Below, piece by piece: positions 1 to 64,000 of a DNA stretch of 64,000 nucleotides. The notes below the pieces were generated by a model. It was not told the origin of the DNA. It ran no database searches and was given only the letters and a program-made list of their open reading frames with translations. Source of the DNA: an uncultured bacterium (GTDB lineage: Bacteria; DRYD01); the NCBI GenBank assembly GCA_937139605.1, contig CAKZQG010000037.1, forward strand, positions 86,421-150,420, in the 5' to 3' direction. Within the stretch, counting starts at the first letter, position 1; each line of letters starts with the position of its first letter. The position numbers and the translations under genes are program-made.

Positions 1-296
1 TAAGAATAATAAGAGAATCTATGAGGAATGCTGTTGATTTTGGAACTGCTTCGGTTGTTAAATATAAAGTAAAGAAATATGTTGTAGCTGGTAAAACAGG
101 TACTGCTGAAGTACCGGCTAATTCTAATAACCCTAAAGGATTAAATAATACTTGGTTTGTTTGTTTTTTTGATTTTTATAAGCCTGAGTATGTTTTAGTT
201 GTTTCTTTAGAGGGTAGTGGAGGTTATGGTGGAGAGTATGCAGCTAACTTAGCTGCTGATATTATTAATTTTATTACTACAAAATTAAACTACTAA
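1..296 (+). CDS. Penicillin-binding protein, C-terminal end (partial)
   Basis: The frame is already open at the window edge (first full codon at base 3), so this is the 3' end of a longer gene. It contains the Lys-Thr-Gly-Thr motif (VAGKTGTAEVP) that forms part of the active site of penicillin-binding transpeptidases. A final strand-helix unit of the type found at the C-terminus of class B PBPs (PBP2/FtsI-like) follows: WFVCFF, EYVLVVSLEG, then a closing helix. The enzyme would cross-link peptidoglycan in the periplasm. Whether it is the elongation (MrdA) or division (FtsI) enzyme cannot be decided from this piece. The gene ends in TAA and the next gene is about 150 bp away. Confidence 0.85.
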   Translation, partial: RIIRESMRNAVDFGTASVVKYKVKKYVVAGKTGTAEVPANSNNPKGLNNTWFVCFFDFYKPEYVLVVSLEGSGGYGGEYAANLAADIINFITTKLNY

Positions 297-443
297 AAAA
301 TTAAATTTATATTAAAGGAATTTATAAAAAAATTTTATTATTGTATTTTTTTATATAATTTAAAAAGGATTTTTATTATGTAAAAAGAATATCAAAGATG
401 TAAGCTTTTATTTTTGGATAAAAAATAATTAGGAGGTGAAATT

Positions 444-512
444 ATGGGTTGGTGGTGGTTAGTGTTGTTAGCTATTATATTAGTAGGATTATCTTATCCC
501 GATACTTTCTAA
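444..512 (+). CDS. Tiny Trp-rich single-span membrane peptide (22 aa)
   Basis: A 22-codon ORF follows an excellent ribosome binding site (AGGAGGTGAA at 431-440, ATG at 444). The peptide starts MGWWW, continues as a block of Leu, Val, Ile and Ala long enough for one short membrane span, and ends SYPDTF. It lies alone between the PBP tail and the zf-TFIIB gene. I do not recognise the family. Its size and layout resemble the small hydrophobic proteins that accompany membrane complexes, or YjcZ-like peptides, but nothing identifies it. Evidence for translation is the strong ribosome binding site and the clean membrane-like composition. Confidence 0.5.
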   Translation: MGWWWLVLLAIILVGLSYPDTF

Positions 513-879
513 AATATACCTAAAACTAAAAAATAATACTTTAAAAATAAATTTTTTATTAAAAAATACTAATAATTTATCTAATAAGCTAATAAATAAT
601 TTTAATTAATTATTTTAATAAAACTTAATAAAGGTACATATCCTTTAATAATTAGGTGAGTTTTACAAAGTAGGGTTTTTACATATAGTATTCGTATAAT
701 AGTGTTTGCTTAAGTAGGAGATATGTAGTAGTTTGAAGCTCAAGTTTCTAAAGTTGCTGTTATTCAAGCTAATAATACTTATATAAGTGAAGATAAAAAT
801 GTAATAACTAATGATAATTGTTATGTAAGGAGTATTATTAAGGTATATCGCTCTCATTTAATTAGGAGGTGTGTTTATA
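513..879 (+). other. Intergenic region, no convincing gene
   Basis: This stretch of about 365 bases is AT-rich. It holds a small inverted repeat (AAAGG and CCTTT around 624-640) and an AGGAG at 716-720 followed directly by ATG TAG TAG, so no ORF starts there. A frame open from 732 to 905 reads plausible protein (QANNTYISEDKNVI) but has no normal start and runs across the start of the next gene. It may be a gene relic. The last bases carry the ribosome binding site of the next gene (AGGAGG at 864-869). Confidence 0.4.
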
Positions 880-1458
880 ATGTTATGTCCAAGGTGTTTA
901 GTTAATTCTAAGGAAATTAATCTTGAGAGTACTGTTTTAGAAGGGATAGAATTAGATTTATGCTCTGAATGTGGGGGAATCTGGTTTGATAAACAAGAAT
1001 TAGCTTCAGCTATATCCTTAGATAAACAAGCTATAATCAACTTCCAGGATAAGTTAGCTAACTTAAAAACTAGTGATGTTAAAAATACTGAGAATGTAGA
1101 ATCTAAAGATTATTCTTTAAATTGCCCTAAATGTAATTCAGTTATGAATAAATATAAGTATATGTATACTTCAAATATTTATATAGATTCTTGTGATAAA
1201 TGTGAGGGTATCTGGATTGATAGAGGAGAATTATTAAATATAGTTAATTATTTAGAAGAAGCAAGTAAAGTAGATCCTGAAAAAGAAGCTGAAGTATTAG
1301 CTAAAATCCAGCAAATAAAAAAAGAATACGAATTAAAAGAAAAAGAATTTGTTGATAGTTTGGTTAAGATGGATGATAAAGCAAAAAATCCTATTACCAA
1401 AGGGTTAGGTGAAGTATTACAAGCTATTTACTCCTTCTTATATAAAAGAGGATTGTAA
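880..1458 (+). CDS. Tandem zf-TFIIB zinc-ribbon protein
   Basis: The 192-residue protein carries two zinc ribbons of the zf-TFIIB type. The first (CPRC near residue 3, then CSECGGIWFDKQEL) and the second (CPKC near 80, then CDKCEGIWIDRGELL) each pair a CxxC knuckle with the family's C-x2-C-G/E-GIWxDxxEL signature. A charged, probably helical tail of about 60 residues follows. Such proteins bind zinc, but their cellular role is poorly known. I choose ATG 880 because AGGAGG (864-869) sits at a proper distance from it, whereas an in-frame GTG at 871 lies almost on top of that site. Confidence 0.75.
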   Translation: MLCPRCLVNSKEINLESTVLEGIELDLCSECGGIWFDKQELASAISLDKQAIINFQDKLANLKTSDVKNTENVESKDYSLNCPKCNSVMNKYKYMYTSNIYIDSCDKCEGIWIDRGELLNIVNYLEEASKVDPEKEAEVLAKIQQIKKEYELKEKEFVDSLVKMDDKAKNPITKGLGEVLQAIYSFLYKRGL

Positions 1459-1501
1459 TAGGATATATAATCTATAAATATTAAAAGAGGGGTTTTATAA
1501 G

Positions 1502-2401
1502 ATGGAAATTATTTTAGCTGAGAAAATGGGCTTCTGTTTTGGAGTCAAAAGAACAGTTAATGAAACTCAAAAATTAGTTGATCAAAATTTAACTAATGCT
1601 ATTACTTTTGGGCCTATTATTCATAATAACGATGTTATCTCTTATTTCAATCAAAAAGGTATAACTTATGTTAATAACTTAGAAGAATTAAAACAAAAAT
1701 TAATTGAGAAGAAAATAGATACTGTTGTTGTAAGAACTCATGGAATAAGAAAAGACACATTGGAAGAAATAAAAAAACTAAATCTAAAAGTAATAAATGG
1801 TACTTGTCCTTATGTTACTAAGGTTCATAAGATAGTAGAGAAAATGTCAAAAGAAGGGTATCCTATTCTGATTATAGGTAAGGCTGATCATCCCGAAATA
1901 ATTGGAGTTACTGGATATATTGAAAATAATGTTCCATATTTTATTGTAAAAGATGAAGAAGATTTAAATCAAATTGATTTTTCTAAGATTAAAAAAATAG
2001 TTGTTGTATCCCAAACTACTGAAAAAATAGAAAAGGTTCAAAAAATTGTTTCAAAGCTTATTAGTTTTATTCCTGAAGTTAGATATTTTAAAACTATATG
2101 TTATGCTACTGACGAAAATCAGGAAGCAGTTCATAAATTAGCACCGGAAGTAGATGTTATGATAGTTATAGGTGGTAAAAATAGTTCTAATACCAAAAAA
2201 TTATTTGAAATAGCTAAAAAATATTGTCAAAGAAGCTATCATATAGAAAATGAAAAAGAATTAGATATAAACTGGTTTAATTATAACGATAAGGTTGGGA
2301 TAAGTGCTGGAGCTTCCACTCCAGATTGGGTTATCTCCAATGTTATTAATAAAATTAAAGAATTTTCTAATATACTCCAAAATAGTATAATTAAAACATA
2401 G
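1502..2401 (+). CDS. ispH: 4-hydroxy-3-methylbut-2-enyl diphosphate reductase
   Basis: IspH carries out the last step of the MEP isoprenoid pathway, reducing HMBPP to IPP and DMAPP on an iron-sulfur cluster. The three cluster cysteines are visible in their usual contexts: MGFCFGVKR (residue 12), NGTCPYVTK (about 101) and TICYATDENQEA (about 199). The usual TxxRQ of the third motif reads TDENQ here. The C-terminal SAGASTPDW motif is intact. The length of 299 residues is normal. It pairs functionally with dxs further along at 5961. The start has an AGAGGGG ribosome binding site. Confidence 0.95.
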   Translation: MEIILAEKMGFCFGVKRTVNETQKLVDQNLTNAITFGPIIHNNDVISYFNQKGITYVNNLEELKQKLIEKKIDTVVVRTHGIRKDTLEEIKKLNLKVINGTCPYVTKVHKIVEKMSKEGYPILIIGKADHPEIIGVTGYIENNVPYFIVKDEEDLNQIDFSKIKKIVVVSQTTEKIEKVQKIVSKLISFIPEVRYFKTICYATDENQEAVHKLAPEVDVMIVIGGKNSSNTKKLFEIAKKYCQRSYHIENEKELDINWFNYNDKVGISAGASTPDWVISNVINKIKEFSNILQNSIIKT

Positions 2402-2517
2402 TATAATTGAAATGTAGTTTTATTTTTTCTATAGGAATTCTAATTTAGGTATAAAATATTATAGTAAAGGAATTAGGAAATATTTTAGATATTGCTAAAA
2501 AGGGAAAGGGAAATTTT

Positions 2518-3981
2518 ATGAGAAGGCAGATAAAAAGTATTTTATTTTATAGCGTAATTCTATTTCTTATTTTTTGGATTTTTTATATAATTAATTTAAT
2601 GTCAGTAAAAAGTGAAAATAATAGTGATACAAAAAGTAAGGAGAATTTAGAAGTAGATATAGGTAGGCCTGATTTTGAATTATTTAGACAAGTTATTGCT
2701 TACTCTTATAAATATTTTCCTGAAGATTTTAGTATTAAAGATAAATTAAATAAAACTTTGGATAAAGTTGAAAATGCTTTAAATTATTTGGGGTATAATA
2801 TTAATGTACATTCTATAAATTCCAATAATTTAAAAGATTATCTTACTGAATTTGAAACGAAAGTTAATGAAATTTATAATCAAATTAAAAATCAAAATGT
2901 AGACGTTTCTAAGAATTTAGCTAAAAAAAATTTAACTCAAAATCAAATTGAAGTTTATAATAATTTAAATAAATATTTAAAAAGTTATCCTGCATATTTT
3001 AAGTTTGTTTTAAATAGTTATTGTTCTACTTTGGATCCTTATACTAATTATATGGGGCCTAAGGAGTATAGAGTATTTAATGAAGGGATTAGTGGTGGAA
3101 ATTTTAGTGGAATTGGAGTAGCTATGTCTTCTGTTAAAGATAAAGACGGAGAAATTATTATTATCGATGTATTTGAAGATACTCCTGCTTATAAAGTTGG
3201 AATAAAACCGGGAGATAAAATAGTTAAGGTAGATGGAAAAGATGTTAAAGATTATTCTGTTGATACTGTTCAATCTATGATAAGAGGACCAAAAGGTACT
3301 CCCGTTGTTTTAACTATTAGAAGAGAAAAAGAATTAATTGAATTTAAAATCATTAGAGATATTATTCATATAAAAAGTATAAAAGAAAAACTAATTAATA
3401 AAAATGGAATTGAAATAGGTTATATAAGAATAACTAGTTTTAATAAAGATACTGCTAAGGAATTTTTAGAATCTTACAATAAACTTAATAAGCCTAAAAA
3501 AATTATAATAGACTTAAGAAACAATGGAGGAGGATTATTAGATCAAGCTGTTAAAATAACTTCTTATTTTGTGGAAAATAAAAGATTAGCTGTCTATCTT
3601 AAATCTAAGAATGGAATTGAAAGGGATTATTATACTTATTCTAATGAAAAAATTGATGCTGATGTTGTTATTTTGGTTAATAATTATACTGCAAGTGCTG
3701 CGGAAATTTTAGCACAGTCTCTTAAAGACCTTAAAAAAGATACTATTATTGTAGGAGTACCTTCTTATGGAAAAAATAGTGTTCAAACTCTATTTAATCT
3801 TATGGATGGGGGAGTTCTTAAATTAACTATTGCTAAATATTATACTTTATCTAATAGAGATATTTCTAAGGACAATGTAAGTTTGGATTATAAAGTAGAT
3901 TTTAATGATTCTAATCCCCTTGATTTTGCTAGTGATAAAGATGCTCAGTTAAATAAAGCTATAGAATTATTATCTAATTGA
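2518..3981 (+). CDS. C-terminal processing peptidase, S41 family
   Basis: This 487-residue protein has an N-terminal membrane anchor or signal (about residues 8-28), a helical region, a PDZ domain (about 195-275, GISGGNFSGIGVAMSS onward, GIKPGDKIVKVDG) and an S41 catalytic domain. The nucleophile serine is in NYTASAAEIL (about 394-400) and the lysine partner is in SYGKNSVQT (about 418). It should act outside the cytoplasmic membrane, trimming C-termini of envelope proteins. The gene ends in TGA, one of few TGA stops in the window, and sits 39 bp ahead of rpmH. Confidence 0.92.
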   Translation: MRRQIKSILFYSVILFLIFWIFYIINLMSVKSENNSDTKSKENLEVDIGRPDFELFRQVIAYSYKYFPEDFSIKDKLNKTLDKVENALNYLGYNINVHSINSNNLKDYLTEFETKVNEIYNQIKNQNVDVSKNLAKKNLTQNQIEVYNNLNKYLKSYPAYFKFVLNSYCSTLDPYTNYMGPKEYRVFNEGISGGNFSGIGVAMSSVKDKDGEIIIIDVFEDTPAYKVGIKPGDKIVKVDGKDVKDYSVDTVQSMIRGPKGTPVVLTIRREKELIEFKIIRDIIHIKSIKEKLINKNGIEIGYIRITSFNKDTAKEFLESYNKLNKPKKIIIDLRNNGGGLLDQAVKITSYFVENKRLAVYLKSKNGIERDYYTYSNEKIDADVVILVNNYTASAAEILAQSLKDLKKDTIIVGVPSYGKNSVQTLFNLMDGGVLKLTIAKYYTLSNRDISKDNVSLDYKVDFNDSNPLDFASDKDAQLNKAIELLSN

Positions 3982-4020
3982 TATTTATGAAATAATATTA
4001 ATAGCTAGGAGGGATAAAAT

Positions 4021-4158
4021 ATGCCAAAAAGAACATATCAACCTAATAATCGAAAAATGAAGAAAAAACATGGATTTTTAGCAAGAATATCTACTAAAAG
4101 TGGAAAAAAAATAATCAAAAGAAGAATTCAAAAAGGTAGATGGAGGTTAGCTCTTTAA
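4021..4158 (+). CDS. rpmH: Ribosomal protein bL34
   Basis: A 45-codon ORF translates to a typical bL34: it begins [12 protein letters not shown], has the central HGFLARI segment with R and K rich flanks, and ends GRWRLAL. The ribosome binding site is TAGGAGGGA just upstream. In most bacteria rpmH sits with rnpA near dnaA. Here rnpA does not follow and divIVA comes next, so the usual rpmH-rnpA-yidC order is broken. Confidence 0.96.
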
Positions 4159-4182
4159 TTATATTATCTTGAGGTGAAAAAA

Positions 4183-4824
4183 ATGAAAGATTATAATAAT
4201 GATTTTGCTATCTTAACACCTGCAGATATCTCTAGAATTAAATTTAATACTTCTTTTAAAGGATATAATAAAGAAGAAGTAGATGAATTTTTAGAACAAC
4301 TTAATGTTTATTATACTAAATTATGGAAAGAAAATATAGAACTAAAAAATAAAGTAGAGTATTTAACTAAAGAACTAGAACATTATAAAAAATTAGAAAA
4401 TACTATTCAAGAATCATTAGTTACTTCTAAAAAGATTTCAAATGAAATAATTCAATCTGCAAAACTAGAAGCAGAAAATATAATCAAAAAAGCTCAATTA
4501 AATCAATTAACTATTGAAAATGAATCTAAAAGAATATTTGAAAAACTACAAAATGATATAAATCAATTAAAAAATTTAAGAAATGATTTATTAAAAGAAA
4601 CTAAATATTATTTATCAATTTTATTAGAAAAATTATCTGAAATAGAAAATGGATTTAATGTGGAAGAGGAATATTATAAAGTATTTTTTAATAAGTATTC
4701 TTTATTTTTAAAGGAAAGTACGGATGAATGTTTAAATAAATTATTAGCTCTTAAAGATGGAGTTTTTACTTTAGATTTTATTAAAAACTCAAATAATAAC
4801 GAATTAAAAAGTAATCTGGAATAA
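4183..4824 (+). CDS. divIVA: DivIVA-family coiled-coil protein
   Basis: The N-terminus (TPADISRIKFNTSFKGYNKE, then EEVDEFL) is the DivIVA membrane-binding head. A long coiled coil (about residues 35-160) full of Glu, Lys, Leu and Asn heptads follows. DivIVA proteins bind negatively curved membrane at septa or poles and recruit other proteins. The 213-residue length is normal. An in-frame GTG exists at 4174, but it overlaps the ribosome binding site GAGGTG (4171-4176), so ATG 4183 is the better start. Confidence 0.9.
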   Translation: MKDYNNDFAILTPADISRIKFNTSFKGYNKEEVDEFLEQLNVYYTKLWKENIELKNKVEYLTKELEHYKKLENTIQESLVTSKKISNEIIQSAKLEAENIIKKAQLNQLTIENESKRIFEKLQNDINQLKNLRNDLLKETKYYLSILLEKLSEIENGFNVEEEYYKVFFNKYSLFLKESTDECLNKLLALKDGVFTLDFIKNSNNNELKSNLE

Positions 4825-4855
4825 TATTAATGATATTAATAAAAGGAGGTAAATT

Positions 4856-5380
4856 ATGAAAAAACCAGTATTACAGTTTTCTATTCCATGTTTAGAAATA
4901 GAGACAGAAGATAAGCCACCTGTTTTTTCTTATGTATTCTATGAATTACCATTCCCTAATGCTCCGGTTTCTTTTTATATTGCTAACGGTTGGTCTAATG
5001 GAGAAGGTAGTTTTACTCAAGAAATTAAATTAGTTAAGCCTTCAGGAAATGTCTTAGTTTCTACAGGTAAGCAAGATTTTGAACTAAAAAGTACTAATAT
5101 CCCACAGTTAATGGTAAATTTATTTAGAGATATGATGTTTGATGAATTTGGGGATTATAAAGTAGAAGTTTATCTTAATGATGAAAAAGTTATGGAATAT
5201 CCATTAACTGTTAGACAATTAACAACTGAAGAGATAAGAAGGGTACAAGAGATACAAAGTAGGTTAGAAAATCAAGGGACTCCTTCGCAAGCTCAACCTG
5301 CTCAAACTCAAACAACTAATGAATCTAAAAAAGAAACCAAAAGAATTTCTTCTGATGATGAATTCCTTATTTCTGGCTAA
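4856..5380 (+). CDS. Conserved protein of unknown function, beta-rich
   Basis: The ribosome binding site is AAAGGAGG and the protein has 174 residues. Roughly residues 1-125 look like a beta sandwich (alternating strands such as VSFYIANGW, FTQEIKLV, YKVEVYLNDEKVMEYPL), with a Pro-rich opening segment ELPFPNAPVSF. The last 45 residues are a Gln, Thr, Ala and Ser rich, probably disordered tail. There is no signal peptide, so it is likely cytosolic. It resembles the general pattern of DUF6941-type proteins, but I cannot confirm that. No function is assigned. Confidence 0.6.
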   Translation: MKKPVLQFSIPCLEIETEDKPPVFSYVFYELPFPNAPVSFYIANGWSNGEGSFTQEIKLVKPSGNVLVSTGKQDFELKSTNIPQLMVNLFRDMMFDEFGDYKVEVYLNDEKVMEYPLTVRQLTTEEIRRVQEIQSRLENQGTPSQAQPAQTQTTNESKKETKRISSDDEFLISG

Positions 5381-5457
5381 TTTTATTATTTTATATTAAA
5401 ATTTTTCATAAATATATAAAAAGTTAAAATGAATATTGGAAATGGAGGTTAATAAGT

Positions 5458-5964
5458 ATTAAAGTAGCAGTATATCCAGGGAGTTTTGATCCTATAACTT
5501 TAGGACATATTGATATAATTAAAAGAGGAATTGATTTATTTGATAAAATAATAATTCTAGTTATGATTAATCCTAAAAAACAAGGATTATTTACTATATT
5601 TGAAAGAAAAAATCTAATAGAAAAAGCTTTAAAGGAATTTAATTTTATTAATTGTGAGGTTGATGTATATCAAGGATTATTAGTAGATTATTTAAAAAAA
5701 AATAACATAAAATATATAATAAAAGGGATAAGAGCTATCTCAGATTTTGAATACGAGTTTCAGCAATATATCGTTAATAGTAGTTTTGAAAGTAATATAG
5801 ATACTATCTTTTTTATGACTAATTATAATTACATGTATCTTAGTTCTTCTTTAGTAAAAGAGATAGCTTATTTTAAAGGGGATATATCGAAATTTGTACC
5901 ATCTTCTATTATTGATGATATTAATAATAAAATAAATAATTTAAGGGAGCTAAAATCGATATGA
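5458..5964 (+). CDS. coaD: Phosphopantetheine adenylyltransferase with non-AUG (AUU) start
   Basis: CoaD makes dephospho-CoA from ATP and 4'-phosphopantetheine. All signature parts are present: KVAVYPGSFDPITLGH with the TxGH nucleotide motif, KGIRAISDFEYEFQ, and the C-terminal YLSSSLVKEIA. The first ATG in frame is at 5563, which would delete the nucleotide-binding site. The homologous N-terminus begins at an ATT codon (5458), nine bases after GGAGG (5444-5448). No ATG, GTG or TTG lies upstream in frame; the only alternative is ATA at 5452. The deduced length of 168 residues is normal. Its TGA stop overlaps the dxs ATG (ATGA). Confidence 0.9.
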   Translation: MKVAVYPGSFDPITLGHIDIIKRGIDLFDKIIILVMINPKKQGLFTIFERKNLIEKALKEFNFINCEVDVYQGLLVDYLKKNNIKYIIKGIRAISDFEYEFQQYIVNSSFESNIDTIFFMTNYNYMYLSSSLVKEIAYFKGDISKFVPSSIIDDINNKINNLRELKSI

Positions 5965-7970
5965 ATACAACTAATTTTGATAATACTAAATATTTAAAAT
6001 ACATAAATTATAAAAATATTAAGGATTTTAATTATAATCAATTAGAAATATTAGCTCAGGAATTAAGGGATTTTATTACTGAAGTAGTTTATCATAATGG
6101 TGGACACTATGGAAGTAATTTAGGGGTAGTAGAATTAACTATATCTTTACTAAGAAATTTTGATCCTGAACAAGATAAAATAGTTTTTGATACTTCTCAT
6201 CAAAGTTATATTTATAAAATATTAACTGATAGAAAAGAGAAATTTCATACTTTAAGAACTTTTAAGGGTATCTCTGGATTTTCTAAGATAAAAGAGAGTA
6301 AATTAGATCATTATGGAGCGGGGCATGCAGGAACAGGTTTAAGTGCTGCGTTAGGATATGCTAAAGCTAGGGATATTTTGAAACAAGATTATAATGTAGT
6401 AGCTGTAATAGGTGATGCTGCTTTAACTTGTGGTGTAACTTTTGAAGCTATAAATAACATAGGGCAATATCCTTCTAAATTAATAATAGTTCTTAATGAT
6501 AATGAATTCTCTATTTCTCCAAATGTTGGGGCATTCTCTATTTATCTTAAAAAACTTAGGAATAATCCTTTTTTAGTTAAAGTTGAAAAAAAAGTTGATG
6601 AAGTACTAAATTTATTACCTATTAATAGTTTAATAAAGAATTTCATAATTGATACTAAGAACTGGATAGAAGAAGGATTTACAAAAGTAGTTTCTCCTTC
6701 TATTGTTGGAGTTATTTTTGAGGAATTTGGGATACAGTATATTGGGCCAGTTGATGGACATAATATTAAATTATTAGATGAAGTACTCTTATTTGCGAAG
6801 AAATTAGAGAAACCTGTTATTATTCATGTTTTAACCGAAAAAGGGAAAGGATCAAAAGAAGCCCAAGAACATCAAGAAAAATTACACGGAGTAGCTAAAG
6901 GTAAATTAAAAATCTCTAATTTTATTTATTTTTCTACTGATGAAGGATTAAAAGTAGAAAAAAAAGAAGATAAAAAGTTAAAAACTTATACCGAAGTTTT
7001 TGGAGAAACTATTATAGAGTTAGCAAAAAATGATGATAAAATAGTAGCTATTACTGCTGCTATGCCTTCGGGTACTGGTTTAATTAATTTTTCTAAATTG
7101 TTTCCCGATAGATTCTTTGACGTAGGGATTGCTGAAGAACATGCTGTTATATTCTCTACTACTTTAGCTTTAAAAGGTTTAAAACCTGTAGTTTGTATTT
7201 ATTCTACTTTTTTACAAAGAGCTTTTGATATGTTGATTCATGATGTGGCTTTACAGAATATCCCGGTTTTATTTGTATTAGATAGAGCTGGAATAGTTGG
7301 AGAAGATGGACCTACTCATCATGGCGTATTTGATTTATCTTATTTACGAATGATCCCTAATTTCCAGATCTTTGTACCTTCTAATGAATTAGAATTAAAA
7401 AATATTCTTTATACTGTTTTACAAAATTTGGATAAACCTACTGCTATAAGATACCCTAGAGATAATATTGAAGGACTTAATAATGATTCTAAATTTTCTA
7501 TTATTGATCTATATAGTTGGATTTTGAAATATGAATCTTCTTTATCAAATTACAATAAAAAAGTTGCTATTTTAGCTACAGGAAGATTAAATAGATTTAT
7601 CCCTAAAGTTATTTCTCTATTAGAAAAATCTAATATATATTCTAAATGGTATAATTGTATAAGTATTAAGCCTTTAGATAATAAAGTTTTAAGTAATTTA
7701 GTAGATTATGATTTAATTTTGACTTTAGAGGATAATGTATTAGCTGGGGGGTTTGGAAGTGCTGTTTTAGAATACTTTAATGATAATTTTTATAATAAAA
7801 AACTGAATTTATTAAGGATAGGTTGGGGGGATTATTTTGTTGAACACGGTGCTATTAAAGAATTATATGATTTTTATGGAATTAATGAACAAGAAATTTT
7901 TAATAAAATCCTTGAAAAATTGGATTTAGATGTTATAAAGATAGGGGTGAGTAATAATGAATCCGTTTAA
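5961..7970 (+). CDS. dxs: 1-deoxy-D-xylulose-5-phosphate synthase
   Basis: Dxs condenses pyruvate and glyceraldehyde-3-phosphate using thiamine diphosphate, the entry step of the MEP pathway. The protein shows HYGSNLGVVELT, the TPP-binding region around VIGDAALTCGVTFEA (about 150), and the central pyrimidine-domain motifs AEEHAVIFS and GEDGPTHHGVFDLSYLR. A C-terminal transketolase domain follows (LATG, TLEDNVLAGGFGSAVLE). At 669 residues it is slightly longer than the usual 620-640. It overlaps coaD by ATGA at its start and nuoH by 14 bp at its end, so the three are probably translated together. Confidence 0.96.
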   Translation: MNTTNFDNTKYLKYINYKNIKDFNYNQLEILAQELRDFITEVVYHNGGHYGSNLGVVELTISLLRNFDPEQDKIVFDTSHQSYIYKILTDRKEKFHTLRTFKGISGFSKIKESKLDHYGAGHAGTGLSAALGYAKARDILKQDYNVVAVIGDAALTCGVTFEAINNIGQYPSKLIIVLNDNEFSISPNVGAFSIYLKKLRNNPFLVKVEKKVDEVLNLLPINSLIKNFIIDTKNWIEEGFTKVVSPSIVGVIFEEFGIQYIGPVDGHNIKLLDEVLLFAKKLEKPVIIHVLTEKGKGSKEAQEHQEKLHGVAKGKLKISNFIYFSTDEGLKVEKKEDKKLKTYTEVFGETIIELAKNDDKIVAITAAMPSGTGLINFSKLFPDRFFDVGIAEEHAVIFSTTLALKGLKPVVCIYSTFLQRAFDMLIHDVALQNIPVLFVLDRAGIVGEDGPTHHGVFDLSYLRMIPNFQIFVPSNELELKNILYTVLQNLDKPTAIRYPRDNIEGLNNDSKFSIIDLYSWILKYESSLSNYNKKVAILATGRLNRFIPKVISLLEKSNIYSKWYNCISIKPLDNKVLSNLVDYDLILTLEDNVLAGGFGSAVLEYFNDNFYNKKLNLLRIGWGDYFVEHGAIKELYDFYGINEQEIFNKILEKLDLDVIKIGVSNNESV

Positions 7971-9342
7971 TCAAATATTTAGTTTTTTAAAATTTACTAT
8001 TATGTTAATTATTTTTTATTTTATTTTGTCTTTAGTTTTATTAGGAGTATCTTTTAGTGGTGTTTTTATTTTAGATAAAATCGGGATTATTTCATTATTG
8101 AAAAATTATTTTATTATCCCTGCTAATTTCAATTGGTTTAGTTATGTTCTTTATTCTTTAATTGGAATTTTATTTATATTAACTATTTTAATGGGGAGTG
8201 TTATAATACAGGTTTGGTGGGAAAGAAAATTCTCCGCTAAAATTCAAGGAAGAATGGGGCCCACTGTTGTTAATTTACCATTTTTACTTGATATAGGTAG
8301 TAAAAATATATATCTTGGTGGGTTGCTTCAACCTATTGCTGATGTAATTAAATTAATTCAAAAAGAGATTTTGATTCCAGAAACTTCTTATCCTCATTTG
8401 TTTTTATTATCTCCTATCTTGGCTTTTTCTACTGTTATGATTGTTTTTGGGGTAGTTCCTTTTAGTAGGGATTTTATTATGCTTAAAGATTTAAATATTG
8501 GATTGCTTTTTATATTTGCTATTTCTAGTTATATGGTGATTTCATTGGTACTAGCTTCTTGGGCTTCTAATAATAAGTACTCTTTATTAGGGGGGCTTAG
8601 AACCGTTGCTCAAATGCTTAGTTATGAAATCCCATTGCTGTTATCTTTCTTATCTGTTATTATTTTTGCTGGTAGTTTTGAAGTTGTTAAAATAATGGAA
8701 TTACAAGATAAAATTGGTTGGCTAATATTCTATCAGCCTTTGATGTTTATTATATTTTTATGGTCTATGGTAGCTGAAAATAATAGAGCTCCTTTTGATT
8801 TACCTGAAGCTGAAAGTGAATTGGTTGCTGGGTTTGTTACTGAATATTCTTCTATGGCTTTTGCTTTATTTTATTTAGCTGAATATGGGTATCTATTTTT
8901 TAATAGTATTATAATATCTATTTTATTTTTAGGGGGAGATTCTTTATTACCTGCTTCCTTATTAGCTGCTTTTTCTAATTATTTACCTAAGGAAATTTTT
9001 GAATTACTCTTAATTGCTAATACTAATGTTATATGGTTATTTCTTAAAGCTTTTGTAGTTTTAAGTTTAATAATGTTATTTAGATGGACTTATCCGAGAA
9101 TAAGGATGGATCATTTAATGAATTTGGCTTGGAAAGCTTTTATTCCTATTACTTTAATTAATATTATGTTCTCTTCTTTTGATTTGATTTTATCTTTAAG
9201 TTTATTTGGAGATAATTTTATATTACCTGTATTTAATTGGATTTTCTTTTTGGTTATTTTATATTTAACTGCTATTAAGAAGATTACTTTATCTTCTAAA
9301 TATAAAAATGTTCCAGTTTTTTATAAAAGATATAGTACTTAA
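7957..9342 (+). CDS. nuoH: Complex I membrane subunit NuoH, long form
   Basis: NuoH connects the peripheral arm of complex I to the proton-pumping arm and helps form the quinone site. Family motifs are clear: WERKFSAKIQGRMGP (about 90-104), GGLLQPIADVIKLIQKE, GGLRTVAQMLSYEIPL, and ENNRAPFDLPEAESELVAGF. At 461 residues it is about 130 longer than the common 320-340 form. The excess is an N-terminal hydrophobic region before the ERK motif and extra segments near the C-terminus. The ribosome binding site lies inside the dxs end. It is followed by two redox proteins rather than other nuo genes. Confidence 0.93.
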   Translation: MNPFNQIFSFLKFTIMLIIFYFILSLVLLGVSFSGVFILDKIGIISLLKNYFIIPANFNWFSYVLYSLIGILFILTILMGSVIIQVWWERKFSAKIQGRMGPTVVNLPFLLDIGSKNIYLGGLLQPIADVIKLIQKEILIPETSYPHLFLLSPILAFSTVMIVFGVVPFSRDFIMLKDLNIGLLFIFAISSYMVISLVLASWASNNKYSLLGGLRTVAQMLSYEIPLLLSFLSVIIFAGSFEVVKIMELQDKIGWLIFYQPLMFIIFLWSMVAENNRAPFDLPEAESELVAGFVTEYSSMAFALFYLAEYGYLFFNSIIISILFLGGDSLLPASLLAAFSNYLPKEIFELLLIANTNVIWLFLKAFVVLSLIMLFRWTYPRIRMDHLMNLAWKAFIPITLINIMFSSFDLILSLSLFGDNFILPVFNWIFFLVILYLTAIKKITLSSKYKNVPVFYKRYST

Positions 9343-9363
9343 AAGGGATTGAGGTGATTTATT

Positions 9364-11034
9364 ATGTTAGATAGTTTAAATTATTTAGCGGATTCATTAA
9401 GAAGATTAATAGATGGCTTAAAAATTACTTATAGATATTTTATAAAAGAACCAATTTATACTTATAATTATCCAATAAAGATAAAAGAAGTTTTTTCAAG
9501 GTGGAGAGGGAAGGTTAGAGTTAGAGCTTTTAATACTTTAGAAACTATTTATAATAGAAGTGAGAATATGTATAGATCTTTTAATTTGCCGCCTTGTGTA
9601 AGGGGTTGTCCTGCTAATGTTGATGCTAGGGGATATGTTGTACTTGCTGGGGAAGGTAAATTTATTGAAGCTTTAAATATAGAGAGAGCTCAAAATCCTA
9701 CTGCTATGTGTTTTGGAAATTTATGTACTGCCCCATGTGAAACTACTTGTAGTAGAGGTGTTCAAGATCATAAACCTATTGCTATTAGATTAATCAAAAA
9801 AGCTATTAGTGAATATAATTTGAAAGTTAAATTAGAAGATAAAGAAAGGTATAGTTTTACTATAGTTGGTAAAGAAAGTGGAAAGAGGATTGCTGTTATT
9901 GGTGCAGGGCCTGCAGGGATCGCTTGTGCTCATAGATTACTACGATATGGGCATAAAGTGGATTTATTTGAAAAATATGATTTTTGTGGGGGGTATCTTT
10001 ATTCTGGCGTGGCATTTTTTAGATTAGATAAAGATATTATGAATAAAGAATACGAAAATTTAATTACTTTCACTAAAAATGGTAGAATTTTTTATAATGC
10101 TTGTATTATATCTGATGAAGAAAAAGATAAATTTAAAGTAATTTCTTATAATGATATAAAAGATTTAAATGGTTCTATAAATTATTTAGATAAAAATAGT
10201 GGGATATTATTTAGTGAATTAGAGGAGAATTATGATGCGGTTGTTATTGCAGCCGGTGCTACTAAACCTAGAAAACTTAATCTAAAAAACTCAGATAAAG
10301 TGGAATTAATTCAAGCTGAATGGTTTCTAGAGGATTGGAATTTAGGTATAAGGAGTTATAAAATAGGGAAAAAAGTAGTAGTTATTGGTGGTGGGGGGAC
10401 GGGGATTGATGCTGCTAGAACATGTAAAAAAGTGTTTTCTGATGAGGTTATTATTGTAGATTTACTTCCTAGAGAAGATTTGCCTGTAGCTGAAGAAGAG
10501 AAAGTAGAAGCAGAGGAAGATGATAATATTAAGTTTATTTGTTCAGTTATGCCTACTGAAGTTGTTATTGATGAAAATAATAAAATAGTGGGTTTAAAAG
10601 TTGTAAAGTGTTTATGGGGCCCCTTAACTAGTAATGGTAGGAAAAAACTTATTAAAACTAATGATGAATTTGTTATTGAATGTGATACTATTATTTTAGC
10701 TGTATCAAGAGATATTTATATCCCCTTTGCTCCTAAAGATATTGTTGGGAGTAGAGGGGAAATAATTGTTGATGGTTTTGATGTTACTGCTTATGGTTTT
10801 GTTTATAAGTTTGGGCAGAGTTCAAGATCTAAGGTGTTTGCTGCAGGTGAAGCTTGTTATGGACCACAACCTGCAATTGTCGCTTTAGCTAGTGGAAATA
10901 GAACTGCCGAGAGAATTCATATGTATTTAACTAATGAATTACCTCCAGTTTTAGATTTTGAAGTCCAAAAGGTATTAGGGCCTTTAAATGTTCATAAAGT
11001 TTTAAGAAAATCAGAGGTTTTAAAAGTTGGTTAG
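9364..11034 (+). CDS. GltD-like FAD/NAD(P)-dependent oxidoreductase
   Basis: The protein resembles the small subunit of glutamate synthase and related NAD(P)H-ferredoxin modules. Around residues 78-130 it has the iron-sulfur cysteine pattern (LPPCVRGCPANVDARGY, then MCFGNLCTAPCETTC). An FAD-binding GAGPAGIACAHRL (about 180) and a second Rossmann motif VVVIGGGGTGIDAARTC (about 342) follow. No large glutamate synthase subunit is nearby. Placement between nuoH and a two-cluster ferredoxin suggests it feeds electrons to a complex I lacking NuoEFG, which is inference. An N-terminal extension of about 70 basic residues precedes the cysteines. Confidence 0.87.
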   Translation: MLDSLNYLADSLRRLIDGLKITYRYFIKEPIYTYNYPIKIKEVFSRWRGKVRVRAFNTLETIYNRSENMYRSFNLPPCVRGCPANVDARGYVVLAGEGKFIEALNIERAQNPTAMCFGNLCTAPCETTCSRGVQDHKPIAIRLIKKAISEYNLKVKLEDKERYSFTIVGKESGKRIAVIGAGPAGIACAHRLLRYGHKVDLFEKYDFCGGYLYSGVAFFRLDKDIMNKEYENLITFTKNGRIFYNACIISDEEKDKFKVISYNDIKDLNGSINYLDKNSGILFSELEENYDAVVIAAGATKPRKLNLKNSDKVELIQAEWFLEDWNLGIRSYKIGKKVVVIGGGGTGIDAARTCKKVFSDEVIIVDLLPREDLPVAEEEKVEAEEDDNIKFICSVMPTEVVIDENNKIVGLKVVKCLWGPLTSNGRKKLIKTNDEFVIECDTIILAVSRDIYIPFAPKDIVGSRGEIIVDGFDVTAYGFVYKFGQSSRSKVFAAGEACYGPQPAIVALASGNRTAERIHMYLTNELPPVLDFEVQKVLGPLNVHKVLRKSEVLKVG

Positions 11035-11075
11035 TTTTTTTATTTTTTTATAGTTTATAAGAAGGGGGAATTATT

Positions 11076-11462
11076 ATGGCTAAATTGCCAGAATATGTTA
11101 AAAATAGTGTTATATTAGATGATTATGCTTTGGAAGATGGGATTAGATGCTTGAGTTGTGAAAGTGGGGTTTGTATTGCTTGTGGGTATTGTGCTATGAT
11201 TTGCCCTGTTAAAGCTATAAGAATGGAAGTTTTACAAGATGAATTGGGAAGAACTATTGTAAATAAATTTGAAATAAATGTAAGTGCTTGTATATTTTGT
11301 GGGTTATGTGAGCAAGTTTGTCCTACTAAGGTTATTGAAATGGAAAATACTTATGAGTTTGCTTTATACAATAATGTTGATGTTGTTAGGATGGATGAAT
11401 TCTTTGAATATGATGAAAAAAAAGCTTTCGACCAAAGATTAATTATTAATAAAAATAAATAA
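11076..11462 (+). CDS. NuoI-like 2[4Fe-4S] ferredoxin
   Basis: Two complete 4Fe-4S motifs are present: CIACGYCAMICPVKAI and CIFCGLCEQVCPTKVI, each CxxCxxCxxxCP. An extra pair of cysteines lies just before (CLSCESGVC). The 128-residue protein matches the size and motif spacing of NuoI, which carries the N6a and N6b clusters beside the quinone site. It follows the GltD-like gene with a good ribosome binding site (AAGGGGG), so nuoH, the flavoprotein and this ferredoxin look like one transcription unit. A generic ferredoxin remains possible. Confidence 0.85.
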   Translation: MAKLPEYVKNSVILDDYALEDGIRCLSCESGVCIACGYCAMICPVKAIRMEVLQDELGRTIVNKFEINVSACIFCGLCEQVCPTKVIEMENTYEFALYNNVDVVRMDEFFEYDEKKAFDQRLIINKNK

Positions 11463-11500
11463 ATTAAAATTAAATTTTGAAATTATAAATAAAAATTTAT

Positions 11501-12238
11501 ATGACTAGAAAAAAAATAAAGAATAATAATATAGCTAATAATAATCAGGAAAAGGAAAATATATTAATTCAAGTTAATAGTGATTTTTTTGAAGAGAAGA
11601 AATTAGAAAAATTAAGAGATGAAGAATTAGTAGAGTTATACAAAAAAGGTATTAAGGAAGCTTTAGATATTTTAATTAAGAGATATAAGAATGTAATATT
11701 ATCTAAGACTTTATTATTTTATATACCTTATGGGGAAGAGAAAGAGGATCTTTTACAGGAAGCTTATTTAGGTTTTTTAAGTGCTATAAGGGATTTTAAT
11801 AAAGATAAAGGAAGTTTTTATTCTTTTGCTAATGTTTGTATTCAAAGACATATTTATACTTTTATTAAATCATTAACTAGAAACAAACATAGGATTTTAA
11901 AAGGTGCGGTATCTTTAGAAGCTACTTTAACAAAAGATCAGGAATCTGCTGAAAGAAAATTAGAGGAATACTTAACTCATTCTAAAATATCTTCTAACAT
12001 CCCTTCTATGATTAGTTATTTACCTTCTGATGAAATTGCTTCTATTAATTTAGATTTTAAAGATAAACGAGAAAAGATATTTAAAAAATTATCTCCTATT
12101 GAGAAGGAAATTTTAAAGTATAGGACATTAGGTTATTCTTATAAAGAAATTGCTTCTAAAATTGGGAAAAGTATTAAATCAGTTGATAATACACTACAGC
12201 GTATTAAAAAGAAAGTTAAAATGATATTACAAGATTAA
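11501..12238 (+). CDS. sigH: RNA polymerase sigma factor, SigH-like
   Basis: The 245-residue protein has sigma-70 region 2 (LRDEELVELYKKGIKEALDILIKRY and onward, EDLLQEAYLGFLSAIRDF, SFYSFANVCIQRHI) and region 4 (LSPIEKEILKYRTLGYSYKEIASKIGKSIKSVDN). Details such as NKHRILKGAVSLEA match sigma-H of Bacillus and Clostridium, which controls entry into sporulation and competence. The N-terminal 30 residues are Asn and Lys rich and probably disordered. There is no Shine-Dalgarno before the ATG. spoIID follows after 23 bp. This supports a link to Firmicutes-type regulation but does not show that the organism sporulates. Confidence 0.85.
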   Translation: MTRKKIKNNNIANNNQEKENILIQVNSDFFEEKKLEKLRDEELVELYKKGIKEALDILIKRYKNVILSKTLLFYIPYGEEKEDLLQEAYLGFLSAIRDFNKDKGSFYSFANVCIQRHIYTFIKSLTRNKHRILKGAVSLEATLTKDQESAERKLEEYLTHSKISSNIPSMISYLPSDEIASINLDFKDKREKIFKKLSPIEKEILKYRTLGYSYKEIASKIGKSIKSVDNTLQRIKKKVKMILQD

Positions 12239-12260
12239 AGTATTAAAGTATTAAAGTATT
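12234..12260 (+). repeat. 8-bp tandem repeat, three copies
   Basis: ATTAAAGT is repeated three times head to tail (12234-12241, 12242-12249, 12250-12257) and followed by ATT. The array includes the sigH stop codon and occupies the whole space before the spoIID ATG at 12262. There is no ribosome binding site between it and that ATG. Confidence 0.9.
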
Positions 12261-12261
12261 T

Positions 12262-13500
12262 ATGTACAGAGTATTTTTTAGATATATTTTTCTTATCTTA
12301 GGTTTTCTTATTTTTTATATAAATTTTTCTTATTCTTATAATTTTTATAGAAATAATTTTGCTTCATTACTTAATAAAGAAAATTATGAAGTTATTAGAG
12401 TTTTAATAGACAGTGGATATATTCAAAGTAAATTAGATTTTAGAGGTAATAATATAAGTTTAAGATATACTTTAAAGAATTATCCTTCTATTTATCAAGG
12501 AGCTAATAGTTTATTCAATTTTTTGTCAATAATTTATAATCCTCCCTTTTTGGATTACTATTATGCTCAAAATAAGTATTCTATTAATTTAAATGATTTA
12601 AATGATATTTTAATTTTATCGGATGATTTTGTTGAGTATAAAAATAGGAAATATAAAGGGATTATGAGAGTAATATTTAAATATGAAAAGTATTATGTTA
12701 TTAATTATGTAGAATTGGAAGATTATTTAAAGAGTGTAGTACCGAGTGAGATGCCATATACTTGGAATATAGAAGCCTTAAAAGCGCAAGCTATTGCTGC
12801 TAGAACTTATGCTATTAAAATGATGATTAATAGAAGAACTAAGGGGGAATTTTTTGATGTATATTCTACTGTATTAGATCAAGCATATTATGGAATTGAT
12901 TATGAAAAGAGTACTACTAATTTAGCAGTTGATTCTACCAAGGGTATGGTTTTAGTTTTTAATAACGACCTTATTTGGGCTTTATATCATTCTAATTGTG
13001 GGGGGTATACTATTAGTGGATATTTACCTTTTAATAAGAGGGTTTCTAAGGATGATTATTATTTATCTTCTGTTAAATGTATTTATCAAGGAAATAACTG
13101 GGTTTCTAAGATTAGTTTATATGAAATTAAAAATATATTAAAAAGATATACTAAAAATGAAGTTTATTCAATTAATTCTATTTCAGTTAATTCTTTTAAG
13201 ACTACATTTATTTATCAAACAGTTAATAATACTTTTTGTAATTATAGTATATATAATTGGGATTTAAGGAAAGCTTTAAATTATAAAATAAAAAGTCCTT
13301 TTATAGATAAAGTTAAAATGGAAGGAGATTGGATTGTTTTTGAAGGTAGAGGTAGTGGGCATGGGGTTGGATTATGTCAATATGGTGCAAATTATATGGC
13401 TAAAAATGGATATACCTATGTTCAAATATTATCTCATTATTATCCTAATACTGAAATAATTTCTATTTCTGATTATTTTTCTAAACTTTTAAAAAGATAA
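12262..13500 (+). CDS. spoIID: SpoIID/LytB-domain protein
   Basis: The 412-residue protein has a hydrophobic N-terminal signal or anchor, then the SpoIID domain. Signature segments are VPSEMPYTWNIEALKAQAIA, LDQAYYG, HSNCGGYT and the C-terminal GRGSGHGVGLCQYGANYMA. SpoIID is a lytic transglycosylase acting on denuded glycan strands during engulfment. Relatives occur in non-sporulating bacteria, including cyanobacteria. It follows sigH directly. The start lacks a Shine-Dalgarno and lies just after an 8-bp tandem repeat. The catalytic role is known from the family and was not tested here. Confidence 0.88.
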   Translation: MYRVFFRYIFLILGFLIFYINFSYSYNFYRNNFASLLNKENYEVIRVLIDSGYIQSKLDFRGNNISLRYTLKNYPSIYQGANSLFNFLSIIYNPPFLDYYYAQNKYSINLNDLNDILILSDDFVEYKNRKYKGIMRVIFKYEKYYVINYVELEDYLKSVVPSEMPYTWNIEALKAQAIAARTYAIKMMINRRTKGEFFDVYSTVLDQAYYGIDYEKSTTNLAVDSTKGMVLVFNNDLIWALYHSNCGGYTISGYLPFNKRVSKDDYYLSSVKCIYQGNNWVSKISLYEIKNILKRYTKNEVYSINSISVNSFKTTFIYQTVNNTFCNYSIYNWDLRKALNYKIKSPFIDKVKMEGDWIVFEGRGSGHGVGLCQYGANYMAKNGYTYVQILSHYYPNTEIISISDYFSKLLKR

Positions 13501-13522
13501 GAAATATAATATTTAATAGGTT

Positions 13523-14062
13523 ATGAAGTATAAATTCGAAGAAATAATTTCTAAGGAAGAAATAGAAAAAGGAGTGGATTATATTGCTAATAATTTAAAT
13601 AATTTCTTAGATGAAAATTATTCCAATTCTAAAGATAATTGGTATTTTATAACGATAATGAAGGAAGGGATCCCTTTTAGTGTTGATTTAGCTAAAAAAA
13701 TTAAACATAATTTAGTATTTGATTATATATTTTTAGAAAAGGTTTTTGAGTATAATACTGTTAAGGAATTAGCTATAAAAAAGGATGTTTTTTTACCTGT
13801 TAATAATAAAAATGTTATAGTTTGTGCTACTGTTATTTATACGGGTTATGAAGTTAATTTTATAAAAGAAGCACTTAAAATTAGAGGTGCTAAATCTATT
13901 TTTATTGTTAGTTTGATACTAAAAAAATCATCTAATACTATAATTAAGCCTGATTTTTATTATTTTGATATTGAAGGTAGTGACTTTTTAGTAGGTTATG
14001 GATTAGGATATAATGAAAAACATAGGAACCTTAATTCAATTTATAAACTGTTTTTTAGTTAA
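13523..14062 (+). CDS. Degenerate hypoxanthine phosphoribosyltransferase-like protein
   Basis: At 179 residues it has the length and fold pattern of Hpt-type phosphoribosyltransferases, including the C-terminal VGYGLGYNEKHRNLNSIY, which matches the active family. However, the PRPP-binding loop, normally V-[ED]-D-x-x-D-T-G, reads IVCATVIYTGYEV. The acidic residues are replaced by Ala, Thr and Tyr. The SSY catalytic flap segment is also not recognisable. It may have lost catalysis and kept a binding or regulatory role, or it may act on another substrate. Its neighbours are spoIID and yjbQ. There is no ribosome binding site at the ATG. Confidence 0.7.
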   Translation: MKYKFEEIISKEEIEKGVDYIANNLNNFLDENYSNSKDNWYFITIMKEGIPFSVDLAKKIKHNLVFDYIFLEKVFEYNTVKELAIKKDVFLPVNNKNVIVCATVIYTGYEVNFIKEALKIRGAKSIFIVSLILKKSSNTIIKPDFYYFDIEGSDFLVGYGLGYNEKHRNLNSIYKLFFS

Positions 14063-14122
14063 TTAATTTTAGAAAGGATTATTTCTTTTATTAATGAATA
14101 TTTAAATTAGAATTAAATAGAT

Positions 14123-14521
14123 ATGTTAATAGAGATAAAAATTAATACGAAATTAAGAGAAGATTTATTAGATATAACTAATTTAGTATTAGAAAAAATA
14201 GAGGGAACTGGTATTAAGAGTGGATTAGCTATTATTTTTGTTCCTCATACCACTGCTGCTATTCTTATAAATGAGAATGCAGATCCTATGGTAAAAAAGG
14301 ATATCTTGGAATATTATAAAAGGAATGTCCCTTTAGATTATAGTTATCATCATTTAGAGGGGAACTCTGATGCTCATATAAAATCGACTTTGATTGGGAA
14401 TAGTTTAACTCTTATTATTGAAAATTCCAGGGTATTATTAGGTTCATGGCAGGGGATATTTTTTTGCGAGTTTGATGGGCCTAGAACTAGAAAAATTTAT
14501 ATAAAAATAATTCAGGGATAG
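14123..14521 (+). CDS. yjbQ: YjbQ family protein (UPF0047)
   Basis: The 132-residue protein carries the family's core: FVPHTTAAILINENADP, YHHLEGNSDAHIKSTLIGNS and GSWQGIFFCEFDGPRTRKIYIKI. The conserved histidines and the NSDAH segment form the presumed active site. Some members show weak thiamine phosphate synthase activity, but the physiological role is not established. The stop codon TAG is followed immediately by the HEPN gene, whose ribosome binding site overlaps this stop. Confidence 0.93.
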   Translation: MLIEIKINTKLREDLLDITNLVLEKIEGTGIKSGLAIIFVPHTTAAILINENADPMVKKDILEYYKRNVPLDYSYHHLEGNSDAHIKSTLIGNSLTLIIENSRVLLGSWQGIFFCEFDGPRTRKIYIKIIQG

Positions 14522-14530
14522 GTGATTTCG

Positions 14531-14947
14531 GTGAAAGATAAAAAATTTAAAAGTAAATCTAAAGAAGCTTATTTTGCATGGTATGAACAAGGATTAAGGG
14601 ATTTGGAAGTGGCTGATTTTTGTTATAATAATGAGTATTATGAGTGGGCATGCTTTTGTTATCAAGAAGCTACTGTTAAAATCCTTAAAGCCTTATTAAA
14701 AAAAAATAATTTGGAATCCTTTAGGCATTCTGCTTTTAGCTTACTTGAAGAATTATCTAAAAAATTACCTATTGATAAAGAATTATTTAATTTAAGTATA
14801 GAATTAGATAAGCATTATATTATGTCAAGATATCCGGGAGCTAATATGCTACAACCTCCGTTTAAAGTATATAAAAAAGAAATGGCCCAAAACGCTAAAA
14901 TTATTGCTAATAAAATTATAGATTTTGCTAAAAATCATTTAATATAA
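14531..14947 (+). CDS. HEPN-domain protein
   Basis: An all-alpha 138-residue protein with typical HEPN features: AYFAWYEQGLRDLEVADFC at the start, EYYEWACFCYQEATVKILKALL, then FRHSAFSLLEEL and a conserved YP segment (SRYPGANM). HEPN proteins often pair with a minimal nucleotidyltransferase as toxin-antitoxin or RNA-modifying modules. No MNT partner is adjacent, so a solo role is likely. The RNase-type Rx4-6H motif is not obvious. I choose GTG 14531, spaced properly from AGGTGA (14520-14525). A GTG at 14522 lies inside that site. Confidence 0.82.
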   Translation: MKDKKFKSKSKEAYFAWYEQGLRDLEVADFCYNNEYYEWACFCYQEATVKILKALLKKNNLESFRHSAFSLLEELSKKLPIDKELFNLSIELDKHYIMSRYPGANMLQPPFKVYKKEMAQNAKIIANKIIDFAKNHLI

Positions 14948-15036
14948 TTAAAATAAATCAATTGAGAATTCCAATTAGTGATAGTAAAGAGTAGCGAAAA
15001 TATATGTAAGATAAAGTTGTATAAAAACTAATATTT

Positions 15037-15080
15037 GGCTATTGATTTTAATCGGTAGTTCTTTTGCTTTTTTGTTTATT
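15037..15080 (+). terminator. Probable intrinsic terminator or attenuator
   Basis: GGCTATTGAT (15037-15046) can pair with ATCGGTAGTT (15051-15060) across a four-base loop, using several G-U pairs. The hairpin is followed by a T-rich tract (15061-15077). It would end the hpt-like/yjbQ/HEPN transcript, or attenuate entry into the downstream glycosyltransferase gene. Confidence 0.5.
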
Positions 15081-15112
15081 TACCTGCTATTTGGGAAAGG
15101 AGTGAATTAATA

Positions 15113-16807
15113 ATTTTATTCTCTAGATACTCTAAATATTTAAATAGTTATCTTTTATTTAATTTAATTTTTTGGGGTATAGTTTTTTTATTTTTAATAA
15201 AAGGGATTAACTTAATTTATTTTACTTATCCTGACGAAAGTAGGAATGCCTTTGCTTCTTATTATATGATTCTAAAAAATAATTTATATAATTGGGTTGT
15301 ACCATATTATAATGGAAGTATAAGGTATGATAAACCTGCTTTAATTTATTATTTAGCTAATATATTTTATTTGTTTTTAAGTAATTTTAATGTTAGTATT
15401 GAGGTTTGTTATAGATTGATTTCTGTTTTTTCTATGTTTTTTTCTGCTGTTATTGTTTTTAAGTTTGCTAAAATCTTATTTGAAAATATTTATTATAGGT
15501 ATTTAAGTGTGGTTATATTTATATCGTTTGTTAATATTTTTATTGAATCTAAGGCGTTTGTACCTGAACCTTTATTCACTTTCTTTATTTTAGCTTCCTT
15601 TTATTCTTTTTTTAGGTTTTATAGTACTCAAAATTATTTTTATTTAAATTGGTTTTTAATTTTTTTAGGGTTAGCTAATTTTACTAAAGGGGTTGTTTCT
15701 TATATTATAATTTTAAGCCCTATTTTAATTTTTTTACTTTACAATAAATATAGTCTAAAAAAAATATTTTACATTTTTTTTAATAGGAATGTTATTTTAG
15801 GTTGGATTTTTCATTTTATTTTGGGATATACTTGGTTTATTTTAGTTTATCTATTTACTAACGGAGAATTTATTAAGAATTTCTTTTTTGTTCATAACTT
15901 TGGTAGATTTACTGGAACTTCCAAAATGCATTTAACCCCTTTTTATTTTTATATTATTGTCATTTTTCTAAATATTATTCCCATTTGGGAGTTGGTTTCT
16001 TTGATTTCTGCTAATTTAAATAAAATAAAATTTAAAAATTATTTCCAAAACTTTTTATATGTTTATTTGTTTTTTATTTTTATTTTTGTTTTGTTATTTT
16101 ATAGTTTGTCTAAAGGGAAGGTACATCATTATATTATGCCTGTGTTTTTACCACTTGCTTTGTTTTTTACTTCTTTTATTAAAGAATTATTACAAAATGA
16201 TTTTAAACTAAATTTAGGTATCTTTTTTGTTTTTTCTGTTTCATTTTCTATTATTTTTTTTATTTTGGATTTTAGTTTAAATAATATTAATTTCCTTAAT
16301 AAGGACAAAGTTATTTTCAATTTAATTTCTCTTAATTTATTCTTTAGTTTTTTTATTATTTTTATTTTAAGTTTTTATTTTTTAAAAGCTTATAGGGTTT
16401 TTATATTATTTGCTTTTACTTTTATTAAAGTTATTTTGTTTTATTATTATCTTTTAAATGGTATAAATTTAAAAGAATTAAGTAAAGAGTTTATGGAGAT
16501 AGTTTATGTTAGTAAGAAAGATGAAGCTGAAATAGTTACTATAGGGGATATTGCTGCTGTTAGCTTTTATAACCTTTATTTAAATAAATCTGAAAAAACT
16601 ATTTCTTTGGATATTTATAATTATCAAGATTATGATAAAATTTTGGATAATTTTAATAAAAATCAATATATTGTTTTTTTAAAAGGAAAATACTTAAGGG
16701 ATTTTGAAAAAGCTATTGGTAATAATTATCAAATAATAGAAATAAAAAAGGTATTTGTAGTTCAAAGTGAAATCTTAATGATAAGGATAATTAAATTAGC
16801 AAGATAG
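15113..16807 (+). CDS. ArnT/PMT-type membrane glycosyltransferase with non-AUG start
   Basis: This large hydrophobic protein (about 564 residues, 11-12 predicted membrane spans) has the family N-terminal loop YPDESRNAFASYY followed by NLYNWVVPYYNGSIRYDKPAL. These correspond to the DExR and WLxPxxNGxxYxxKPPL motifs of lipid-linked sugar transferases such as ArnT. The first in-frame ATG (15266) would cut off the first span and the catalytic Asp-Glu. The frame continues upstream to a strong AAAGGAG (15096-15102), where the only plausible starts are ATT 15113 or ATA 15110. It probably adds sugars to a lipid or envelope acceptor. The sugar nucleotidyltransferase gene follows 3 bp later. Confidence 0.82.
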   Translation: MLFSRYSKYLNSYLLFNLIFWGIVFLFLIKGINLIYFTYPDESRNAFASYYMILKNNLYNWVVPYYNGSIRYDKPALIYYLANIFYLFLSNFNVSIEVCYRLISVFSMFFSAVIVFKFAKILFENIYYRYLSVVIFISFVNIFIESKAFVPEPLFTFFILASFYSFFRFYSTQNYFYLNWFLIFLGLANFTKGVVSYIIILSPILIFLLYNKYSLKKIFYIFFNRNVILGWIFHFILGYTWFILVYLFTNGEFIKNFFFVHNFGRFTGTSKMHLTPFYFYIIVIFLNIIPIWELVSLISANLNKIKFKNYFQNFLYVYLFFIFIFVLLFYSLSKGKVHHYIMPVFLPLALFFTSFIKELLQNDFKLNLGIFFVFSVSFSIIFFILDFSLNNINFLNKDKVIFNLISLNLFFSFFIIFILSFYFLKAYRVFILFAFTFIKVILFYYYLLNGINLKELSKEFMEIVYVSKKDEAEIVTIGDIAAVSFYNLYLNKSEKTISLDIYNYQDYDKILDNFNKNQYIVFLKGKYLRDFEKAIGNNYQIIEIKKVFVVQSEILMIRIIKLAR

Positions 16808-16810
16808 TTT

Positions 16811-17611
16811 ATGAGATTATTTGTGATTTTATTTAGTGCAGGATATTCTTCTAGATTTAGAAATTCCTATAAAAAAGATATTCCTAAACCTTTAATTCCT
16901 TTTTTTTATAAAAAATTAATAGATATTCATTTGTTTAATTTACTAAATCTAAAGAGTTTTAATATAAAATCAGTTAAAGTTTATATTAATTTACATTATA
17001 AAGCATTTGAAATATTTAAATATGTTAATGAAAATTATTCTGAGTATACAGAAAATGGAGTAATTAATTTTTTATTTGAACCTAATTTATTAGGTCATAT
17101 AAAAACTATTAATAAATTGAAATCTTATATTCTCCATAGTGATTTATTTTTAATGATAAATTGTGATTCCTTAATTTTTGATTTTAAAAATTATTTTAAT
17201 ATTATGTTGTATGTTTTATTGAATTATCAAGTGGATAATATTATCTTAGTTTCTAATAAAAAAGTAGAACAAGATAAGAAAACTTATACTCATTTTGAAT
17301 TTCAAGATTCTTTTAGTGTTAAGTTTAAAAATGTATCTATAAAAGTTTATAAAGTAAAAGACATATATAAAAATGAAATAGAAGTAAATAATTATCTTAA
17401 TTTATATATAGGCTATTCATTATTTAAAATTACAAGAAATTTTAATAATATATTATTATCTCCTGGTTTTAAAGAATTGAATTTTATTGATTTTTTTAAA
17501 AAGGTTAATTTATATTCTATAAAAGTAAGTAATTTCTTTGAAGTAACAGAATTAAAAGATTATCTTAGTTTAATTAATTTTTATCTATTTTCTTATAAGT
17601 ACTATTTTTAG
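16811..17611 (+). CDS. Sugar-phosphate nucleotidyltransferase-like protein
   Basis: The 266-residue protein begins with a diverged NTP-transferase signature: FSAGYSSRFRNSYKKDIPKPLIPF corresponds to the AGGxGTRLxPxT...PKPLxPv motif, and MINCDSLIF fits the metal-binding Asp strand. It likely activates a sugar phosphate with a nucleotide in the cytosol. Its position 3 bp behind the ArnT-like gene suggests both serve one glycan. The Gly-rich loop has lost its usual GG (SAG-Y-SS), so activity or substrate may be unusual. It converges with the kinase gene. Confidence 0.75.
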   Translation: MRLFVILFSAGYSSRFRNSYKKDIPKPLIPFFYKKLIDIHLFNLLNLKSFNIKSVKVYINLHYKAFEIFKYVNENYSEYTENGVINFLFEPNLLGHIKTINKLKSYILHSDLFLMINCDSLIFDFKNYFNIMLYVLLNYQVDNIILVSNKKVEQDKKTYTHFEFQDSFSVKFKNVSIKVYKVKDIYKNEIEVNNYLNLYIGYSLFKITRNFNNILLSPGFKELNFIDFFKKVNLYSIKVSNFFEVTELKDYLSLINFYLFSYKYYF

Positions 17612-17618
17612 TTTAAAA

Positions 17619-19718
17619 TTACAGGTTTGCTTTTGAAGTTGAGTATTTAATAAAGTGTGGTTTTAAGTCATTTATAATTTCATTTACCATTTGGTATCGT
17701 TTTTTGGGGTTTTTTTCTAACATTTTTCTTATTATTTTTTCTATATCTGGAGGTATATATGCAGTATTTCCTTCAAGTATATGGCTATCTATGGGATTAT
17801 CTAACATATGAGCTTTAAATACTGCATATATATTATCGCTTTCCCCAAAAGGGAGTTTCCCTGTTAATAATTGAAATATTATTATTCCTAAGGAGTATAT
17901 ATCACTTCTTTGATCTACTTTTTGTCCTTTGATTTGTTCAGGGGACATATACCAGGGGGTTCCTACGAAATCTTGAGTTATATTTAAAGTTTTGTTAATT
18001 ATTTTGGATATCCCGAAATCTGTTATCTTTGCTACTGACTCTGATAAATCATTACTATTATTATTGTATTTTATAAGTATATTTTCTGGTTTTAGATCTC
18101 TATGTACTATCCCTTTTTGATGGGCATAATCTAAAGCTTCCAAAATTTGCATCCATATGTTTATTGTTTCATATATGTTTAATTTCTTTTTTTCTTTTAA
18201 GATTTTATCTAAACTTTTACCATCTATATACTCAAAAGCAATATATGGTGGATTATCATCTAAATTATAATCTACTAATTTAACTATATTTGGATGAGAA
18301 AGCAATTTATTTATTTCTATTTCATTTTCTATTCTTTCTTTTACTATATCTTCACTTAGTAAGTGTTTATGTATCATTTTTAATGCTACTAAATTTTTAG
18401 TTTTTATATTTATTGCTTTATATACTACTGCTGTTGCTCCTGTCCCTAATTTTTCTAGTAAAACATAGTCTGAAACTTTTGGATTATCTTCTGTTATTTC
18501 ACTGTTAATTTTTATTTGAGAAACAGTGTTTAATTGTTCTGTTTTTAATATAGTGTCTTTTAGATTTCTAGGAGTTTGTGTTTTTATTACTTTATTATGC
18601 TGGGTTATATTAGGTTGTAATTTATTTAATAATTCTTTGATTTTATCTTTATAGTATAATGTAGCTAATGATATTAAACTTAAAAATACTAGTAAGCTTA
18701 AATATATAAATGGTAATATATGTTCTATATAAAAGTTTTTTTCTAGGATAATACTTTTTGTTAAATTATTAAATTTTAAAGCATTTGGATTTATTTTAAA
18801 ATTTACTTTTTCATTTTTGTAACCTTTTGATAATATAGATAATTGGAAATTATTTGGAATTAAAGTATCATTATTATTTCCATTATATTCTGATAAGTCA
18901 TCTAATTTTATAGTTTTTATTGGGGGATTTTTTATTAAATTATAGAATAGCTTATTATTTTCTTTTTTTATTAATTTTGTTAAGTCTATTGAATTTACTA
19001 TAAAGTTATAGTTTATATCGTTTATTTTATTTGAATTTAGATCACTAATATTAAATATTATATTAAATTCTTTAGGAACTAAAGCTAATTTTAATTCAGT
19101 ATCTTTATTTAAATTTCCTTCTATTATTAATGTTTGGTAATTTTTATTAAGAGGTGTTATTGTTATTTTTAGAGTATCCTTTTCTAATTTTAATTTTATA
19201 TTTGAGGTGTTAATTGTTTTATTATTATTTTCTTTTTGGCCTTTTATTTCTATTGTGGAGTATATTGGATTTTTATTTATATCAAAGATATCTAAAGTAA
19301 GATTATAATATTCTTTATTAGTAATTATTGTAGGTTGAGTATATTGTTGATTTAAATAAAATGTTTTTTGTTGATTTAGATCATTTTGATTTGATTGTTG
19401 GGGATTTGTTTCTTTGATGCTATCTATCTGTTCTTGATTATTGTTTGTAATATTTTCTTCATTTTTTAATTGATTTTCTACATATTTTTTTATTTTTTGT
19501 TTTATTCTTTGTTTTATATTCTTTTTATTGTTATTTACATTATTTGTTTCTTTTAAATTATCATTGTTTAATTGATATTCTTCAGGAATATAGGTTATTG
19601 AAGCTGAGTAAGTTGTAGCTTTTAGAAATGATATATTTAAGATAAATGATAATAAAATTATTATGAAAATATAAATTATTATATATTTTTTTTTATTTTT
19701 GATAATAAAGTTTTTCAT
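17619..19718 (-). CDS. Membrane Ser/Thr protein kinase with C-terminal kinase domain
   Basis: The 699-residue protein begins with a signal or anchor segment, then an Asn, Gln and Lys rich region and a beta-rich part (about 30-330). A membrane span (about 332-355) follows, then a complete protein kinase domain (about 415-690). Kinase motifs are GTGATAVVYKA, VALKMI (lysine), HRDLKPENIL (about 538), ITDFGIS (about 569), PWYMSPEQI and DIYSLGIIIFQLL. The common PknB/PrkC arrangement puts the kinase first, so this order is reversed: an external N-terminal sensor and a cytosolic C-terminal kinase. It follows the coiled-coil gene by 28 bp, likely one transcript. Ribosome binding site AAGGAGG. Confidence 0.9.
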   Translation of the reverse strand: MKNFIIKNKKKYIIIYIFIIILLSFILNISFLKATTYSASITYIPEEYQLNNDNLKETNNVNNNKKNIKQRIKQKIKKYVENQLKNEENITNNNQEQIDSIKETNPQQSNQNDLNQQKTFYLNQQYTQPTIITNKEYYNLTLDIFDINKNPIYSTIEIKGQKENNNKTINTSNIKLKLEKDTLKITITPLNKNYQTLIIEGNLNKDTELKLALVPKEFNIIFNISDLNSNKINDINYNFIVNSIDLTKLIKKENNKLFYNLIKNPPIKTIKLDDLSEYNGNNNDTLIPNNFQLSILSKGYKNEKVNFKINPNALKFNNLTKSIILEKNFYIEHILPFIYLSLLVFLSLISLATLYYKDKIKELLNKLQPNITQHNKVIKTQTPRNLKDTILKTEQLNTVSQIKINSEITEDNPKVSDYVLLEKLGTGATAVVYKAINIKTKNLVALKMIHKHLLSEDIVKERIENEIEINKLLSHPNIVKLVDYNLDDNPPYIAFEYIDGKSLDKILKEKKKLNIYETINIWMQILEALDYAHQKGIVHRDLKPENILIKYNNNSNDLSESVAKITDFGISKIINKTLNITQDFVGTPWYMSPEQIKGQKVDQRSDIYSLGIIIFQLLTGKLPFGESDNIYAVFKAHMLDNPIDSHILEGNTAYIPPDIEKIIRKMLEKNPKKRYQMVNEIINDLKPHFIKYSTSKANL

Positions 19719-19746
19719 TTTTCCTCCTTTTTGATTGTTTTATATT

Positions 19747-20655
19747 TTATTTAGAAGTGTATAGTTCAGCTAATAGAGAAAATAAGTCAGCTATTTTTTC
19801 TATGATTTTATTAATAGTTTCTTGGTCTGCTCCGTTTTTTATTGCATCATATAATTCTTTTTCTGCTTCTTTTAACAATTTCCTAGCTCTACTGATGTTT
19901 TCATAATATGGTTTTTCATTTATATCTGATATCCCTCTTGATTTTAATTCATTTTTTAGTTCTTCTCTTATATCGGTATAATCTTTTTTCTTTTTTTTCT
20001 TTAATTTATTCATAGCTGTTGCCATCATCCCTGCTGCTATTGAAGAAAATTGGTTTTCTTCCGCTTCTCCCTTAGGAACATCTTTTAATCTATTATCATT
20101 AAAATCTTCCACCATTTTTTTGGCATCTTTTACTAATTTTACCAATTGTAATTTAACGAAAATTTCTGCGTTTTGGGGATTCATTATTAATTGAGTATTT
20201 AATATTTTTTCTAAGTTTTCTATGGCTTTATTATCCGCATTTAGCCATGTCATCACAAACCGTTGGGTAGTATTCTCATCAGCTTTTAATTTATTCATTA
20301 ATCCGAAATTAGAGTTAGGATTTAACATTGAAGAGAGCCAATCTTTTAAAACTCCTTTTAATGATTGTAATTCTTGCTTATAAAGGGGAACATTTTCTTT
20401 TTGCTGAGTTTGAGTTTTATTTCTTAATAAATTAAGGTTTGATAGTTGAGATTTTCTTATTTGATCTTGTTTTAGTTGTTGCTCTTGTTGTTGGGCTTTA
20501 AGGTTTTCTTTTTCTAATTGCTCTTTTTTTTCTGCTTGCTGAGAAATTGTATCTTTAATTGTATTTTGGTTTTCGCTTTTTTTAGCAGTATCTTGAGTTT
20601 TTCCTGTAAATGAAGCTTGGGTTGTTTTTATTCTATTTATATTTGTACTATCCAT
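19747..20655 (-). CDS. Coiled-coil protein of unknown function
   Basis: The 302-residue protein has no signal peptide. Residues 1-30 are Thr, Ser, Asn and Gln rich (MDSTNINRIKTTQASF). Residues about 35-85 form a Gln, Glu and Lys rich coiled coil, and the rest is helical with a Lys cluster (KLKKKKKKDY near 220). I recognise no family. It is the first gene of a unit with the Ser/Thr kinase and could be its substrate or partner. Upstream lie two perfect TGTTAATTTTT repeats 22 bp apart. The N-terminal composition resembles other leftward genes that share such boxes. Confidence 0.65.
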   Translation of the reverse strand: MDSTNINRIKTTQASFTGKTQDTAKKSENQNTIKDTISQQAEKKEQLEKENLKAQQQEQQLKQDQIRKSQLSNLNLLRNKTQTQQKENVPLYKQELQSLKGVLKDWLSSMLNPNSNFGLMNKLKADENTTQRFVMTWLNADNKAIENLEKILNTQLIMNPQNAEIFVKLQLVKLVKDAKKMVEDFNDNRLKDVPKGEAEENQFSSIAAGMMATAMNKLKKKKKKDYTDIREELKNELKSRGISDINEKPYYENISRARKLLKEAEKELYDAIKNGADQETINKIIEKIADLFSLLAELYTSK

Positions 20656-20711
20656 AAATTAAATTCACCCCTATATATTATTATATTTTTTATATTAAAT
20701 TCCTAATAAAA

Positions 20712-20744
20712 TGTTAATTTTTATTTAAAATTTTGTTAATTTTT
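20712..20744 (-). promoter_or_regulatory. Paired TGTTAATTTTT boxes, 22 bp apart
   Basis: On the plus strand TGTTAATTTTT occurs at 20712-20722 and 20734-20744, an exact repeat with 22-bp spacing (two helical turns). The pair lies 57-89 bp before the start at 20655. Similar boxes occur before 51662, 52413 and 25000. It is probably a regulator site or activator-dependent promoter element. Confidence 0.45.
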
Positions 20745-20850
20745 AATTGATTTTTTTGTATTCATTTTTAGAAAGGACTGTTTAAGAATAAGAAGAATAT
20801 TTTTAAAAAAAAAACATGTTTAAAAATTATAATTAATGGAGTGTTAAATT

Positions 20851-22371
20851 ATGACTCAAAATTTTTATTCTAATGCTATAATATTATTAGTTTTACTTTA
20901 TTTAATTTTACCATTAGTTTTATATTTTTTAAAAGAAAAGTATGTTAGATGTTATTCAATAATAATAGGTTCTTTGCTTGGGGCCTTTTCTATGTTTTTA
21001 GCTTTTTCTTTTTATTATAATCCTGATATAAATTTATTTACATTTAATTTAAATTTATTTGGTTTAGATTATAAGTTTAGGATAGATAATTTTAATTATT
21101 CTTTGATATTTTTAAATGGGTTAATAACTTTTGCTGTACCTTTAGCTACTCATATTAAAGAAAAACAAAAAGATTTTTATGTTTTAACATTTTTAGTACT
21201 TTTAGGTACTACTGGATTATTTTTAACTCAAAATATGATATTATTTATATTATTTTATGAATTAGCTAGTGTTCCAATGTATTTTTTAATAGCTAATTGG
21301 GGGAGTTTAGGAGTTACTCCTTTTAGGAAAGTTGAACCTAAATATGCTGCTATGAAGTTATTTTTATACCTTCAATTAGGGGGAGTATTAATAATGCTTG
21401 GTTTCTTTATATTACATTCTATGCTATTTCCTACAGATATTTTTACAGGTTGGAATTTTAGTGATTATGAAAGTATATTAAAATCAAAGGGATATCTAGT
21501 AGATACTAATTTATCAAAGGTTTTATTTATTTTATTTTTTATAGCGTTTGGGATAGAGGCTGCTTTAGTACCGTTTCATACTTGGTTACCTGATGGGCAC
21601 TCTGCTGCTCCTAGCTCTATAAGTATGATTTTAGCTGGAATATTGTTAAAAATGGGGACTTATGGGATCCTGAGAATTCCTTTTGTATTTTTTAATGAAG
21701 CTTTGAATACTTTAGGGTTGGTTTTTATATTTTGGGGATTGGTTAATATGTTTTGGGGAGCTTTTAATGCATATAGACAAATAGATTTTAAATATTTAAT
21801 AGCGTATTCTAGTATAAGTCATATGGGAGTAATTTTTATGGGGATTGGTGCTAATAATGATTTAGGGGTTAGTGCAGCTATATTTCAGATGGTTTCTCAC
21901 GGGTTGATATCTGCAACTATGTTTTCTATTGCTGGTTCATTTCAATATAGAACTGATACTAGGATATTGGATAATTATGGTGGTCTTTTAAGGGTTATGC
22001 CTTTTATTGGAGCTATTTTAGTTTTTGCTTCTATGGCTAATTTAGGGTTACCTGGGTTAAGTGGATTTGTTGCTGAACTAATTGGGATTTCTGCTTCTTT
22101 AAAAGCTATCTCTTCTCTTAATTTAAAATTAGTTTTTATTATTTTTGCTTTAGCTGCTATTTTTATTACTACTGTTTATGTTATTAATCTACTTGAAAAG
22201 GTTCTGTATAGAAAAATAAATCCTAATTATTATGAAATAAAAGATGCTTATTGGGATGAAAAATTACATCTAACTATTTTAGCTTTATTTATTTTAATTT
22301 TAGGAGTATATCCACGCTTAATTACTGATTTATCTAATTTAACTAAAATAAAAGAAATAATAGGATTATGA
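20851..22371 (+). CDS. nuoM: Complex I proton-pumping subunit NuoM
   Basis: NuoM is an antiporter-like subunit of NADH-quinone oxidoreductase-type complexes. The 506-residue protein has about 14 predicted spans. Conserved segments include LFILFYELASVPMYFLI (with the key Glu), EAALVPFHTWLPDGHSAAPS, AGILLKMGTYGILR and AYSSISHMGVIFMG. nuoN follows after about 44 bp. nuoL, nuoK and nuoJ are not in the window, and nuoH lies 12 kb away, so complex I genes are scattered. Ribosome binding site is a modest GGAG. Confidence 0.94.
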   Translation: MTQNFYSNAIILLVLLYLILPLVLYFLKEKYVRCYSIIIGSLLGAFSMFLAFSFYYNPDINLFTFNLNLFGLDYKFRIDNFNYSLIFLNGLITFAVPLATHIKEKQKDFYVLTFLVLLGTTGLFLTQNMILFILFYELASVPMYFLIANWGSLGVTPFRKVEPKYAAMKLFLYLQLGGVLIMLGFFILHSMLFPTDIFTGWNFSDYESILKSKGYLVDTNLSKVLFILFFIAFGIEAALVPFHTWLPDGHSAAPSSISMILAGILLKMGTYGILRIPFVFFNEALNTLGLVFIFWGLVNMFWGAFNAYRQIDFKYLIAYSSISHMGVIFMGIGANNDLGVSAAIFQMVSHGLISATMFSIAGSFQYRTDTRILDNYGGLLRVMPFIGAILVFASMANLGLPGLSGFVAELIGISASLKAISSLNLKLVFIIFALAAIFITTVYVINLLEKVLYRKINPNYYEIKDAYWDEKLHLTILALFILILGVYPRLITDLSNLTKIKEIIGL

Positions 22372-22415
22372 AACTAAAATTGTAGGAATAAAATTATAAG
22401 AAGGGGTTGTTTTTT

Positions 22416-23921
22416 ATGGAAATATTATTTAAATTATTCCCTGAAATTATATTAACTATATCAATTATTTTTAATATTTTAATAGTTTCAATTTCCAAGA
22501 AAACAAAGGAATTAAAGAATTCTTTTTTGTTAGTTTTTGTGTTTTCTATAGTATTTACCATTGCAGCTTTATTTTTACAATTATATTTTATTATTAATCA
22601 AGGGGATGTTGGTAGTTTATCATTAATTATAAATAATATTGTTATTTATGATATAGGGAGTTTTGAAGTAATTAGTAAAATAATGTTATCTATAATAGCT
22701 ATTATTTTGACTTCTATTAGTTCTATTTATTTTAATTTAAATAAAGAAGAATATGAGCATAGGTATTTTAAGTTAGAATATTTACCGTTGTTTTTAACTG
22801 TGTTATTAGGATCTTTTGTTTTGGTTAGTGCTTCTGATTTACTAACTTTTTTAATTGGTTTTGAATTGGTTGCTGTTCCTTCTTATTTTGTTATAGCTTT
22901 AGACAATAAAAATAAAATCGCTTTAGAAGGTAGTATTAAATATTTTTTAATTGGTTCTATTTCTACTATTAGTATCATTTTTGGAATTTTAATATTTTAT
23001 ATTTTTAATGAAGGTTTTTTATATCATGTTAATTTTTCTAATTTAAATTTAGTTTCATTAAAGTTAGCGTTTTTGTTTATTTTGATTGGTATTATATTGA
23101 AGTTAGGGGTATTTCCATTTTCTTTTTGGATTCAGGATGCTTATTATGCTTCAAGAACTCCATATTTGCTTCTTATTTCTACTTTACCTAAGTATTCTGT
23201 TACTTTAGCTTTAGTTAAGATTTTATCTTATATACAGGATGGGTATTTTAAAGTTTTAATAAGTGTTTTAGCGGTTTTATCTATGGTAATCTCTGTATTT
23301 TGGGCTTTAAATGAAAACGATATTAAAAAAATTATTGCTTATTCTACCATATTTAATATGGGGTTTGTTTTGATTCCATTTACTGGATTTTCTTTTAATA
23401 TCCAAGATAAAATTTATATTTTATCTTTAGTTAATTTTTATGTTTTTCAGTATGTTTTATCAGCTATTTTGATCTTGGGAGTTTTATTATATTTAGAAGA
23501 GAAATATGATACTACTGATATTATAAAATTAAGGGGGGCTTTAAATAATAATAAAGTTTTAGCATTTTTGTTGGTTTTAGGACTGCTTTCCACTGCAGGC
23601 TTGCCTCCTACTATAGGATTTATTGCTAAATTTTTAGTTTTAGCTTTTTCTTATAAATTTAATCCTATTTTAGTTTTAATTGCTATTATATTTTCTGTTG
23701 CTTCACTATATTATTATTATAGAATAGCAAAGGAATTATATGTTGAAAAATCTTTTAACTTTAATAATGATTTATCTTCTTTAGATTTTTCTTTAGGTAG
23801 TTCTTTTTTATATTATGCTTCGCTTTTTAGTGTATCTATTTTATTGATAATTTTAGGATTTATTCCTTATTTCATTACTAATACATTTTATTTAATTTCT
23901 ATTACTCTTACTAACTTTTAA
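22416..23921 (+). CDS. nuoN: Complex I proton-pumping subunit NuoN
   Basis: NuoN belongs to the same antiporter-like family. The 501-residue protein shows DLLTFLIGFELVAVPSYFVI (key Glu), KLGVFPFSFWIQDAYY (the usual HxWxxD has Phe in place of His), ENDIKKIIAYSTIFNMGF and LLSTAGLPPTIGFIAKF. I choose ATG 22416, which lies properly behind AAGGGG; a TTG at 22407 would sit within that site. It forms a pair with nuoM and converges with the amidase-like gene. Confidence 0.92.
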   Translation: MEILFKLFPEIILTISIIFNILIVSISKKTKELKNSFLLVFVFSIVFTIAALFLQLYFIINQGDVGSLSLIINNIVIYDIGSFEVISKIMLSIIAIILTSISSIYFNLNKEEYEHRYFKLEYLPLFLTVLLGSFVLVSASDLLTFLIGFELVAVPSYFVIALDNKNKIALEGSIKYFLIGSISTISIIFGILIFYIFNEGFLYHVNFSNLNLVSLKLAFLFILIGIILKLGVFPFSFWIQDAYYASRTPYLLLISTLPKYSVTLALVKILSYIQDGYFKVLISVLAVLSMVISVFWALNENDIKKIIAYSTIFNMGFVLIPFTGFSFNIQDKIYILSLVNFYVFQYVLSAILILGVLLYLEEKYDTTDIIKLRGALNNNKVLAFLLVLGLLSTAGLPPTIGFIAKFLVLAFSYKFNPILVLIAIIFSVASLYYYYRIAKELYVEKSFNFNNDLSSLDFSLGSSFLYYASLFSVSILLIILGFIPYFITNTFYLISITLTNF

Positions 23922-23929
23922 GTTTATTA

Positions 23930-25000
23930 TTAAGATAACTTAGGAGTTGCAAATCCTTCGGGGTTTCCTAGTTTTGTTTGTAATTCACTTAGCGGTACTT
24001 TATGTAATCCATTAAATCCGTTCCAACCTGTTGTTATTATCATTGGTTCTCCTTTTTCATTTCTTTCACCTGTGTATATTGCAATGTGTCCGTATTGGCC
24101 GTTACCCCAGTATAAATAAGATCCAGGTGGCATATTATCCCAGTCTGTTCTTAATCTTCCTTGTTCTTTTATTATTTGTAATGATTCTTTAGCACTTGGA
24201 GCTCTTAAAGCACTATCTTTGTATTCAGCCATATTATTAACAAATCCTAGACACCACATATCCCATTGGCTACCATCTTTTGCTGTTTTCCCATTATTGG
24301 GGTTTCTATATTTTTCGGGATTATTTAGTGCATCGTTTGCTCTATCTAAAAATCTTTGGATTTTTTCTCGTTCTTCTGGAGGATATGCATTCAAGTCTAT
24401 TTTATTACCGGAATTTACTGGTGTTGTGTTGGAAGTGGAAGGGGAATTATTAGAAGCTGTTGTTATGTTAGAAGTGGAAGGGGAATTACTAGAGGCTGGT
24501 GTTATGTTAGAAGTGGAAGGAGAATTATTAGAAGCTGGTGTTGCGCTAGAATTTGAAGGGGTGCTGTTGGAAGCAGAGGGGATATAAGATTTATCAGAAC
24601 GAGTATTAGGATTTATTGGGGCTATGTTATTAGAAGGGGTCGTTATTTGGGGATTACCAAAGTTTCCACTTGGATATGAATTATCTGAAGGGGAAAATGT
24701 ATTTCCATTTGGATTTATTGAATTTAGATATTGTAAAAGTAATAGTAGTAGCTTTGATAATTCATCTTGGGAGAAATTATTAAAGGAATTTCCTTGATTG
24801 GTATTATTATTAATTTGATTAATGTTATTTAGGTATTGTTTTATTAATAAATCAATTAATTTATTGATATTATTGATATTTATATTAGAATTATCTATAG
24901 GCTTTTCCCAGGTTAAATTTGAGTTTGTTTGAAGATGTGGAGAATATATCTGATTAAAATAAATGTTATTAATTGCATTTATATTATTCATACTTAACAC
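23930..25000 (-). CDS. Repeat-containing protein with C-terminal NlpC/CHAP-like amidase domain
   Basis: The 356-residue protein lacks a signal peptide and begins MLSMNNINAINNIYF. A Gln, Asn and Leu rich helical part follows (about 30-95), then a Ser, Thr, Pro and Asn rich low-complexity region (about 100-195) built partly of 13-residue repeats. The C-terminal domain (about 200-356) looks like a papain-fold wall amidase: the candidate nucleophile is in WDMWCLGFVNNM and the candidate His in GQYGHIAIYTG. It would act on peptidoglycan if exported, but the export route is unclear. Ribosome binding site AAGGGGGG. Upstream TTTGTTAAAA boxes resemble those of 20655. Confidence 0.7.
   Translation of the reverse strand: MLSMNNINAINNIYFNQIYSPHLQTNSNLTWEKPIDNSNININNINKLIDLLIKQYLNNINQINNNTNQGNSFNNFSQDELSKLLLLLLQYLNSINPNGNTFSPSDNSYPSGNFGNPQITTPSNNIAPINPNTRSDKSYIPSASNSTPSNSSATPASNNSPSTSNITPASSNSPSTSNITTASNNSPSTSNTTPVNSGNKIDLNAYPPEEREKIQRFLDRANDALNNPEKYRNPNNGKTAKDGSQWDMWCLGFVNNMAEYKDSALRAPSAKESLQIIKEQGRLRTDWDNMPPGSYLYWGNGQYGHIAIYTGERNEKGEPMIITTGWNGFNGLHKVPLSELQTKLGNPEGFATPKLS
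24420..24575 (-). repeat. 39-bp tandem repeat in coding sequence, four units
   Basis: Units at 24420-24458, 24459-24497, 24498-24536 and a more diverged one at 24537-24575 encode 13-residue repeats of the type SNSPSTSNITPAS. The reading frame is kept. Unit number could change by slippage and alter the length of the linker before the amidase-like domain. Confidence 0.85.
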
Positions 25001-25039
25001 CCCCCTTGTATTTAATTTATGTTTTATTAGTTTAAAATC

Positions 25040-25086
25040 TTTTGTAAATATTTTGAATAAAAAGGAAATTTTGTTAAAATTTTTTA
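25040..25086 (-). promoter_or_regulatory. GTTAA-type box upstream of the amidase-like gene
   Basis: The plus strand reads TTTGTTAAAATTTTTTAA at 25069-25086 with a weaker TTTGTAAATATTTTG near 25040. It lies 40-86 bp before the start at 25000 and resembles the paired boxes before 20655, 51662 and 52413. The divergent response regulator gene could also be affected. Confidence 0.3.
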
Positions 25087-25207
25087 ATATTTTTTTATTA
25101 AATTATTTAAATAAAAAGGTTTTTAAAGATTTCTATAAAATATTATTAATGTAAGGTTTAGTGTTGGTAATTTAAGTAAATTTAAGTAAATTTAAGGAGG
25201 AGGTTTT

Positions 25208-25612
25208 ATGACTAAAATAGGAAAAGGAGAGAAAATATTAATAGTGGATGATGAAGAGAATTTGGTTGATTTGATATCTAATATATTAAAGCATGAGGGG
25301 TTTGTAACAGTTAGTGCATATAATGGTAAAGATGGCTTGGAAAAAGCAAAGCAGGAAAAACCACATATAATAATTCTTGATATAATGATGCCTCAGATGG
25401 ATGGATTTGAAGTATTAAAAAATTTAAAAGAAGATGATGAAACTAAGGATATCCCTGTTATAATGCTAACTGCAAAAACTGAAGATAGTGCTGTTATAGA
25501 AAGCTGGAGAAAAGGTGCTGAATTCTATATCCCTAAACCATTCGAAATTGAAGAAATATTACACGTAATAGAATTAATTATTAAAAATAAATATGCTAAC
25601 ACTAATCAATAA
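25208..25612 (+). CDS. Single-domain response regulator
   Basis: The 134-residue protein is a receiver domain only. It has the acidic pair in ILIVDDEENL, the phospho-acceptor Asp in HIIILDIMMPQMDGFEV, the Thr in PVIMLTAKTED, and the Lys in FYIPKPFEIEEIL. There is no DNA-binding or enzyme domain, so it would act through protein contacts as CheY or Spo0F-type regulators do. No histidine kinase is adjacent. Ribosome binding site AAGGAGGAGG is strong. The upstream region is shared with the divergent amidase-like gene. Confidence 0.93.
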   Translation: MTKIGKGEKILIVDDEENLVDLISNILKHEGFVTVSAYNGKDGLEKAKQEKPHIIILDIMMPQMDGFEVLKNLKEDDETKDIPVIMLTAKTEDSAVIESWRKGAEFYIPKPFEIEEILHVIELIIKNKYANTNQ

Positions 25613-25824
25613 AATTATTTTTTTATGTTTAAAAATTATTTTTTAGTAAAATTATTGTTGTATTATTTTTGATAAGAAAGTTTTTAGAAAATAGAAATTT
25701 AGTTATTTACCTACAAATAACTGTGGGTAGTGAATTTTAGTAATTATTGGTAAAGGTGGGATAAAGTGTAAGATCTAATAAAATCGCCATTTTACAGGTA
25801 GAATTTTTTAAATTGAGGTAGTTC
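25613..25824 (+). other. Structured leader before the Xer recombinase gene
   Basis: About 210 bases without a gene contain unusually regular inverted repeats for this AT-rich DNA. AGTTATTT (25701-25708) is repeated inverted as AAATAACT (25715-25722) around ACCTAC. That loop is complementary to GTGGGT immediately downstream (25723-25728), so two alternative hairpins compete. A second perfect repeat, TAAAAT (25779-25784) and ATTTTA (25789-25794), follows. Between them lies GTGGGATAAAGTG, which resembles the GTGGG-type boxes bound by MraZ in other bacteria. Nothing here proves a riboswitch. Confidence 0.4.
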
Positions 25825-26769
25825 ATGTTGATGAATGTTAAAATAGATGTTATTGAAGATTTTAAATATTATCTAATTTCAAAAGGCTTAAGTACGAGAA
25901 CTATTAAAGAATATGTCTTAGATATTTTAAAATTTAATAAATTCATAGAAAATCAAAATTTAGATCTTAATAGTTTATTAAAATTACCTGAAGATAATAT
26001 ATTAAAAATAATTCAAAAATATATATCTATATTAAAATTAGAAAAAGAGCAAAGCAATAGAGGAATAAATAGGAAATTATCTGCTATTAAAAAATTCTTT
26101 TTATTTGCTTTTAAAGGTAAATTAACTAATAGTAATATAAGTAATTTAATAGAGATGCTTAAAACTCCAAAATCTTTACCTAAAGCTATTAATATTACTG
26201 ATTTAAAACAATTTATTTCTAATGTAGATTTAATTACTGATGGTAATAAAAAACTTAGTACTTTTAAAAAGAATTTTTTAAAAATACGAAATAAATTAAT
26301 TATTAATTTTTTGTTCTTTACTGGTGTTAGAATATCTGAATTAGTTAATATTAAAATTAATGAAATTGATTTTGAAAATAATACTATTAAAGTTTTGGGT
26401 AAAGGTAATAAAGAGAGAATTGTTATATTCTCTAAAGAATTAAAAAATTTAATAAATGAATATCTAGATATAAGAAAGGATTTTGTAGATAAAAATAATA
26501 ATTATTTATTTATAAGTTTAAGAAAGAAAAAGATAACTTCTAGGATGATACAAATATTATTTAAAAAATTATCTAAATTAGTATTAAAAAGTTTTAGTAT
26601 AACTCCGCATGTATTAAGACATACATTTGCTACAGTTATGTTAAATAATGGTGCTGATATAGTTACTATAAAAGAATTATTAGGGCATTCTAGTTTAAGT
26701 ACTACTCAAATTTATACAAAAGTTTCTATAGAACATTTAAAAGAAAATTACAAATTGGATAATGTATAA
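25825..26769 (+). CDS. Tyrosine recombinase XerC/XerD family
   Basis: The 314-residue protein has an N-terminal core-binding (SAM-like) domain with SKGLSTRTIKEYVLDILKF and a C-terminal catalytic domain. The catalytic residues are recognisable: Arg in FFTGVRISELVNIK, Lys in VLGKGNKERIV, HxxR in TPHVLRHTFATVML, His in LLGHSSLSTTQ, and Tyr in IYTKVS. Xer proteins resolve chromosome dimers at dif during division. Whether this one is the housekeeping Xer or a mobile-element integrase is not certain, but context (dnaX, no element ends) favours housekeeping. ATG 25825 has GAGGT five bases upstream. Confidence 0.9.
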   Translation: MLMNVKIDVIEDFKYYLISKGLSTRTIKEYVLDILKFNKFIENQNLDLNSLLKLPEDNILKIIQKYISILKLEKEQSNRGINRKLSAIKKFFLFAFKGKLTNSNISNLIEMLKTPKSLPKAINITDLKQFISNVDLITDGNKKLSTFKKNFLKIRNKLIINFLFFTGVRISELVNIKINEIDFENNTIKVLGKGNKERIVIFSKELKNLINEYLDIRKDFVDKNNNYLFISLRKKKITSRMIQILFKKLSKLVLKSFSITPHVLRHTFATVMLNNGADIVTIKELLGHSSLSTTQIYTKVSIEHLKENYKLDNV

Positions 26770-26804
26770 TTATAGTGTTTTTATAATAGGGGGTAGTTTT
26801 TATA

Positions 26805-28403
26805 ATGTTATTAGTTAATTATATAAGTTTATATAGGAAATATCGACCATTAAAATTTAGTGAAGTTATTGGCCAAGATATTAGTATAAGAATATTAACT
26901 AATTCTATAGTAAGGGGAGAGATATTTCATGCTTATATATTCAATGGAACAAGGGGAACTGGGAAAACAACAGTAGCGAGGATTTTAGCTAGGGCTTTAA
27001 ATTGTTTAAACTTAAATGGATTTGAGCCGTGTAATGAATGTTATAATTGTAAAGCTATAATGAATTCTTCATTTCCTGATGTTATTGAGATAGATGCCGC
27101 TTCTAATAGGGGGATAAATGAAATAAGGGAAATAAGGGATAATGTTAAGCTTTCTCCTTTAAAAGGTAGATATAAAGTTTATATTATAGATGAAGTACAT
27201 ATGCTAACAATAGAGGCTTTCAATGCGTTATTAAAGACTCTGGAGGAGCCTCCTAAAAATGTTGTTTTTATTTTAGCTACTACTGATATTCATAAAGTCC
27301 CTATTACTATTTTATCAAGATGCCAGCAAATAGAATTTAAAAGAGTAGATTATATCTTAATTTTTAATCATTTAAAAAATATTTGCCAAAAAGAAAATAT
27401 AATTATAGATGATGATGCTTTAATTTATATAGCTAAATTAGCTAAAGGCTCTGTTAGAGATTCTATTAGCATTTTAGAACAAATTAAGAATATTTCTGAG
27501 CATATTACTTTAAATGATATTTTTAAAGTATTTTCAATTTATTCTTTTGAATTAATTAAAAATTATATTTATTATGTTTTACTAAGTGATTTTAAAGAAG
27601 TTGTTAATATAATTAACCTAATAAGACTTAATGCTGTCAATATTTATAATTTTTTATATAACTTAAATATGGAATTAAAGGAAATTATTTATTATTATTT
27701 TAATCCTGATATTATTCAAGAAAACTTAACTCAAGAACAAATCAAATTTTATAAGTTTATAATAAATAATTTTGATATAAAATTAGTTTATGAGTTATTA
27801 AAAAGTTTAAATTCGGTATTAAATTTTTATAAAAATGAAAATGATTATTATCTTTTTGAGATTCAAACAATATCTTTTATTTTTAGTTTAAATAAGTATC
27901 TAAAAGATTCTAAAGATAAAATAGAAAATATTAAAGCAGAAAATATTAAGGAAATAGATAAAAATGTAATTAATTTAAAGGTAAGTGATGAAATAAGACA
28001 ATCTCAAGAATTAATTAAAATTCAAGAAACAATTAATTTTAATGAAAAAATTAAATCCCAGGAATTAAATAAAGATGATTATAAAAATGATAATGAAGTT
28101 AATATAGATAATGATGAAAATAAAAACAATGAAGAAAAAGCTAAAATAGAAATAGATATAAAGAATAATATATTAAACTTAATATCTGACAAGCATCTTT
28201 ATAATGCAATCAAAGCTGCTGATAAAGTTATTCTTAATAATGATACTTTAATTTTTTATTATGATAGTTCTAAAAAAATTAACCAAACTTATAAATATTT
28301 AATAAAAATTTCCAAAGAAAAGATAAGAAACTATCTTAGAAGTAAATATAATATTAATGATATAATTTTTGAAGAAGAAATTAAAAAAAAAACTTTAATA
28401 TAG
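26805..28403 (+). CDS. dnaX: DNA polymerase III gamma/tau subunit, zero-frame product
   Basis: The clamp-loader ATPase motifs are present: Walker A in FNGTRGTGKTTVARIL, a zinc-binding Cys set (ALNCL...EPCNECYNCKA), Walker B in VYIIDEVHML and the SRC motif in TILSRCQQIEF. Domain III and a charged, Asn, Glu and Lys rich C-terminal region follow. The zero frame ends at TAG (28401) right after a run of ten A. A -1 shift in that run gives about 53 more residues ending at TGA 28562-28564 (see next entry). The start ATG has GGGGG about 10 bases upstream. Confidence 0.95.
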   Translation: MLLVNYISLYRKYRPLKFSEVIGQDISIRILTNSIVRGEIFHAYIFNGTRGTGKTTVARILARALNCLNLNGFEPCNECYNCKAIMNSSFPDVIEIDAASNRGINEIREIRDNVKLSPLKGRYKVYIIDEVHMLTIEAFNALLKTLEEPPKNVVFILATTDIHKVPITILSRCQQIEFKRVDYILIFNHLKNICQKENIIIDDDALIYIAKLAKGSVRDSISILEQIKNISEHITLNDIFKVFSIYSFELIKNYIYYVLLSDFKEVVNIINLIRLNAVNIYNFLYNLNMELKEIIYYYFNPDIIQENLTQEQIKFYKFIINNFDIKLVYELLKSLNSVLNFYKNENDYYLFEIQTISFIFSLNKYLKDSKDKIENIKAENIKEIDKNVINLKVSDEIRQSQELIKIQETINFNEKIKSQELNKDDYKNDNEVNIDNDENKNNEEKAKIEIDIKNNILNLISDKHLYNAIKAADKVILNNDTLIFYYDSSKKINQTYKYLIKISKEKIRNYLRSKYNINDIIFEEEIKKKTLI

Positions 28404-28564
28404 ATAATCAAGAATTTATAAAAGAAGAAATATTTTCTAAAGAATCTTTAGGAAATGAATTTAATAGTGATATTCTTAAAAGTGATATTATGGATAAAAA
28501 AAAGTTATTTATAAAGGATTTTGATAGTTTTGTAGAATTTGTAAGAAGGGAGTTAGAGTTATGA
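28383..28564 (+). other. dnaX: A10 slippage site and -1 frame extension of dnaX
   Basis: Ten A at 28383-28392 lie in the last codons of dnaX. A -1 shift there leads into an open frame reading NFNIDNQEFIKEEIFSKES and ending FVEFVRRELEL at TGA 28562-28564. That TGA overlaps the ATG of the next gene (ATGA at 28561-28564), the same coupling seen for coaD-dxs. The extension keeps the coding style of dnaX. It is either produced by slippage or represents one missing A in the assembly. Confidence 0.65.
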
Positions 28565-30984
28565 GAATTATTTTTTATAATTTAAAGATTTTTTTTATAT
28601 TATTTTTTATTTTTATTATATTAAATATAGTTTTATTAATAAATGTTTGGGCTATAAGTGATAAGGAAATGGAATCTAAAAGTGAGTATGAGCTTTATAA
28701 TATTGCAGCTGAATATTTTCAAAAAAAGAATGATCAAGAAGCTTTTAAAGTAGTAAAGTATCTTTTGGAAAATAAAAACCCAAGAAATAAACAAGCTTTA
28801 TATATTTTAATAGAGATTTTAATAAGGAATATTAATAATTTTCCCCAATATAAAAGGAAAGATATATATTATCAGATAATTGAGAAATCTAATTGGATAA
28901 CTGATAATATTGATTATTATGATTATAAAGCTTATTATTATAAAGGATGGGCATTTTATAATTTAGGTGATTTAGCTACTGCTGAAAGAAATTTTAAAAG
29001 AGCACTTGAAAATTACGCTAACTATTTGCCTGCATTGTATTATTTATCTAAAATTTACTTAGATAGAAATGATTTAGAAAATGCTCAAAAAACTATTGAA
29101 AAAATTTTAAATATAGAACCATATAATATTGATTTTAGAAAATTATATTTTGAATTATTGATTAAACAAAATAAGTTAGATGATGCGCTTTCTTATTTTA
29201 ATTCTTACCTTAAAAACTTAAACGATGAGAAAATTTTTTATTTAATTTCGTTAGTTTATTATAATAAGTCAGAGTTTAAAAATGCACTTGATTATATTGA
29301 TAAAGCTTTGAATTTTAATAATAATAATTCTGATTATCTTAAATTAAAAGTTAAAATATTATTTAAAATAAAGGATTATAAAAAAACAGAAGAAATTATT
29401 AATAACTATTTTAAAGATACTAATGATGAGGAAATTAAGAATATATATAATAATATCCAAGCAATAAAGGCGCAAAGAATTTATATTATATTTGTTGTTT
29501 TGCTGGGTTTATTAGTTGTAGGTATAGCAGGTTATTTTATTTCTAGGAGTTATAAAGAAAATATGTATAAAAAATATTTACAAGCTCAAAAGAGCAGCTA
29601 CATAGAGAAAGTTTCAAAGAAAGCAGAGAATCTAGAGATTTTAGTAGGTTTTGCTTATGATTTTCTCTCTAAGTTTCTTGAAACTACTAAAATTGCTATT
29701 TATATTGTTGATAGTAAACGAGATAATGCTTTATATAAATATATTAATAAAATTTCAAGAGATTTGGATTCTATTGAGATAATTTATGTTTATACAAAGT
29801 ATTCTAGTTGGCTAGCTGAAGGAGCTAATAAGCCATTTTCTATTTACCAGGTTCAAGAAGATCAAATAATGTATGAGTATTTTGGTGGTAAAAATATTAT
29901 TAATTTTAAAAAGGAAGGAGTTAGAGTAATTATACCTGCAGTATCTAGGGGAATTTTACAAGCTTTAGTTTTGATTGGAGCTTTAAAGGATGAAGAAGAG
30001 TTATTTAAAGTTATTAAGGACAAAAAAGAATTATTAAGTGATATAATAGAAGAGTTTGCAAATGATGTTATGTCTACTAGATTTAAGGAAGCTGCTATCC
30101 TTGATGAATTAACGAGACTTTATAATAGAAGATATATGCTTCAAAAATTAGAAGAAGAAATAAGCAAAGCTAATCAATCTAAATCTAAATTATCTTTTAT
30201 TTTATGTGATATAGATAATTTTAAAAAATTTAATGATACATATGGGCATCAAGTAGGAGATGAAGTTTTAAGGGTAGTAGCAAAGGTTTTTAAAGAAGCT
30301 TCTAGAGCTGATTTTGATATTCCTTTTAGATATGGAGGTGAAGAAATAGGTTTAATACTTCCTAATACTGATTCTGAAAAGGCTTTTGAAGTAGCTGAAA
30401 GAATTAGGAATTTGGTTTCCTCTAAGAGATTTGAAGGAGTACCTACTATTATCACTATTTCTATTGGTTTATCTACATACCCTGATCATGGGCTTGATCC
30501 AGAAACTCTAATAAAAGAAGCTGACGAAGCTTTGTATTATTCAAAGAAAACAGGGAAAAATAAAACTACTATCGCTGGAGTTAAAGTTTTATTAAATGAA
30601 TCAGAATCAGATAAGATTGATGATAAAAAATTAACTAGTTTTGCTAATGACGGTGGATCTAAGGATAAAAAAGATAAAGAATTATCTAAGGAATTTAAAT
30701 TACCTTCTTTTTGTTATTCTTACGAAGATTTTATTTCTTATTATAATAATTTGAAAACTAATATTTCTAATATTAAGTTAGTTTCAATAAAGACTGATAT
30801 TGATAATTATGAAAAAATATTGTATGATTTACATTTTAATTTATTATTAACTGAAAGTATTACTGCTAAACTTATAGATAATAATGAAGTTGAAATAAAA
30901 TTATTATTAGTTGATAGATCTGAAAATGAAGTACAAGATTTAATTTCAGGTATTGAAAATAGATTTAAAGTTAAAATTAGCTAA
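28561..30984 (+). CDS. Membrane TPR-GAF-GGDEF diguanylate cyclase
   Basis: The 807-residue protein starts with a signal or anchor, then tetratricopeptide-like repeats (about 75-250; KGWAFYNLGDLATAERNFKRAL is typical), a membrane span (about 307-328), and a GAF-like region (about 360-505). A GGDEF domain follows (about 518-680): DELTRLYNRRYMLQKL, LCDIDNFKKFNDTYGHQVGDEVL and RYGGEEIGLIL, where GGEEI is an active-type signature. A C-terminal extension of about 110 residues is unlike known parts. It would make cyclic-di-GMP in response to periplasmic input. Ribosome binding site AAGGGAG lies in the dnaX extension. Confidence 0.9.
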   Translation: MRIIFYNLKIFFILFFIFIILNIVLLINVWAISDKEMESKSEYELYNIAAEYFQKKNDQEAFKVVKYLLENKNPRNKQALYILIEILIRNINNFPQYKRKDIYYQIIEKSNWITDNIDYYDYKAYYYKGWAFYNLGDLATAERNFKRALENYANYLPALYYLSKIYLDRNDLENAQKTIEKILNIEPYNIDFRKLYFELLIKQNKLDDALSYFNSYLKNLNDEKIFYLISLVYYNKSEFKNALDYIDKALNFNNNNSDYLKLKVKILFKIKDYKKTEEIINNYFKDTNDEEIKNIYNNIQAIKAQRIYIIFVVLLGLLVVGIAGYFISRSYKENMYKKYLQAQKSSYIEKVSKKAENLEILVGFAYDFLSKFLETTKIAIYIVDSKRDNALYKYINKISRDLDSIEIIYVYTKYSSWLAEGANKPFSIYQVQEDQIMYEYFGGKNIINFKKEGVRVIIPAVSRGILQALVLIGALKDEEELFKVIKDKKELLSDIIEEFANDVMSTRFKEAAILDELTRLYNRRYMLQKLEEEISKANQSKSKLSFILCDIDNFKKFNDTYGHQVGDEVLRVVAKVFKEASRADFDIPFRYGGEEIGLILPNTDSEKAFEVAERIRNLVSSKRFEGVPTIITISIGLSTYPDHGLDPETLIKEADEALYYSKKTGKNKTTIAGVKVLLNESESDKIDDKKLTSFANDGGSKDKKDKELSKEFKLPSFCYSYEDFISYYNNLKTNISNIKLVSIKTDIDNYEKILYDLHFNLLLTESITAKLIDNNEVEIKLLLVDRSENEVQDLISGIENRFKVKIS

Positions 30985-31006
30985 TTTTTTTATAGTATTA
31001 TTTTAT

Positions 31007-31375
31007 ATGCTGGAAAGTTTTTCTAGGAAGTATCAACGAGAGTTGGCTATTATAAATTTGTTTCAAGTTATTTTTTTTAAAAAAGAAATGATCTTTGAAT
31101 TTTTAGATGATTATTTTAAAAAATTGTTAGCAAATTATATAAATAATAAAATAGATATCGATTTAAAAATATGGAGTATTGTTAGATATACGGATTTTTC
31201 TATTTTAAATGAATTAGAGAAAGCTTTGTTAATTTTACTTTTTTTAGAAGTTTTATATTCTAATTTGCCTCTTAAAGTTATTTTATCTATTTATATTAAT
31301 TTGTCAATAAAATATTGTAGAAAAAATTTTAATAAACTCATACCTGTATTTTTAAGTAAAATAAAAAATGATTAA
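31007..31375 (+). CDS. nusB: Transcription antitermination factor NusB-like
   Basis: The 122-residue all-helical protein matches NusB in outline. It has an Arg and Glu start (SRKYQRELAIINLFQVIFF corresponds to the R-x-ALQ-LYQ helix) and a C-terminal half where LPLKVILSIYINLSIKYCRK corresponds to the IPxKVAINEAVELAKKY region. NusB binds boxA with S10 to promote rRNA antitermination. The sequence is diverged, so this is moderate confidence. A TTG start at 30953 lies inside the previous gene, so ATG 31007 is preferred. Its last codons overlap the PBP start (31368). Confidence 0.65.
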   Translation: MLESFSRKYQRELAIINLFQVIFFKKEMIFEFLDDYFKKLLANYINNKIDIDLKIWSIVRYTDFSILNELEKALLILLFLEVLYSNLPLKVILSIYINLSIKYCRKNFNKLIPVFLSKIKND

Positions 31376-33434
31376 TTTTTTTAGTTTTATTTATAAAGTT
31401 GTTATAAATATTATTAAGTTTTTATTTTTATTATTTTCTTTAATTTTATTTTTTGGTATTTCATTTATTGTCGGTATTATAATGGAAGCGAAGAAGGATA
31501 TTCCTGATGTTAGTTTAATAAGAAACAAGGTGCCTATTGAAACTTCGGAAATTTTTTCTTCAGATGGTGTTAGAGTTGCTAAGTTATTTGTAGAAAATAG
31601 GTACTGGGTTAGTGTTAAGGATATTCCTGTTACTGTTAAGAATTGTTTAGTAGCTTCTGAAGATGAAAGATTTTATCAGCATAAAGGGGTTGATATAATT
31701 GCTGTAATTAGAGGGATTATTAGTATATTGGTAAATAAAGAAGTAACACAAGGTTCAAGTACTATTACTCAGCAATTGGCTAGGATTTTGTTCTTAAGTC
31801 CTGAAGTTAGTATAAAAAGAAAAATTAAAGAGGCCTTGATTGCTAATGAATTAGAAAAATATTTTTCTAAAGATGAGATAATGGAATTATATTTAAATTT
31901 AGTTTATTTTGGTCAAGGAGCTTATGGAATTGAAGCTGCTGCTAGAACTTATTTTGCTAAAAGTTCTAAAGATTTAAATTATCCTGAAGCTGCTTTAATT
32001 ATTGGATTGCTTCCTGCTCCCTCTGTTTATGATCCTTATGTTAATTTTAAACTAGCTAAGGAACGACAATTATATGTATTAAAAAAATTACTTGAGCTTA
32101 AATATATATCTAAGCAACAATATGAAGAATATATAAATTATCCTATTAATTTGAAAAAAGAAAAATTAGAAGAAAATAATATTAATTATCCATATTATAC
32201 TAATTTCGTTATACAAAATTTTCAAAAATTAACAAATAATAGAATAAATTATGAAGATTTAAAAACCCAAGGCTTAAGAGTATATATAGCACTAGATACT
32301 AAGTTACAGCAAGCTATAGAAGATATGTTAAGAAAAGAGATAGATAAAAATCGGGATTTATATAATGTTAATCAAGCCGCTATTGTTTTAATAGAAAATT
32401 ATACAGGGAAAGTTATTGCTGCTGTCGGTGGGTATCAATATAGAGTTAATGATCAATTTAATAGGTTTTATCAAGCTTATAGGCAACCAGGATCTACTTT
32501 TAAGATATTCGTTTATACTGCTGCTTTGATTTATGGATTTGATATAAATTCTGTTGTAGTAGATAAGGTTTATACTTATGTTGGTTTAGATGGGAAGCCA
32601 TATTCTCCTGTTAATTGGGATAATAAGTATTGGGGGGTTATTACTTTAGCTGATGCTTTTGCATTTTCTAGGAATACTATTGCAGTTTATTTAGCAAATG
32701 CTGTTGGGATTGATAAAGTTATTAATATAGCTCATAAGATGGGGATAAAATCTAAATTAGAACCTTACTTATCTACTGCTTTAGGAGCTTCGGTGGTTTC
32801 TCCTTTAGAGATGGCTGTTGCTGTTTCTACTATTGCTAATGATGGGCAATATATTGAACCTGTTTTTATTGAAAAAGTTATAGATAGATATGGAGCAATT
32901 ATTTTTGTTGATTCTAGAGATTATAAACTAGAAAATCAAGTTATCCCTTATGAAATAGCTCAAAAAATGAAATATTTAATGAAACAGGTTGTAGAAAGGG
33001 GTACAGGAACTAATGCTAAAATACCTGGGAAAAATATATATGGTAAAACAGGAACTACTAATGATCATAGAGATGCTTGGTTTGCTGGGTTTAGTGATGA
33101 TTTTACTTGTGTAGTTTGGGTTGGAAATGATGATTACTCTAAATTAAATGGAGTTTATGGAGCTACTTTACCTGCTTCTTTATTTAAAAATACTTTGCTT
33201 TTAGCTTATAAGTACCATCAAACTTCTAAAGATAATAAAATTAAAAATAAAATAATTAAACAAAAATCTGCTAATTTAGGTAATAATTATCTAAATCAAA
33301 ATAAAAGTAATTCTATTGAGAAAAATAATGATACTACTTTGAAAAGTAATATAACAACTACTCGCGCTACTACTGCTACCACTAGTGATACTGTTGATTA
33401 TAATACATTTCCTTGGGAAAATACTACTGAATAA
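31368..33434 (+). CDS. Class A penicillin-binding protein (PBP1a-like)
   Basis: This bifunctional wall enzyme has an N-terminal membrane anchor and a GT51 glycosyltransferase domain (about 60-235; catalytic Glu in VASEDERFYQHKGVD, then GSSTITQQLAR). The transpeptidase domain has SxxK in QPGSTFKIF (about 374), SRN in FSRNTIAV, and KTGTT in YGKTGTTNDHRDAW (about 559). The last 65 residues are a Lys, Asn and Thr rich linker. Length 688 is normal. It polymerises and cross-links peptidoglycan in the periplasm. It overlaps nusB by 8 bp. Confidence 0.95.
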   Translation: MINFFSFIYKVVINIIKFLFLLFSLILFFGISFIVGIIMEAKKDIPDVSLIRNKVPIETSEIFSSDGVRVAKLFVENRYWVSVKDIPVTVKNCLVASEDERFYQHKGVDIIAVIRGIISILVNKEVTQGSSTITQQLARILFLSPEVSIKRKIKEALIANELEKYFSKDEIMELYLNLVYFGQGAYGIEAAARTYFAKSSKDLNYPEAALIIGLLPAPSVYDPYVNFKLAKERQLYVLKKLLELKYISKQQYEEYINYPINLKKEKLEENNINYPYYTNFVIQNFQKLTNNRINYEDLKTQGLRVYIALDTKLQQAIEDMLRKEIDKNRDLYNVNQAAIVLIENYTGKVIAAVGGYQYRVNDQFNRFYQAYRQPGSTFKIFVYTAALIYGFDINSVVVDKVYTYVGLDGKPYSPVNWDNKYWGVITLADAFAFSRNTIAVYLANAVGIDKVINIAHKMGIKSKLEPYLSTALGASVVSPLEMAVAVSTIANDGQYIEPVFIEKVIDRYGAIIFVDSRDYKLENQVIPYEIAQKMKYLMKQVVERGTGTNAKIPGKNIYGKTGTTNDHRDAWFAGFSDDFTCVVWVGNDDYSKLNGVYGATLPASLFKNTLLLAYKYHQTSKDNKIKNKIIKQKSANLGNNYLNQNKSNSIEKNNDTTLKSNITTTRATTATTSDTVDYNTFPWENTTE

Positions 33435-33615
33435 ATGACTTAATAGTTTATTTTGTATTGTAATAAAATATTTATTTGTTTTAGAAGGTTTTTGTATTTT
33501 TATTGTAGAATTTTTAAAATAGTAATTAATAGTAATTAAATATAAAAATTAAATATAAAATTAAAAAATTAATTAAATGAACTAATTAAATTAAATAAAA
33601 GGAAGGGATATATAA

Positions 33616-34512
33616 ATGGGTATATTAGTTGATAAAAATACAAGAGTTATAGTACAAGGCATTACAGGTAAAGAGGGGAGTTTTCATACTAAGCAGATGT
33701 TGGAGTATGGAACGAATATAGTTGCTGGTGTTACTCCATATAAAGGGGGTCAAGAATTTTTAGGGATTCCTGTTTATAATACTGTTTCTGAGGTTATAAG
33801 GGAAAAGGGACGGGTTGATGCTACTGTTATTTTTGTTCCCCCTAAATTAGCTTCTAATAGTATAATAGAAGCTATACTAAATGATATTAAAATTATTGTG
33901 GTTATAACTGAAGGGATTACTCAACATGATATGTTAAAAGTACATTATTATTTGAAGAGATCTAATTCAATTATGATAGGTCCAAATTGTCCAGGGGTTG
34001 CTACTGCTGGGCAAACTAAGTTAGGAATTATACCTAATAATGTATTATCTCCTGGGATAGTCGGTTTAGTTTCTAGAAGTGGAACTATATCTTATGAAAT
34101 TTTGAAATTACTAAAAGATCATAATTTAGGGCAAACTACTGCAATAGGATTAGGTGGTGATCCCTTAATTGGTTTAAGATTTAAACAGGCGTTGGAAATG
34201 TTTTTAAATGATGAAGAAACTAAGGCTGTTGTTATGGTTGGGGAGATTGGGGGTAGTGATGAAGAGGATGCTGCTTTAAGTGTTAAGAAGTTAATTGAAA
34301 ATAATAAGCCTGTAGTTTGTTTTATTGCAGGCAAAAATTCTCCTGAGGGTAAAAGGATGGGGCATGCTGGGGCTATTATTATGGGAAAATCTGGAAAACC
34401 AGAATATAAAATAAATGCTTTAAAACAAGCAGGTGCTATTATAACTGATACTATCCAAGAAATACCTATTATCCTTAAAAAAGAACTATCTAAAGTTAAA
34501 TTAGAAAATTAA
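33616..34512 (+). CDS. sucD: Succinate-CoA ligase alpha subunit
   Basis: SucD with SucC makes succinate and NTP from succinyl-CoA. The 298-residue protein has the CoA-binding Rossmann start (RVIVQGITGKEGSFHTKQML), GPNCPGVATAG, and the phospho-histidine in EGKRMGHAGAII. sucC, normally directly upstream, is not adjacent. The 180 bp before it hold only low-complexity AT sequence and the ribosome binding site AAGGAAGG. SucC may be elsewhere, or the protein may pair with another ligase subunit. Confidence 0.95.
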   Translation: MGILVDKNTRVIVQGITGKEGSFHTKQMLEYGTNIVAGVTPYKGGQEFLGIPVYNTVSEVIREKGRVDATVIFVPPKLASNSIIEAILNDIKIIVVITEGITQHDMLKVHYYLKRSNSIMIGPNCPGVATAGQTKLGIIPNNVLSPGIVGLVSRSGTISYEILKLLKDHNLGQTTAIGLGGDPLIGLRFKQALEMFLNDEETKAVVMVGEIGGSDEEDAALSVKKLIENNKPVVCFIAGKNSPEGKRMGHAGAIIMGKSGKPEYKINALKQAGAIITDTIQEIPIILKKELSKVKLEN

Positions 34513-34550
34513 AATTTACTAATTTTTTTATTTTTTAAATTTTTATATAA

Positions 34551-36293
34551 ATGAACAGGGTTTATTGGATTTTTAGAAATTCTAAAATTAACAAAAAATT
34601 TCTAATTTTTTTTAAAGATTTTTGGTATTTTTTTATTTGTTTTTTATTTTTTTATTGGTTTTATTTTAGCTTGGTTTGTTCTTATGAGGTTAAGGTTATT
34701 TATTTTTACGAAGATGGGAATTATTTTGTGTTTTATTATCCTAATTCTTTGAAATTATTTGTAGATATTAATAGTGGGTATGTTATAAAACCAGATAATC
34801 AGGATGCTAAAATTAACTTCGTTTCATATATTTTAGATACAAAGAGTTTTATAAGTAGGGATGAAGATGTTTTTACTAAACTTTATTTACTTAAAAAGGC
34901 TATTGGATTTAATTTTAATGATGTAGAACCTTCTAATGTGGATTATTTCTCATGGTCTAATCTTACTTATAAGTATTTAATAATTTTTTTAAAAAATGTT
35001 GAAAACTCTATTACGATAACTATTCCTGCTTGGGAAAATTTAAATGAAGCTGATAAAAAAGAAATAATAGAAAAATATAGGTTAGTTTTTGGAACTTCTT
35101 TTAATGAGCCTAGATATTTACCTTATGAAATCACTTTTAAAAAAGATGTTAATTATTATAATGTAAATAACGAAATTTATAAAACGGAATTTTTTACAAA
35201 TAGTCAATTATATTCTACGGATCAAAATTTTCTAAATAAACAAAATAGTGATACTTTAATTAATACTACTCCTATTTCTGATACTTTTATTACTACTAAT
35301 TTGACTACTTCTAATTTAAATAATACTGGAAATAATAGAAATACAAATTTAAAATCAAATAACAATTTTATTTCATTTATTTATGAAAACAAGATTATTA
35401 TATTTTCTATTTTGTTTTTGTTTTTTACCTTAGTTATTTTGTTTTTAAGCTTTTTGTTTATTAAGAAATTTTTGGTTTCTAATGTTAATTCTAAGATGAA
35501 ATATAATGAAGATATTAATAATGATAATATTTTTAAAGATACAAAGATAAGTAATGAATTAGAAAGTTATATTCAGAAATCCTTAGAAGAAAAAATGGAG
35601 AAAGTAATTCAGGATAAATTAAATGACATTCAGCAGAATTTATTGCAAAAATTAGATTTAAGTATTTCAGAATTAACTAAAAGGATAGAAAATATTGAAA
35701 ATAATTATTTAGGTTTAAATAATACTAAGAAAGATATTGAATTTAATATAGATAACTATGAAAATATTTATGGCGATCAATTTTCTGATAATGATTTAAC
35801 TAAATATAAGAAATTGGATCCAGAGAATTTAGAGATTTTTATGTTTAAAGTTGATAGTATTATTTCTAAGTTAAAACTTTTAGAAAATTATAGGGATTAT
35901 AATATAAATGAAAAAGCGACTAAAATAATTTTTAAATTACAAGAGTTAAAAGCAAAAGTTAGAGCTTCTAAAGCAATTAATATGTCTATGTGGGAAGATT
36001 TGATTAAAACTGATGTGATTGAATTTGTTTCTCTTTTAGATAGGTATTTGATTTCAATAGATTATAATCCTAACATTTCAAAAATTAGAGAAGATTTATT
36101 GAATTCGTTTGATTTAGAAGAAATAGAGGTTATTGTAGGTACTACAAAGGTTAATATTGTCGAACATAAAGTTGAGGGATATTCTAGAAATACTGCTTTA
36201 CCTAATGGAATTATAACTGATTTAAAAGAAAAGGGGTATAAGTATAGGGGGATAGTTTTAAAAAGAGCAAAAGTAATAGAAAATAGAGTATAA
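34551..36293 (+). CDS. Membrane protein with C-terminal GrpE-like domain
   Basis: The 580-residue protein has a hydrophobic N-terminal segment (about 20-45) and a beta-rich part of unknown type (about 45-200). An Asn and Thr rich linker, a strong membrane span (about 280-305), a coiled coil (about 330-400) and a C-terminal unit (about 425-580) follow. The end matches the GrpE beta domain: LEEIEVIVGTTKVNIVEHKV, then NGIITDLKEKGYKYRGIVLKRAKVI parallels the GxVxxVxxxGYxxxGRVLRPAxV pattern. A helical stretch before it would be the GrpE dimer helices. No dnaK or dnaJ is nearby. It may localise a DnaK exchange activity to the membrane. Confidence 0.65.
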   Translation: MNRVYWIFRNSKINKKFLIFFKDFWYFFICFLFFYWFYFSLVCSYEVKVIYFYEDGNYFVFYYPNSLKLFVDINSGYVIKPDNQDAKINFVSYILDTKSFISRDEDVFTKLYLLKKAIGFNFNDVEPSNVDYFSWSNLTYKYLIIFLKNVENSITITIPAWENLNEADKKEIIEKYRLVFGTSFNEPRYLPYEITFKKDVNYYNVNNEIYKTEFFTNSQLYSTDQNFLNKQNSDTLINTTPISDTFITTNLTTSNLNNTGNNRNTNLKSNNNFISFIYENKIIIFSILFLFFTLVILFLSFLFIKKFLVSNVNSKMKYNEDINNDNIFKDTKISNELESYIQKSLEEKMEKVIQDKLNDIQQNLLQKLDLSISELTKRIENIENNYLGLNNTKKDIEFNIDNYENIYGDQFSDNDLTKYKKLDPENLEIFMFKVDSIISKLKLLENYRDYNINEKATKIIFKLQELKAKVRASKAINMSMWEDLIKTDVIEFVSLLDRYLISIDYNPNISKIREDLLNSFDLEEIEVIVGTTKVNIVEHKVEGYSRNTALPNGIITDLKEKGYKYRGIVLKRAKVIENRV

Positions 36294-36319
36294 AAGTAGT
36301 TTAAAAGGAGGTTGATATT

Positions 36320-36616
36320 ATGCAATTTAATAAGAATTTATTAAATCAAGTTCAAAGTATGGCTAATAAATTACAACAGGAAATGTCTAGTGAAAAATAT
36401 GAAGGGCAAGCTGCTAATGGTAAAGTTAAAGTAGTTGTTACTGGACTACAAGAGGTTGTTTCTATTAATATTGATCCTGAATTATTAAAAGAAGATAAGA
36501 CATTATTAGAGGATTTGTTAGTGGTTGCTTTGAATGATGCATTAAATAAATCTAAGGAAGCGGGGAATAATGCTATTGCTAAATTACTTGGAAATATGAA
36601 TTTAGGTTTATTTTAA
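36320..36616 (+). CDS. ybaB: YbaB/EbfC nucleoid-associated protein
   Basis: The 98-residue protein fits the YbaB/EbfC family: the N-terminal helix LNQVQSMANKLQQEMS, a strand-turn with ANGKVKVVVTGLQEVVSINI, then DPELL and a C-terminal helix. These dimers bind DNA and can affect global expression. In many bacteria ybaB sits beside dnaX and recR, but here it is 8 kb from dnaX. Ribosome binding site AAAGGAGG. It precedes lpxC by about 16 bp. Confidence 0.92.
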   Translation: MQFNKNLLNQVQSMANKLQQEMSSEKYEGQAANGKVKVVVTGLQEVVSINIDPELLKEDKTLLEDLLVVALNDALNKSKEAGNNAIAKLLGNMNLGLF

Positions 36617-36632
36617 TTAGTATGGATGAAAA

Positions 36633-37474
36633 ATGTTAGATTTAGATTTATTTTTTAAAAAAAAAAGTATTGTCTTACATTAAAAAATAGGGTTTTTTTA
36701 GTAGGGAAGGGGATTCATACTGGCTTAAAATCTAAAATTATTTTACACCCTTATAATAAGGGAATTGTTTTTAAAAGACAAAAGGAATATTTAAAATTAG
36801 ATCCATTTAAAGTAATTAATACTTTAGCTAGTACTGATTTAAGTATAGTAAAAACAATAGAGCATCTTTTGGCTGCTTTATTTTTAAATAAAATTGATAA
36901 TGTATTGGTAGAAGTTTTGGGCTTTGAAGTACCCATTTTAGATGGTAGTGTTTATTATTTTAACAAAGTTTTAGAAAATAATTTTATTATTCTTGATAAG
37001 ATAGCTCCTTCTTTGAAAATAAATTTTATCCCCTTAGCTAAATTTGGATTAGATTTTAATTATAAAATATTTAGTAGTGATATTTTTAAAGTTTATTGTA
37101 TTCAGAAAGATTTAAAGAGAAACAAATTTTTTTGGGCTTATTATGATGAGAATATGAATATTTATCCCGCTAAAACTTTTGGTTATATTAGTGATTATGA
37201 GTTTTTAAAAAATAATAATTTATCTAAAGGGGCTGATTTTATTAATACTTTAATTTTAAGTATTAATAAAAAAAATGAGTTCTTTTATTTTAGTAATGAG
37301 TTAGCTTATCATAAAATAATAGATTTTGTTGGAGATATTTTTACTACTCAAATCAAAAATATTAAAGCTACTTTTGTTTTAATAAATCCCAATCATAATT
37401 TAAATAATAAATTAGCTAAGGTTATTTTTAAGAGTATTTCTTATTTTTATAAAGAATTATTAAATAGAGAGTAA
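36633..37474 (+). CDS. lpxC: UDP-3-O-acyl-N-acetylglucosamine deacetylase, frame broken at A10
   Basis: LpxC makes the committed step of lipid A synthesis. Motifs are TLKNRVFLVGKGIHTGLKSK near the start, the Glu-His of KTIEHLLAAL, PILDGSVYYF, the metal and catalytic segment HKIIDFVGDIF and NPNHNLNN. The family N-terminus lies in a frame (stop at 36656, then AAA AAA AAG TAT) without a start codon. ATG 36633 opens a short ORF, MLDLDLFFKKK, which enters ten A at 36657-36666. A -1 shift there joins the two parts into a protein of normal length. The same length of A run with the same shift occurs in dnaX. Confidence 0.85.
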
Positions 37475-37479
37475 AAAAT

Positions 37480-39675
37480 ATGGAGTATTTTAGTTTGTTA
37501 AATTTAATAAATATAGAAATAAATCATAAAGTTGCACCTATTGAATTAAGAGAAAAATTATTTTTTAATAAAAAAGATTTATTGTCTTTTAGAGATTTTA
37601 TATTTCAAAATGATTATCTAAAGAAAATAGTTAAAGGGGTTTTTGTATTATCTACGTGTAATAGAACTAGTTTGTTTTTTGATTTAAATAATGAGTATTT
37701 ATTAAATTTAGAAAGTTTTGGGGATTATCTAATTGATATTGATGTAAATGAAATAATAAGCAATCTTGGTTTAAATTATTTGAAAGATTTTCTTTTAATA
37801 AGAAAAGGGTTAGATGCTGTTGAGAATCTATTAAGAATAGCTTGTGGTTTAGAATCTCAAGTTTTTGGAGAAACTGATATTATTAAACAGATTAAACAGT
37901 ATTATAAATATTGTAAGGAAAACAGCTTATTAACTCCCTTTTTGGAAATTTTGATTAATAAAATATTACATTATTCTAAGGAATTTGATAAAGATATTCG
38001 AGCTAAATTTAGTAAACTTAGAAATAATTTTGCTAGCACTATTTTAAATTTCATAAAAAATTCTAATTATCAAGATTTAAATTTATTATTTATTGGTTTA
38101 GGTAGTATTAATAAGCAGATAGTTTGTTTGTTATTAAATAATAATGATGTTTTAAGTAAAATTAAAAAGATTATTATTGTATCTAATTATTATGATAATT
38201 TTAGACAAAACTTAAAGAGAAATGCTAACTTAGATTTTGAATTTTATTCAAAAAATGAATTAAAACTTGCTTTAAGCAAACTAAAAGATATTTTAGATAT
38301 TATTATTGTTAATTCTAAGAATTTCTTTTTAGAATATACTTTGTTAGAAGGTATAAATAAAGAAATAATTATCTTTGATTTTGGATTACCTAGAAGTGTT
38401 GATCCTTATATATCTAATAATTTTAAACTTATTAATTTAGATAAATTAAAAGAAATTGCCAATTTTAATATAAATGATTCTAATTTAGATAATGCTATTG
38501 AATTTTTTATTAAATCTAAAATTAAAGAGTTTTATGATTATATTATTTCAAGAGTTTTAGATAAAAAATTGATTAATTTTTATAAGGAAATGGATGATAT
38601 TAAAAATGAAATATTATTTAATAATCTGTATGGTAAAGATTTATTAGAAAAGTATATAAAAAAGCTAATATATAGGATATCAAAAAAACATAAAGAATTT
38701 TTAACTTTAACTCATAATACACATATTTTTAGAAAGCAGATAATATTAGGTAGTAGAGGTTCTAAGTTAGCTTTAATTCAAACTGAGAGGGTACTTAGTT
38801 TGCTAAGAATTTTTTTCCCAGATTTTGATTTTTTTGTAAAGATTGTAAAAACAAGTGGAGATAAGAAAAATTACACTACTAACTCGTTTGTAAAGGAACT
38901 AGAAGAATCTTTAATAAATGAGGAAATTGATATTGCAGTACATAGTTTAAAAGATGTTCCTTATGTTATTAATGATTCTACTTTTATTGGAGTCGTTTTA
39001 AAAAGGGAAGAACCTAATGATATTTTGATATCTAAGGATAATAAATCTTTCTGGGAATTACCTAAAAATAGTGTAATTGGTACTTCTTCTTTAAGAAGAA
39101 AAGAACAGTTAAAGATGCTTAGACCTGATTTGGTTTTTAAAGATATTACTGGAAATGTGGATACTAGAATAAAAAAACTAAAAGAATTAAATCAATATGA
39201 TGCAATTGTTTTAGCTAAAGCCGCTATTAAGAAAATGAATTTAGAAAGTTTAATATCTTATGAATTTTCATTAGATGAATTAGTACCTGCTGTTGGGCAA
39301 GCGGTTATTGCTTTACAAACTAGAATAAATTCATTCTTTAATAAAAAATTGTTTAAAATAAATGACATTAAAACTTTTATAGAAATTACTATTGAAAGAG
39401 AAATTATGGGATATTTAAAGTTAGGTTGTAGATATCCATTAGGTTTATATGTATCTATTGAAAGTAATTTGCTTAGTATTTATTACTTTTTTATGTTGAA
39501 TAATAATGTATTTAAGGGTAGAAAATTAATTAATTTATCTGATGATTCTAAATTATCCTTAATTTTAAATATATTAGAAAATAGAGATTACTATTTTGAT
39601 TATAAGGATGATATAATTAAAATTATAAAAGAATTTGCTGAAAAATTTATAAAAGAAATTCTAGTTTTTGTTTAA
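37480..39675 (+). CDS. hemA-hemC: Glutamyl-tRNA reductase / hydroxymethylbilane synthase fusion
   Basis: The 731-residue protein joins two consecutive tetrapyrrole enzymes. The N-terminal part (about 1-420) is HemA: INHKVAPIELREKL, catalytic Cys in LSTCNRTSLFF (about 57), GLESQVFGETDIIKQIKQYY, and a Rossmann region LLFIGLGSINKQ. The C-terminal part (about 423-731) is HemC: ILGSRGSKLALIQTE, the cofactor-handling Asp in HSLKDVP (about 488), TSSLRRKEQL, and the dipyrromethane-binding Cys in LGCRYPLG (about 649). Fusion could channel the pathway, although HemL and HemB act between the two. It starts 6 bp after lpxC with no clear ribosome binding site. Confidence 0.93.
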   Translation: MEYFSLLNLINIEINHKVAPIELREKLFFNKKDLLSFRDFIFQNDYLKKIVKGVFVLSTCNRTSLFFDLNNEYLLNLESFGDYLIDIDVNEIISNLGLNYLKDFLLIRKGLDAVENLLRIACGLESQVFGETDIIKQIKQYYKYCKENSLLTPFLEILINKILHYSKEFDKDIRAKFSKLRNNFASTILNFIKNSNYQDLNLLFIGLGSINKQIVCLLLNNNDVLSKIKKIIIVSNYYDNFRQNLKRNANLDFEFYSKNELKLALSKLKDILDIIIVNSKNFFLEYTLLEGINKEIIIFDFGLPRSVDPYISNNFKLINLDKLKEIANFNINDSNLDNAIEFFIKSKIKEFYDYIISRVLDKKLINFYKEMDDIKNEILFNNLYGKDLLEKYIKKLIYRISKKHKEFLTLTHNTHIFRKQIILGSRGSKLALIQTERVLSLLRIFFPDFDFFVKIVKTSGDKKNYTTNSFVKELEESLINEEIDIAVHSLKDVPYVINDSTFIGVVLKREEPNDILISKDNKSFWELPKNSVIGTSSLRRKEQLKMLRPDLVFKDITGNVDTRIKKLKELNQYDAIVLAKAAIKKMNLESLISYEFSLDELVPAVGQAVIALQTRINSFFNKKLFKINDIKTFIEITIEREIMGYLKLGCRYPLGLYVSIESNLLSIYYFFMLNNNVFKGRKLINLSDDSKLSLILNILENRDYYFDYKDDIIKIIKEFAEKFIKEILVFV

Positions 39676-39687
39676 ATATATAGTTGT

Positions 39688-41193
39688 ATGAGCTTAAAAA
39701 TAAAATTAAAATCTTTAAACTATAAAATTTTAAAGGAATTATTTTATATATATCTTAACAAAGCTGAAATTCCTAAATTAAAAATATTAATTTCTAAGGA
39801 AGAAAAAGAAGATATAATTAAATCATATTCTATACTTGAAAAAATTTTAAAAGAAAATAAAAAGGTGTATGGGATTAATACTGGTTTTGGAAAACTTTAT
39901 AATAAAATAATAGATTCTAATAATTTAAAGGAATTACAAAATAATTTGATATATTCTCATTTTGCTGGTTATGGCTCAGATATTGACGATATTTTTTCAG
40001 TTATTACTATTTTAATAAGATTGAAGCAATTATCTTTAGGGTATAGTAGTGTTAGTTTGGATTTAATAGAGTATATAAAAAATTATATAGAAAGTGGGTA
40101 TGTGGCTTTTATTCCATTTTATGGTTCTGTTGGTGGAAGTGGGGATCTTATTCCTTTAGCTTCTATTGCAGCATCTTTTATTAATGCTAATAAAATAAAA
40201 AATCTTAAAAATAAATCTAAATTTAAATTTTATGAATTTAAACCTAAGGAAGCAATTGCTTTTATAAACGGAGTAGCTTTTTCTTTAACTTTATTCTCTT
40301 TTGGAGTTTTTCTTGTAGAATATTTAATAAGTTTTTCTAATTTTGTTTTTTCTTTAAGTTTAATTGCTAATAATATTAACTATAATCATTTTAATTTAGA
40401 AGTATCTAAGACTAGAAAAAATAAGTTTTTTTTAATTATATTAAAAAAGATAAACAGTTTGTTAAAAAATCTTTTGCTAAGTTTTTATGAAGATTATGCT
40501 TTACAAGTACCCTATAGTTATAGATGTTACCCACAGATTTTAGAATCTTTTTATATAATTATTGAAAATTCTAAGAAAATAGTAGATGACGAATTAAATA
40601 CTGCTAGTGATAATCCTTTATTAATAGAAAATAATTTTTATTCAGCTGGTAATTTCCACGGAAATACTATTTCAACTTTTAGTGATCATATGAAAATTCA
40701 TATATTTCAAGTAGCTAATATTTCATATGAAAGGCAAAATCACTTATTAAATCCTGATTTTTTAACATCTAAGCCTGGTTTAAGTAGTGGTTTTATGATT
40801 TCTCATTATCTTACAGCACATTTATTAGCTGAATTAAAAACATACACTAATTACGTTAGTATTAATAATTATCCTGTTAGTTTAAATCAAGAAGATTTTA
40901 TAACTCATTCTGAGGTTTCTACTAAGAATCTTTTAAAATCTATAAAAATAGCTTTTAAGATATTAACTATAGAATTAATAATGAGCTTACAGAAAATAAA
41001 ATTAAAAAATATACCTATAAATCAAGATAATTTAAAAAAAGAATTAATAAAATATTTTGAAAATGATATAATAAACGAATTAAATTATTTTCCAATTACA
41101 GATGATACAGATTTACATAATAAATATAATAACTTATATAATTTACATGCCAAATTTATTGATAAATTAAGGTTTATTAAATTTAAAATCTAG
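39688..41193 (+). CDS. Histidine ammonia-lyase family enzyme with a Gly-Ser-Gly motif
   Basis: The 501-residue protein matches HAL, which releases ammonia from histidine through an MIO cofactor. Supporting residues: YGINTGFGKLYN (active Tyr), LIYSHFAGYG (the HAL-type SH), FINGVAF, QVPYSYRCYPQ, SAGNFHGN and LNQEDFITHS, whose QED marks HAL rather than PAL. The MIO tripeptide, normally Ala-Ser-Gly, reads Gly-Ser-Gly (VGGSGDLIPLA, about 148-151). No hutU, hutI or hutG is near, so a complete histidine degradation pathway is not encoded here. It sits at the end of the lpxC/hemA-hemC unit. Confidence 0.85.
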   Translation: MSLKIKLKSLNYKILKELFYIYLNKAEIPKLKILISKEEKEDIIKSYSILEKILKENKKVYGINTGFGKLYNKIIDSNNLKELQNNLIYSHFAGYGSDIDDIFSVITILIRLKQLSLGYSSVSLDLIEYIKNYIESGYVAFIPFYGSVGGSGDLIPLASIAASFINANKIKNLKNKSKFKFYEFKPKEAIAFINGVAFSLTLFSFGVFLVEYLISFSNFVFSLSLIANNINYNHFNLEVSKTRKNKFFLIILKKINSLLKNLLLSFYEDYALQVPYSYRCYPQILESFYIIIENSKKIVDDELNTASDNPLLIENNFYSAGNFHGNTISTFSDHMKIHIFQVANISYERQNHLLNPDFLTSKPGLSSGFMISHYLTAHLLAELKTYTNYVSINNYPVSLNQEDFITHSEVSTKNLLKSIKIAFKILTIELIMSLQKIKLKNIPINQDNLKKELIKYFENDIINELNYFPITDDTDLHNKYNNLYNLHAKFIDKLRFIKFKI

Positions 41194-41209
41194 ATATTTA
41201 AATTATTTA

Positions 41210-41850
41210 AAAAGAATTTATTGCTTTGATAATAGCTAAATTAAAGACGAAATTTTAAAAAGCAAGAGAATAAAAAATTTATTATATTATTATCTAAAAA
41301 GTATATTTTATGAAAACCCAGATACCCTAGCTTAACTTTTATCTGATTTATTTAAAATACAAAATATAACAGATATAAAAGCTATCAAAATAAAAGAAAA
41401 ACATCCAATTTATTCCAAAGTAAAAGAAAATATAGAAATAAGCAATAAAAAGAATTAGATTTTATTAAACTTGAAGTTATCCTCATAAATTTATTAAATA
41501 ATGATAGACCTAGTAGAAAAGAGGACAAAAAAAGGAATATATAATGAAAAATAGGAGATATTGTTGAAAATGATAAGTAGTTAATGTATTTAAAGAGATC
41601 TAAAGTATCAATGGTGAAGTTTTAAGGATGTTAAGGATAGACAAAAAGAGAAAGAAAAAATAAAAAAGATGTATAAAGATAATCCGTTAATACAATATAT
41701 AGCTAAATCAATCTTTGAAGATGAATTAAAAAAATACCAAGAACAATTGAAACAAAAGGAAATAGAGGCTAAACAAAAAGAAGAACAATTAAAACAAAAA
41801 GAAAGAAAAATAATAGAAATAAAGATTAAATTAATAAAAAATAAATATAT
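41210..41850 (+). pseudogene. Remnant of a decayed gene with coiled-coil tail
   Basis: Stop-interrupted frames here still read as protein. One segment (from about 41305) gives SIFYENPDTLA, a stop, then LLSDLFKIQNITDIKA and EKHPIYSKVKENIEI. A shifted frame gives LDFIKLEVILINLLNNDRP and, after more stops, MYKDNPLIQYIAKSIF followed by a Lys, Gln and Glu coiled coil from 41669. The pattern resembles Rpn-like PD-(D/E)XK nuclease proteins with helical tails, but this is only an impression. The last frame runs on into the antisense of rtcB. Confidence 0.55.
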
Positions 41851-43266
41851 TTATCCTTTAACTACGCCAATAGGTCTTAGTTTGGCAACTTTTTTAGAGA
41901 TATTAGCATTATGGACAATATCTACAACATTGAGAGCATCTTTATAAGCTTGCGGAGCCTCCTCTACAACAGTTGCCTTACTAGCAGCCCTTATACTTAT
42001 TCCCTTGGCTTCTAATTCTTTCATTAGTTCCTGATAGTTTATAGTTTTTTTAGCTTGACTTCTACTTTTAATTCTACCAGCACCATGACAAGTATGTCCA
42101 AATGTTTCTTTATATGCTGTTTCTGTACCAACTAATACAAAAGAATATCTCCCCATATCACCGGGAATTAAAACGGGTTGACCAATTTCTTGATATTCTT
42201 TTGGTAAAGATGGATGATATGGAGGAAGTGCCCTAGTTGCACCTTTTCTATGCATAACTAATTTATATTTCTTAGAATTATAAAAATAATCTTCAATAGT
42301 AGCCATATTATGACTTATATCATAAACTATTTCAACTTCTTTTATATTTAATATTTTTTTAAATACTTTTCTAATTTTGTAAGTAATTATTTGTCTATTT
42401 ATAAAAGCAAAATTAGCGGCTAAATTCATAGAATAGATATATTTTTGCCCTTCATCTGAATTAGCAGGAACACATGCTAATTGCTTATCTTCTACCTTAA
42501 TTTTATATTTACTTTCCATAACTTTCAACATTAAATTAATAAAATCAGTAGCGATTTGGTGTCCAAACCCTCGAGAACCACAATGTATCATTAAAACCAC
42601 CTGATCCTTAAATAAATTAAGCTTATTAGCAATGTATTCATCATATATTTCGTCTACTATTTGAAGCTCTAAAAAGTGATTCCCACTACCTAAAGTTCCT
42701 AATTGATTTTTTCCTCTATCAATTGCTTCTTTACTAATATAATCAAAAGTACAATCTTTTTTAAAACCATTATCTTCTATAAAATTAATGTCATTTTTAT
42801 TAGCATAATCTTCTTCTAAAGCCCAATTAACTCCTTTTAATATTGCTTTTTTAAAATCATTTTTAGATAACCTTATATCACTTTCACTAGATAATCCTGC
42901 TGGAACCTCCTTAAATAATTCATCCAATATCTTTTCTTTATATTTTTGAATCTCAGTATGTTTTAGGTTAGTTCTAATTAATCTAACCCCGCAGTTAATA
43001 TCAAAACCAATGCCTCCAGGAGATATAATCCCATTTTCGTTATAATTTGTACAAGCTACACAACCTATAGGAAATCCATACCCCCAATGAATATCAGGCA
43101 TAGCTATAGCATCTCCTACTAAGCCAGGTAATTTTGATACATTAATTAATTGCTTTAAGCTCTCTGACTCTACATTAGCTATATCATCTATATATATTAC
43201 TGCATTATTTAATGTATGCTTATATTTATAATCTGATATCTTAATAAAATCTTCTGTTTTTAACAT
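41851..43266 (-). CDS. rtcB: RNA ligase RtcB
   Basis: RtcB joins RNA 2',3'-cyclic phosphate or 3'-phosphate ends to 5'-OH ends using GTP and manganese. The 471-residue protein contains PDIHWGYGFPIGCVA, GGIGFDINCGVRLI (metal-binding Cys), GTLGSGNHFLEL, HCGSRGFGHQI and, near the end, the guanylation region HRKGATRALPP with CHGAGRIKSR. Its activator, archease, is encoded two genes upstream in the same direction. A ribosome binding site (AGAGGTG) precedes the ATG. The role is RNA repair or tRNA maturation. Confidence 0.96.
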   Translation of the reverse strand: MLKTEDFIKISDYKYKHTLNNAVIYIDDIANVESESLKQLINVSKLPGLVGDAIAMPDIHWGYGFPIGCVACTNYNENGIISPGGIGFDINCGVRLIRTNLKHTEIQKYKEKILDELFKEVPAGLSSESDIRLSKNDFKKAILKGVNWALEEDYANKNDINFIEDNGFKKDCTFDYISKEAIDRGKNQLGTLGSGNHFLELQIVDEIYDEYIANKLNLFKDQVVLMIHCGSRGFGHQIATDFINLMLKVMESKYKIKVEDKQLACVPANSDEGQKYIYSMNLAANFAFINRQIITYKIRKVFKKILNIKEVEIVYDISHNMATIEDYFYNSKKYKLVMHRKGATRALPPYHPSLPKEYQEIGQPVLIPGDMGRYSFVLVGTETAYKETFGHTCHGAGRIKSRSQAKKTINYQELMKELEAKGISIRAASKATVVEEAPQAYKDALNVVDIVHNANISKKVAKLRPIGVVKG

Positions 43267-43328
43267 TTCTTAACACCTCTTTTTATATATGTTATATTTT
43301 TATATTTTATATTTTATATTTTAATTAA

Positions 43329-44717
43329 TTAAACTCTTTGGTAAATATCTTTAATTCTAATTATATCATCTTCAGATAATTTTTCTCCTACTTGTATTTC
43401 AATGAATTCTAAATCTCGATCGCCGTTATTTTTTATAGAATGTATAGCTTTATATGGAATTTCTATAATATCATTTTCTTTAACGGTTATTTTTTTATCA
43501 TTTATAATAACTAAACCATTACCTTTTAATATAAACCAGTATTCTTTTCTAAAGTTATGATATTGTAGAGATAGTTCTTGCTTAGGATAAACACAGATAA
43601 ATTTTATTCTGTACTTATTTGGTTCTTTATCTAACTCTTTATAATATCCCCAAGGACGATAATCTATAACATTATATTTTAATATCTCAGGTTCTATTCT
43701 ATTTAAAATATCTTTTATTTTAAAACTACTATTTTTTTTAGATACCAACAAAAAATCAACAGTATCTACTACTATTAAATCATTACAATCTATAAAACAG
43801 TATTTTTTATTTTTTAAGTTCTGATTATCTTTTATTAAATGAGAATTAGAATTTAAATGAAAAATTTCATTATTATTTTGGTTTATTTTATGATTTTCTT
43901 GGAGATATAAATATATTTTAGCGATTTCTTCAAAGGTACCTACATCTGACCACTTAAATTCTGATTTAACAACTAATAAATTCTCACTTTTTTCACTATA
44001 TGAATAATCAATAGAAATTTTGGGAATACTTTTGTAATTATTTAATAACTCTTGATAACTTAAATTAATAAAATCTCTAAAATCGGGATTAATTTTATAA
44101 AAATCTTCAAAAAAATAAGAACTATTTAAAATATAAATTCCAGAATTCCATAAATAATTTCCAGATTTTAAATAATATTTAGCTCGTGCTTTGTTAGGTT
44201 TTTCTATAAATTTTTCTACTTTAAATATATTATTTTCTATTATTTGATTTGGATTTAGTTTAATATACCCATAATGAGTAGAAGGATAATCTGGCTTAAC
44301 ACCTATTGTTATTATACCTTTATAAGTATAATTTAATCCTTTCTTTAAGGAATTAACGAACTCTAATTCATTAAATATAAAATGATCAGAAGGTAAAAAT
44401 ACAAAGTTTGCTTCTTTTAGATTATATTTTAAAAGAATGTATTTAATAGAAAGCAAGATAGCGGCAGAAGTATTAGCGTTTTCTGGTTCTAATATTATTT
44501 TTTCTGGAGTTATATTTTCTTGTTCTATTAAGTGTTTATAAGTTATTCCCGAGCAAATTAAAACATCGTCAAATTCATTTATAACTCTTTCATATGTTAA
44601 TCTTAGTAAGCTTTTATTATTAAATATTTTTAGAAATTGTTTAGGATAGGATATCCTAGAAATTGGGAATAATCTACTTCCAATTCCTCCAGCTAATATT
44701 ATCCCAAAGTTATACAT
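43329..44717 (-). CDS. manC: Mannose-1-phosphate guanylyltransferase / mannose-6-phosphate isomerase type II
   Basis: The 462-residue bifunctional-type protein starts with the pyrophosphorylase motif GIILAGGIGSRLFPISRI and YPKQFLKIF. Segments such as FLPSDHFIF, VEKFIEKPNKARA and WNSGIYIL are typical of GDP-mannose pyrophosphorylase. The C-terminal cupin (about 345-455; RPWGYYKELD, QLSLQYH-type segment, NDIIEIPYKAIHSI) matches the isomerase half. It supplies GDP-mannose for envelope glycans. The ATG lies behind AGGTGA and overlaps the archease end by a few bases. Confidence 0.93.
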   Translation of the reverse strand: MYNFGIILAGGIGSRLFPISRISYPKQFLKIFNNKSLLRLTYERVINEFDDVLICSGITYKHLIEQENITPEKIILEPENANTSAAILLSIKYILLKYNLKEANFVFLPSDHFIFNELEFVNSLKKGLNYTYKGIITIGVKPDYPSTHYGYIKLNPNQIIENNIFKVEKFIEKPNKARAKYYLKSGNYLWNSGIYILNSSYFFEDFYKINPDFRDFINLSYQELLNNYKSIPKISIDYSYSEKSENLLVVKSEFKWSDVGTFEEIAKIYLYLQENHKINQNNNEIFHLNSNSHLIKDNQNLKNKKYCFIDCNDLIVVDTVDFLLVSKKNSSFKIKDILNRIEPEILKYNVIDYRPWGYYKELDKEPNKYRIKFICVYPKQELSLQYHNFRKEYWFILKGNGLVIINDKKITVKENDIIEIPYKAIHSIKNNGDRDLEFIEIQVGEKLSEDDIIRIKDIYQRV

Positions 44718-45126
44718 CGATTATCACCTCTAAATAAAATTGGCTTTTGAAATTAAAGTCACAATAAGTTGGTGCTTTTAAGTATCCCTTAAATTTTTTC
44801 TTATCTATTTTTAATCCTTTTAAACTTAACTCCCAGCTACTTTCCTTTAGCTTAATATAATTTATATCTTCTATTAAAATTGATTTTGCATCTAAATAAT
44901 ATATAAACTTTGAAATAAAATTAAATATCTTCTGATAATCATCGAAATCTGATAAAACTACTTTTATATTTTTTATATTATTTCTTATTTTTGAATCATT
45001 TAAAGAATTAGAATCATAATTGATGATATCTTTTAAGGCAAAAATTAAATCCCTAAAAAAATCAAATAAATTAATTGATTGTATTCTAATTTTTATATCA
45101 GCTGTATGATCTAATATTTCATACAT
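44710..45126 (-). CDS. Archease
   Basis: Archease activates RtcB guanylylation. The protein opens with the family signature YEILDHTADIKIRI and ends with the conserved GYLKAPTYCDF region and a final beta strand. The metal-binding Asp and His of the N-terminus (DHTAD) are present. A TTG 21 bases upstream overlaps mutM and would add MSKIKIN; ATG 45126 gives the normal N-terminus, so I use it, although neither has a ribosome binding site. Co-direction with rtcB, separated only by manC, supports the assignment. Confidence 0.88.
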   Translation of the reverse strand: MYEILDHTADIKIRIQSINLFDFFRDLIFALKDIINYDSNSLNDSKIRNNIKNIKVVLSDFDDYQKIFNFISKFIYYLDAKSILIEDINYIKLKESSWELSLKGLKIDKKKFKGYLKAPTYCDFNFKSQFYLEVIIDV

Positions 45127-45134
45127 ATTTATTT

Positions 45135-45983
45135 TTATTTTTGACAATCAGGGCAATAGTAAGTTATTCGTTCTTCAATTTTAATTTTTTTTATTTTATT
45201 ATTACATTGTGGACATTTTGATTTATTATATATCTTATGAAAATTTTGGAAATTTCCATATTCTCCTAAAGCATCTACATAATCACTTATAGTTGATCCT
45301 CTATTTTTTATTGATTCTTTTAATATTTCTTTTAAACAGGAATATAATTTATAGTATTCTTGGACAGTTATATCACAGGCTTTTCTTAAAGGGGAAATTT
45401 TAGCACAAAATAACCCCTCTATTGCATAAATATTACCTATTCCTGCTATTAAACTTTGATCCATTAAAGCTAATTTTATTGGCTTTTTAATTTTGGATAA
45501 AATATTAATAAAATCTATTGGTTTTAATTTATTAAATGGTGGGCCATACTTTTTAAATGGATTATTATCTTTTATAAATATTACTTTTTCAAATAGCCTT
45601 TTAGCTGTAAATAAAATAATTTTATCTTTTAAATTATTACCATCTCTGATCTCATTAAAAACAAACTCTATTATTTTATATTTTTCAAAATAATTAATCT
45701 TATTAAGATCAATTAATTCTTTAATAAGTAGCGCTCCAGTTAAAGCTAAATGGAATAATATCCAGTAATCATCTTTAAATTTAAAATAAATAATTTTCCC
45801 ATAATTAGAAACTTCTTGGAGATCCCTGTTTATTATTTCATCAATTAATCCTATATTTTTTATTATTGATTCTTTGTATATATTTATTTTTTTTAAAGTA
45901 ATAGAAGAGTTATTGTTATTAGGGATATTTAGGTATTGTTTTAATTGGTAAGCTATAGTAGTTGCTTCAGGGAATTCAGGCAT
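45135..45983 (-). CDS. mutM: Formamidopyrimidine-DNA glycosylase (MutM/Nei family)
   Basis: The 282-residue protein begins MPEFPEATT, with the catalytic Pro-Glu near the N-terminus. It has the helix-two-turn-helix region with MDQSLIAGIGNIYAIEGLF and a C-terminal zinc finger (CPQCNNKI...YYCPDCQK). These enzymes excise 8-oxoguanine and other oxidised bases. In the canonical family the start is PELPEVET; here it is PEFPEATT, a common Nei/Fpg variant. It lies 6 bp behind mgtC in the fur-led unit, which fits an oxidative stress role. Confidence 0.93.
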   Translation of the reverse strand: MPEFPEATTIAYQLKQYLNIPNNNNSSITLKKINIYKESIIKNIGLIDEIINRDLQEVSNYGKIIYFKFKDDYWILFHLALTGALLIKELIDLNKINYFEKYKIIEFVFNEIRDGNNLKDKIILFTAKRLFEKVIFIKDNNPFKKYGPPFNKLKPIDFINILSKIKKPIKLALMDQSLIAGIGNIYAIEGLFCAKISPLRKACDITVQEYYKLYSCLKEILKESIKNRGSTISDYVDALGEYGNFQNFHKIYNKSKCPQCNNKIKKIKIEERITYYCPDCQK

Positions 45984-45989
45984 AATCTT

Positions 45990-46673
45990 TTATATATCCT
46001 TTACTTCAAATAATTTTACAGTATAGAATTCATTTTTTAATTTTTTATTTAATTCAGATTTTATTTTACTTTTATTACCTTTAAGTTTAAGGATATTTCC
46101 ATTTGGTATTTCACTTTCTTCTAAGATATCTATATTAAGTTCTTTTAATTTATTTTTAAATTCATTTAATATAGTTATTTGTTGATCATTTTTTAGATTA
46201 TCTAAGTTATATTTAATTTTTATATAAAATATATTAAAGTTTTCGTATAATAATTTTTCTAAAGCTCTAAGGATTATTAATGTTAAAAATACTATGAAGC
46301 TTCCAACAATTCCGGCAAAGATTTTTTCTGCTCCTATGACCATTCCTATGGATGCGGCTATCCATAGGGTTGCTGCGGTTGTTAATCCTTTTATTTTTAA
46401 TCCGCTTCTTATTATAGTACCTGCTCCTAAAAAACCTATACCATTTACTATTTGTGAAGCTACCCGACTACTATCTACAGCACTCCCAGTAAAACCATAT
46501 TTTGATATAAAAGTAAATATAGCGCTTCCTACTGTTACTAGTGTTATTGTTTTTAATCCCGCTGGTTTTTGCCTAACTTCTCTTTCTAACCCTATTAAGA
46601 AACCACATAATATTGATATTCCTACTATTAATAAAAAATTCTTTATTAAATCTATTTCAAAAATTATTTCCAT
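45990..46673 (-). CDS. mgtC: MgtC/SapB family membrane protein
   Basis: The N-terminal half has MgtC motifs: GFLIGLEREVRQKPAGLKT, VASQIVNGIGFLGAGTII and GLTTAATLWIAASIGMVIG, forming four or five membrane spans. A soluble C-terminal domain of about 85 residues (KNDQQITILNEFKNKLKEL) resembles the ACT-like tails of the family. MgtC proteins are linked to growth at low magnesium and to control of ATP synthase in some pathogens. Ten base pairs separate it from fur. The role here is inferred from family only. Confidence 0.92.
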   Translation of the reverse strand: MEIIFEIDLIKNFLLIVGISILCGFLIGLEREVRQKPAGLKTITLVTVGSAIFTFISKYGFTGSAVDSSRVASQIVNGIGFLGAGTIIRSGLKIKGLTTAATLWIAASIGMVIGAEKIFAGIVGSFIVFLTLIILRALEKLLYENFNIFYIKIKYNLDNLKNDQQITILNEFKNKLKELNIDILEESEIPNGNILKLKGNKSKIKSELNKKLKNEFYTVKLFEVKDI

Positions 46674-46683
46674 TATTTTATTT

Positions 46684-47118
46684 CTAATTATTTAAATTAG
46701 TTATTTTTTGATTTTTACATTCTTTGCATACTCCTTTAAAATATAATACAGTATCATTTATTTCGTGTTCTATTTCTTCATATTTTATTTTAATTTCTTT
46801 TATTGTTATATCATAAATTTTTTTACATTTTTCGCAAAAGAAGTTTATATGTTCTTGTTTTATAAAATCAAACCTTTGCTCATTATTATCTACATTTAAA
46901 ACTTTTACTATATCATTTTTTACAAATAAATTAAGATTTAAATATATAGTCGTCTTTGATAATGTAGGAAATATATTCTTTAATTCCTTATAAATTTCAT
47001 CTACTGTTGGGTGATTTTCCCTTGTTATTAGATATTCTAAAATCTTTAATCTTATATATGAAGGTTTTATCCCTTTATCTAATAGGATTTTCTTTAAATT
47101 ATATACATCAACTATCAC
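46684..47118 (-). CDS. Fur/PerR family metalloregulator
   Basis: The protein of about 144 residues has a winged-helix DNA-binding half (KPSYIRLKILEYLI, HPTVDEIYKELKNIFPTLSKTTIY) and a C-terminal dimer domain with two CxxC pairs for structural zinc (CEKCKK and CKECKN). The His-rich sensor residues HINFF are present. The PerR versus Fur choice cannot be made reliably. I choose GTG 47118, properly spaced behind AAAAGG; another GTG at 47127 overlaps that site. It leads the unit with mgtC, mutM, archease, manC and rtcB. A palindrome lies just upstream. Confidence 0.9.
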   Translation of the reverse strand: MIVDVYNLKKILLDKGIKPSYIRLKILEYLITRENHPTVDEIYKELKNIFPTLSKTTIYLNLNLFVKNDIVKVLNVDNNEQRFDFIKQEHINFFCEKCKKIYDITIKEIKIKYEEIEHEINDTVLYFKGVCKECKNQKITNLNN

Positions 47119-47153
47119 ATTTATCACCTTTTTATTAATTTTATTAATATTGT

Positions 47154-47166
47154 ATTATTCAATAAT
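47154..47166 (-). promoter_or_regulatory. Candidate Fur/PerR operator
   Basis: ATTATTCAATAAT is a perfect 6-1-6 palindrome, about 35 bp before the fur start. Fur and PerR boxes are AT-rich palindromes of similar form, and autoregulation is common. In such AT-rich DNA palindromes also occur by chance, so the case is moderate. Confidence 0.35.
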
Positions 47167-47404
47167 TAGTAGCTATTATATAATTCAATACTTCTTAAAT
47201 TATATCCTTTAGGTAAAATTTTCATCATTAACTATTAAATTAGATTTATTTTCTTTATTTATTATTTGTTTTTAATTTTGATTTATCATTTTGAGTTAAT
47301 TTTTCATTTTTAGATTATCTTTTTAGCAAAAGATTTTTATTTTTATTTTATTTTTTAATAAAAGATAATTACTAAAAAAACTTAACTACATAGGATATAA
47401 AAAG

Positions 47405-47433
47405 ATAAAAAATAAAAAACAAAAATCTTGTTT
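47405..47433 (-). terminator. Intrinsic terminator after pfkA
   Basis: Read leftward, AAACAA pairs with TTGTTT around a five-base loop (47433-47417), followed at once by a T-rich tract (47416-47405). It begins a few bases beyond the pfkA stop. The stem has only one G-C pair, so strength is doubtful, but position and T tract fit. Confidence 0.45.
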
Positions 47434-47438
47434 ATGAA

Positions 47439-48413
47439 CTATACAGCAATTTCTTCTAAAAATCTAATTAAATCTTTATTAATAGTTTTCTTATTATTGA
47501 TTGCTTCTTCTAAAGGGATTAAATCATACTTATTATTAATGAGTCCAACATAGTAACCATTTTGTTGTTTTAAGATAGCATCAATAGCTTTATAAGCACT
47601 TAAAGTACCAAAGAGTCTATCCCTAGCAGTAGGGCTTCCTCCACGTTGTATATGTCCTAATACACTAACCTTTAATTCATAATCATTATACTTCTTTAAA
47701 ATTGGATTTAATTGATTATAAAACTCAAAAGCATTAGAATATCCTTCAGATAAAACAATAATGACATGTTTTTTACCTTTTTGTTTAAAAGTATGAATTT
47801 TTTGAGCTATTTTTTCTAAATCTATTCTAAATTCAGGGACTAAAACTATTTCACTACCAGTAGATAAAGCAACCTCTAAAGGTAATTGTCCATAATCCCT
47901 ACCCATTACCTCAACAATAAAAACCCTCTCAAAAGAGTAAGCAGTATCCCTAATTTTATCTATAGCATCTTTTGCAGTATTTAAAGCAGTATCATAACCC
48001 AAAGTATATTCAGTTGGATAAATATCATTATCAATAGTACCAGTTATCCCAATAACTTTAATATTAGATTCTTTGAATATTTTATAAGCAGCATTAAAAC
48101 TCCCATTACCTCCAATTATAACTAAAGTATCAATATTTAGATTATTTAAATTAGAATAAGCGATTTGTCGATAATTAAAATCAAAAAACCTTGGTTCCCT
48201 AGAAGATTGTAAAATAGTTCCTCCTCTCTCTATTATCCCACTAACACTCCTATCATTTAATTCAATATACTCATTATCTAAAACTCCTTTAAATCCCTTA
48301 AGAAAACCAATTACCTTAAAGTTATTATCTAAGGCAGCTCTAGTTAGAGCTCTAATAGCAGCATTCATTCCCGGACTATCCCCACCACTCGTTAAAACCC
48401 CTATTACTTTCAT
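47439..48413 (-). CDS. pfkA: 6-phosphofructokinase
   Basis: PfkA phosphorylates fructose-6-phosphate in glycolysis. The 324-residue protein shows GVLTSGGDSPGMNAAIRA, GTILQSSREPRF, ITGTIDNDIYPTEYTLGYDTALNT (catalytic Asp in TIDND), VEVMGRDYGQLPL and VSVLGHIQRGGSPTARDR. The magnesium and phosphate motif, usually GGDGS in ATP enzymes, reads GGNGS (VIIGGNGSFNAAY). The Gly that marks ATP over pyrophosphate use is retained. Ribosome binding site is AGGAGG. It is transcribed alone, with a terminator-like hairpin after it. Confidence 0.93.
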   Translation of the reverse strand: MKVIGVLTSGGDSPGMNAAIRALTRAALDNNFKVIGFLKGFKGVLDNEYIELNDRSVSGIIERGGTILQSSREPRFFDFNYRQIAYSNLNNLNIDTLVIIGGNGSFNAAYKIFKESNIKVIGITGTIDNDIYPTEYTLGYDTALNTAKDAIDKIRDTAYSFERVFIVEVMGRDYGQLPLEVALSTGSEIVLVPEFRIDLEKIAQKIHTFKQKGKKHVIIVLSEGYSNAFEFYNQLNPILKKYNDYELKVSVLGHIQRGGSPTARDRLFGTLSAYKAIDAILKQQNGYYVGLINNKYDLIPLEEAINNKKTINKDLIRFLEEIAV

Positions 48414-48568
48414 TAAACTTTACCTCCTATTTAAATTTTAGCTATATAAATACAACTTAATTTTCCTTTTTATTTTTCTGTGAATTTAAATCCATCCCTT
48501 TTTATTTGTAAAACGTTATCATTTATAAAATTGAATAAATAAAAAAAATATTTATTAAATAAAGGGAA

Positions 48569-49153
48569 TTAATCTAGGTGCATTATCATTTTAATCCATT
48601 TACCGTGTTTAGAAAAATAAGTATAGCCTAATTTCTTATAGAAATTAATAGCTTTATAGTTTTTTTCTCCAACATATAAAACAGAGTACTTAGCTTTTAA
48701 AGATTTATCTTTATTATATTTCTTAGCAGTTTCTAATAATTCATTCATTAAAGTAGATCCTATTTTAAGCCCTTGATATTCTGGAATAATACTTATCTCA
48801 TGAATAGCAATAGCATAATCTTCTAATTCTCTATCATAATAATAAGTATCACCTGCTATAAAACCAACTACCTTTTTATTATTATTATCAACTGCTATTA
48901 TAATTAAATTTTTATTTAGATCATTAGATTTATGATAGAATAACCATTCTATATAATCTTTAATATCTTGAATATTTTTATAGTGATAATCCGGAATATT
49001 TTCATAGGTTTTTAAATAAACATTAACTAATTCATCTTTTACTTTATTAAAATCTGTTTTATCTTCTATTAGTAAGAATTTTATAAAATTTCATCTAAAT
49101 TTATCTTTATAATTATCTTTATAGTATAAAGTTGTTTTATTAACCATAAGCAT
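48569..49153 (-). pseudogene. GNAT acetyltransferase with a broken N-terminus
   Basis: From about codon 30 to the stop at 48569 the frame encodes a GNAT N-acetyltransferase: VVGFIAGDTYYY, HEISIIPEYQGLKIGSTLMNELLE (acetyl-CoA loop Q-x-x-x-I-G-S), VGEKNYKAINFYKKLGY. An ATG at 49153 with AGAGGTGA is in frame, but a TGA interrupts at codon 21 (49093-49091). A second ATG overlapping that TGA opens MKFYKILTNR in another frame; dropping one base there would join it to DKTDFNKVKDEL, a natural GNAT start. So either a frameshift mutation, an assembly error, or a short upstream ORF with reinitiation. Confidence 0.75.
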
Positions 49154-49290
49154 AGAAATCACCTCTCCCTATTATTCAATTTATAAAAAAATAAAAAAAA
49201 TTCCTACTAATACTAAAATACTTTCATAATTAAAGAAATTAAAAATATTAAAAGGGAAAAAGAATAAAATATAGAAAATAATAATGAAAT

Positions 49291-49815
49291 ATGAAAACAA
49301 TAAAAAAAGTTCTATTTCTTTTAATTTTAATAAAAATATTTTTTTTAAAGATATATTCATATGGTTCAAATGTAAATGAGAATTCAAATTATAAAATTTA
49401 TGAAACTAAGGATTATACATTTAATTATCCAAATAATTGGGAGCTAATAGAGAAATTAGCTGATTTAGATTTAGCGTTAATAAATACCCAAAGCCCAACA
49501 GCTAACATATACATTAAAACAATAAAAACTAACCAAAACATAGAAGATTATATAAATAATGAATTAAAAAATATGAAAGAATCATTACTAGAAAAATTTG
49601 ATATTCTAAAAAATGAAAAGCAAAAAATACAAGACAAAGAAGTATATATATTAGAGTACCAATTTACCCAAGGAACCCTAGACTTCAAAACTATAAGATA
49701 TTATATCCTAAAACCCCATGCTTTTTATTTATTAACATATACAAACTACAAAAAAGATTTCGAAAATTGCCTAAAAGATTTTTACTTTATTTTTAATTCC
49801 TTTAAAATCAAATAA
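49291..49815 (+). CDS. Secreted PsbP/DcrB-like protein
   Basis: The 174-residue protein has an N-terminal signal sequence (KVLFLLILIKIFFLKIYSYG). The remainder is a compact alpha-beta domain beginning YKIYETKDYTFNYPNNWELI, a layout typical of PsbP/LpqN/DcrB (Mog1-like) proteins. It should be periplasmic or exposed. The glycosidase-like gene follows after 7 bp, so the two may share a transcript. There is no Shine-Dalgarno before the ATG. No specific function is claimed. Confidence 0.65.
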   Translation: MKTIKKVLFLLILIKIFFLKIYSYGSNVNENSNYKIYETKDYTFNYPNNWELIEKLADLDLALINTQSPTANIYIKTIKTNQNIEDYINNELKNMKESLLEKFDILKNEKQKIQDKEVYILEYQFTQGTLDFKTIRYYILKPHAFYLLTYTNYKKDFENCLKDFYFIFNSFKIK

Positions 49816-49822
49816 TCTAAGA

Positions 49823-51265
49823 ATGTATAGGATAATCTATGAATATATAAAAAGCCAAAAAATGTATAAAAACTTTAAAATACAGTTTTCGTATATTTTT
49901 TTTATTTTTTATATAGTTATAATTAATTACTTAATAGATTACTCTATAGCAGGTGAATTAAATATTTATCAGTCCCAAGAATATCAAAATGTCAATAATG
50001 AGTTTATAAATATAGAATTATATAGTACAAATCTTGATAGAATAAAACAGATATTTAATAATTTAGACATAACTTACAAATCTTTTAAAGAAATTATCAT
50101 TAACTTTAAAGAAACTGAAAAATTAACAATATTAAATAGCTTAGAAAATGTTAAAGTAAATAATGAAGATAACATAACAAAAATTTATATAAATCTAAAT
50201 TATCCTGTACCTTATAAATTAATAAAAAAAGAATTATACAATAATCTGTTAACAATAAAAATTCCACTTAATTTTAAAGTAATAAATAAGATAGAATTTT
50301 ATGATAAAAAAACTAATAAAATTTTTGCATATTTATATAACAACTATATTGTTGAAAAGTTCAACAATAAATCAAATGCTATAAATGTTATAATTTTTAA
50401 TTTTTTAGTTCCTTATAAAGTAGATTTTATTAATTTAGATAAGAAAAATAAATTGGAATATAAGTACGATAGTTTTTATATAGCAATTAATGGAACTTAT
50501 TTTGCTAGGAAAGATGATAAATATTTTACAGTAGCGGGAGTGGTAGATGATAATAATATAATTTCTTTTCCTGTTGAATATAGACCTAATAGGGGATATT
50601 TTAGTATATTAAAAGATAAAGATAATAAAAGCTTTATAACTATTTTTGATTATTTAACTAATATAAGATATGAGTTTATAAAATTGGTAAATACAACAAA
50701 GAAAATGTATGATATTGATATTCTGTTACAATCTGGGCCGCTAATATACAAAGATTACAGTTATGTAATGGATTTAGATAAAGAAGCATTTGGGGAAAAA
50801 GGGAATAATATAATAAAAGAAGCTGCTAGAACCTTAATAGTTAATACTCAGGATAATACTTTAAACATTATTTCAGTTATACCTTATAATTATGAAAGAA
50901 ATAAAGGATTAAATATATATGATATTCCTAATTTTTTAAGTAATTTATATTCTAATAATTTAATAACTAATATAAAAGATGTATTGAATTTAGATGGTGG
51001 TAGTTCTGTTAATTTTTATATTAACTCAAATTTAATAAATTCAGTTTATTCAAATAAAATAAATCCATATAAATCTCAAAATTATCTAATTTTTAAAACA
51101 GATATAAAAGATTATTATTATAAAAATAGTTTAACTTATTATTATTATTTTCCAGGGGTAGTAGATTATTTTTACAATGAAAAAGAAATAATAAAAAAGA
51201 AAGGAAAATATTTTATAACTTTTAATAACGGAATAACAACATTTGATAAATTCATTGATTTTTAA
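49823..51265 (+). CDS. Phosphodiester glycosidase (NAGPA) domain protein
   Basis: The 480-residue protein has an N-terminal signal or anchor (about 18-40) and a domain of about 100 residues of beta character. The NAGPA-type domain is marked by AINGTYFARKDDKYF, LLQSGPLIYKD, AARTLIVN and the hallmark VLNLDGGSSVNFYIN (about 390). Such domains hydrolyse sugar phosphodiesters, and bacterial relatives are linked to exopolysaccharide or wall polymer processing. No Shine-Dalgarno is seen, and translation may be coupled to the preceding gene. Confidence 0.85.
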   Translation: MYRIIYEYIKSQKMYKNFKIQFSYIFFIFYIVIINYLIDYSIAGELNIYQSQEYQNVNNEFINIELYSTNLDRIKQIFNNLDITYKSFKEIIINFKETEKLTILNSLENVKVNNEDNITKIYINLNYPVPYKLIKKELYNNLLTIKIPLNFKVINKIEFYDKKTNKIFAYLYNNYIVEKFNNKSNAINVIIFNFLVPYKVDFINLDKKNKLEYKYDSFYIAINGTYFARKDDKYFTVAGVVDDNNIISFPVEYRPNRGYFSILKDKDNKSFITIFDYLTNIRYEFIKLVNTTKKMYDIDILLQSGPLIYKDYSYVMDLDKEAFGEKGNNIIKEAARTLIVNTQDNTLNIISVIPYNYERNKGLNIYDIPNFLSNLYSNNLITNIKDVLNLDGGSSVNFYINSNLINSVYSNKINPYKSQNYLIFKTDIKDYYYKNSLTYYYYFPGVVDYFYNEKEIIKKKGKYFITFNNGITTFDKFIDF

Positions 51266-51416
51266 TTTTAATTAATTATGTTATTTTTATTTTTTAGATA
51301 CCATGTTATGGTGAAGCACAGACATCCTTATTCTTATTTATATTATATATTATTTTATTAATTCATTTTTTATAACATTTGAAGTAAGCTAAAATTAGTT
51401 TAAAATAATAAAAAAA

Positions 51417-51662
51417 TTAAGAATCTCTTTTATTAATTGGTCCTCGCGAAGGTCCGTGAGATTCAAGATTAATATTATTTAACTCATCCTTAGCCTGAGG
51501 GCTAATTTCTACTCTGTCTTCTATAAAATTTCTATTGTTTTCTATATTATCTTCATTAATACTCTTAGAAGATTCATTATAAGTCCCAAATTCATCTCTC
51601 TCTACAATATAAGGATTCTTGCTTATCCCCCATCTTTCTCCGATTGAAAACATATTTAACAC
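51417..51662 (-). CDS. Small protein of unknown function (81 aa)
   Basis: A good AGGAGG ribosome binding site (in the sequence read leftward at about 51671) precedes the ATG. The protein is polar, starts MLNMFSIGERWG, has an Asn and Glu rich middle, a segment DRVEISPQAKDEL that recalls the end of FlgM-like anti-sigma factors, and ends SHGPSRGPINKRDS. The flagellar resemblance is weak and no flagellar genes are in the window. Upstream lie GTTAA boxes 20 bp apart. The SRGP end resembles TRGP in the neighbouring protein. Confidence 0.5.
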   Translation of the reverse strand: MLNMFSIGERWGISKNPYIVERDEFGTYNESSKSINEDNIENNRNFIEDRVEISPQAKDELNNINLESHGPSRGPINKRDS

Positions 51663-51740
51663 CTCCTTTTATAAAAAGCTATTTACTTTACCTACTAAAC
51701 AATTAAAATATAATATTAAAAAAAAAAAATCAACTAAAAA

Positions 51741-51770
51741 AAAGTTAAATTTTTTAAAAAAAAGTTAATT
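51741..51770 (-). promoter_or_regulatory. Paired AAAGTTAA boxes, 20 bp apart
   Basis: On the plus strand AAAGTTAAAT lies at 51741-51750 and AAAGTTAATT at 51761-51770, 79-108 bp before the start at 51662, in an A and T tract-rich region. They resemble the TGTTAA pairs before 20655 and 52413. Confidence 0.35.
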
Positions 51771-51912
51771 TTTTTAATTTTTTTTTAATTTTTTTTAACT
51801 AATAATATGTTTAAATTAATTATTATTTTAAAATTTGAAAATTTATATATATTTTTTCTTATTGAGTAGCTGGCATGTTTGATTCTCATTTTTCAAAAAA
51901 TATTTATCTTCT

Positions 51913-52413
51913 TCAGTATGATTTATTTCTTCTTGGAAATATATTTCCTCTAGTTGGGCAAGCTGAAGGATAAGATTTTTTATATGCTGGTGGAATAGGA
52001 TATTTACCTCCTCTAGTTGGGCAAGCTGAAGCTGAGACATAATCGTGAGAATACCAATTTTTATAAACATCTATAATTTTTAGGGATGAATTTATAACTT
52101 TATTTACAATTATTTTGATTTTTTGGGAATTAACATATACTGGTCCTCTAGTGGCTATAAAATTATTTGGTTCTAATTTAGGGATATTATTTGATGAATT
52201 TAGGTATTCATTACCGATTTTGTTTTCTTCAAATATTTCAGATTTCAAAGAATTTATAAGAATATTAACAATTTTCTGTTGAATTTTTAGCAAATCTACA
52301 ATATTATTAAAAAAATCAGTATTCTTTTTAATAGAAATATTTTTATTTTCATTTATACAATTAAAACTAAATAGTTGATTAGATCTATAAAAATCTATAT
52401 TTTTAACATGCAC
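51913..52413 (-). CDS. Protein with C-terminal SACPTRG repeats
   Basis: The 166-residue protein has no signal peptide. It starts MHVKNIDFYRSNQ, then has two helical parts rich in Asn, Ile and Lys, a segment FIATRGPVYV, and a C-terminal tail with two copies of SACPTRG separated by 21 residues (GKYPIPPAYKKSYP between). The two cysteines, the Arg-Gly and the Pro, Tyr spacing look like a ribosomal peptide core or a surface tail. I know no family with this repeat. A ribosome binding site (GGGAGGGA) is present about 13 bases before the ATG. Confidence 0.55.
   Translation of the reverse strand: MHVKNIDFYRSNQLFSFNCINENKNISIKKNTDFFNNIVDLLKIQQKIVNILINSLKSEIFEENKIGNEYLNSSNNIPKLEPNNFIATRGPVYVNSQKIKIIVNKVINSSLKIIDVYKNWYSHDYVSASACPTRGGKYPIPPAYKKSYPSACPTRGNIFPRRNKSY
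51947..52031 (-). repeat. Direct repeat pair encoding SACPTRG
   Basis: A 22-bp sequence beginning CCTCTAGTTGGGCAAG on the plus strand occurs at 51947-51968 and again at 52010-52031, exactly 63 bp (21 codons) apart. The frame is kept. It probably arose by a tandem duplication of which only the Cys-Thr-Arg-Gly core stayed identical. Confidence 0.85.
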
Positions 52414-52567
52414 TTTATAATCCCTCCCTTTTTATTATTTTTAGTTAATTAAAAATTACATGTTGTTTAATTACCAATTTTTGTTAATATTTTTTCACTT
52501 ACTTGATAAACATTATTTATTTATTTTAAAAAATTTTTAATAAAAAAAATATAAAAAATGTAAAAAA

Positions 52568-52594
52568 TGTTAATTTTATTTTAAAAATTGTTAA
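52568..52594 (-). promoter_or_regulatory. Paired TGTTAA boxes, 21 bp apart
   Basis: TGTTAA occurs on the plus strand at 52568-52573 and 52589-52594, followed by TTTTAA repeats, in the 276-base gap before the start at 52413. A further TTGTTAATAT lies nearer the gene (about 52491-52500). The form matches the boxes before 20655. Confidence 0.35.
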
Positions 52595-52689
52595 AATATT
52601 TTTAACTAAATATTTTAACACTGATTAAATGCACTTAAAAAAACAAAGTTATTAGCTTAATTAACAATAAATAAATGTAAGCTTAACTT

Positions 52690-54972
52690 TTAAAAGGTAT
52701 AATTTATACCTATATAAAAATTCCTTTTATAGCCAGGATACTTAGTAACTGGAGCATTAGCACTATAACTTAAAGGATAATAGTATTTTTCATTAAATAA
52801 ATTATTAACATAAAAAGTTATATAAGAATTTTTATCAATAAAATAATTTACAGTTAAATTAGCAATAGTATATGGTTTTACTTTAAAATCGGAAGGGATA
52901 GGATAAGATAATGAAGCAGCTTGTATTAATCTTCTTACATCATCTATTAAGGTTTCAGAAGTATACTTAACTTCTAATGCTACACTTAAATTATTTTTAA
53001 ATTTATAACCATATTTTACTAAAGCTAGTAATTTAGGGGAATTAGGCATATACTCAAAAATGCCGGGTATTGGATTTGTTATTCTAACATTTGAATAAGA
53101 AGTAGAAAACCTGAAAAAACTTTTATCATCTATCTGATAAACATAATCTATAAAAGCTCCTATATTTTCTAAGTCAGCTAAATTTTTATAACCTATTATA
53201 GTAAAAGCAAAGATTGTAGGAGCAGGCTGCTCATAGATAAGATCTTTTATTTTATTTTTGTAAATACAAAAAGTAAAATAACTTTTATTATTTTTTTCCA
53301 ATTTTTCTTTATAATAAACAAGTTCGAAAGTGTGATGTTTTTCATAAGACAAAGTAAGAGGTACTAAAGATGCTGGATCCAAATAAGCATTCCAATAAGC
53401 ATTCCTATATACCTCAAATAATGAAGGAAATCTGACATTTTGAGAATAAATGAGCTTTAATGAGCTATTCTCATTTAATAACTTAATCAAAGCAAACTTA
53501 GGAATAAAAACAGGAGAAACCATTACATTAGTAATTTTAAATTCATTAATACCAAAAATAGGAGAATCATAGATATAATATTTATCTTTATAAATATTAG
53601 CATAATTATCATATTTTCCTCCCAATGCTAATATCAAATCATTTCTTAAATAATAATCTAAATGGAAATATAAAGAATAGATAAAAAATTTATTAAACAC
53701 ATTAGAATAATAACCACTAACATTATATCTTTCATTAGGATCAAAAGAAAAATTCGCATCAAAATTAGAAATCTTTGCTTGTATTTTTTTTATATCTATA
53801 CCAAATAATAAATCATATTTTCGTTGTTTTATATTTAAATTATTTTCAAAAGAAATAACTTCAATAGCTCCTTTATCCACATTTATAACAGGAAAACTAA
53901 TATATGGTAATTCATCGTCAAATGAATACTTTTGGTAGTTTAATTTTGTAGTAAACTGAATATTTGAAAATAACTGAAAAGTTTTTTGATAATAAAAAAA
54001 TCTGTATTTATCCATATAGTAAGATAAAATAGAGTTTAATTGAAAAGATCCAGGGCCCGTAGGAAAAGAATATCTATGACCATAGTTAGCAAAGTAAATC
54101 TGCTCATCCTCATTATATAAACCAATATACTCATAATAGCTCCAGGTTCTGTCTTTATAAAAAGAAGTATTATCTTCTATTGTACCACCAAAAGTCTGAT
54201 ATCTCTCTTTAAAGAATATTTTCCTACCTTTATAATTTATAAACTCACTACCCACAGTTAAATAATATTTACCCATCTTTTTATTAAACATAAAACCATT
54301 TATTGTATTAACTTTATTTTCATTAAAATTAGCAAACGTATATACATTAAATAATTGTTCTTTTAAATAATCTTGATTATAATACTTAAAATTAGGGATT
54401 ATATTGACAGTTGCAAGCAATGAATTACTTCCAAAGTACACATTAGAATACCCATGAACCACTTCCACATTCTGTATAAAATGAGAAGGATAATTCAAAG
54501 GATATCCAAAATAATAATCATTAGTTTGATAACCATTAAAAAGTATTAAAGCTCTGGAATTAACACTACCAGGTATTTGGATACCTCTATTTCCTAAATA
54601 CCAGTTAGCTCCATCTTCTACTACATATAACCCTGGTGTAAAATTAAGTAAAGTCTTTAAATCAGGATAATAAAATAATCTTAACTCAAATGGTTGGACT
54701 ATTGATATACTAGCTGTAGATTTTAATATACTTTGTGTATACTTAGTTAAACTATTAACAGTAGTTATAAAATTAACTTCTTGTTCTATATAGGATTTAT
54801 CATCAAAAGTTTTAGTATAATCTAATAACTCTATCTTATCTTCATTATTGCTTTTTTCAAAATTTTCTTTATTTTTGGATTCTTCAGAAAATACAAACAC
54901 GCTACAAATTGAAATTAATAATAAACATAAAAAAAATACAATATACTTAATTTTAATAAATTTTAATAGCAT
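52690..54972 (-). CDS. TonB-dependent outer membrane receptor
   Basis: The 760-residue protein has a signal peptide (about 1-28), a plug domain (about 95-215; FELRLFYYPDLKTLLNFTPG, GNRGIQIPGSVNSRALILFNG, VEVVHGYSNVYFGSNSLLATVNI) and a long beta-barrel. The last strand is YIGINYTF with the C-terminal aromatic residue needed for BAM insertion. It would bind a substrate and take it up with TonB-ExbBD energy. No TonB box is evident. The gene is followed by a binding-protein gene read the same way at 56052-55039 upstream, which likely forms one transcript with it. The substrate is unknown. Confidence 0.9.
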   Translation of the reverse strand: MLLKFIKIKYIVFFLCLLLISICSVFVFSEESKNKENFEKSNNEDKIELLDYTKTFDDKSYIEQEVNFITTVNSLTKYTQSILKSTASISIVQPFELRLFYYPDLKTLLNFTPGLYVVEDGANWYLGNRGIQIPGSVNSRALILFNGYQTNDYYFGYPLNYPSHFIQNVEVVHGYSNVYFGSNSLLATVNIIPNFKYYNQDYLKEQLFNVYTFANFNENKVNTINGFMFNKKMGKYYLTVGSEFINYKGRKIFFKERYQTFGGTIEDNTSFYKDRTWSYYEYIGLYNEDEQIYFANYGHRYSFPTGPGSFQLNSILSYYMDKYRFFYYQKTFQLFSNIQFTTKLNYQKYSFDDELPYISFPVINVDKGAIEVISFENNLNIKQRKYDLLFGIDIKKIQAKISNFDANFSFDPNERYNVSGYYSNVFNKFFIYSLYFHLDYYLRNDLILALGGKYDNYANIYKDKYYIYDSPIFGINEFKITNVMVSPVFIPKFALIKLLNENSSLKLIYSQNVRFPSLFEVYRNAYWNAYLDPASLVPLTLSYEKHHTFELVYYKEKLEKNNKSYFTFCIYKNKIKDLIYEQPAPTIFAFTIIGYKNLADLENIGAFIDYVYQIDDKSFFRFSTSYSNVRITNPIPGIFEYMPNSPKLLALVKYGYKFKNNLSVALEVKYTSETLIDDVRRLIQAASLSYPIPSDFKVKPYTIANLTVNYFIDKNSYITFYVNNLFNEKYYYPLSYSANAPVTKYPGYKRNFYIGINYTF

Positions 54973-55038
54973 TTAACTCCCCTCCTTTTAAATTAATCAA
55001 TTATAATAAATAAATTAAGAAATTTCAGTAACTAAATT

Positions 55039-56052
55039 TTAATAACCTTTAGTAAATACTATAAATTTATCGCTAAAGATTAGATATTTTTCCATTTTTT
55101 TATCTTTTTTATCAAATGAATATCCTTTAATAAAATTAGAAACTTGCTTACCTAAAGCTTCATAATCTACACTAAATACTAAATCTACACCATAATTTAA
55201 TAAAACTTTATGAGTAGATAACAATAATTTATTATTTTTTTTAGCTTTATATATTATTTTAAATAGATTTTCTTCTTCCAAAGTAAAAACATCTGGTATT
55301 ATAAATATAGCATCACATTCTTTAAATCTGTTTTCAATTTTATCTATATTATAATTATTTACATTAATAGGAATTAAGTTTATTCCTATTTTTTGATAGC
55401 TGTAGTTCTTATTTAAGTTATATGTTTCTAAACTATACACTATACCAATATTTTTAATAGTAGGGTAATTTTTTCGTAGTTCTAATAGAACTTGATTTAT
55501 ATCAGGATAAACAGCAAAACCAATAAATTTATTTTCTACTCCTAAAGAAGAAGGAGTTAAAACTAAAGAATAAATATTAAGAGCATTCGGATTATAATTA
55601 TCTTTAAGGAAATTAGCAGCTTCGCTTGTTAAAGCTACAACTATTTTAAAATGATCAATATCATAGTTTCTTACTTGCTTTACATCAACAATGGATACCT
55701 TATTGATATCATAACCACTAAGAAAGCCCTTGATAAAAAGATTAACAACATCATTATCCTTACTTTTTATTATCAATACTCTATTTAAATTATTATCCTT
55801 TTTAATTAACTCACTTAAATAGATACCCGCTGTTAAATTTGATACAAAATCCACTTTTTGTAAAATTAAATTTGAATTATCTGAATTACTTGGATAACTT
55901 AATCCCAATGAATCAATTCCTACAAGAGACAAAAAAGAGTAATCATCAAAAATAAAATTATCCTCATTATTTTCTTTAGCATTAACATTTAAAATAAAAA
56001 TAATAAAGTAAAGTAAAAAATATAACAAAAAAATTTTTTTGCTTTTTATCAT
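55039..56052 (-). CDS. ABC-type substrate-binding protein, PF04392-like
   Basis: The 337-residue protein has a signal sequence (about 5-25) and two alpha-beta lobes. The second lobe ends with RFKECDAIFIIPDVF, TLEEENLF, LLLSTHKVLLNYGVDLVFSVDYEALGKQVSNFI, which follows the pattern of PF04392 uncharacterised ABC substrate-binding proteins. It precedes the TonB receptor gene (gap 66 bp), an arrangement seen for paired outer membrane and periplasmic uptake. No matching ABC permease and ATPase of that family are in the window. The ligand is unknown. Confidence 0.75.
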   Translation of the reverse strand: MIKSKKIFLLYFLLYFIIFILNVNAKENNEDNFIFDDYSFLSLVGIDSLGLSYPSNSDNSNLILQKVDFVSNLTAGIYLSELIKKDNNLNRVLIIKSKDNDVVNLFIKGFLSGYDINKVSIVDVKQVRNYDIDHFKIVVALTSEAANFLKDNYNPNALNIYSLVLTPSSLGVENKFIGFAVYPDINQVLLELRKNYPTIKNIGIVYSLETYNLNKNYSYQKIGINLIPINVNNYNIDKIENRFKECDAIFIIPDVFTLEEENLFKIIYKAKKNNKLLLSTHKVLLNYGVDLVFSVDYEALGKQVSNFIKGYSFDKKDKKMEKYLIFSDKFIVFTKGY

Positions 56053-56275
56053 TATTATTACACCTCCACAAAAATAAATAAATTAAAAAATATTCATTAA
56101 AAATATATTCTATTTTTTTTACTTCTATTTAAAAAAAAGAATCCCTTCATTTAAATTTAATTTAGTTTAAATTCAATTTTAATTTAATTAATTTTAGAAT
56201 ACATTTTAACAAGGATAAATTTTTATTTTATATAAAATTTATAAAAAAACTAAAGCCTATATAAAAAAGCTAAAA

Positions 56276-57415
56276 ATGTTAATATTGAGTTTAAAATTAG
56301 CAAATAGTAATTTAAAATATAGAAAGGAACGAACATTTCTAACAGTTTTTTCAATAGTTATCTCAATATTTATATCATTTTTGCTATTATCCATAATAGA
56401 TGGTTTTTTAAAAACAATAAAAAACTCAATAAACTTAAAAAAAATAGATATAGTAATAACAAGTGGAGATTTACCAATAGAGTTAGGACCAATTGTAGTA
56501 AGTACAAGTTCCTATAAAATAAATATTAATATATATCAAGAATTAAGAAATAAATATCCTAACTTTATAATATCTCCTATATTTAAAGACTTAATCAAAA
56601 TAAATGATAAACTAATCCCCATAATTTCATTAGATTTAAATTATATAGATAAATTTTATCCTAATTCACAAGTAAATATCTTGTATTCTTCTCAAACAGC
56701 AATAATAGGGAAAGAACTATCAAGGCTGTTAAATCTTAAACAAAATGATATAATAACTATCCAAAACAAGCCGTTTAGAATATCTAAAATACTAAATAAA
56801 CTAAATGGCTATGAAGACTATGCTATTTTTATAGATTATAAAGATTATATACAATTATTTAATATTAATTCATTATCTCAGTTATGGGTTATAACAAATC
56901 TAAATAATTTAGAAAATAAAAAAATAATTCAAGAATTAAAAAGCACTTATCCTAATTTATTTTTTTATGAAAATGAACAAGTAAATAATAATCAATATTC
57001 TTTAATAGCATTACTAAGGAGCTTACAAGTGGTAATAATAATAGCTTCAATAAGTACAGCCTTAGTAGCATCAACTAATACAATCTTAATAACTACTTTT
57101 GAAAGAATAAAAGAATTTGCTATATTATTGGCAATAGGTAGTCCAAGATTCTTAGTTTTCTTAACAGTATTATTTGAAGGGATTATTATATCATTTATTG
57201 GTTCAATTATAGGGATAATCTTAGGGATAATTTCTAGCTTACTATTCCAAAATTCATTTTATAAAGCTCTTAATTTATCTATCCCAATAGTATCACTATC
57301 TTTTAACGTATTCTTACAGATTTTAATAATAAGCATATTAATTGGCTTTTTATCGTCTATTCTACCCGCTTACATAGCCTTTAGCATTAATTTACAAGAA
57401 TCCATTAGAAAATAA
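56276..57415 (+). CDS. FtsX/MacB-type ABC permease
   Basis: The 379-residue protein has one N-terminal span (about 22-45), a large extracytoplasmic domain (about 45-245) and three C-terminal spans (about 250-370) with the FtsX-like core FERIKEFAILLAIGSPRFLV and LPAYIAFSINLQESIRK at the end. LolCE, MacB and related permeases share this layout. The cognate ATPase gene is not adjacent. It is transcribed divergently from the receptor and binding protein, so a link is possible but unproven. There is no Shine-Dalgarno at the ATG. Confidence 0.85.
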   Translation: MLILSLKLANSNLKYRKERTFLTVFSIVISIFISFLLLSIIDGFLKTIKNSINLKKIDIVITSGDLPIELGPIVVSTSSYKININIYQELRNKYPNFIISPIFKDLIKINDKLIPIISLDLNYIDKFYPNSQVNILYSSQTAIIGKELSRLLNLKQNDIITIQNKPFRISKILNKLNGYEDYAIFIDYKDYIQLFNINSLSQLWVITNLNNLENKKIIQELKSTYPNLFFYENEQVNNNQYSLIALLRSLQVVIIIASISTALVASTNTILITTFERIKEFAILLAIGSPRFLVFLTVLFEGIIISFIGSIIGIILGIISSLLFQNSFYKALNLSIPIVSLSFNVFLQILIISILIGFLSSILPAYIAFSINLQESIRK

Positions 57416-57520
57416 TATATAAATAAAAATTAAATCTCCTTAACTACTAACACAGGAATACAATAAAATATAAATAATATATAAATAAGGCAGAATATAA
57501 ATAATCCAGAAAAAAATAAC

Positions 57521-57856
57521 ATGACTTTAGAAGAATATATCAATTACTTAGTTTTTAATTTATTATCGGATTTTTATAACAAAGCTAAAAAAATTGAAGC
57601 TAATGTTAATTTTTCTAACTACAACTTACAAATATCTAAATCAGGAAAAAATATTTACCTATACTTTAATAGATTAAATCAAAATATACTAAATACAGAA
57701 ACATTAGGATTTTTAGATATCTACGGAAGTATTAATTACAAATTTTATCTAACAGCTAAATTTGAATGGGTTATTATTTTAAATAACGAAAAGCTTATTA
57801 AAGTCGATAAAGGATTAATTGATTACATATTTTACAAAGTTTTTAACATTTTATAA
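57521..57856 (+). CDS. Small protein of unknown function (111 aa)
   Basis: The 111-residue protein looks folded: an N-terminal helix (EEYINYLVFNLLSDFYNKAKKI), then alternating strands (VNFSNYNLQISKSGKNIYLYF, KFYLTAKFEWVIILNN) and a closing helix. It has no signal peptide and no family signature that I know. It ends convergently 4 bp from the Mrr-like gene. No Shine-Dalgarno is visible. It is kept as a gene because of its sensible amino-acid pattern. Confidence 0.45.
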   Translation: MTLEEYINYLVFNLLSDFYNKAKKIEANVNFSNYNLQISKSGKNIYLYFNRLNQNILNTETLGFLDIYGSINYKFYLTAKFEWVIILNNEKLIKVDKGLIDYIFYKVFNIL

Positions 57857-57860
57857 TATA

Positions 57861-58565
57861 TTATACTTTCTTTTGGCAATTATAACAGTAAGTTTTACCT
57901 TTGAAAATATCAGTATTTTTTAAACAATAATCTATTTCTTTATCAGTCAATCTTTTATTACAAATAAAGCAAAAATTAATATCAGTTTGAAGTTCATCTT
58001 TAAATGACTCATTATTTACTAATGCTTGTTTATTATCATTTTTATTATCATTAGATAAATATTGTATAATATTTTTTATCAATTTTTTTCTATCCCACAG
58101 TTCTACATTATTTTCTTTAGCTAATCTTTTAGCATTAAAAGTAAAGTGGGAATTAGTAATAACCATAGCATGATCAGCTTTATAATATCCTTTAGCAGCA
58201 ACGATTTCTTGGATAGCCTTAACTCCTACTTTTGATTTATATCTTTTTGCTTGAACTACAGTTTTCTTATTATCTTTTTCTAAAATCAAATCAGCACCAT
58301 AGTCTTGCATATAAGGAGTCCTTATTACTTTATATCCCATATTTTTAAATAAAACTTCTAAATACTTTTCAAAAGTCAAACCATCTAAATTATCTATATC
58401 ATTTATTCCTATTTTTTTTAGCTTATTTTCCTCTATTTTCTTTAATATTAAATTAATAATAAATTTAAAAATAAACAAAATAAAAATGAGTAAATAAATA
58501 AAAACTAAAAAAGGATAAAATGCAGTAATAATTTGCTTAGTAACAATATCAATAAAATTATCCAT
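57861..58565 (-). CDS. Membrane-anchored Mrr-like restriction endonuclease domain protein
   Basis: The 234-residue protein has an N-terminal membrane span (about 15-40). A PD-(D/E)XK nuclease domain of the Mrr type follows (about 52-165): LTFEKYLEVLFKNMGYKV, DYGADLILEKDNKKTVVQAKRYKSKVG, AAKGYYKADHAMVITN. The D-QAK core (Asp, Gln, Lys) is complete. The C-terminal part holds a zinc-binding-like Cys pattern (CFICNKR, then YCYNCQKK). Such proteins often cleave modified DNA, but membrane-anchored ones lack known roles. It has no methylase partner here. Confidence 0.88.
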   Translation of the reverse strand: MDNFIDIVTKQIITAFYPFLVFIYLLIFILFIFKFIINLILKKIEENKLKKIGINDIDNLDGLTFEKYLEVLFKNMGYKVIRTPYMQDYGADLILEKDNKKTVVQAKRYKSKVGVKAIQEIVAAKGYYKADHAMVITNSHFTFNAKRLAKENNVELWDRKKLIKNIIQYLSNDNKNDNKQALVNNESFKDELQTDINFCFICNKRLTDKEIDYCLKNTDIFKGKTYCYNCQKKV

Positions 58566-58764
58566 AATTTAAAATTAAAAAATCATAAAAAATTTTTATT
58601 ATGTTTTTCATTTTATTTATATTTAAAAAAAAATAAAAAATTTCCTTCAAAATTTTAAGTAATATCTGTTAATTATTTTAATTTAATTATTTTAGTAATA
58701 AATTTTACTAAAGAAAAAGTAAAAAGAGGGAAAAAGTTATAAATATAGAATAGTAATAATGTAA

Positions 58765-58839
58765 GGGGGCGTAGTTCAGCACGGTTAGAACGTTGGCCTG
58801 TCACGCCAAAGGTCGCGGGTTCAAGTCCCGTCGTCCCCG
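58765..58839 (+). tRNA. trnD: tRNA-Asp (GUC)
   Basis: The 75-base sequence folds into a cloverleaf. GGGGGCG pairs with CGTCCCC in the acceptor stem, TTGGC with GCCAA in the anticodon stem around CTGTCAC (anticodon GTC), and the T arm holds TTCAAGT. The discriminator is G, as expected for Asp. CCA is not encoded. infA starts only 12 bases after the 3' end. Confidence 0.95.
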
Positions 58840-58851
58840 CTTATTTTTTTT

Positions 58852-59109
58852 ATGCATAATAAAAAAAATAAAAAAGATCAACAAAATATAAAAGTTCTAA
58901 AAGATTTTGTAGAAACCGAAGGTGAAGTTATTGAAGCTTTGCCTAATGGAATGTTTAGAGTTAAATTAGATAACGGCCATACCGTACTAGCACATCTATC
59001 AGGAAAAATGAGAGTGAATTTTATTAAAGTTAGTGTAGGAGATAGAGTCGTAGTTCAACTATCTATTTACGATTTAACAAAAGGCAGAATAGTATATAGA
59101 AAATCTTAA
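58852..59109 (+). CDS. infA: Translation initiation factor IF-1
   Basis: IF-1 occupies the ribosomal A site during initiation. The 85-residue protein has the OB-fold core [20 protein letters not shown] and [20 protein letters not shown], ending [13 protein letters not shown]. About 13 residues extra at the N-terminus ([11 protein letters not shown]...) make it longer than the usual 72. The ATG is 12 bases behind tRNA-Asp, leaving no room for a Shine-Dalgarno after tRNA processing, so the mRNA may be nearly leaderless. The usual neighbours (secY, rpmJ) are absent. Confidence 0.95.
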
Positions 59110-59366
59110 TATAATATGACTTGCTGAGTTTATAAGAATAAAAAGTAAAAAGTTTAAATCTTAAGTCTTTAGATCTATTTTTTTGTAAAATTAACTTTAG
59201 TTTGTTGTATAATGCATCCAGCAATGAAGAAATAAGCTAATGCTTAATAAGTGAGATGTTTCACATAAAGTTTCTAAAATATCTTAATATAAATATAAAA
59301 TCAGTTATAATAAAATTTAAGTTATAGAAAAAATAATAAAATACATATCTAAAAGAAAACAAAAAA
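59110..59366 (+). other. Intergenic region after infA
   Basis: This gap has a weak hairpin (ATCT with AGAT, about 59158-59174) followed by seven T (59178-59184), a possible terminator for tRNA-Asp and infA. It also has TTGTATAATG around 59204, a good -10 match but with no clear -35. Nothing else is recognisable. The next gene has no Shine-Dalgarno. Confidence 0.35.
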
Positions 59367-61799
59367 ATGAATAGTTTAAATAATTATAACGAAAATATTG
59401 ATAGCAATAATACTGAAATACAAAATAATAAAATATCACAAAATTCATCACAAAAAATAATAGATTTTATATTAGAGAAAATCTTTTTTATAATAGGTGC
59501 ATTTTTATTACTAATAGGAATAGGATATTCCATAATAGAATTTATAAAAGATATAAAAATACTACTTCTATTAGTATTTATCTTAGGATTAATATTTATT
59601 ATATTACCATATAGGTATAAAGAAAAACTAAGTAATTTTTTTTTCATAGGATTACAAGCAATAGGGATAACAATATTATATACTAACACAATTGTTTCTT
59701 CTTTATTATTTAATATATTTCCTTTAATATATTCATTAATAATAGTTTTTGGAATAAGTTTATTATCATTGATTTTATCATTAAAAAATAAATCGAGTGT
59801 GTTAATGGTATTATCATCAGCTGGAGCTTACTTATCTATAGTTTTCCCTGATATCCCTTTAAATTTATATATCAATAAATACCTACTTTTCATAACTCTA
59901 ATAAATGCATTTATGAGTGTATCTTTTAATATATTTAAATGGTTAGAAATGAGAATAATTAATTTATTGTTTTTTATCCTTTCAGTAATAATATTCTTCT
60001 CTTTAAAAGGTTTAAGCACAGAATATACATTATCATTAATTATATTCTTATCAATAAATTATTTCCTTTTTTATTTTAATTTTATTATTCTATCACCTAA
60101 GCTAAGTATAATAGATTCAATATATTTCATTATATTAAATCTAATCTATTGGACAACAAGCGTGTTTTTAATAAGATCATATGAATTTAGTATATATTTT
60201 CAAGGGATTCATTCTAATGTTATTTCTTTTATTTATAGTTTATTATTTACTATATTTTTAGCAGCGAATTACTATATTTATAATCAAAAGAAAGAAAATG
60301 AAAACATTTTTTGGGTTTTTTACTCAATGATAATTTTATTTTTATCTTTAACTATCCAAACTTTATTAAATAATATTTATTGGTTTACAATTTGGTTAAC
60401 ACTAAGTACAGTCTATTTATATATATACTCTTTAAATAAAAACGAAGAATATAAATCTCTTGCAATATCTGCTTACATAATGTTTTTTATTAATTTTATT
60501 TTATTTTTAATATATTACTGGAGCTTAGATTATACAAGAATATTTTACCTAATAATTACATTTATATTAATGACTATATTAACATTTATTTTGTCTAAAT
60601 TAGATCAAGAAGAAAATATTGCTAAATTAAAAAATATTAAATATTCCCCTATATTTTTGATTTCTCTAATACTTCCTTTTTTATTTATGTATAAATTTAG
60701 TATTAAAATAAATTATGACATTTATTTAATAACACCATTATTATCAATGTTTAATATATTAATATTCACATTTTTAATTAGTTATTATTTTTATACATTA
60801 AGCAATAGTTTGATTTTTAGTATAGTTTTAGGTATTATGGGAGGACTACCTATAGCATGCACATTATTTTGGTTCTTATTTTATTTATTAGGAGGAAATA
60901 ATATAGCATTAATAATTATAACTATCTTAAACACAATCTTACTTATTTTAATAGTTTTTAATATAAAAATAAATAATTTATTTACTTCTTTATTTAATAA
61001 TGAAAAAAATGCAATAGATTCAAAAATTTTTAATATGTTTTCAACTAATATAAATACTCTTATTTTGATTTCATTAATTTTACCCCCTATAGAAATAATT
61101 AAATCCCAAATTATGTTAATAGATAAATTTTATTTAATGATAACAGTTTATGGAATTTTAAGTATAGTTAGTTTATTATTTTATATTAACAAGCCTAATT
61201 TATTAAAAAGCTTTTCATATTATTCCATTATAATTTTTTACATATTAATATTCGTTTTTTTATTACATTTATTATATCCTTTGTTTAGTTTTTATAGTTA
61301 TCACAGTATATATTCAGATAACAATTTCCCATTTTTTAACTTAAGAACAATAAGCTACATAACGCTAATCATATGTGCTATCATATTTTATTATATATAC
61401 AAAAATAATTATTCTCTCCTAAAAGATAATAGTTATTTCAATAATATTGATAGAAACTCTATTTTAATAACTACTTTTATTTTTATTATATTAGTTATTC
61501 AGGAAATTTATGATATATCGTTTAGAATAAATCTTAATGAATTTCTTCCTAATTTGATAGTATTAATTATAATAAGTATATACGGAACATTATTATTATT
61601 TTTAGCAAATAAAGAAGAAAAATTTAAATATCTAAAAGACGCTGCTTTAATAAGTTTTAGTTTAGCTATAATAATAACCAGTAGATCATACTTTAGAAAC
61701 ATAGATTATTTTCAAGTACTATTAGTAATAATGGGAATATATTTTATACTATTTGCAATATTATATAATCCAAAGAAAATCAAAGAGAAAAATAATTAA
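59367..61799 (+). CDS. Large polytopic membrane protein, DUF2339-like
   Basis: The 810-residue protein is almost wholly hydrophobic, with more than 20 predicted spans after a short Asn-rich N-terminus. The opening segment (FIIGAFLLLIGIGYSIIEFI) and the repeated short spans resemble DUF2339 predicted membrane proteins. No catalytic or transport motif is visible, and no function is known. It is followed after 8 bp by the lipoprotein gene, which is probably translated from the same message. No Shine-Dalgarno is seen. Confidence 0.65.
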   Translation: MNSLNNYNENIDSNNTEIQNNKISQNSSQKIIDFILEKIFFIIGAFLLLIGIGYSIIEFIKDIKILLLLVFILGLIFIILPYRYKEKLSNFFFIGLQAIGITILYTNTIVSSLLFNIFPLIYSLIIVFGISLLSLILSLKNKSSVLMVLSSAGAYLSIVFPDIPLNLYINKYLLFITLINAFMSVSFNIFKWLEMRIINLLFFILSVIIFFSLKGLSTEYTLSLIIFLSINYFLFYFNFIILSPKLSIIDSIYFIILNLIYWTTSVFLIRSYEFSIYFQGIHSNVISFIYSLLFTIFLAANYYIYNQKKENENIFWVFYSMIILFLSLTIQTLLNNIYWFTIWLTLSTVYLYIYSLNKNEEYKSLAISAYIMFFINFILFLIYYWSLDYTRIFYLIITFILMTILTFILSKLDQEENIAKLKNIKYSPIFLISLILPFLFMYKFSIKINYDIYLITPLLSMFNILIFTFLISYYFYTLSNSLIFSIVLGIMGGLPIACTLFWFLFYLLGGNNIALIIITILNTILLILIVFNIKINNLFTSLFNNEKNAIDSKIFNMFSTNINTLILISLILPPIEIIKSQIMLIDKFYLMITVYGILSIVSLLFYINKPNLLKSFSYYSIIIFYILIFVFLLHLLYPLFSFYSYHSIYSDNNFPFFNLRTISYITLIICAIIFYYIYKNNYSLLKDNSYFNNIDRNSILITTFIFIILVIQEIYDISFRINLNEFLPNLIVLIIISIYGTLLLFLANKEEKFKYLKDAALISFSLAIIITSRSYFRNIDYFQVLLVIMGIYFILFAILYNPKKIKEKNN

Positions 61800-61807
61800 A
61801 TAAAATA

Positions 61808-62536
61808 ATGTCTAAAATACATTTTAATTTAAAAAGTTTATATTATTTTAGTTTAATTTTAATAAGTATAATACTATTATTTTTAAGTTCTTGTGCAACC
61901 CCAACTCCTACCATAGCTCCACCAATAATTACCAATAAATTATTAACAATTAGTGTTTACTTTAAAAATAATATCCAACCTACTTTTAGCTATAACTATA
62001 ATTATCAAGATTTTAATTATAATTTTTACTGTGCTTTATGTTTTAGATTTGATAATGATTTTAATAATCTAAATATAGATAGATGGAGTCATATATATTT
62101 TTTTGAAAACGGATTTAAAAGGTTTAACAGAGTTAATCCCCCAAGCCCAAATACAAGTACCCCTGAAGAATGGTCATCCATTATAATTGACACTAACTCA
62201 AATATATCAAATAACGTTCTTAATTTTAATATTCTAATTCCAGATAATATAATAGGAAGCCCTAATATATATAATTTCATAGTGTTAGTATTTTTAAGAA
62301 ATTTTGGATATAATCAAATGGAAGATGACTTTGGACAAAACCCTATAGATTCCTATGGTTTCGGATCCATTCAAAACATAATAATAGATACCTCAAACAC
62401 CAATATTAACCAAACTTATACTCTAACTGAACAAGAGGGAGATATAGATAACGCTAATTTACCTCCAGGATTTCCAGACAACTTCAAAGATTCCTTAGAT
62501 ATAACTAAAATAGAATACATCATAAGACAACAATAA
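61808..62536 (+). CDS. Lipoprotein of unknown function
   Basis: The 242-residue protein has a lipoprotein signal: a hydrophobic stretch (SLILISIILLFLS) ending in the lipobox LSSC at about residue 29. A Thr and Pro rich linker (ATPTPTIAPP) and a beta-rich domain follow. It would be anchored in a membrane on the outer side. No family is recognised. The start is ATG without a ribosome binding site, 8 bp behind the preceding gene. Confidence 0.7.
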   Translation: MSKIHFNLKSLYYFSLILISIILLFLSSCATPTPTIAPPIITNKLLTISVYFKNNIQPTFSYNYNYQDFNYNFYCALCFRFDNDFNNLNIDRWSHIYFFENGFKRFNRVNPPSPNTSTPEEWSSIIIDTNSNISNNVLNFNILIPDNIIGSPNIYNFIVLVFLRNFGYNQMEDDFGQNPIDSYGFGSIQNIIIDTSNTNINQTYTLTEQEGDIDNANLPPGFPDNFKDSLDITKIEYIIRQQ

Positions 62537-62611
62537 AATAAAAATAAAAAACAATCAAAAAAATTAAATCAAATAATTAAATACCGAAAAAAGAAAGGAG
62601 TTGAAAAAAAA

Positions 62612-63949
62612 ATGCTAACAAACATAAAAGAAGAAGATAAAAAAAATAATAACCACCAATTAGATAAATCTACTCAAAAAAAATATACAAATCTGTTAAT
62701 ATTAATGTTTTTAATATCCTTACCCTGGATGATAATAAAAACATTAACTTTAATAGGTTTATTTAAATGGGATTATGAGCATTATGCATTAGCAAGTGCG
62801 ATTTTAACAGGAATAACGATAATAGCATGCGCATTTATAGTTAGCTGGGCTTCTGAAGTACTTCAAGAATATCTACCCCCAAATTTTGTTTTAGCTTTAT
62901 TAGCTATAATAAACGTTTTGCCCGAGTATGTAGTTGATATCTATTTTACCTATATGGCAGCAATTAAAGAAGAATATACTCATTATGCAATAAGCAACAT
63001 GACAGGGGCAAATAGGATGCTAATCGGCTTAGTTTGGCCACTCATTTTAATAGTATATTTAATAGCTAAATCAAAAAGATCCCCAGAATCCCCTAATTAT
63101 ATTCAATTAGATAAAACTAATATATTAGAAATCACTTTTTTACTATTATCTACATTATACTGCTTTATACTTCCGTTTAAAGGAAATTTAAGTTTAATTG
63201 ATACTTTGATATTATTTACAATATTTGGAATATATATATATTTAGCTACAAGGATGGGGAAAAGAGAACCTGAATTGGAAGGTCCAGCATTGCTTATTTC
63301 CAATCTCCCCCAAAAGCTTAAAAAATTTATGATATTTTTTATGTTTTCATTTGCTGGGTTAGGATTTCTCTTAAGTGCAGAGCCATTTGGAGAAAGCCTT
63401 TTGGTATTAGGTTCTAAAATAGCTACTAACTTTGGATTTGATGTTGATACTGCAAAATTTTTAATGGTTCAATGGGTAGCACCTATAGCTTCAGAATCCC
63501 CGGAAATAATTGTTGTTATCATATTTGCTTATAAACTCTTAGCTACTGATGCATTCTCTACTGTAGTATCTTCTAAAATAAACCAATGGACACTACTTGT
63601 TGGGTTTATTCCACTTGTATATTTTATTTCATTATTAATCCATTCTAAACCAGGTAGTCCGTTAATATTAGATGAGCTTCAAAAACATGAGATATTATTA
63701 ACTGCTGCTCAAAGCTTCTTCGCTTTAATCATGATCCTAGATATGAGATTCAAAATAATAGATGCTATTCTTCTATTTGTTCTATTTTCTTCACAATTAC
63801 TAATTCCCGATATAAGAATACAAGTAAGCATTATATATATAATCTTAGGTTTTATACTCCTTTTAAAAGTACTAATCTCAAAAGAAATTTTAAATAATCT
63901 TAAAGAATCAGTTATCTATACTATAAATCAAGTTAAAAAAAATAAATAA
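62612..63949 (+). CDS. Sodium/calcium exchanger family protein
   Basis: The 445-residue membrane protein has about 11 spans and the two inverted alpha repeats of the CaCA family in diverged form: INVLPEYVVDIYFTYMA with YAISNMTGANRMLIG, and WVAPIASESPEIIVVIIF with STVVSSKINQWTLLVG. Conserved Pro-Glu and the small polar residues that bind cation are kept in both repeats. The usual GSNIFN pattern is altered, so ion preference may differ. A good AAAGGAG ribosome binding site precedes the ATG, unlike the genes just upstream. Confidence 0.85.
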   Translation: MLTNIKEEDKKNNNHQLDKSTQKKYTNLLILMFLISLPWMIIKTLTLIGLFKWDYEHYALASAILTGITIIACAFIVSWASEVLQEYLPPNFVLALLAIINVLPEYVVDIYFTYMAAIKEEYTHYAISNMTGANRMLIGLVWPLILIVYLIAKSKRSPESPNYIQLDKTNILEITFLLLSTLYCFILPFKGNLSLIDTLILFTIFGIYIYLATRMGKREPELEGPALLISNLPQKLKKFMIFFMFSFAGLGFLLSAEPFGESLLVLGSKIATNFGFDVDTAKFLMVQWVAPIASESPEIIVVIIFAYKLLATDAFSTVVSSKINQWTLLVGFIPLVYFISLLIHSKPGSPLILDELQKHEILLTAAQSFFALIMILDMRFKIIDAILLFVLFSSQLLIPDIRIQVSIIYIILGFILLLKVLISKEILNNLKESVIYTINQVKKNK

Positions 63950-64000
63950 GAAGTACTCAATTAGTAATAAGTTTTTAAAACATTCTGATAATATTTAAAT

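Follow-up and report, generated by a model that had tools for sequence, protein, structure and literature searches.

A late A10 run in dnaX and other off-frame A/T runs as probable sites of RNA polymerase slippage in an uncultured bacterium

Two-ORF dnaX genes, in which recoding makes the longer subunit, were described by Antonov et al. 2013 (PMC3711429), who reported 17 of them, nine with 10 As and the others with A7 to A9, and proposed a transcriptional mechanism. In Thermus thermophilus, dnaX undergoes transcriptional slippage at A9 (PMC1088944, PMC5009743), and Thermus, where the slippage takes place at transcription, has two tRNA-Lys (PMC5009743). A run threshold of nine has been seen in many bacterial genomes and tied to transcriptional slippage (Baranov et al. 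2005, PMC1088944). Eight genes of Blochmannia vafer are broken at poly(A/T) tracts; dnaX, whose poly(A) frameshift lies in the tau region, is one of them and is shared with B. floridanus (PMC3017870). Rescue of Blochmannia and Buchnera genes by slippage at such tracts is described in that paper, citing Tamas et al. 2008. That a shift at A10 can be required for the long dnaX product has been known since 2013, and multigene rescue is known in insect endosymbionts. The original prediction for the locus analyzed here had regarded a lengthening dnaX shift as new, but such shifts were already on record in the genes of Antonov et al. 2013 (PMC3711429) and in Blochmannia dnaX (PMC3017870).

The dnaX gene of our window (the whole stretch of 64,000 nucleotides that was analyzed) resembles the two-ORF genes of Antonov et al. 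in that the zero frame stops just past the poly(A) run and the -1 frame encodes the remainder. It differs from them in that the tail alone is lost rather than the whole tau-specific region, and in that it belongs to a different lineage, in which five other genes share the feature. As in Thermus, a long A run lies late in the gene, slippage by RNA polymerase is probable, and the genome has two tRNA-Lys (anticodons TTT and CTT); however, the zero frame of Thermus dnaX encodes the long product and slippage shortens it, whereas here the zero frame stops at 28401-28403. The programmed ribosomal frameshift of Escherichia coli dnaX likewise uses an A-rich -1 site that gives two DnaX forms (the second form is predicted in our case), but its signals, namely, A_AAA_AAG, a Shine-Dalgarno-like element, and a stable stem-loop, are absent here, where the site reads AAA AAA AAA ACT, and the E. 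coli shift shortens the product while the shift considered here lengthens it. In common with Blochmannia and Buchnera, several genes including dnaX are broken at A/T runs, the break is shared between species, and there is no decay; unlike in those organisms, the genome (a draft of ~1.9 Mb) does not appear strongly reduced, and coding sequences actively avoid runs of at least nine. The locus can be placed with the multigene poly(A/T) frameshift type, since six genes are broken at A/T runs of at least nine, common to both species of the genus compared here and otherwise intact. What it adds to the known cases is the extreme C-terminal position of the break and a conserved six-gene set in a genome of ordinary size.

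Two more dnaX genes of the reverse type (L021 and L108, of 392 and 382 codons) were seen among 109 ORFs in this work. Both end just past an A9 run at the classical gamma position, and their -1 frames stay open for a further 166 and 108 codons, respectively.

The dnaX A10 run and its two frames

The phase of the A10 run is such that nine of its As are read as KKK, after which the zero frame continues to KKKTLI and ends at TAG three codons past the run (Table 1). The -1 frame contains no stop between the run and a TGA (28562-28564) that overlaps the ATG of the next gene (28561-28563) as ATGA, and the coaD and dxs genes of the window overlap in the same manner. The frames, the run, and the overlap had been read correctly in the original prediction, and the comparisons below support its proposal that a longer DnaX can be made only by shifting to -1 at A10 or from an mRNA with an additional A there. 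The size of 53 residues given for the extension needs correction: one base added at A10 would give a DnaX of 586 aa versus 532 aa for the zero frame, with 57 residues that are absent from the zero-frame product and a net gain of 54. The break falls at codon 527 of 586 and removes the tail alone; the zero-frame protein still has its AAA+ domain and lid and the greater part of the C-terminal region. An independent small gene of 24 codons, beginning with the ATG at 28490, was considered and rejected, as it has no recognizable ribosome-binding site.

Judged from the window genome alone (G000, with the window on its contig C37), the -1 tail is a weak case: in 14 of 1,524 genes the -1 frame stays open beyond the stop for at least 50 codons and lacks an early start codon. 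Genomes for comparison came from the same genus (G001), the family (four), and the order (one). The dnaX of G001 has ~75% protein identity to that of G000 and carries A10 at the matching place, with different flanking bases; its zero frame stops after KKKMTI, and its -1 frame runs on to FIRDFEGFIEFIKRELEL and the same ATGA. The case stands above chance because the run recurs in this congener at the same length, together with the break, a similar tail, and the ATGA. The two-ORF arrangement is conserved in G001 and absent from the sister genus: the three genomes of that genus that have dnaX, like the order-level relative, lack such a run and encode dnaX as a single ORF. The in-frame tail of these relatives aligns with the -1 tail of G000, in an alignment that is short and suggestive rather than strong, and adding the 57 residues gained only a few bits against a general DnaX profile. 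A scan of genome contigs returned only distant DnaX.

Between G000 and G001, dN/dS in dnaX is 0.19 before the break and 0.64 after it (38 codons). Because of the latter value, we regard the linker after the break as loose, and purifying selection on the tail is less clear than in the five other genes described below. Of 15 substitutions in the last 22 codons, 7 fall at third positions, and part of the conservation of the tail may come from the ribosome-binding site of the next gene.

Table 1. Positions of the features discussed. Coordinates without a genome label are those of the window; G000 is the window genome and G001 its congener.
Feature	Position	Strand	Remarks
dnaX zero-frame ORF	26805..28403	+	532 aa, TAG 28401-28403; NCBIfam NF004046, E=3e-133
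A10 run, putative slippage site	28383..28392	+	Equal length in G001 (L010 3082-3091)
dnaX -1 frame extension	28391..28564	+	57 residues, NFNIDNQEF...FVEFVRRELEL, and TGA
dnaX C-terminal tail LFIKDFDSFVEFVRRELEL	28505..28561	+	Aligns with in-frame DnaX C terminus of sister genus and order-level relative; suggestive, short
ATGA overlap, extension stop and next start	28561..28564	+	Kept in G001, absent from sister genus
TPR-GGDEF protein gene, next after dnaX	28561..30984	+	807 aa
cca, tRNA nucleotidyltransferase	G000 C4:65873-65882 (L279 5873-5882); L350		A10; off frame in both species
recF	G000 C11:60514 (L355 1502-1511, L356 895-904)		T10; off frame in both species
GT2 glycosyltransferase	G000 C4	-	T10; off frame in both species
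334-aa membrane protein	G000 C6:108533-108541		T9; off frame in both species
Polysaccharide flippase	G000 C2:1895		T9; off frame in both species
tilS, tRNA-Ile lysidine synthetase	G000 C43:61990-61998 (L337 1990-1998)		T9; off frame in G000
-1 breaks away from long runs	G000 C6 51519-52277 plus; C6, C7, C17, C44 minus; C11 62135-62773		
Dispersed element copies	G000 C9:1242, C24:32692, C28:36847, C28:39278, C33:1467, C35:2692, C40:1041, C2 minus		

Other genes broken at long A/T runs

The slippage-type break is not specific to dnaX, and the other genes that carry it had been missed. Approximately the whole of G000 was read (1.8795 Mb; the draft is 1.88 Mb, 88.5% complete, and 24% GC), each homopolymer of at least 6 being checked for a frame change, and a frame-break census that ignored homopolymers and a relaxed scan of runs of at least nine were added. 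Six genes besides dnaX were found off frame at runs of 9 or 10 (Table 1), and all seven breaks require the -1 frame. When cca, recF, and tilS are read across the break, a family match is obtained on both sides of the run; the 334-aa membrane protein had no match in Pfam or NCBIfam. The cca, recF, GT2, membrane protein, and flippase genes have their break in G001 at the corresponding run, which is equally long, and in the sister genus dnaX, cca, recF, GT2, and the membrane protein gene are intact single ORFs.

In the five genes other than dnaX that are broken in both species, purifying selection is the same on either side of the break. Between G000 and G001, dN/dS before and after the break is 0.24 and 0.19 in cca, 0.17 and 0.16 in recF, 0.33 and 0.19 in the GT2 gene, 0.33 and 0.26 in the membrane protein gene, and 0.25 and 0.24 in the flippase gene. 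Run length is kept in G001 at 6/6 off-frame runs versus 5/20 in-frame runs (Fisher p = 0.002), the in-frame set consisting of the 20 runs of 9 to 10 with a G001 counterpart; the off-frame runs had been chosen in G000 before G001 was inspected for them, with the exception of dnaX, which was given.

A number of other breaks were left outside the set. Approximately six further -1 breaks in G000 lie outside long runs, in an A7 pilin gene, a second pilin gene, an MFS transporter gene, LhgO (at T7), and two restriction genes; we read these as private errors or as decaying genes or pseudogenes because the A7 pilin and MFS genes are intact in G001. An A10 run on contig C24 with the opposite frame relation resembles a gene boundary and was excluded.

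Two further observations concern long A runs elsewhere in G000. At L141 (C39:15993-16004), a 195-codon ORF is closed by a TAA formed where an A10 run begins, and beyond this stop its frame goes on to encode a transmembrane segment; this break is an in-frame stop and not a frame shift. A dispersed intergenic element, TAATATTATTC-A(8-21)-TCCTCTTTTTT, has an A run whose length differs between copies.

RNA polymerase slippage and its alternatives

Long runs are directly seen to be scarce in the coding sequences of G000. Against expectations from synonymous-codon shuffling, there are 67 coding A9 runs where 144 were expected, 8 A10 runs where 41 were expected, and none of A11 or more where 23 were expected. 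A7 and A8 runs show no shortage, and T runs show a mild shortage at 7 to 8 and a strong one from 9. The threshold is the one that Baranov et al. 2005 (PMC1088944) linked to transcriptional slippage. Replication slippage may be a partial source of the shortage of long runs.

We consider it probable, from these genome comparisons, that the dnaX A10 is a slippage site kept in evolution and that RNA polymerase slips on A/T runs of nine or more, supplying the long DnaX and the other full-length proteins. Slippage would add one base (or lose two) in part of the transcripts. An mRNA with the encoded A10 would give the 532-aa DnaX, and one with 11 (or 8) As would give the 586-aa DnaX bearing the C-terminal tail that relatives encode in one frame, with a stop that would overlap the GGDEF start codon. 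Leaky decoding of this kind would also give full-length CCA-adding enzyme, RecF, glycosyltransferase, flippase, and membrane protein, and probably TilS by the same route. The event is most likely transcriptional, and we infer that both DnaX forms are made.

It is possible, but unlikely, that the ribosome rather than RNA polymerase shifts, with -1 frameshifting on A_AAA_AAA (T_TTT_TTT in the other genes) producing the long proteins from unaltered mRNA. The heptamer is in the right phase at each site, and the uniform -1 direction of the seven breaks fits a one-base insertion by RNA polymerase and -1 ribosomal slippage equally. However, the ~3000 coding runs of 7 to 8 hold the same ribosomal heptamers, and yet the shared breaks all lie at runs of 9 to 10, a limit that ribosomal slippage alone would not impose. 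The dnaX site also lacks AAG, no Shine-Dalgarno-like element stands upstream of the run in G000 or G001, and no significant structure was found downstream of it (fold z-scores of -0.52 and 1.12). Downstream RNA structure was rejected as a stimulator more generally, as nothing unusual appeared at the seven sites that were folded.

Undercalled runs in sequencing or assembly, with the true runs one base longer and the genes intact, would account for every break being one base short, and the -1 breaks off long runs imply that G000 does contain some private errors or pseudogenes, at least two of the genes concerned being intact in G001. Nevertheless, 6/6 run breaks are found again in a second species, where the runs have identical lengths and the flanking bases differ, dozens of A9 to A10 and T9 runs are read in frame, and runs of A11 to A26 are resolved elsewhere in the assembly. 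A miscalled A11 in dnaX, the alternative offered in the original prediction, is very unlikely, given that the second species has the identical A10 and that the two species share run breaks in five more genes, and we judge the wider explanation no more favorably.

Phase variation at the DNA level, in which run length differs among cells and the consensus caught the off state, would suit mutable homopolymers and a set that includes a glycosyltransferase and a flippase, typical genes of surface variation; however, 6/6 loci are off at the same length in both species and neither dnaX nor cca is a likely gene to be switched off, which makes it highly improbable. Equally improbable is a chance open frame with the 532-aa DnaX as the sole product, which the 14 comparable genes and the tail dN/dS of 0.64 would allow but which is opposed by the recurrence of the run, stop position, tail motif, and ATGA in G001 and by the similar in-frame tail in relatives.

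Consequences for DnaX and for decoding in the genus

In E. coli tau, the C-terminal part contacts the polymerase. By analogy, slippage at the dnaX run would decide whether DnaX has a polymerase-contacting tail and acts in a tau-like manner. Coupling of the GGDEF gene to dnaX may follow the shift because the shifted frame would carry ribosomes to the GGDEF start. A design for two products need not be involved; tolerance or dosage is as likely, because a truncated form would serve no obvious purpose in the case of the other five genes.

We tentatively hypothesize, while holding it to be somewhat less than an even prospect, that this genus, which would not be a reduced endosymbiont, relies on RNA polymerase slippage at A/T runs of 9 to 10 for core proteins (the long DnaX, CCA-adding enzyme, RecF, TilS, and others). 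Selection would then hold the runs one base off frame across species, and slippage would be a fixed part of decoding. The conserved breaks indicate that, in a lineage whose genome is of ordinary size, several core genes, among them genes of replication and tRNA processing, can remain off frame at homopolymers from one species to the next. Default annotation labels such genes pseudogenes or sequencing errors. The gene set is natural material for asking why an off-by-one run persists though a single insertion would repair it.
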